Shown here: one piece after another, positions 1 through 23,712 of the stretch
Layout of the letters: every line of letters starts with the position of its first letter
Numbering within the stretch: position 1 is the first letter of the stretch
IMG/VR virus record: IMGVR_UViG_3300042731_003427
Coordinates: 1-23,712 of that record
Reading direction: 5' to 3' (one strand)
DNA: 23,712 bases
Source: a virus
Made by a program: the position numbers and the translations under genes
The notes under the pieces: generated by a model
Told to the model about the DNA's origin: nothing
The model's database searches: none
The model's input: only the letters and a program-made list of their open reading frames with translations

Positions 1-3000
1 TTCTTGGCCGCGCTGCGGGCGCCCTCCGTGAACCGGGTATTCCTGATTCTTTCCTCCCACGCGCCGCTGCGCAGGGCTGAGGAGAAGCCCAGGGACTGGT
101 AGATCGTCTCCAGTGTGCCGAACTCCTCCGGCTGCACAAACACCTCACCGGTGCGCGCAGTCACGCCCTCGGTGCCCTGCGAGTACGCCTTGAGCGGATC
201 GCGTACCAACTTGGGCAGCATCAGCTCCATGCCCTTCTGGACGTTGCCGGCGGAAACCTGGTCGATGCCCTTGGCCATGTTCATCCCGAGCCCGCCCCAC
301 ATGGGGCCGAGCAACCCAAAGATGGTCTTCTGGTACCACTCCTCAGCGCTGTTAGCGTCGGCGTTCTGGCTCATAAGCAGCAGGCCGTCCATGCCGACGC
401 GGCTCGCCACGTCCACTCCCAGGCCCCGGAGCGGGCCGCGGGCGACCATCTCCGCGGCACCGGCGCCCATCGCCTCTTCCAGGGAGCTGTAGATCAGGTC
501 GTCAAGCTCCTCGTCGTCCCAGTCCCCGAACAGCCCGGTGATGTTGACCAGCGCCCGCAGGGGCTCGGTGAAGATGCCCCCGAGCACGCCGGCGGCGAGG
601 GTGTGCGACGCCATGATGAGGCCGAACGTCTTCAGGTCCGCCTTGTCTCGCGCGTCGAGCTTTTTGCCGTCCAGCTTCTTGCTGATCGACCGCATCAACG
701 GCAGCGCCGTCAGGGCGTACATACCCTGTGCGTACATCTTGAACATGAACAGGGTGCGCCCGCCGGGAATCGAGCCGGCGGCCTTGAACCACGGCGGCTT
801 GTTGCTTTCGGCGTAGACAAACTGCGTCTGGTACACCGCTTCGCTTGCCGCTTTAATGCGCGCCTCGGTCGGCCCCTTGGCCATCTCGAACGCTGCCGCG
901 GCCATCATGACGCGGTTGACGTCCTCCACCGCCTGCGGCGCGACCCGCAGCAGGCTGACTGCCTTGTCCATCCAGCTCAGCTCAGTTGCACGAGTTGACT
1001 GGAACAACTCTTGGGAGAATGACGCGCCGAAGATGTCCGGGTCTCTGGCCTCCAGCTTCTCCAGCGCCTTGGCTGTCGCCGGGTCGAGCCGGCGGCGCAT
1101 CGACTCGCGGATATCCTCCGCCGGCCGGCCAGCCATGAACCCCCGGACGGCGCCCGAGTAGGCGTCTTGCCAGATACCCATCAGGCTCGTCATCTTGGCC
1201 GCGGACTTGGCCACGCCGTAACGCGAGCCAAGATACGGTAGCCCCACGAGCCAGGGCTGCGAGGCGTTGACAGCGCTGTACGACGGGCTGGACAGGAAGT
1301 AGGCGAATCCGGCCTTGCCGAGCCAGCGGTCCACGTCGTGGATCGTGCGATCAGCCAAAGCCTTCGACTCACGGCGGACCAGTTCCTGTGCCGCTGCACC
1401 CATGCGAGCGTTGTTCGCCGGCGCCTTGCGGCCTTCCTGCAACATGTCCTTGAGGGCTTCGGCGCGATCCCACGCAGTCTCTAGGTCGCCCAGCTCCCAC
1501 GACGCGCCGAACATGCGAGTGGCGACCGCGCGACGCATCTCGTCCGGCTTCACGCCCGGAGTGCCTTTGCGCTCCAAGTCCGTCTTGCGCATGGACTGCT
1601 CGGCCAGCAGCTCCAGCAGGGCCTGCTGCACCTGCTTCTGGATGTCGCGGTTGTCGAGCTTCGCGTTGAGCTTGCCGATAAGCTGGGGGTCGGCGGCGAT
1701 GCCCTGGAACTCCCAGTCGATCTTTCTTGACGGCTCGCCGCCTTCCATCTCGTAGCCGGCGGCCTTGGTGCGCTCGTAGTCGTCCACCGCCTCGGCCCAC
1801 GACTCATGGAACGCCACGTACTCGTCGGCCTCGGCGTCGGCCGCGGTCGGGTCCGCCGGCTCCTTCTTGCCATAGACAACGTACTGCCCGAAGCGCACGA
1901 GCGGGAAGTAGACCTTCAGCTCGGACAGCCGCACCACCTTCTTCGCCGCCTTGCGGGCCGACTCAAGCTCGTCGGCCAGGTCCGGCTCCTGCTGGATCGC
2001 TTGGTCGAACGCAGCGTCGATCTCTGCCGCAGTCGTTGCGTTCCCCAACGCAGAGCGGAGCATCTGCCGGGCCGCCGGCAACCTGAATCGGAAGTCGACC
2101 AACTTGTGCAGCAGAGCCGTCTTCTTCGCCTTGCGGGCATCAGCAAAGAACTCGCGCACTTCGCGATACAGCCTTGCTCCCTCGCGCCCGAGCGCCCGCA
2201 GCTCGCTCAACGTGGGCTCTCGCTGGTCCATCGTCGTGTCCAGCATGAGCTTCTTCAACCGGGCAGCCGTCGGTCCGCCAACGCGACGCTCCCAGCGCGT
2301 CCAGCGGTCGATCAGGGCCTCGCCGCGCTGCTGCCACCCACGCGCGATAGCGCTGCGCCTTTTGTTGGAAACGTTGTAGCGGGTAGCCGACCCGTTTTTG
2401 AAGTCATCCGCAGTCTCGCGGATCAACTGATCCGTTGTCAGGGCGCCGAACCAGCCGTACCCGTGGCGCAGGTTGCTGAGCGTGCTGCGCATCGACGGAC
2501 CAGGCCCCTGGAAGAAGCCCATGACCCGGTTGAAGCCCGGCGGCTTACGCCCGCCGCCGCCTCGTTCGCTGCGCATGACGGCTGCCGCACGCTCCGCCTC
2601 CGTGCCCTCTGCCATGACGTCCTGGATGTACCGGCCGGGAACCTCGTAGCGGCGCTGCATCTGCAGGGCTTGGGGCTGCATGAGATGAGGCGCGACGCTG
2701 AGGACATGGGACAGCAAGGTGTCGTCTGCCGGCGCCAGACCAAGCATGTCTCGGATAGCCTGCACGAGACGCTTCCACAAGTTGAGCGACTTGCCCATCT
2801 TGATTTGGGCGAGCGCGTTCTGGAACCGCGCGTTGGTCAGGGCCTCGGCGACGAACTCGTCGACGTTGACCGTGCCGTAGTGCCCCTTGCCTGTTACCGG
2901 GTCCCATTGCCCGAGCTTTCGTTCAGCAAGCTGGCGAAACGCCTCCATCTGCAGCGCGAGCTTGTTGTCGGTGCGCATCGCTTCCATGGTCGACGCATGC

Positions 3001-6000
3001 ACCAGCTCGTGCAGGAAAGACTTCAGGCCATATTCAGTCCCGCTGCGCGATTCGGCGAGCAGAATCTGCCGACGGTAATTTGGGCCGGCAACGTCCGTGT
3101 AGCGGTAAAGCGCAGACGAGAACGTCTCTCCGGCCACGTCGCCAGCGACTTCAGACAGCTCGGCGTCGTCGAGCACGGCAATGTCGATGTCGCCGACACC
3201 GCTGTCCCGGATCGCCTCAAGGACATGCCGCCAGGGGTCGTTGCTGTGAAGGTTGAACAGCAACGACTCTATAACCTGCTTCGAGTCGCGGTTCAGCTCA
3301 GCGACTTCGACGTCGAACTGCTCCGCGGCCTCGGCGCGCGCTTCAATAATTGCAGCGCGCTGCTCTTTCAACAGGGCGTCGTGCTGCTCCTGCAGCATCT
3401 GCTTGATGGCGTCGGCGCCTGGATCGCGTTGCCGGCGGACGGGGGTATCCGGGTCTGGCTTTGGGATGGCAGCGCGGCGGCGCCCCTTCTTTTTGACGAC
3501 AGCAGCCGCCGCCGGCTTCGGTTGAGTCGAGCCGTATTCTTGCGCTGCCTGCTGCATCTCTTCCGGGGTCATGGGCCGGCGGCGCTCAGCTTCTTCCTCT
3601 GCGCGCTGGGCCTCTCGCTCTTTGCGGACGTCTCCTGGGGCTCTCCCCTCCTTGATAGCGCTGATTGCCTCCTCTTCTGTAATCAGTCTCTCATTGACCA
3701 GCGCAACCCACGGCTCTTCGGCATTAGGACCTTCGTCGATCTCCCTGTCGATCTCCTCTTGGGCTTCGTCAATAGGCTTGCCAGCATCGTCGAGCTGCAC
3801 GTCGAGGGCGGCTTTTGTGTCGGCAAGGCTGCCAGCTTCAGTCGTATCGGATTGGACGCGAACAGGGGCAGGCGTTTGTACCGGCGCCCCCTCCATCTCC
3901 GCCACTGCGATGCGGACCTGCGGCAGAGTGAATAGGCCCCGCGCAGATTTTCCTTGCTGGCCTTTCAGCTTTTGCAGGTCGGCCAGTGTCTTTCCTTTCT
4001 CCTGCAGGAACTTCAGCGCATCTGGAGTAACCTTACCGGCGTCAGGGTGAGGCGCTGGCTTTTTGCGCACGCCCTTCTCCAACTTCATGCCGTCAAGTAG
4101 CTGCACAGCAGCACGAAGCGGCTCTATGATCTGGCTTTGCTTATCTCGCCCAGCAGGCTTCGGGTTGCTCTCGGCAACTTGTTTGCTGAGATAGTCGATA
4201 GGCCCAGCGACCGCCTTGCGGAACGCTTCAGCATCTTCTCGGGTAATGTCCTGGTTTTCGTTGACGGCATCGCGGAGCTTTCGGAACGCAACGAGCGCGT
4301 TCTGTGCATCCTGCCGGAAGCTCTCCGCCGAATACGGGTTGACTTGCTGTCGCGCCTGGCGCTGCCCGCCCTTGCTGGTGCGACTTTCGTCGAACCAACG
4401 ATAGCGCGCTGCGAGCGCTTCAAGCGCGAAGATCGCGTCGTTCTCTGCGGCGGCATTCGTCTTGGGCTGCCGCGCATCGGCGACCGCGGCAGCCGCCGCA
4501 TAGGACGCGCGAGTAAGCTCTAGCTGACGCTCTTCCGGGTCCGTACCTTTCTTGAACTCGGGCGCCATTGACGGGTCGCGCACGGCGGCCGGCTCAAGGT
4601 CGACGTCCTCAGTATCAAGGTCTTCCTGGATGATTGGCTCAGCTTCGGCCTTCTTGGCCTTTTTGACCTCCTCAACTTTGGCCGGGCCTTTGGGCTCGGC
4701 CTTCTGCTTGGTCTGCCCGCGGACTACGCGCATGTAGTCGCCGACAGTGATCTTGCCGCCTGCACCTGTGCCGAAGGCCAACGTCTTGCCGTCACCGACG
4801 AAGTCGACTTCGGACAGATCGACCCCGTCCTTGTTCGCCATCTCGCGAACCTTGGGGCTGGTATTTTTCACCTGCGCGTTGCGCTTGGCGAGCGGCAGCT
4901 CTTCCGCCAACTCTTCGAGTCGCGCCTGCTTAGCCTTCTCGCTTTCTGCTACCACCTCCGCAGCGGCGGCTTGCGCTTCTTCCTTCCCCTTCGCGACCTT
5001 CTTCTTAGGCTTCTTCTCCTTCTTGACCGGCTCCGGCGGGGGCTCGCGCTCCACGAACAGGTCGTCTACTCGGCCCTCAGCCAGTGCCGCATTGACGTTG
5101 GCGACGTTCTCGGGCCGCACGAGGATGGTCGTGCCGTCGTCCTCAGTGATGACCTCAAGGCCCTTCTCCTGCGCCTCGGCGATCGTCGCGTCGGTGACGC
5201 CCACGGCGCCCCACTGCGTGCCCTTGAGCACAGCGTCGACGCCCGCCCCCTCTGCCGCAGCATCGGGAGGGGTCGGAATCGGGGACGGCTCCGCGCCGGT
5301 GTCCAGGTCAGGCTCTCCCGCGGGGCGGTCTCGCGCTGCCTCACGCGCGGCTGCGACAGTGCCGCCACCCACTGCGCCGTACCCGCCACCAGCAATAGCA
5401 CCGGCCGCGGCCCGGTCGCCGGCCTCCCAAATGTCCATCGCCGCGTCTGTACCGACGCGCTCGCCGATGTACTCGATCACGCCTTCCTGGAACGCTTCTG
5501 TCACAGCCTCTTTCGTGCCCGCCTTCCCAGCTTCTTTGGCTACCCGCTTCCAGCCGGCCTCCATCGCCTCTTTCGCCAGAATCTCAGCACTCCCCGCCCC
5601 TGCGTCAGCGATGCCCTTAGCACCGATGCGCTCCAGCATGGCTGACGCCAGGGCAAACGGGGCCGCCTCCAGCGTATCGACGATGTCCGGCGCCTCCTTG
5701 CCTTTGTTCTCCGCACGCTCCGCGCCTATCTCGTAGCTGCGTGCCGTGATATAGCCCGGCAGGTTGACTACCGCGGCAACCATGTCAGGGATGGACGCAA
5801 TACCAGAGTGCGCGATGTACGCACCAGTCTTGCCCAGTGCGGAGAGCGTCCCGCCTTCCTTCCAAGCCTCCTTGACCTTGTCCCACTCGTAGTCGTCGAC
5901 GCTGCCCAGGTCGACTCCCCGCCAATACTCGGATGCCGCGGCCAGCGGCTGTTTGAGGCCCTGCTCCTCCAGCTCTGCAAACTCTTCCGGCCCCACGAAG

Positions 6001-7043
6001 CGCAGGCCGCCATCGCCCCAGACAAGCCCGCCGCCCAACCATGGCAGCTTCTCTTCCAGGTACTGGCTGAGCTGTTCGCCGGCGCCAAACACCGCACCCC
6101 CCAGGTCAGCGGCTCGCTCTCCCGCGGCGCGCACGGCACTGCTCCACAGTCCCGGCTGCTCGGGCGCCGGCGCCTCGACGGGCTCTTCGCGGCGGATCGG
6201 GACGTAGTCCTCGAAGACGCTGTCCAGCGCAGCCTCTTGGGCTTCCGGTGGCGGGGGCGCCTGTTGCGCCTGTCGCTGTGCAAACTCGGGAATGTGGCCG
6301 CGGGGGTTGAACTGCGGCCAAGGCGAACGACTCCGATCTGGCAAGCTGTGTGGGCTGACCGCCGGGCCGCCGCCGGCGGCAGACGCCATGCGGGGGTCGA
6401 TGCCAGCACTGATACGCTGGCGGAGCTTCTGGTCGTAGTCGCGCCCCCACTTGCCCAGGCTCTTCCACGCAGCCCCGGAGTGGTGGCCAATCGCGGCCTT
6501 GTGCCAGTCGCCCTGGTGCTTGTAGGCGTCGATGAGGTGCCGCGCCGCAGCGTCGGCGCTGGCGTAGGGGTCCATCCGGTCCTTGAGCCCGTAGGCTTGG
6601 GCCGTCTTGGTCATGAACTGGAACGGACCCAGGGCACGGTCGCCGGCGTGGGTCATGTCGCCGCTGATTTCTGTGCCAATGGCCTTGCCGCGCATGTTGC
6701 GCCCGAAGCCGGACTCGATGTCAGCGATGGCGTAGAGATAGTCGCGGGCTTTCGGCGGCAGACCGTACTTGCTGACAGCCTGCTCAATGCCGTCAGCGAG
6801 GGCACGTTGGTAGTCACCACCTTCGGCGGAGGGCGGCCGGTAGCTGCCGGCAGAGGGCGAAGGGGTTTGGGCGGCGCGCTGCTCCGCTACAGGGCGAAGC
6901 TCGGCGAAGAAGTCCTGCGACTCGTCGTCCTGTGCAGCACGCTGTTCGGCGATGGGGCGAAGCTCGGCGAAGAAGTCGTCTTCGGGCGGCGGAGCGGCCG
7001 GCGCGGCCGGTGCCCGCGTCAGGTCAATTGCTTGCTCCGCCAC
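1..7043 (-). CDS. Giant polyvalent ejection-type virion protein, partial (lytic transglycosylase + HExxH + PLxRFG)
   Basis: One frame stays open from a GTG at 7043 to the left edge, giving 2347 residues with no stop, so the C-terminus is missing. GAGG lies 8 nt upstream of the GTG, and the start overlaps the previous gene by 20 nt. Seen in order: a 21-residue tandem duplication (about 25-60); an SLT-like transglycosylase domain (about 85-215) with probable catalytic E110 in IESGF and the motif GPFQFMTKTAQAYGL; a hydrophobic/Gly-rich block around 400-560 with TKEAVTEAFQE from T510; Lys/Ala/Pro/Glu linkers around an E2-binding-like segment (725-775); HELVH at 1345-1349 with downstream E1396/E1400; PLVRFG at 1714-1719; and a long helical C-terminal block from about 2022. 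By family knowledge, giant PLxRFG phage proteins with SLT domains are virion proteins that enter the host envelope with DNA, like T7 gp16. The role is inferred; the open frame and motifs are seen. Confidence 0.93.
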   Translation of the reverse strand, partial: MAEQAIDLTRAPAAPAAPPPEDDFFAELRPIAEQRAAQDDESQDFFAELRPVAEQRAAQTPSPSAGSYRPPSAEGGDYQRALADGIEQAVSKYGLPPKARDYLYAIADIESGFGRNMRGKAIGTEISGDMTHAGDRALGPFQFMTKTAQAYGLKDRMDPYASADAAARHLIDAYKHQGDWHKAAIGHHSGAAWKSLGKWGRDYDQKLRQRISAGIDPRMASAAGGGPAVSPHSLPDRSRSPWPQFNPRGHIPEFAQRQAQQAPPPPEAQEAALDSVFEDYVPIRREEPVEAPAPEQPGLWSSAVRAAGERAADLGGAVFGAGEQLSQYLEEKLPWLGGGLVWGDGGLRFVGPEEFAELEEQGLKQPLAAASEYWRGVDLGSVDDYEWDKVKEAWKEGGTLSALGKTGAYIAHSGIASIPDMVAAVVNLPGYITARSYEIGAERAENKGKEAPDIVDTLEAAPFALASAMLERIGAKGIADAGAGSAEILAKEAMEAGWKRVAKEAGKAGTKEAVTEAFQEGVIEYIGERVGTDAAMDIWEAGDRAAAGAIAGGGYGAVGGGTVAAAREAARDRPAGEPDLDTGAEPSPIPTPPDAAAEGAGVDAVLKGTQWGAVGVTDATIAEAQEKGLEVITEDDGTTILVRPENVANVNAALAEGRVDDLFVEREPPPEPVKKEKKPKKKVAKGKEEAQAAAAEVVAESEKAKQARLEELAEELPLAKRNAQVKNTSPKVREMANKDGVDLSEVDFVGDGKTLAFGTGAGGKITVGDYMRVVRGQTKQKAEPKGPAKVEEVKKAKKAEAEPIIQEDLDTEDVDLEPAAVRDPSMAPEFKKGTDPEERQLELTRASYAAAAAVADARQPKTNAAAENDAIFALEALAARYRWFDESRTSKGGQRQARQQVNPYSAESFRQDAQNALVAFRKLRDAVNENQDITREDAEAFRKAVAGPIDYLSKQVAESNPKPAGRDKQSQIIEPLRAAVQLLDGMKLEKGVRKKPAPHPDAGKVTPDALKFLQEKGKTLADLQKLKGQQGKSARGLFTLPQVRIAVAEMEGAPVQTPAPVRVQSDTTEAGSLADTKAALDVQLDDAGKPIDEAQEEIDREIDEGPNAEEPWVALVNERLITEEEAISAIKEGRAPGDVRKEREAQRAEEEAERRRPMTPEEMQQAAQEYGSTQPKPAAAAVVKKKGRRRAAIPKPDPDTPVRRQRDPGADAIKQMLQEQHDALLKEQRAAIIEARAEAAEQFDVEVAELNRDSKQVIESLLFNLHSNDPWRHVLEAIRDSGVGDIDIAVLDDAELSEVAGDVAGETFSSALYRYTDVAGPNYRRQILLAESRSGTEYGLKSFLHELVHASTMEAMRTDNKLALQMEAFRQLAERKLGQWDPVTGKGHYGTVNVDEFVAEALTNARFQNALAQIKMGKSLNLWKRLVQAIRDMLGLAPADDTLLSHVLSVAPHLMQPQALQMQRRYEVPGRYIQDVMAEGTEAERAAAVMRSERGGGGRKPPGFNRVMGFFQGPGPSMRSTLSNLRHGYGWFGALTTDQLIRETADDFKNGSATRYNVSNKRRSAIARGWQQRGEALIDRWTRWERRVGGPTAARLKKLMLDTTMDQREPTLSELRALGREGARLYREVREFFADARKAKKTALLHKLVDFRFRLPAARQMLRSALGNATTAAEIDAAFDQAIQQEPDLADELESARKAAKKVVRLSELKVYFPLVRFGQYVVYGKKEPADPTAADAEADEYVAFHESWAEAVDDYERTKAAGYEMEGGEPSRKIDWEFQGIAADPQLIGKLNAKLDNRDIQKQVQQALLELLAEQSMRKTDLERKGTPGVKPDEMRRAVATRMFGASWELGDLETAWDRAEALKDMLQEGRKAPANNARMGAAAQELVRRESKALADRTIHDVDRWLGKAGFAYFLSSPSYSAVNASQPWLVGLPYLGSRYGVAKSAAKMTSLMGIWQDAYSGAVRGFMAGRPAEDIRESMRRRLDPATAKALEKLEARDPDIFGASFSQELFQSTRATELSWMDKAVSLLRVAPQAVEDVNRVMMAAAAFEMAKGPTEARIKAASEAVYQTQFVYAESNKPPWFKAAGSIPGGRTLFMFKMYAQGMYALTALPLMRSISKKLDGKKLDARDKADLKTFGLIMASHTLAAGVLGGIFTEPLRALVNITGLFGDWDDEELDDLIYSSLEEAMGAGAAEMVARGPLRGLGVDVASRVGMDGLLLMSQNADANSAEEWYQKTIFGLLGPMWGGLGMNMAKGIDQVSAGNVQKGMELMLPKLVRDPLKAYSQGTEGVTARTGEVFVQPEEFGTLETIYQSLGFSSALRSGAWEERIRNTRFTEGARSAAK
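6892..6977 (-). repeat. 63-nt-spaced in-frame duplication at the N-terminus of the giant protein
   Basis: A 23-nt identical block occurs at 6892..6914 and 6955..6977, offset by 63 nt. The frame is kept, so the peptide DFFAELRPxAEQRAAQ appears twice, 21 residues apart. Confidence 0.85.
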
Positions 7044-8103
7044 TGGTAGTGCCTCGCGTCAGCCGATTGTAGATGTGCCGCGCGATCTCGTCGGGCCGCA
7101 AGCGCGACAGTGTCGGGTCATTGGCGGCCTTCTGGAAATAGTACACGAAGTCGGCGACCATCTGCGGGTCCGGCTCGTCTGGAATCTGCTCGCCCGTCTC
7201 CGGGTCGAATGAGCCGGCGCCGGGACGTGGGGGAAGCAGCTCGACGTAGTTTTTGACCTCGCCAGTCCAATCGCTTGGGTCGTACCCGCGATCTTGGGTG
7301 CGCTCGGCGGCCTCCTGCATCGCCTTCGCGAGCTTCAGGTTGTACTCCGACGCATCCAGCTCGTACTCGCGGTCATAGCGCTGCTGATTGGCGTCGAACT
7401 TGTACTGCTCCCAGTCCCGCTTCCATTCGGCGTTGGTCCGCTTCAGGTCATACTCGCGCATCGCCATGTCGCGGTCGAAACTCCAGTTCGACCAGTTGCC
7501 TTCGTTTTCGATCATGCCGATCAGGCCGTCGAGCACTTCCGGCGTCACCATCGTGGCAGGCATCTGCGGCTGACCGGTCTGCTCATCGCGGGCCTCAAAC
7601 GCGACCCGAGTCGAGCCGTCACGCATGCGGGCCGGCGAGGTAATCAACGCCGTGAAGTTGCCCATGTAGCTGTTGGCGCGCTCCAGATACTCCGCCGCTG
7701 CAGTGTCGTTGCCCTGCTCTACCAGCATGCGCGCGCGGTACAGGTTGTCGAGCGTGCCCTTCTTCTGCATCGCGTCGATCTCGTCCATCGCGGCCTGCAC
7801 CGCATCGGGGCCAAGCTTGCCGGCGCGCTCAATGGCTCTATTGCGCAGCGTCACCCAATCGCGTGTCGCGGGGAGCTTACTGGCGCCGTTCTGCTGCCGA
7901 CCGAACTCCCCAGTTTCGACCGGGCCGCCGACCTCTTCGGCGGGGGCTTCTGCCGGCATAGCGCGCGAAGGGTCGTAGCCGGCCAAGTCAGCCATAGCCT
8001 GGCCAGCCTGACGCTCGTTGTAGGTATCAGCCGCGCGCTCGCCGAGCTGGTAACCGCCACGGAAGGAGTCGAAGACTCGTGCGCCAATTTGTCCTGCTGA
8101 CAT
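7024..8103 (-). CDS. Probable internal virion / ejection protein (gp15-like position)
   Basis: This is a 359-aa protein starting at an ATG at 8103, 14 nt after the stop of the preceding ejection-type gene, with a weak AGG-containing site upstream. I recognise no catalytic motif and see no signal peptide or membrane segment. Residues about 205-270 are very rich in Asp, Glu, Lys, Arg, Tyr and Trp and look like a long charged helix or coiled coil. The N-terminal part has Ala/Glu-rich helical stretches and the C-terminus ends in Thr/Ser/Gly. Its 3' end overlaps the giant gene's start by 20 nt. In T7-like phages three internal core proteins are encoded together and the last carries a transglycosylase; this gene holds the middle position of such a trio. 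The function is inferred from order and helical character only. Confidence 0.85.
   Translation of the reverse strand: MSAGQIGARVFDSFRGGYQLGERAADTYNERQAGQAMADLAGYDPSRAMPAEAPAEEVGGPVETGEFGRQQNGASKLPATRDWVTLRNRAIERAGKLGPDAVQAAMDEIDAMQKKGTLDNLYRARMLVEQGNDTAAAEYLERANSYMGNFTALITSPARMRDGSTRVAFEARDEQTGQPQMPATMVTPEVLDGLIGMIENEGNWSNWSFDRDMAMREYDLKRTNAEWKRDWEQYKFDANQQRYDREYELDASEYNLKLAKAMQEAAERTQDRGYDPSDWTGEVKNYVELLPPRPGAGSFDPETGEQIPDEPDPQMVADFVYYFQKAANDPTLSRLRPDEIARHIYNRLTRGTTSGGASN
7052..7055 (-). promoter_or_regulatory. Ribosome binding site deciding the GTG start of the giant gene
   Basis: GAGG on the minus strand lies 8 nt before the GTG at 7043..7041. The first in-frame ATG comes only inside the transglycosylase domain, so the GTG with this site is the only start that keeps the domain intact. 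Confidence 0.6.
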
Positions 8104-8117
8104 AGCTTACTGCCTAC

Positions 8118-9902
8118 CTATAAGTAAGTTGACCGAAGCCGAGACTCCCCGCTGTCCCAGTCATGCGCCCAGCGCTCTATCGGCCACCCGGCGCGGTTCA
8201 TATCTCGAACGCTCAGCCCCGCCATACGGCCGGCCTCTGAACGACTGATCTGGCCGGCCCTCAGCATTGCCAGGGCCGTCTCTTCTCGTATCTGCTGGGC
8301 CAGAGCAGACCCCCGCGGCTGCGTTTTCGCCAGCTCCAGCGCGCGTTCGTGTGCCAGCCGCGCCTGCTCCGCCTCCCATGCCCGCTGCTGCTCGCGTTCG
8401 GCTGCCCTGTTCTTGCGGATGTCCTCGAACCGAGATCTGAAGTCGAAGCCGGAGCTTCTGTCTGAACGGGGCCGGCGAGCGGAAGAGTTTGGGGAATACC
8501 CGCTGCTCAGATTGTTCAGCCTGCTCGCCATCGCTGCACGGCGACTACTGAATCCCTGCGCGGTGTTGTAACCGACGTTGGCGATGTCCGACCGATAGCC
8601 GAACCCGCCTTGGTTGCCGGTTCGCCCGCGCGTTGCCGCATGCGAAGTGTTGACCGCGCCGCCCTCTGCCATGAACGTTCGATCAGTCGGGGCGCCGGCT
8701 TCGGCAAGCATAATGCCTTGGCGCCGGGCCTGCGCCTCCTGCTGCGTCGCCTCTTGCTGGCCCATGTACTCGGCGCGCTCGTCCTCCGCCTTCTGCATCA
8801 GCTCGTTGAGCTTTTTCAGCCCGAGCCATTCGGCCGCACCCTTCGATACCACGAACTCGCCGTCTTGGGCGTTGATCGTCACGCTGTCTTTGTAGCCGCC
8901 AGGCCCTTCGACCAATTCGGGGTCGACGACGCCGCCTTCGGCGCTGAACATACCGCCCATGAACCCACCCAGCCCCATACCGGCGATACCGCCGAGCAGG
9001 TTCAGTGTGTCGTTGCCGGTCCAGGAGTTGTTCCACTGCTGCAGTCGGTTCTGATACCCCGTGTTCAGGGTGTTGCCCCACTGCCCGATCGCCTGGTTGC
9101 CTGCCTGGTTCCACCCCAGCCCGTTGCCAAGCACACCGGCCGCGCCCTGCCACGCACCAGCATTGCTACCGATACCGGTCATGGTCTGGTTGAGCTGGTT
9201 CGTCGCAGCGTTGCCGGCGGATTGCGCACCGCCCGCCCCCTGAAGCGCGAGCCCGTAGGACTGCGCCACGTTGGACGGCAGGCCACGGCCGATGTTGATG
9301 CCCTCAGCGCGAAGTGCGCGGCCCGTGTTCTCGACGTTCTGCCGGGCTTGATTACCGGCGGCAGCCTGTGCGGACGCCTCTTGCGTGCGGAGCGAAGCGT
9401 CCAGTGCTGCGGAGCGGGTCTGGCCGGGGTCGATGCCGTAGCTCTCCAGCGAGGCCATGGCCTGCTTGCGCTGCGCATCTTGGGCTCGGGCGACGTCGGC
9501 TTGTGCGCGGCCGGCCTCCAAGGACTGCCGAGCCTGCGTGTCGTAGGCCAAGAACTCCTGGATCAGGTCGTTCTCGATCGGCTGGAAGACGCGCTCGTAA
9601 CGATCGCGGTCCTTCAGTGCGTTCTGGTGGTTCTCCCATGCAATGTCCATCTGCATGTTCAGCCCTTCCAGATATGCATCCATGCCGGCGCCGGCCAGCT
9701 CTAGCTGCGCCTCCATCATGGGGAGTTGCACATCCAGCACATCCTGCATCAGCTCATACTGCTGTCCCCATTGCTCCTTCGCCCACGCTAGCTGCTCCCT
9801 GGACGTATCGCGCGCGTACTTAGCCGCTTCCGCGCTGGCTTCGGCGACAGGAGTGTAGTCAGGCGGGTCCGGTGCGTCTGTACCACAAACGTTACCACAC
9901 AT
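8118..9902 (-). CDS. Probable internal virion / ejection protein (gp14-like)
   Basis: This is a 594-aa protein starting at an ATG at 9902, 3 nt after the previous stop. The N-terminal half (about 20-200) is helical and rich in Ala, Gln and Glu. It is followed by an Asn/Gly/Gln-rich region (about 200-300) and a Gly-Met-rich hydrophobic stretch (about 301-320, LLGGIAGMGLGGFMGG) that could insert in a membrane. Residues 347-361 hold DGEFVVSKGAAEWLG, a motif type I know from phage tape-measure and injection proteins. The C-terminus is Arg-rich and helical, ending near a helix-turn-helix-like segment (ISRSEAGRMAGLSVRDMN). The gene leads the three-gene block that ends in the transglycosylase giant, which matches the T7 gp14/gp15/gp16 order. 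The MCGNVC start has two early cysteines but no signal peptide, so it is not a lipoprotein. The role is an inference. Confidence 0.88.
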   Translation of the reverse strand: MCGNVCGTDAPDPPDYTPVAEASAEAAKYARDTSREQLAWAKEQWGQQYELMQDVLDVQLPMMEAQLELAGAGMDAYLEGLNMQMDIAWENHQNALKDRDRYERVFQPIENDLIQEFLAYDTQARQSLEAGRAQADVARAQDAQRKQAMASLESYGIDPGQTRSAALDASLRTQEASAQAAAGNQARQNVENTGRALRAEGINIGRGLPSNVAQSYGLALQGAGGAQSAGNAATNQLNQTMTGIGSNAGAWQGAAGVLGNGLGWNQAGNQAIGQWGNTLNTGYQNRLQQWNNSWTGNDTLNLLGGIAGMGLGGFMGGMFSAEGGVVDPELVEGPGGYKDSVTINAQDGEFVVSKGAAEWLGLKKLNELMQKAEDERAEYMGQQEATQQEAQARRQGIMLAEAGAPTDRTFMAEGGAVNTSHAATRGRTGNQGGFGYRSDIANVGYNTAQGFSSRRAAMASRLNNLSSGYSPNSSARRPRSDRSSGFDFRSRFEDIRKNRAAEREQQRAWEAEQARLAHERALELAKTQPRGSALAQQIREETALAMLRAGQISRSEAGRMAGLSVRDMNRAGWPIERWAHDWDSGESRLRSTYL

Positions 9903-9905
9903 GAA

Positions 9906-10409
9906 TCAGTGCCTCGAAGCGTTGCCGGAGCGTGCCTCAGCCTCGGCTTGTAAGTTCTTGCAGTATAGGCTGAAATCCTCGTGGGTCCAATGCTCCCTGA
10001 TATAGGGGCCGACCTCTACAGCGCGCTCGGCACCATGTAGGAGGAAGATACTCTGCATAAGGATATTGGCGTAGTCGGAGCGCAGCACGAACGCGATCTG
10101 CTTCCGCTTGATGTCGCGTTCTTCCGAGTCGACCGACTCTCGCTCCAGTCGATTGGCGATCTGCCAGTTGGTGATGGCGCTGACAACCAAAGGCTGAAGC
10201 TGCGAGAAGAACTGCCGGTAGAACGGGTTCGCCGGCAGGTAGACCGCAGCAGACCACATGGCCTTGTTGATCTCGTCGTCGGAGAGCGCCTTGTCCCGGT
10301 CGATCAGATCGTCCCAAAAGTGGAACAAACCGAACAGCAGGTCGATGAACCGCTCGGCGCTGTCGTCCCCCAGCAGCTCGTGGGCGATGTCTTTGTAGGA
10401 CTTGCTCAT
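9906..10409 (-). CDS. Conserved phage protein of unknown function, 167 aa
   Basis: This 167-aa, acidic, probably all-helical protein starts at an ATG at 10409 that overlaps the previous stop (ATGA), so it is likely translated by re-initiation. It shows an aromatic/acidic motif LFHFWDDLIDRDK near residues 28-40 and LPANPFYRQFFSQLQPL near 58-74. I recall similar proteins, with the same WDDLIDRDK and NPFYR pattern, near late genes of other phages, where they have no assigned function. There is no signal peptide or clear membrane segment. The position just before the ejection genes hints at a role in their assembly or folding, but nothing in the sequence proves it. Confidence 0.85.
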   Translation of the reverse strand: MSKSYKDIAHELLGDDSAERFIDLLFGLFHFWDDLIDRDKALSDDEINKAMWSAAVYLPANPFYRQFFSQLQPLVVSAITNWQIANRLERESVDSEERDIKRKQIAFVLRSDYANILMQSIFLLHGAERAVEVGPYIREHWTHEDFSLYCKNLQAEAEARSGNASRH

Positions 10410-11152
10410 GGCAGCAGGTCCGGCGGCACAAGGTCGCCCCAGCAGGTGTTAATACCCTCTACAGGATAATCTGGGGCCGGGGCCGGGCACTCCGGGGGGT
10501 ACTGCTGTCCCGCAGCGTTTTCCTCCGGTGCTGCCTGCCACAGCCACTGATCCGAGTAAGAACGAACCTCCCGCATCAGCTCCAGGTCGACGGTATCGCT
10601 GATCTTGTTGTACCACTGCTGCTCTTTGAACAGAACGCCGTAGTCTCGGCACTCGTTAGTGAACGCCCCATCGGCTACACCCAGCAAGAAGATTGTGCAG
10701 GACGTCCGATCTCGGTTCAACATAGCCGGATAGTAAGACCCAGACCAGGTGGAGACGTCGGGGTTATGGGCGCCGAGCACTACCGCGTAATGGTAGGGCG
10801 TCATATAGAACATGCGCCCCTCAAATACGGCGCCGCGAATCAGCCGGACGCCATCCCTGCAACCGTCCGCGTATGCCTTGAACACACCGTTAGGCTGCAT
10901 GAAAAACCACTGCTGGCCATTACCGGCCTCGATAATTGTTCTGCCAGAGCACTTGTCTCCCGGCGTCGCGGGCGGGTTGATGAGGAGAGAGTTGGCGTTG
11001 CCGGCCCACGTCCCTGCCAACGGCGTACTGACAATCTCTCGGCCGACAGCCTTTCCGTCGTTGTTGTACCGCACAGGGCCAAGCTCTTCCGTCTCCTCAG
11101 CCGTAGAAGGGGGGCACGAAAGGAATGGGGACGAAAAAATTGTTCGGCTCAT
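10406..11152 (-). CDS. Unknown cysteine-rich protein, 248 aa
   Basis: I do not recognise this protein. The preferred start is the ATG at 11152 (MSRTIFSSPF), which has GGAAGG about 5 nt upstream. The frame is open to an ATG at 11236, but that one has no ribosome binding site and would add 28 Arg-rich residues. The protein has seven cysteines spread along its length (SCPP, KCSG, GCRD, SCTI, ECRD, ECPA, TCWG) and many aromatic residues in its middle (QQWFFMQPNGVF, RMFYMTPYHYAVVLGAH), and it ends in a Pro-rich tail. There is no signal peptide. It sits between the endolysin and the 167-aa gene and overlaps the latter by ATGA. It could be a beta-rich tail appendage or virion protein, but no role is shown. 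Confidence 0.8.
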   Translation of the reverse strand: MSRTIFSSPFLSCPPSTAEETEELGPVRYNNDGKAVGREIVSTPLAGTWAGNANSLLINPPATPGDKCSGRTIIEAGNGQQWFFMQPNGVFKAYADGCRDGVRLIRGAVFEGRMFYMTPYHYAVVLGAHNPDVSTWSGSYYPAMLNRDRTSCTIFLLGVADGAFTNECRDYGVLFKEQQWYNKISDTVDLELMREVRSYSDQWLWQAAPEENAAGQQYPPECPAPAPDYPVEGINTCWGDLVPPDLLP

Positions 11153-11242
11153 ATCAGCCTTCCAGACATTGTGTGGGCGGCCCGCTACGCCCCGGCCACC
11201 AACCCGCAAAAGATGATATTGGGGCGAGCGGACCATTGATTG

Positions 11243-11953
11243 TTACGCGCCCACGTCCAGCAGGCGGTCCCAAGTCTGCTCGCCGACAATCCCGTCGGCG
11301 GTCAAACCCTCCGCGTCCTGGAACTTCTTGACCTCCCGGTCGGTGGCAGGGCCAAAGATGCCGTCCGCCTGAATCCCTAGCAGGCGCTGCACCAGCTCGA
11401 CGTGTGGGTGCTCGTCCCCTTCCCCCACCTGCGCCAGACGAACCTCTACGGGCACCATAGGGATCATGCTGGGCGTCGGCCTGGAGCTGGTGCCCGGATC
11501 GAACGACATGTACCCGTTACTGTCGAGCCCCAGCACCGAGTAAGCGTTGAAGACCGGGCAAGCCTTGGCCGCAACGTCGTTGTGCTCAGAGAACTTCATC
11601 CTGCCGCCGTGGGCTTCGTTGATCTCGTGACAGATCCGGCGCAGTTCGCTGAACTGTGCCTGGCTAAAGTCCGACGGGTGCTCGCCGTTGCAGCAGATGC
11701 CGATCGTGCCGGTGTTATAGCCCGCGACGTGTGTGCCGGTGCTTTCCATGTCGCGCCCGTGCCAGCCCCTGCCGTCGTCGTCGATGAAGATGTGATAGCC
11801 ACACCCGGACCACCCGCGCTCCTTGTGTATCCGGTGAATGTCTTTCACCGTTAACGCTGGGTTTGGCGAGGCGTCGCAGTGTATGAAGACGCGATTGATC
11901 GCGCGCTTCGGTTTGGTGTAATGCTCGAACGGCTTGCCAAGGTTATTGAACAT
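11243..11953 (-). CDS. Endolysin: N-acetylmuramoyl-L-alanine amidase with peptidoglycan-binding domain
   Basis: This 236-aa protein cuts the amide bond between N-acetylmuramic acid and the stem peptide at the end of infection. Residues about 18-140 match the Amidase_2 / T7 lysozyme family. The expected zinc ligands are visible: H25 in VFIHCDASP, then H124 and C132 with the T7-like spacing HNDVAAKAC; GYHIFIDDDG and TGTIGICCNG are also typical. Residues about 170-233 look like a peptidoglycan-binding domain (PG_binding_1 type), with the repeats IQADGIFGPATDREVKKFQ and LTADGIVGEQTWDRLL. There is no signal peptide, so export needs a holin. The ATG at 11953 overlaps the 96-aa membrane protein gene by 11 nt and has GGAGG 6 nt upstream. 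The cell-wall-binding domain is C-terminal. Confidence 0.95.
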   Translation of the reverse strand: MFNNLGKPFEHYTKPKRAINRVFIHCDASPNPALTVKDIHRIHKERGWSGCGYHIFIDDDGRGWHGRDMESTGTHVAGYNTGTIGICCNGEHPSDFSQAQFSELRRICHEINEAHGGRMKFSEHNDVAAKACPVFNAYSVLGLDSNGYMSFDPGTSSRPTPSMIPMVPVEVRLAQVGEGDEHPHVELVQRLLGIQADGIFGPATDREVKKFQDAEGLTADGIVGEQTWDRLLDVGA

Positions 11954-12233
11954 CGCCGGCCTCCGGTTGTAAATTACACGCTTGCTCTACTCGATCTAAC
12001 CGATCAACTAATTTGGTAATTGCTTGCGCAATATCTGCCGCAGCCTGCAGCCGCCGCTTCGCCTCATCCTGTGATTCCACTCGATAGGCCGACATTTCTT
12101 CGCGCCACAATTTGTCCTGGTTCGCAGCGGTTGTTGTAACATGCCAAACCTGCCAGGCGAGCGCAGCAATGGCCACGACGATGAGACCTTCGCGGCGAAT
12201 CAACTCGAACAGGTTCTGTGCCTCAACCGTCAT
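11943..12233 (-). CDS. Small membrane protein with one TM and coiled coil (holin or spanin candidate), 96 aa
   Basis: The start is set at the ATG at 12233 because it overlaps the previous stop (ATGA) and begins MTVEAQNLFELIRR; the longer open frame to 12308 would cover the 47-aa gene. The protein has a short polar N-terminus, one hydrophobic segment at about 17-37 (LIVVAIAALAWQVWHV), then a charged helix with Leu/Ile/Val heptads (about 40-88, DIAQAITKLVDRLDRVEQ). It lies directly before the endolysin and overlaps it by 11 nt. One TM plus a long coiled coil suits an inner-membrane spanin or an atypical holin. I looked for an embedded outer-membrane spanin with a lipobox in another frame and saw none. 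A lysis role is inferred from context. Confidence 0.85.
   Translation of the reverse strand: MTVEAQNLFELIRREGLIVVAIAALAWQVWHVTTTAANQDKLWREEMSAYRVESQDEAKRRLQAAADIAQAITKLVDRLDRVEQACNLQPEAGDVQ
11960..11964 (-). promoter_or_regulatory. Strong ribosome binding site of the endolysin gene
   Basis: GGAGG on the minus strand lies 6 nt before the ATG at 11953 and is embedded in the last codons of the upstream membrane-protein gene. This supports separate, efficient initiation of the endolysin. Confidence 0.6.
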
Positions 12234-12373
12234 TTGCGCTTTCGCTCCTGTGATGCTTTGATGGCACGCCCCTGCTTTACTGCTTTTGCTTTCGCGCCTG
12301 CCCCACAATAGCGTTTCCCTTTGCTACCGTAACGAAAACAACCTTTTCCCGAACTGCGTACAGGTGGGCTCAT
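12230..12373 (-). CDS. Small basic conserved phage protein, 47 aa
   Basis: This short gene has an ATG at 12373 overlapping the previous stop (ATGA) and GAGG 5 nt upstream. The protein begins MSPPVRSSGKGCFRYGSKGK and ends QGRAIKASQERKRK; about a third of its residues are Lys or Arg, with two cysteines (RYCG, KGCF). I recall similar tiny phage proteins with a GYRWGxSGK-like core and an RQGRAIYASG-like end near late genes; they have no known function. It is flanked by direct repeats (see the repeat entry), so it may have been inserted between a membrane-protein gene and a copy of its 5' end. Its stop overlaps the next ATG (ATGA). Confidence 0.75.
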   Translation of the reverse strand: MSPPVRSSGKGCFRYGSKGKRYCGAGAKAKAVKQGRAIKASQERKRK

Positions 12374-12429
12374 AGAAACCTCGCAATCTGACGTATCAAC
12401 TCGAAGAAAGACTGCGCTTCAGCCGTCAT
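12370..12429 (-). CDS. 19-codon micro-ORF, truncated copy of the 96-aa membrane protein's N-terminus
   Basis: The peptide MTAEAQSFFELIRQIARFL matches the start of the 96-aa protein (MTVEAQNLFELIRRE) at 10 of the first 13 residues, then stops. GGAG lies 8 nt before its ATG. It overlaps the upstream 31-aa frame by 11 nt and shares ATGA with the following gene. It may be a remnant of a second membrane-protein gene, or a translated leader that couples downstream starts. Confidence 0.45.
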   Translation of the reverse strand: MTAEAQSFFELIRQIARFL

Positions 12430-12514
12430 CAGGCCAGCTCCACCATACCGCGCACATAAACGCAGCGCCCGCCAGGACGCCAAGGATGAACGGAAAAACG
12501 TGTTCGGGATGCAT
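12419..12514 (-). CDS. Tiny single-TM protein, 31 aa
   Basis: The ATG at 12514 overlaps the stop of the collagen-like fibre gene (TGATG), so translation is probably coupled. The protein is MHPEHVFPFI followed by a hydrophobic stretch (about 8-26, LGVLAGAAFMCAVWW) and ends SWPDDG. The single hydrophobic helix and the position at the head of the lysis genes fit a small holin-like or accessory lysis protein. It has one cysteine but no lipobox. Its size makes it easy to miss, and its reality rests on the coupling and composition. Confidence 0.5.
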   Translation of the reverse strand: MHPEHVFPFILGVLAGAAFMCAVWWSWPDDG

Positions 12515-14535
12515 CAGATTAACTCAGAACCTCCCGTAATGTTGAACGGGTTACCACCGGGGATTGTATTGTTCGCTTGCACCAAAGATAACCTTTCGAT
12601 GGTCCCCTGATTAGCAATGGCCGCACCCGATTCGACAGTAAATGTAGCCGCCCCGTATTCGACCATTGATGCGTTGGTAGCTCGAAGGAACTGCGAGCAT
12701 GCAAAGAGTTTTTCGCAGATGAGTGTCGGAGTCCACATTGTCACAGTGCCTGTGTTCACGAAGAACCCGTAAACGGGGGAACCCTTAAGCCTTATCTGAG
12801 AACCATTATAAATGTTCAGCAGCCCTTTTGATTGTGCTGCGATGCACCTATTATCAGATTCGATAGTCATATTGTTACTTAGCTCAACGCGAGCTGTTGG
12901 GCCATTGGAAATAATTCCGAAATTTGCCGCAACGGTTATATCTGCGAATCGAATCCAACCGCCGTCTATCCTTATCCCGGTCCCGCTTGCCGGGTTGCCG
13001 CCAATAACCACTCCACCAACATTACTTGAATTACCTTGAACGACGACCTTGTTTGAACCTACAAGGCCCGGAAGCGCTATCGTTCCATAAGTGCCGTCAG
13101 CAACATAAATTGTAACCTCGGCTCCGACGTCCATTTGCGCACTTACCCGATTCAGCGCTTCCTGAATTGTGCTCAACGGAGATGCGGAAGAAGCCCCTGA
13201 GTTCGAATCGCTACCTGTTGCTCCGTCGACATAAATGGCCTTTGGCGACACGACCAACTCGCGACCAGGGTGGATGTGATCAGCCCTGCTGACCTCGTTG
13301 GATGTGCCAGAGGAGCCTTCCCCCATCAATGACTTTGGGGCGACGTTGCTTAGGATGACGCTGGCGTCATCACCTGCTGGACCCTGCGGGCCGATGGGTC
13401 CATCATCCCCTTTCGGGCCTTGCGGGCCTTGCTCGCCCTGAGCACCATCGGCGCCCTCCGCCCCTTGGGGGCCTCGGGCACCGTCGTCCCCTTGGGGGCC
13501 TCGGGCACCGTCGTTCCCTTGGGGGCCTTGGGCACCGGCCGCGCCTTGGGCTCCGTCGTCCCCTTGCGGGCCTTGGGGGCCTGGGACCGTAGAATCGGCA
13601 CCTTGCGGGCCTTGGGCGCCGGCCGCGCCTTGGGCCCCGTCGTCCCCTTGCGGGCCTTGGGGGCCTGGGACTGTCGAGTCCGCGCCTTGTGGGCCCTGAA
13701 CTCCATCGGCGCCTTCGACTCCCTGGGGCCCGTCGTCCCCTTGCGGACCTTGAGGGCCTGGGACTGTCGAGTCTGCCCCTTGCGGGCCTTGGGCGCCGGC
13801 CGCGCCTTGTGCACCGTCAGCCCCTTGAGGTCCCTGGGGGCCTGGGACTGTCGAGTCTGCTCCGGCCGCGCCCTGTGGGCCGGCTGCGCCTTGTGCGCCG
13901 TCGTCCCCTTGAGGCCCCTGGGGGCCTGGGACTGTCGAGTCCGCGCCTTGAGGCCCTTGGGTGCCGTCAGCTCCTTCCGCCCCCTGGGGGCCATCGTCCC
14001 CTTGCGGCCCCTGGGGGCCAGGGACGGTCGAGTCTGCGCCCTGTGGGCCTTGGGCTCCCGCAGCGCCTTGTGCGCCGTCGTCCCCTTGAGGCCCCTGGGG
14101 GCCTGGGACTGTCGAGTCTGCGCCCTGTGGGCCTTGAGCACCGTCAGTGCCTTGAGCCCCATCGTCTCCTTGAGGCCCCTGGGGGCCTGGGACTGTCGAG
14201 TCAGCGCCCTGCGGGCCTTGGGTACCGTCAGTGCCTTCTACCCCTTGGGGGCCGGTATTCCCTTGAGGCCCTTGAGGGCCAGGGACGGTCGAGTCTGCGC
14301 CCTGTGGGCCTTGGGCTCCCGCAGCGCCTTGGGCGCCATCGTCCCCTTGAGGCCCCTGTGGGCCGGGGACAATCGAGTCTGCGCCCTGTGGGCCTTGGGC
14401 GCCATCAGCGCCTTGGGCTCCATCAGCGCCTTGGGGGCCTTGAGTTCCATCGTTTCCTTGGGGACCTTCGAACTCAGGATAGTTCGCTGGGTCAAGAACC
14501 TCGGTCGGGATCGGGAACTCTGTAATGTTGGCCAT
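12514..14535 (-). CDS. Collagen-like tail fibre with probable beta-helix tip, 673 aa
   Basis: This is probably a trimeric fibre. Residues 1-23 are a short non-collagen head. Residues 24-390 are Gly-X-Y triplets dominated by GPQ, GDD, GAQ and GAD, broken ten times by the four-residue interruption STVP (once SIVP). Residues 416-424 hold SRADHIHPG, an H-x-H motif seen at fibre domain borders. From about 430 the sequence is beta-rich and reads like a pectate-lyase-type beta-helix (KAIYVDGATGSDSNSGAS, then many short beta turns), likely the receptor-binding or glycan-binding tip; no enzyme active site is evident. The ATG at 14535 follows the previous stop by 2 nt. The tip-coding part is much less GC-rich than the collagen part. 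There is no prolyl hydroxylase nearby, so the triple helix would rely on Gly-Pro-Gln-type triplets. Confidence 0.92.
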   Translation of the reverse strand: MANITEFPIPTEVLDPANYPEFEGPQGNDGTQGPQGADGAQGADGAQGPQGADSIVPGPQGPQGDDGAQGAAGAQGPQGADSTVPGPQGPQGNTGPQGVEGTDGTQGPQGADSTVPGPQGPQGDDGAQGTDGAQGPQGADSTVPGPQGPQGDDGAQGAAGAQGPQGADSTVPGPQGPQGDDGPQGAEGADGTQGPQGADSTVPGPQGPQGDDGAQGAAGPQGAAGADSTVPGPQGPQGADGAQGAAGAQGPQGADSTVPGPQGPQGDDGPQGVEGADGVQGPQGADSTVPGPQGPQGDDGAQGAAGAQGPQGADSTVPGPQGPQGDDGAQGAAGAQGPQGNDGARGPQGDDGARGPQGAEGADGAQGEQGPQGPKGDDGPIGPQGPAGDDASVILSNVAPKSLMGEGSSGTSNEVSRADHIHPGRELVVSPKAIYVDGATGSDSNSGASSASPLSTIQEALNRVSAQMDVGAEVTIYVADGTYGTIALPGLVGSNKVVVQGNSSNVGGVVIGGNPASGTGIRIDGGWIRFADITVAANFGIISNGPTARVELSNNMTIESDNRCIAAQSKGLLNIYNGSQIRLKGSPVYGFFVNTGTVTMWTPTLICEKLFACSQFLRATNASMVEYGAATFTVESGAAIANQGTIERLSLVQANNTIPGGNPFNITGGSELI
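13582..14364 (-). repeat. Three-fold 261-nt super-repeat in the collagen-like region
   Basis: Nine consecutive units between the STVP breaks have lengths of 28, 31, 28, 28, 31, 28, 28, 31 and 28 codons, exactly three copies of an 87-codon (261-nt) pattern. DNA agrees: the block ctgtgggccttgggctccc at 14041 recurs 261 nt away at 14302. The whole Gly-X-Y region spans 13366..14466. Confidence 0.9.
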
Positions 14536-14537
14536 AG

Positions 14538-14747
14538 TCAGCCTATCTCGTTCACGTACTCAAACCCGCGAACGATAGCGTCCCCTGCGGCCGTAACAAA
14601 AACCGTCCCATCCGCTTTCGTCATCAAGATGGGCTGCAGAATTCTGCCCCCGTCAGACCCCTGCTCGCCGTGCTCTTCTGGCCCCTCGCCGGAGGCGTCT
14701 ACACCATACAGCTCTCGGTTGTGTCGAAGGCTGGAACGCGAACCCAT
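14538..14747 (-). CDS. Unknown small protein between fibre genes, 69 aa
   Basis: I do not recognise this protein. The ATG at 14747 comes 1 nt after the previous stop (TGACATG) and its own stop is 2 nt before the collagen-like fibre gene, so it belongs to a coupled series. The N-terminal half is polar and Gly/Glu-rich (DASGEGPEEHGEQGSDGG) and looks disordered. The C-terminal half (LMTKADGTVFVTAAGDAIVRG) could be two or three beta strands. A fibre-attachment or fibre-assembly helper is possible from position alone. Confidence 0.7.
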   Translation of the reverse strand: MGSRSSLRHNRELYGVDASGEGPEEHGEQGSDGGRILQPILMTKADGTVFVTAAGDAIVRGFEYVNEIG

Positions 14748-14748
14748 G

Positions 14749-15009
14749 TCAGCCGTCCCCGACCGTAGGCAAAGGCATCTCGCCGGCAGCGGCAGCGCGC
14801 AGCTCGTCGGGGGAGAGCTTGTTCAGTGCTTGCCAAGCCTGCCGCTCGAACTCGGGGCGATAGGCGTTGCGTATCAGCCAGTCTCGAAGCGGCTGACGGC
14901 GCTGCGCCTTCAGGTCGCCGTAGATGGGAGGCCACAGCTCGCGAGGCAGCGGCTCGCCGTTCCGGCCGGCCCAGCCGTACTCCTCAAGCGGGTCGCGAAT
15001 CCTGCTCAT
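14749..15009 (-). CDS. Unknown small protein between fibre genes, 86 aa
   Basis: I do not recognise this protein. The ATG at 15009 overlaps the previous stop (TGATG). It is basic and aromatic at first (EEYGWAGRNGEPLPRELWPP), then helical (FERQAWQALNKLSPDELRAA). It has no membrane segment, signal peptide or cysteines. Its place between two collagen-like fibre genes suggests a structural or assembly accessory, which is inference only. Confidence 0.75.
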   Translation of the reverse strand: MSRIRDPLEEYGWAGRNGEPLPRELWPPIYGDLKAQRRQPLRDWLIRNAYRPEFERQAWQALNKLSPDELRAAAAGEMPLPTVGDG

Positions 15010-15167
15010 CAGTCAGAGTCCGTGTCGCGATCAGCGTCTGGCCACTGCGGCAGCTCACCGTAGTCGTCAGCCGTCTCGTCGGCGGAGTCCATGGGCAGCG
15101 CAGCGTCAGTGTCTGCCTGCGCGCGGTCCTGAAATCTCTGCTCTCGCTTGTGCCTCTGAGATGACAT
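15009..15167 (-). CDS. Short acidic protein, 52 aa
   Basis: The ATG at 15167 has GGAGG about 9 nt upstream, the clearest ribosome site of this group, so this is probably the lead gene of the three small cistrons. The protein starts basic (MSSQRHKREQRFQDRAQ) and becomes strongly acidic (ADETADDYGELPQWPDADR), ending DTDSD. It is likely unstructured. Its stop overlaps the next ATG (TGATG). I know no function. Confidence 0.65.
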   Translation of the reverse strand: MSSQRHKREQRFQDRAQADTDAALPMDSADETADDYGELPQWPDADRDTDSD

Positions 15168-15199
15168 GCTGCGGCCCTCCTGCGGGCTAAGTTACTGTC

Positions 15200-15212
15200 T
15201 AGTGTAGCACTA
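15200..15212. repeat. Small perfect inverted repeat between fibre gene and small-gene trio
   Basis: TAGTG-TAG-CACTA spans the stop codon of the fibre gene. The five-base arms are perfect and the loop is 3 nt. There is no T run, so it is not an intrinsic terminator; it could be an operator or chance. Confidence 0.3.
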
Positions 15213-17108
15213 CGCGGACCACCCGGAAATCGGCACCGAGAACCTAAGCGTCAGGAAAAACCCGTTCCCCCAAGTAAAGGGGGAGGAAGCATCCCACAAA
15301 GCATTGCCTAGTCCTGATGTTTGCCCGGTGGCATGATCTCCGGAAATAATAACTCTCGTTGTGTTGGTACCAAATTGCACTATGTTTGCAATGCGCGTGT
15401 TGAGGACGGCCGCGTTATAGGCATGGGCTACGCCCAAGAAATTTGACCCGGCAGAACGTGGCAGTTTGCTGTTGTTGATGGCGTGGCCTCTCCCCGTGTC
15501 TAATGTGAACCTCCATTTTCCAGACCCGCCGGAGGTAGTGCTGCCGAATGCTAGATAAATCTCATACTCAGCTTCATCGCCAATCCGCCTCCATCTACCA
15601 GACAACGTGCCGTTACCGATTGACGGGTTCGTAGTGATGCCTTCCCATGTCGGGGTGTAGGTCGTCCAGCCGGTCAGGTTCGGCGAGGCATCTCCTTGGG
15701 GACCTTGAGGACCTTGAGGGCCTGTTGGGCCTCTTGACCCCGTGTTACCTTTGGGGCCTTGAGCACCGTCGTCTCCTTGGGGGCCTTGGACGCCTCGGGC
15801 ACCTTGGGGGCCTTGAGCGCCGTCGTCCCCTTGGGGGCCTTGGGCTCCTAATGCGTCAATCGCCTGCTTGACTCTCAGCGGCGAGAAGATTCGCCCTCCA
15901 GACTCGGTTCCCACTTCTGCTTCCGCTTGGCTTACCAAGCCAATCCCCGACCCGAGGACAAACTCTGAGATGCGATCTACCGTCGCCCGACGATATGCCC
16001 CGGCGGAACCATCCCAGATCATGAATCGGTCGCTTTCTTCCAGCGGGTTACCTAGCTGTGCCTGGCTGTTGATGGCGTACCGGGCGTCCCCTCGGGCGTT
16101 GGTGTGATATTGGGGGTGGTCGTCATCCGCGCGACCCGTCAGGGCGCCGTGATCTGAGACGCCGAGAGCGGCAATGGCTTGCTTGACTCTCAGCGGCGAA
16201 AAGATTCGCCCCTGGGTCTCTGTTCCTGCTTGCGCCTCGGCTTGACTTGCAAGGCCGATGCCCGAACCAAGAACGAACTCAACAATTCGGTCTACAGTCG
16301 CCTGCGTTTGCTGCCCCGTCGAATCGTCGTAGACCAGAAACTTGTCATCTTCAGTCAACTGGTCGTTGATGTTCGGAAGGCCGGTAATGTCCAAGCCCGC
16401 GCCTTGGGCATCAATCGCCTGCTTGACTCTCAGCGGCGAAAAGATTCGCCCCTGGGTCTCTGTTCCTGCTTCAGCTTCCTGCTGCGTAACAAATCCAATA
16501 CCAGAACCAAGAACGAACTCAACAATTCGGTCTACAGTCGCCCGCGTTAGCAGTCCCGTCGAGTCGTCGTAGACCGGAAACTTGTCATTGGCAGTCAACT
16601 GGTCGTTGATATTCGGAAGGCCGGTAATGTCCAAGCCCGCGCCTTGGGGGCCTTGGGGGCCTTGGGCACCGTCGTCCCCTTGAGGCCCCTGCTCGCCGAC
16701 TATAGACACCGGCCCCGTACCGGACCAAGTGCCGAGCGCCTTCGGTCCCCACCACGCGCCGGCCGAAGGGTCAATGTAGTAGTCGCCATTCTGGCCAAGC
16801 GTATCAGGCGGCGACCCAGTACCAGAGAACCAAGTGCCCCCGAGAACGCGAGAGAACACATCCCCATACCGGCTGTCGAAGTAGGCAGTGATCGCGTCCA
16901 AGTCGCGCACGCGGAGAGCGCTATCCACAACCCGCCCCTCGCGCCGCAGAAGTACCTCCACCGCGTCCATCACAGCCTGCAGCGTCGTGGTCAGGGCGTT
17001 GACGTCGTTGATGGGCGCCGGGAACCCAGGCTCTACTCGACGGCCCTCCAAGACCCGGACGTCAAAGAGATTCAGAACGGCTCGACGAGTGGTTAGGCGG
17101 GAACTCAT
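15210..17108 (-). CDS. Tail fibre with two collagen-like segments and internal repeats, 632 aa
   Basis: The start is placed at the ATG at 17108 because it overlaps the previous stop (ATGA); the open frame to 17186 would add 26 Arg-rich residues inside the upstream gene. Residues 1-90 are a helical head (LTTTLQAVMDAVEVLLRR). Residues 95-135 are the fibre motif GTGSPPDTLGQNGDYYID. Residues 138-156 are short Gly-X-Y. Residues 157-236 and 237-316 are two near-identical 80-residue units ending RIFSPLRVKQAI, with a third diverged copy at about 345-420; HGALTGRADDDHPQYH at 320-335 is a common phage-fibre linker. Residues 421-472 are a second collagen-like stretch. Residues 478-632 are a beta-rich tip. 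Probably a trimeric host-recognition fibre or head-fibre-type protein; the role is inferred from domain style. Confidence 0.9.
   Translation of the reverse strand: MSSRLTTRRAVLNLFDVRVLEGRRVEPGFPAPINDVNALTTTLQAVMDAVEVLLRREGRVVDSALRVRDLDAITAYFDSRYGDVFSRVLGGTWFSGTGSPPDTLGQNGDYYIDPSAGAWWGPKALGTWSGTGPVSIVGEQGPQGDDGAQGPQGPQGAGLDITGLPNINDQLTANDKFPVYDDSTGLLTRATVDRIVEFVLGSGIGFVTQQEAEAGTETQGRIFSPLRVKQAIDAQGAGLDITGLPNINDQLTEDDKFLVYDDSTGQQTQATVDRIVEFVLGSGIGLASQAEAQAGTETQGRIFSPLRVKQAIAALGVSDHGALTGRADDDHPQYHTNARGDARYAINSQAQLGNPLEESDRFMIWDGSAGAYRRATVDRISEFVLGSGIGLVSQAEAEVGTESGGRIFSPLRVKQAIDALGAQGPQGDDGAQGPQGARGVQGPQGDDGAQGPKGNTGSRGPTGPQGPQGPQGDASPNLTGWTTYTPTWEGITTNPSIGNGTLSGRWRRIGDEAEYEIYLAFGSTTSGGSGKWRFTLDTGRGHAINNSKLPRSAGSNFLGVAHAYNAAVLNTRIANIVQFGTNTTRVIISGDHATGQTSGLGNALWDASSPFTWGNGFFLTLRFSVPISGWSA
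16161..16640 (-). repeat. Tandem 240-nt repeat in the fibre gene, with a third diverged copy
   Basis: Two 80-codon units lie end to end at 16401..16640 and 16161..16400; ccggtaatgtccaagcccgc begins both at 16381 and 16621, exactly 240 nt apart. A third, more diverged copy covers about 15849..16076. Confidence 0.88.
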
Positions 17109-19672
17109 ACCGATGCCAGCTCCTTGCCCGTTTCTGCCATCTTGAAGTGGTGCAAGGCAGCGTTGCCGCGGAACTCTACTTGCCAAACGTCATGCTTGTA
17201 TCCAAGAGGCAGGCGATAGCGGCCTGGCTGAGTTATGCGCCGTTGGTACTTCAACTCACCGTCAGCGTAAAGCAGCACTTCGACGTAAGTATTTTCAAAC
17301 AGCGATGCCGGGAAAAGTACAGACCCACCAACCGGCGCTCGACTCTGCGCGAGCGGGCCGGACGCAAACCCACTGTCGTCTACGACGCGCGTCATACCTA
17401 TAGCGGACCAATCCAGTGGGTCTAGTGGAGCTGCTGCAATACGCTCTTTGTTCCACGCGACCTGTACCTCAAGCGCAAGGTTAGCGTCGTCTGGAGACTG
17501 ATCTATGGATAGCCGCGGGTCAAAGTCGATTCTGTACGCGCCGAAGTTTACCGGCTTTGGGGTGACGAACTCGATAGACTTCCAGCTATACAGCTCTGGG
17601 CGCGCAGCGTAGTTTGCCCAAAGATATATCCGCCCGTCAGCTATAGCGTAAACCTCTCCGCTCCAAACATCGTGCTGCAAAGAAACAATATCTCGCTGCA
17701 GTGCGAGATTAGTCTCTGTAAACACAGACTCCGCTTCAGTGGGGTTGAATATAAACCCGCGCTGCGACTGCCCCAACGTATCGCCCCCCAGCACTATAGC
17801 AATGTACTGCAGGCCAAACTGCGCTGCGTGGATTCTGGTTGGGAAGTAGCGGGTATTCCACTCGCCTCGCGTCACTAGCTGCTTGGTAATCGTTGTGACG
17901 CCAGACGGGCCAAGAAGCGTAACGCCGTTGTTGCTTGCGTACAAAACGCCCGCTTCGGTAGACACGACGCTATTACGACTGACGCACGGGGCAGCTACGT
18001 TCGACTTTGTAAAGCTCATATTCGCCGGATTGGACCCGGACAGAATATAAGGGTGCGAAGTGGTCGGCACGCCGATACTCTGGCCGAACACCCCGAGCGC
18101 CATGATCTCTCCCTCTGTACTCAACACGTACTGAGGGGGCCAAGCATGCGGGCGATACGGCTCAGAAAAGTAAATATCATACGGCGGCACGAAACCTACG
18201 AAGAACCCATTAGGATGGCGGACGATCCCAATGAGCCCTTTCGGAGGGGGCTCCCACGAGTCGGATTCAAGCTGCTGGTTCAAGGAGACGTCATCTGTGC
18301 TGACGTCGTCCTGGTACTCGGCTACGCCAATGTCTACTTCGTCGACAAAAAAGAACGACCCGCCAGTGTCCCCGGTAACTGTACGATAGATGCGCTTCTT
18401 CGTAATAAGCGCCTCGGTGTCCCAGGGCGCCTTTGGTGCAGTCTGTATGTTCTTCAGGCTCCACCCACTATCATCAGCACCCTCGGCACAAACCGGAGTC
18501 GCCGGGGGGCCTTCCTCTCCTGCCGCGGTGACGAACGTGTAGGTATAGCACCTGGTAACGAACAAGTCAGAGTCGTCGACCGGAGTAAGTGGGTCTTCGC
18601 CGACCGTAAATGTAACCGTGCCTTCTCCGGTATTGTCGAATTGATCCGACACTTCGAATTTTACAGTCTGAGAGCCGGCAATCGTCGGCACACCAGAGAT
18701 AACACCTGTATCCGGGTCTAAAGACAAGCCTTGCGGCAGTGTGCCTTCGGCTATGTCGAAGGTGTAGTACGGCTTCGTATCCAGCGACCCATCGACCCAA
18801 TAGCCTCCGCCCTCTACTGGGATGGCCGTTATGAACCCGTCGCCGACCCTAGCAGGCGGCGAAGGGATAGTCCAAACGGCTATAGCCTCTGTGTCATCCC
18901 CCGTCAGCTCTGTAGCGAGAACGGTGAACGTAAAATTGAGTGAGACAGTAGTCGGGGTGAGGCTATCAGAATCAGACACCTCAATAGTGACTGCCTGCAC
19001 TCCAGGCGTCGTCGGCGTACCATATATAACGCCAGACGCTGTATCCAGCTCCAGCCCATTAGGCATTGCGCCGGCTGTAATCGCGAAATCGTAAGGGGGC
19101 GAGCCGCCTTCCACCAAAATGGTGCGGACGAAAGGAATGTCTTCTTGCAACGACACCGCGAGGGCGCCGGGGTATGCTGCGAATGGCAGCACTGTCGGCA
19201 CCTCATCGGGCGTAACGATTAGCTGTGTCTCGTCTACGGGGCGCGGCACACCAACAAGCAAGGACGGCTTTCCCCTAACCTTCCTGCGCGCGTTCTGGTA
19301 GCGCATGCGGCCTGGTTCTTCCCCTGGCTGATACTCAGTCCAGTACCACCTATTGTACTTATCGTTCGTCAGCGGCCCTTTTAGGAAGTGCGCGAACTCG
19401 GAATCGAACTTAAACCACAAGTCGTTATCAGAGAACTCGCTCGGCGGAGGGGTTGCTTCGACAGGAAGATCGCCGCGCAGAGCTGCCGGGACGCGAAATG
19501 CAGAACGTTGCGTCGGCGCTGTTTCGTCCGTCGCCAAGAGTAGGCCGCGCAGAGCCCGCAAATCGCCAGACAGCAAGTCGCAGTTTTGTGCCAGCTCCGC
19601 AGCGCCAGTGGGGATTTTTTGGCGATTGCGCCGCGGGATCATGCCCGCAAACTTGGCAAACGTGACGTTCAC
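17105..19672 (-). CDS. Tail nozzle/hub-like protein with two inserted Ig-like domains, 855 aa
   Basis: The N-terminus (KFAGMIPRRNRQKIPTGAAELAQNC) and the C-terminal two thirds (KGLIGIVRHPNGFFVGF, FSEPYRPHAWP, PYILSGSNPANM, SRNSVVSTEAGVLYASNNGV) match a phage tail family that I know as the beta-propeller-like nozzle (tail tubular protein B type) of short-tailed phages. Between them, residues about 168-252 and 275-358 are two putative-Ig (He_PIG type) domains, each with the signature GxxPxGLxLDxxSGVIxGxPT. Residues after about 370 resume the parent family with CYTYTFVTAAGEEGPP. The start is the GTG at 19672, which overlaps the previous stop (GTGA). The protein likely forms the tail tip; the Ig domains may bind cell-surface glycans or stabilise contacts. 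The family match is from memory, not a search. Confidence 0.88.
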   Translation of the reverse strand: MNVTFAKFAGMIPRRNRQKIPTGAAELAQNCDLLSGDLRALRGLLLATDETAPTQRSAFRVPAALRGDLPVEATPPPSEFSDNDLWFKFDSEFAHFLKGPLTNDKYNRWYWTEYQPGEEPGRMRYQNARRKVRGKPSLLVGVPRPVDETQLIVTPDEVPTVLPFAAYPGALAVSLQEDIPFVRTILVEGGSPPYDFAITAGAMPNGLELDTASGVIYGTPTTPGVQAVTIEVSDSDSLTPTTVSLNFTFTVLATELTGDDTEAIAVWTIPSPPARVGDGFITAIPVEGGGYWVDGSLDTKPYYTFDIAEGTLPQGLSLDPDTGVISGVPTIAGSQTVKFEVSDQFDNTGEGTVTFTVGEDPLTPVDDSDLFVTRCYTYTFVTAAGEEGPPATPVCAEGADDSGWSLKNIQTAPKAPWDTEALITKKRIYRTVTGDTGGSFFFVDEVDIGVAEYQDDVSTDDVSLNQQLESDSWEPPPKGLIGIVRHPNGFFVGFVPPYDIYFSEPYRPHAWPPQYVLSTEGEIMALGVFGQSIGVPTTSHPYILSGSNPANMSFTKSNVAAPCVSRNSVVSTEAGVLYASNNGVTLLGPSGVTTITKQLVTRGEWNTRYFPTRIHAAQFGLQYIAIVLGGDTLGQSQRGFIFNPTEAESVFTETNLALQRDIVSLQHDVWSGEVYAIADGRIYLWANYAARPELYSWKSIEFVTPKPVNFGAYRIDFDPRLSIDQSPDDANLALEVQVAWNKERIAAAPLDPLDWSAIGMTRVVDDSGFASGPLAQSRAPVGGSVLFPASLFENTYVEVLLYADGELKYQRRITQPGRYRLPLGYKHDVWQVEFRGNAALHHFKMAETGKELASV

Positions 19673-21258
19673 GCCCTGGCCTCCAGCGCGGCAAGGCGGT
19701 CTTCTACAGACTCGACTCGGGCGGCAAGCTCCTGCACAGCCTTCATGAGGACAAACGGAAGCTGAGAGTGGAGTACCTGCAGGGTGCCGTCTGCCGCCTC
19801 GGTGACTAAATCAGGGAAATGCGGACGAAGCTCCTGCGCAATAAGGCCAAGCTGGGAGACTCCTTCGGCCCCTTTCCACTCAAACTCTCGCACTGCGACC
19901 TGCAACACTCGCTCCAAGCAGGCTGCTGCGTCAGAGATGTTTGTCTTCAAGCGAGCATCGGACGCTCCCCCCACAACCCCCTGAGCATTTACCGAATAGG
20001 CCAGCGTACTACCGCGATAGAGCCGCAGCACCTCTTGGCTCGTTTGGGCTGTAGCTGCTTGCGCGACCAAGCAGCCGGTAGGGTCGAGGACTACGCCCGC
20101 CGTGGCAGGCGGCAGTGGGTACGTCGTCGGTGCCGGCCCGGCGACAGTGCCGTAGAAAGAGTAGCCATCACTATTAAGGACTGACGTAATAGTGTCGCCC
20201 AGCAATGTTACATGCGCATACTGTCTGTCCCCGGCTGGGGCCTGAGTGTAAACCGCGCCGCCGGGCGTAAGGATGACCCCGCTGGAGGACGGCGACTGCT
20301 CATCGGCAATAGGGCCCAGCGACACTCGCCCAAGACTGTCGACGGAAAAAGAAAGCTCGCTGCCGTTATAATGGTGAATGGCCGGCTGCTCTACGCCATC
20401 GACGCACTGCAAAAACAGCGCGCCGACCTGTGCCAAAACAGCGCCCTGCGTAGTAGACGACGGCGGCGGGTATGTCTTGCCGATGTTGCCGGAGACAACG
20501 GACCCGTAGTTGTCTATCTTGAAACGAACCTCGTCGCCCCAATGCGCAACAAAAACGTCTCGCTCCAACACCTCGGGCGCCTGCACATGAATTGTGCCGT
20601 CCGGGTCGACTACTACCCCCTTTGTGGAAGAAGTAAACGACGGCACAGAAAGCGGGTCTGTCTCCGCCAGTTTGCCGAAAATGTGCATACCTAGGCTGGT
20701 AAGCGTGGAAGTAAGCGTACCAGACTGAAATGTACGAAACGCAGACGTCGTCGTGCCGGTAGGAGACACGGTGTTTACCGCGCCGGCCGGAGTAAGAATT
20801 ACGCCAGAAGCATTGGGCGTCTGTACCTGCGCTACATCGCCGAGAGATAAGCGCCCAAGCCCATCTAGCGAGAAAAACAAGTCGCCCGAGCCTTTGTCGC
20901 CGAAGCGCATCGGGAAATTGTCGTTGTCCCCGTCGGCCCACAACATCTTCTCGCCGAGCTGGATAAACGATCCAAGGGCAGACGCAGTTGTGCGCAACTC
21001 CACCCTGTCGCCAATCTCGAACGACTGCGCTAACGTGCTGTCCTGTGCTCGCGTAACGGTAAGAGTGTCTGAAGAGCGCGCCGTAAGGCGGACATGCTCT
21101 TTATTCCCAAGAGAATCCTCTAATGTCAGAATAGCGTAGTCGCTGCCTAGGGGGGCGGGAAAATTCGCCCCTCCGCCGGCTTGCAGAAATATGATCGTGT
21201 CCGACGTGCTGACTGCGGCCGCCAGCGTGGACGAGGCGAAATCGCTGAAAAGTCTCAT
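19669..21258 (-). CDS. Tail fibre with C-terminal S74 intramolecular chaperone, 529 aa
   Basis: The start is placed at the ATG at 21258 (MRLFSDFASS), which overlaps the previous stop (ATGA); a TTG 9 nt upstream is also open. Residues 1-100 resemble a virion-attachment head. The shaft is a roughly 175-residue unit present twice (about 132-305 and 307-432), with GVILTPxGAV and SLGRxSLG motifs. Residues 430-529 are a Peptidase_S74 / intramolecular chaperone domain: S433 and K438 in SDARLK sit at the spacing of the self-cleavage dyad, followed by QLGLIAQELRPHFPDLV and a final coiled coil (ELAARVESVEDRLAALEA). In this family the chaperone guides trimerisation and then cuts itself off before the conserved Ser. 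The gene lies between the adaptor and nozzle genes, so the fibre may attach near the tail or neck. Confidence 0.93.
   Translation of the reverse strand: MRLFSDFASSTLAAAVSTSDTIIFLQAGGGANFPAPLGSDYAILTLEDSLGNKEHVRLTARSSDTLTVTRAQDSTLAQSFEIGDRVELRTTASALGSFIQLGEKMLWADGDNDNFPMRFGDKGSGDLFFSLDGLGRLSLGDVAQVQTPNASGVILTPAGAVNTVSPTGTTTSAFRTFQSGTLTSTLTSLGMHIFGKLAETDPLSVPSFTSSTKGVVVDPDGTIHVQAPEVLERDVFVAHWGDEVRFKIDNYGSVVSGNIGKTYPPPSSTTQGAVLAQVGALFLQCVDGVEQPAIHHYNGSELSFSVDSLGRVSLGPIADEQSPSSSGVILTPGGAVYTQAPAGDRQYAHVTLLGDTITSVLNSDGYSFYGTVAGPAPTTYPLPPATAGVVLDPTGCLVAQAATAQTSQEVLRLYRGSTLAYSVNAQGVVGGASDARLKTNISDAAACLERVLQVAVREFEWKGAEGVSQLGLIAQELRPHFPDLVTEAADGTLQVLHSQLPFVLMKAVQELAARVESVEDRLAALEARA
19960..20865 (-). 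repeat. Two-fold duplication of the fibre shaft
   Basis: Residues 132-195 and 307-370 align at a shift of 175 (for example SLGRLSLGDVAQ with SLGRVSLGPIAD). The following parts also correspond (KGVVVDPDGTIHVQAPE with AGVVLDPTGCLVAQA). The copies are diverged at DNA level. Confidence 0.7.
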
Positions 21259-21965
21259 CGTTTGCAAGCCCAGTCAGAACGCAAAGAAATAGGATACTCG
21301 GCCTCGGACCAACGCGCTTTCGCCTCGTTGACGGCCGTGCGCATGCCGTTACGGAACCGACGGAGGTAATACTGCGCTAGCTGCGCGTCCGAATAGGGCC
21401 GTTTGGGATGCGCCATCATGCGCGCCGTGGCACCATCCAAAAGCGTGTCGTAGTTCCAGTCGGCAAGCTCTGACGGCACAGCCGAAACGGGCTGCTTCAG
21501 TACCAGTGAAGCCAGAAGCATGACCCACTGTCCCGCCATGTCTTCTGTCGGCGTCGGATACAGCTCCACGAAGCCCGGTACTTCGCGAACGAAGGCTTTG
21601 GTCGGCCTGCCGGTCGGAAGCGTCCAGGTAGCCCGCGGGGAGCAAGGCAGCAGCTTTATCTCGGTGCCGTCTTCCAGCGCCGCTTTGTGGAGGTAGAGCC
21701 CACGTAAGCCGCCCCAGTCTAGACCGGTCTGGTTCGCGACAACCTCCACATTCGCGAAATCGAACACCGGATCGCTGCTGTCGATCTGCGCGGTCAGCCA
21801 TGTGCGGAACACGGTCGCCTTTTGCATGAACTCCTGCGCTGCCAGCCCAATCTCCCGGCGCATCGCATCGACGTTCGCAGAAGGGAGGCGCATGCGCAGA
21901 TCGGTCCCCCACACATCCATAGGGTCCGCAATGTCGATGGTTACGGGGGAGACTGCTGTTGCCAC
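21255..21965 (-). CDS. Head-tail adaptor / tail-tubular-A-like protein, 236 aa
   Basis: The start is the GTG at 21965, supported by GGAGG 5 nt upstream. The protein has a helical N-terminus (LPSANVDAMRREIGLAAQEF), a central beta-rich region with VPGFVELYPTPTEDMAGQWV, and a helical C-terminus (ARMMAHPKRPYSDAQLAQYY). This helix-beta-helix pattern and the position between a small adaptor and the tail genes fit a T7 gp11-type gatekeeper or neck adaptor that joins portal to nozzle. No enzyme motif is seen. Its stop overlaps the fibre start (ATGA). The assignment is from architecture and gene order. Confidence 0.87.
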   Translation of the reverse strand: MATAVSPVTIDIADPMDVWGTDLRMRLPSANVDAMRREIGLAAQEFMQKATVFRTWLTAQIDSSDPVFDFANVEVVANQTGLDWGGLRGLYLHKAALEDGTEIKLLPCSPRATWTLPTGRPTKAFVREVPGFVELYPTPTEDMAGQWVMLLASLVLKQPVSAVPSELADWNYDTLLDGATARMMAHPKRPYSDAQLAQYYLRRFRNGMRTAVNEAKARWSEAEYPISLRSDWACKR

Positions 21966-21966
21966 G

Positions 21967-22317
21967 TTATCCTCCGGCGACTAGCTGCGTTTGGAACCGC
22001 TGCAGTAACTGCGAGGCGCGGCTGTCGACAGTAAACTCGTCGTCGGACAGCTCTACCCACCCCGAGATAAACCCAACGACCGGGGCGAGGTATTCGTCAT
22101 CGACTGGCAGCAGCACCCTATCGTTGGCGTCGCCTACACTAAATGGGTAGCCCGTAACGGTACCGTGCAGAGACGTGATATCGGGCCGAATGCGCTTCAT
22201 CTCGGCGATCGCCATGTTCAGCGCGTCGATGAGCTGCTGGTTCGTGTACCGCTCCCCGTCTTCATCCTGAATGATGGTGCGGACCTGGCGCAGCACGGAA
22301 GCGAGGGAGAACGACAT
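21967..22317 (-). CDS. Small phage adaptor protein, 116 aa
   Basis: This 116-aa protein starts at an ATG at 22317, 3 nt after the previous stop. The N-terminus (VLRQVRTIIQDEDGERYTNQ) and LIDALNMAIAEMKRIRPDI form the helical opening typical of a phage adaptor family (DUF6682-like by memory) found next to head-tail connector genes. The second half is beta-rich (VLLPVDDEYLAPVVGFISGW). It probably binds at the portal or neck. There is no membrane segment. Its last codons supply the ribosome site of the next gene. Confidence 0.88.
   Translation of the reverse strand: MSFSLASVLRQVRTIIQDEDGERYTNQQLIDALNMAIAEMKRIRPDITSLHGTVTGYPFSVGDANDRVLLPVDDEYLAPVVGFISGWVELSDDEFTVDSRASQLLQRFQTQLVAGG
21971..21975 (-). 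promoter_or_regulatory. Strong ribosome binding site deciding a GTG start
   Basis: GGAGG lies 5 nt before the GTG at 21965 and is formed by the last two Gly codons of the upstream gene, which settles the start of the 236-aa protein. Confidence 0.65.
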
Positions 22318-22320
22318 GGC

Positions 22321-22572
22321 TCAGTTCAGCCCCAGGAACGACAGGTCTTCCGGCGGAGTATCGACTGACTTCTCCTTTGGCTGGCGCGACTTGCGTGCCG
22401 GCTTCTCTGGTTTCTCGCTTGGCTTGGCGTCGTAGGCATACGTCTTCTGCGTCTGCGTATCGAGCCATGCCAGCTCAAGGATGTCGGTGCGGGCACGCAT
22501 CTCTTTTGATGCGGGCAAAAAGACATGAGGCGCGTCGATATGGCGCATGACCTCAATGTAGCGACCGGGCAT
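22321..22572 (-). CDS. Small hypothetical structural-region protein, 83 aa
   Basis: The ATG at 22572 has AGGAG 6 nt upstream and is the first gene after the terminator. The N-terminal half is compact (YIEVMRHIDAPHVFLPASKE, TDILELAWLDTQTQKTYAY); the C-terminal half is a Lys/Pro/Glu-rich, probably disordered linker (KPSEKPEKPARKSRQPKEK) ending SFLGLN. I do not recognise a family. The position directly after the capsid gene suggests a head protein, which is inference. Confidence 0.82.
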   Translation of the reverse strand: MPGRYIEVMRHIDAPHVFLPASKEMRARTDILELAWLDTQTQKTYAYDAKPSEKPEKPARKSRQPKEKSVDTPPEDLSFLGLN

Positions 22573-22588
22573 TTCGGACTCCTATTAC

Positions 22589-22625
22589 AAAAACGGCCCG
22601 ACAGTAGTTCCCCACCGCCGGGCCG
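22589..22625 (-). terminator. Intrinsic terminator after the major capsid gene
   Basis: Read on the minus strand: CGGCCCG-GCGGT, loop GGGGAACT, ACTGT-CGGGCCG, then TTTTT. The outer seven pairs are perfect and the next five pair with two G-U wobbles, giving a 12-pair stem. It starts 26 nt after the capsid stop and ends 6 nt before the ribosome site of the next gene. Confidence 0.9.
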
Positions 22626-22650
22626 CTGCTTCTAGCCGGGCGGGCCGGCG

Positions 22651-23646
22651 TTACGGGGTAGTCACGACCGCGGTCGTCAGCGCCGTGCCGTCCGTCACCT
22701 TGTAACCGTAGACCTGAAGGCCGCGGAGCAAGGTGCCGAAGGTGGACTCAGCCCGCAAGGTCTCGACCTTGCTGAGCTGGCTGGCGAAGGTCAGGCCGTG
22801 CTGGTGGCCGGCGAAGATTTGGAACTCGCCAGCAGCCAGGCTATCTGCAATGCCGGTCGGCAGCAGGTTCGACATGTAGACCGTGAAGCGGTCGATCATG
22901 CCGAGGCGGCCGTTACGCGCGATGGACGTGCCGTCACCGGTCAGCGAGGCGTCGCGCAGCTCGGAGCGCTTGATCATCGCTGCGACCCACGCCGGGATGA
23001 TCAGCCAACGTCCGCTCTCCGGGATGTTCGACTCGTCCAGAACCTGGCCCATGCGGGTAATCAGGTCGATGACCTCCACCTGGCCGGCGGTCGGAGCGCG
23101 CGGCACGATGATCAGCGGGGAAGCCGTGGCACCAAGGGACACGTCGCCACTGATCCGGCCGGCAGTCGCGCCCTTGTTGGCGGCGACGATGTCGGCAGCG
23201 ATGCCGCGAAGCACCTTGGAGTCGATGGTGATCTTCATCTGCTCGGACGCCTCGTCGGCCCACATGCTGAGCAGGTCCAGATCAGCCTGAAGCTCCATGA
23301 CGTCGTCCAGAACCTCGTTGAAGTAGTGGCCCTTGTCGATCAGCAGCTCTACAGTCGGCGACACGGGGCGCTCGACCGTCAGCGGACCATCGACTTCGTA
23401 GTCGCGGATGGTGACGTTGGACTTCTTGCGGATGATGACCTTGTCGCCCAAGGACGAAATCTCGCCTTCGTAATCGGTGTTCGAAATCGCGGCCAAAACG
23501 GTCGCGTCATAGAACTTCTCGATCAGCTTGCCAGACCAGATCGTCGGAATGAACGTCCCGCCGTAACCGGGATCGAAAACAGGGTTGGAAGCTCGTGCGA
23601 CGCCGTCCCACGAGTTTGATGCAACAGTGTAATTGGGTGCTGCCAT
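22651..23646 (-). CDS. Major capsid protein, 331 aa
   Basis: This builds the icosahedral head. The N-terminal segment (GTFIPTIWSGKLIEKFYDAT, VLAAISNTDYEGEISSLGDK) and the middle (FNEVLDDVMELQADLDLLSM, WADEASEQMKITID) match the major capsid protein type that I know from many tailed phages, with an HK97-like fold expected. ESGRWLIIPAWVAAMIKRSE and the beta-rich C-terminus (TLLRGLQVYGYKVTDGTAL) also fit. The 331-aa length is normal for the family and no prohead-protease delta domain is evident at the N-terminus. The start is the ATG at 23646; the upstream ribosome site is weak (GAGAG). It is followed at once by a strong terminator, so this gene may be expressed above the tail genes. Confidence 0.93.
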   Translation of the reverse strand: MAAPNYTVASNSWDGVARASNPVFDPGYGGTFIPTIWSGKLIEKFYDATVLAAISNTDYEGEISSLGDKVIIRKKSNVTIRDYEVDGPLTVERPVSPTVELLIDKGHYFNEVLDDVMELQADLDLLSMWADEASEQMKITIDSKVLRGIAADIVAANKGATAGRISGDVSLGATASPLIIVPRAPTAGQVEVIDLITRMGQVLDESNIPESGRWLIIPAWVAAMIKRSELRDASLTGDGTSIARNGRLGMIDRFTVYMSNLLPTGIADSLAAGEFQIFAGHQHGLTFASQLSKVETLRAESTFGTLLRGLQVYGYKVTDGTALTTAVVTTP

Positions 23647-23668
23647 TGTGGTGCTCTCAAGTCAAGGT

Positions 23669-23712
23669 TTAACTCACGTCACCGGTGGCGAACATCACGA
23701 ACGACTGTACCC
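23669..23712 (-). CDS. 3' end of an upstream gene (partial)
   Basis: Only 13 complete codons lie in the window. One frame is open from the edge to a TAA at 23671..23669 and ends SFVMFATGDVS. The stop is 22 nt before the capsid ATG. A scaffold or decoration protein is usual here, but the piece is too short to identify. Confidence 0.4.
   Translation of the reverse strand, partial: VQSFVMFATGDVS

Follow-up and report, generated by a model that had tools for sequence, protein, structure and literature searches.

A giant protein encoded in the window (the whole stretch of 23,712 nucleotides analyzed here) contains, at residues 729-774, a genuine E3_binding-family domain (PF02817), the subunit-binding domain of 2-oxo-acid dehydrogenase E2 enzymes, in a protein where such a domain was unexpected. 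The open reading frame starts with GTG and is open at the window edge (3'-truncated), with its C-terminus beyond the window. The interval 4722-4859 of the minus strand corresponds exactly to these residues, which read SPKVREMANKDGVDLSEV-DFVGDGKTLAF-GTGAGGKITVGDYMRVV, while the plus-strand translation of the same interval is unrelated to the module. An earlier note on this DNA, made from the letters alone, had read an E2-like sequence here, and we have confirmed that reading, on the minus strand. The features are collected in Table 1.

Table 1. Features of the giant protein and of its subunit-binding module, in window coordinates
Feature	Residues	Position	Strand	Evidence
Giant polyvalent DarB-like/PLxRFG protein	2347 aa seen	3..7043	-	ORF; NF032893; PHROG; tblastn
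SLT lytic transglycosylase domain	88-192	6468..6782	-	Pfam PF01464 over cut-off
Conserved region of no assigned function	308-544	5412..6122	-	about 50% identical to giant proteins of Vibrio/Shewanella/Thalassomonas phages
N-terminal linker, 70% K/A/P/E	664-724	4872..5054	-	composition
PF02817 E3_binding match	729-769	4737..4859	-	Pfam profile over cut-off
Helix 1 (predicted), PKVREMANKD	730-739	4827..4856	-	AlphaFold2 with alignment A6; single-sequence run agrees on helix 1
Insertion DFVGDGKTLAF	747-757	4773..4805	-	alignments; low confidence in model
GTGAGGKITVGD loop, family signature	758-769	4737..4772	-	alignments
Helix 2 (predicted)	767-782	4698..4745	-	AlphaFold2 with alignment
C-terminal linker, 68% K/A/P/E	776-806	4626..4718	-	composition
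HELVH motif, HExxH-type, zincin-like peptidase candidate	1345 (motif)	2646..3326 (region)	-	motif and context
PLxRFG domain	1710-2332	48..1916	-	NCBIfam NF032893

The PF02817 profile, which has a curated cut-off of 23.7 bits, scored 24.9 bits over the whole protein, 31.0 bits over residues 700-790 (the segment for which the earlier note had proposed a Pfam search) and 32.3 bits over a 45-residue segment, with an E-value of 1.9e-8 in the window's own record. The gain in score on trimming the biased flanks argues against an artefact of composition. The alignment score against the E2 consensus was 10 SD above shuffles. A profile made from the viral modules described below gave the window segment 31.6 bits versus 20.7 bits by the E2 profile, values that are indicative only because the profiles differ in length and information, and the same viral-module profile found E2 domains in the PDB (E 3.4e-15). 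By profile scan, SLT, E3_binding and PLxRFG were the only domains found in the giant protein, with no lipoyl or acyltransferase domains among them. PHROGs holds no model for the module, and BLAST of the segment against phages, plasmids and IMG/VR gave no direct relative.

Compared with the subunit-binding domain of E2 and E3BP (PF02817; PDB 1w4i, 1w4j, 3rnm, 4qoy), the module has the same pattern P-x-V-R-x-x-A-x4-G-V-D-L-x-x-V followed by GTGxGG-K/R-I and an Asp, the positions kept being the Pro, VR, Ala, GVDL, Val, GTG, the second Gly, Ile and Asp. Linkers on both sides are also common to them, and the two parallel helices that a GTG loop joins in this fold are predicted for the window module, with moderate confidence, when an alignment is supplied. 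The window protein differs in lacking both a lipoyl and an acyltransferase domain, in the replacement of three basic residues (see below) and in about 10 extra residues inserted ahead of the GTG loop, a point that the earlier note had not stressed. The Lys/Ala/Pro/Glu-rich linkers that had been described on both sides of the module are present, these four residues accounting for 35% of the whole giant protein and 22% of the module itself.

With an alignment of 21 viral relatives of the module as input, AlphaFold2 predicted the two helices with a moderate mean pLDDT of 63 and with the insertion poorly defined (another alignment, A3, was too diverse for searching). When this model was compared to the PDB with Foldseek, 23 out of 23 matches at E<=10 were E2/E3BP subunit-binding domains, with a probability of up to 0.94 and a TM on target of up to 0.76, every E-value being above 0.1. 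As the alignment was made of family members, the fold match is a consistency test and not an independent one. The single sequence gave a poor model (pLDDT 56) with a different layout and no PDB match of note, and a fold search of BFVD returned nothing convincing. Hence the AlphaFold model that had been proposed as a check gave the helix-loop-helix with the alignment and failed to do so from the single sequence. With moderate confidence, residues 729-774 are predicted to form a domain of the peripheral-subunit-binding type, two helices around the GTG loop. The assignment to the E2 type was correct on the profile match and on the fold match when the alignment was given.

The giant protein was matched by NCBIfam NF032893 (PLxRFG) with 271.8 bits (cut-off 100), by a DarB-like antirestriction PHROG and, using tblastn, by Bcep22-like phages. 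It has in common with the DarB-like/PLxRFG proteins of these phages (JC1 gp69, Bcep22 gp75) the PLxRFG C-terminal region, the position in the late gene cluster and the giant size. However, the relatives tested are devoid of PF02817, and the window protein has a region common to 37-kb Vibrio phages. JC1 gp69 was detected in purified virions by 51 unique peptides (PMC9144972), and P1 DarB, which its N-terminus targets to the capsid, is packaged and is believed to pass into the cell (PMC9024508). By homology to these proteins, the identification of the giant protein as a virion or ejected protein of a phage, already made in the earlier note, is well supported.

Several other features of this region were recorded. 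The conserved region of no assigned function has its relatives in giant 'methyltransferase' proteins, with different C-termini, from 37-kb phages of Vibrio, Shewanella and Thalassomonas; this region is a mobile module that occurs at 36 loci of IMG/VR and in one Marinobacterium genome. The region of the HELVH motif gave a weak PHROG match to a virion RNA polymerase family. At the N-terminus, a direct repeat DDFFAELRPIAEQRAAQ / QDFFAELRPVAEQRAAQ (residues 22-59, window 6867-6980, minus strand) might serve for packaging, as the N-terminal signal of P1 DarB does. An internal virion protein at 17105-19672 also matches the Bcep22-like phage group, and two tail-fibre-like proteins with collagen-type repeats are found at 12514-14535 and 15210-17186 on the minus strand. 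A candidate second module at residues 1005-1052 (TPDALKFLQEKGKTLADL) had a Z of 4.8 against the E2 consensus but was picked post hoc, and we have rejected it: neither Pfam nor the viral profile matched it, and it bore no similarity to the first copy.

Regarding its distribution, PF02817 was over the cut-off in none of 158 virus records (sets of 9, 50, 49 and 50, some of them fragments) related via the giant protein or the capsid, which suggests that a particular lineage within this protein class gained the module. The capsid protein (22651-23646, minus strand) has many relatives in IMG/VR, with identities of 57-74% among the 80 matches listed. A relative of the giant protein was found in only 3 out of 22 whole records of capsid relatives, matching the C-terminal half only, which suggests that this protein is exchanged between related phages.

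Outside this group, an E2-type consensus searched against IMG/VR detected 26 viral loci (about 21 distinct) with subunit-binding modules. Of these, 23 lie in short ORFs (92-262 aa) and the other three, L260, L264 and L281, in giant ones. The earlier note's view that such a module would be unusual therefore stands for its own relatives, the 158 records above, and fails for viruses at large, since it recurs in at least these 26 loci. All ten ORFs scanned had PF02817 over the cut-off and, in the same ten, no lipoyl or acyltransferase domain was found, none being an E2. Upstream of the module gene, and often immediately so, six of the loci checked (L257, L265, L268, L271, L275 and L282) encode a major head or virion structural protein, and in L265 a head-tail adaptor gene adjoins the module gene. 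Two others are not near head genes: in L277 the module gene (4812-5348) directly follows a DNA helicase gene and in L263 (1150-1935) a similar-looking gene; in both the module lies in the middle of a protein of 180-260 aa. In L266 (4638-5378), short ORFs of 161 and 85 aa follow one another, each with a module of the subunit-binding type. All these modules (L257-L282) are, as in the window, encoded by viral genes and without most of the basic patch of E2; the window copy differs from them in keeping the E2 Pro and one Arg, in its insertion and in lying within a DarB-like polyvalent protein. Matches to the E2 consensus in a phage collection were discarded, as the four unannotated ORFs examined were E2 enzymes and the annotated ones E2 genes. 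The phage-labelled records holding these bacterial genes (OQ572413.1, CAKLQF020000016.1, MT835928.1 and others) look like mislabelled host DNA.

We take R135, R139 and R156 to be the interface residue numbers of the Bacillus stearothermophilus E2 domain. Among 16 E2 domains sampled, R135 is Arg or Lys in all, R139 is Arg or Lys in 15 and R156 is Arg in all 16. The window module keeps the Arg at R135, one of the three interface arginines, and has Glu in place of K136, Asn at R139 and a conservative Lys at R156. Its net charge is -1 versus +1 to +6 in the E2 sample (n=16). The charge of helix 1 is +1 in the window, +1 to +4 in E2 and mostly between -3 and 0 in the 21 viral modules. In E2 domains, basic residues clustered on helix 1 and close to it do the docking (PMC9974300, PMC6270654). 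The basic cluster on helix 1 together with the Arg of the GR motif, which would characterize an E1/E3 binder, is not preserved in the window module. Taken together, the residues at the interface, the Glu at 136 and the net charge indicate that the known docking mode of E2 is not kept in full.

The earlier note had offered two partners for the module, a host dehydrogenase (E1/E3-like) or a component of the virion. The first is disfavoured by the replacement of most of the basic residues and by the mostly acidic helix 1 of the phage relatives, and the second, a putative virion partner, fits better because related phage modules are found beside capsid genes. From this context, docking between virion parts is the better inference: as the related phage modules found lie mostly by capsid genes and lack the basic surface of E2, the window module probably docks a part of the virion and not a host enzyme. 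We consider that there is an even chance that the module attaches the giant protein to a virion partner as a tethered docking domain. It would be a small docking knob, held by long Lys/Ala/Pro/Glu linkers within a polyvalent protein carried in the virion, that would serve in packaging or ejection to attach the giant protein, or a piece into which it may be cleaved, to the capsid interior, the portal or some other protein inside the virion. The surface of such a partner would differ from that of host E1/E3. In favour of virion docking are the family match, the predicted fold, the linkers, the virion-type architecture by homology and the recurrence in proteins of head gene neighbourhoods. Against it, the module is all that the window protein has in common with the small head-gene proteins, P1 DarB is targeted to the capsid by its N-terminus and not by such a domain (PMC9024508), two relatives (L263 and L277) lie beside a helicase-like gene, and the fold has moderate confidence and was obtained with the family alignment only. 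More tentatively, and with less than even probability, phages may on several occasions have adopted the subunit-binding domain of 2-oxo-acid dehydrogenases, shed the greater part of its basic E1/E3-binding face and put it to use as a general docking knob for virion proteins, here for loading or placing a giant injected protein.

Among the alternatives, a generic two-helix adaptor that binds a different host protein or a nucleic acid in the cytoplasm survives best and is still unlikely. The two modules that lie in a replication neighbourhood (L263 and L277) indicate that the fold is not confined to the capsid, and polyvalent proteins have targets in the host (PMC5512222), but head genes were most of the neighbours seen and no nucleic-acid-binding family was matched in the profile scan. 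Less likely is that the module mimics E2 and, after ejection, binds host E1/E3 or another component of the E2 complex, with the phage tampering with or anchoring to central metabolism. It belongs to the same family and fold, keeps the Pro and the equivalent of R135, has a Lys for R156 and a helix-1 charge that touches the low end of E2, and its protein class is expected to reach the cytoplasm (PMC9024508). However, the changes at K136, R139 and R156, the negative net charge, the insertion adjoining the loop and the loss of most of the basic patch in the phage relatives speak against such mimicry. A passive spacer or relic without a binding role is improbable: absence from the 158 related records suggests that the module is dispensable for the protein class, and there is the insertion beside the loop, but all the fold positions are intact, which is unexpected for a relic. 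Chance similarity within a biased linker region, for which the weak similarity of the single sequence to individual E2 domains could be invoked, is extremely improbable given the score gained on trimming the flanks, the distance from the shuffles and the failure of every related record to reach the cut-off.

We have found no published account of such a module in phage proteins in the open-access papers searched, and the domain goes unmentioned in a survey of polyvalent proteins (PMC5512222). A phage protein annotated as E3_binding need not be a metabolic enzyme. How giant polyvalent proteins enter virions and leave them again is largely an open question, P1 DarB needing an N-terminal signal. 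A docking fold of 46 residues, with known structure and binding geometry, found both in a giant protein and in small capsid-adjacent proteins, provides a testable handle on this question.
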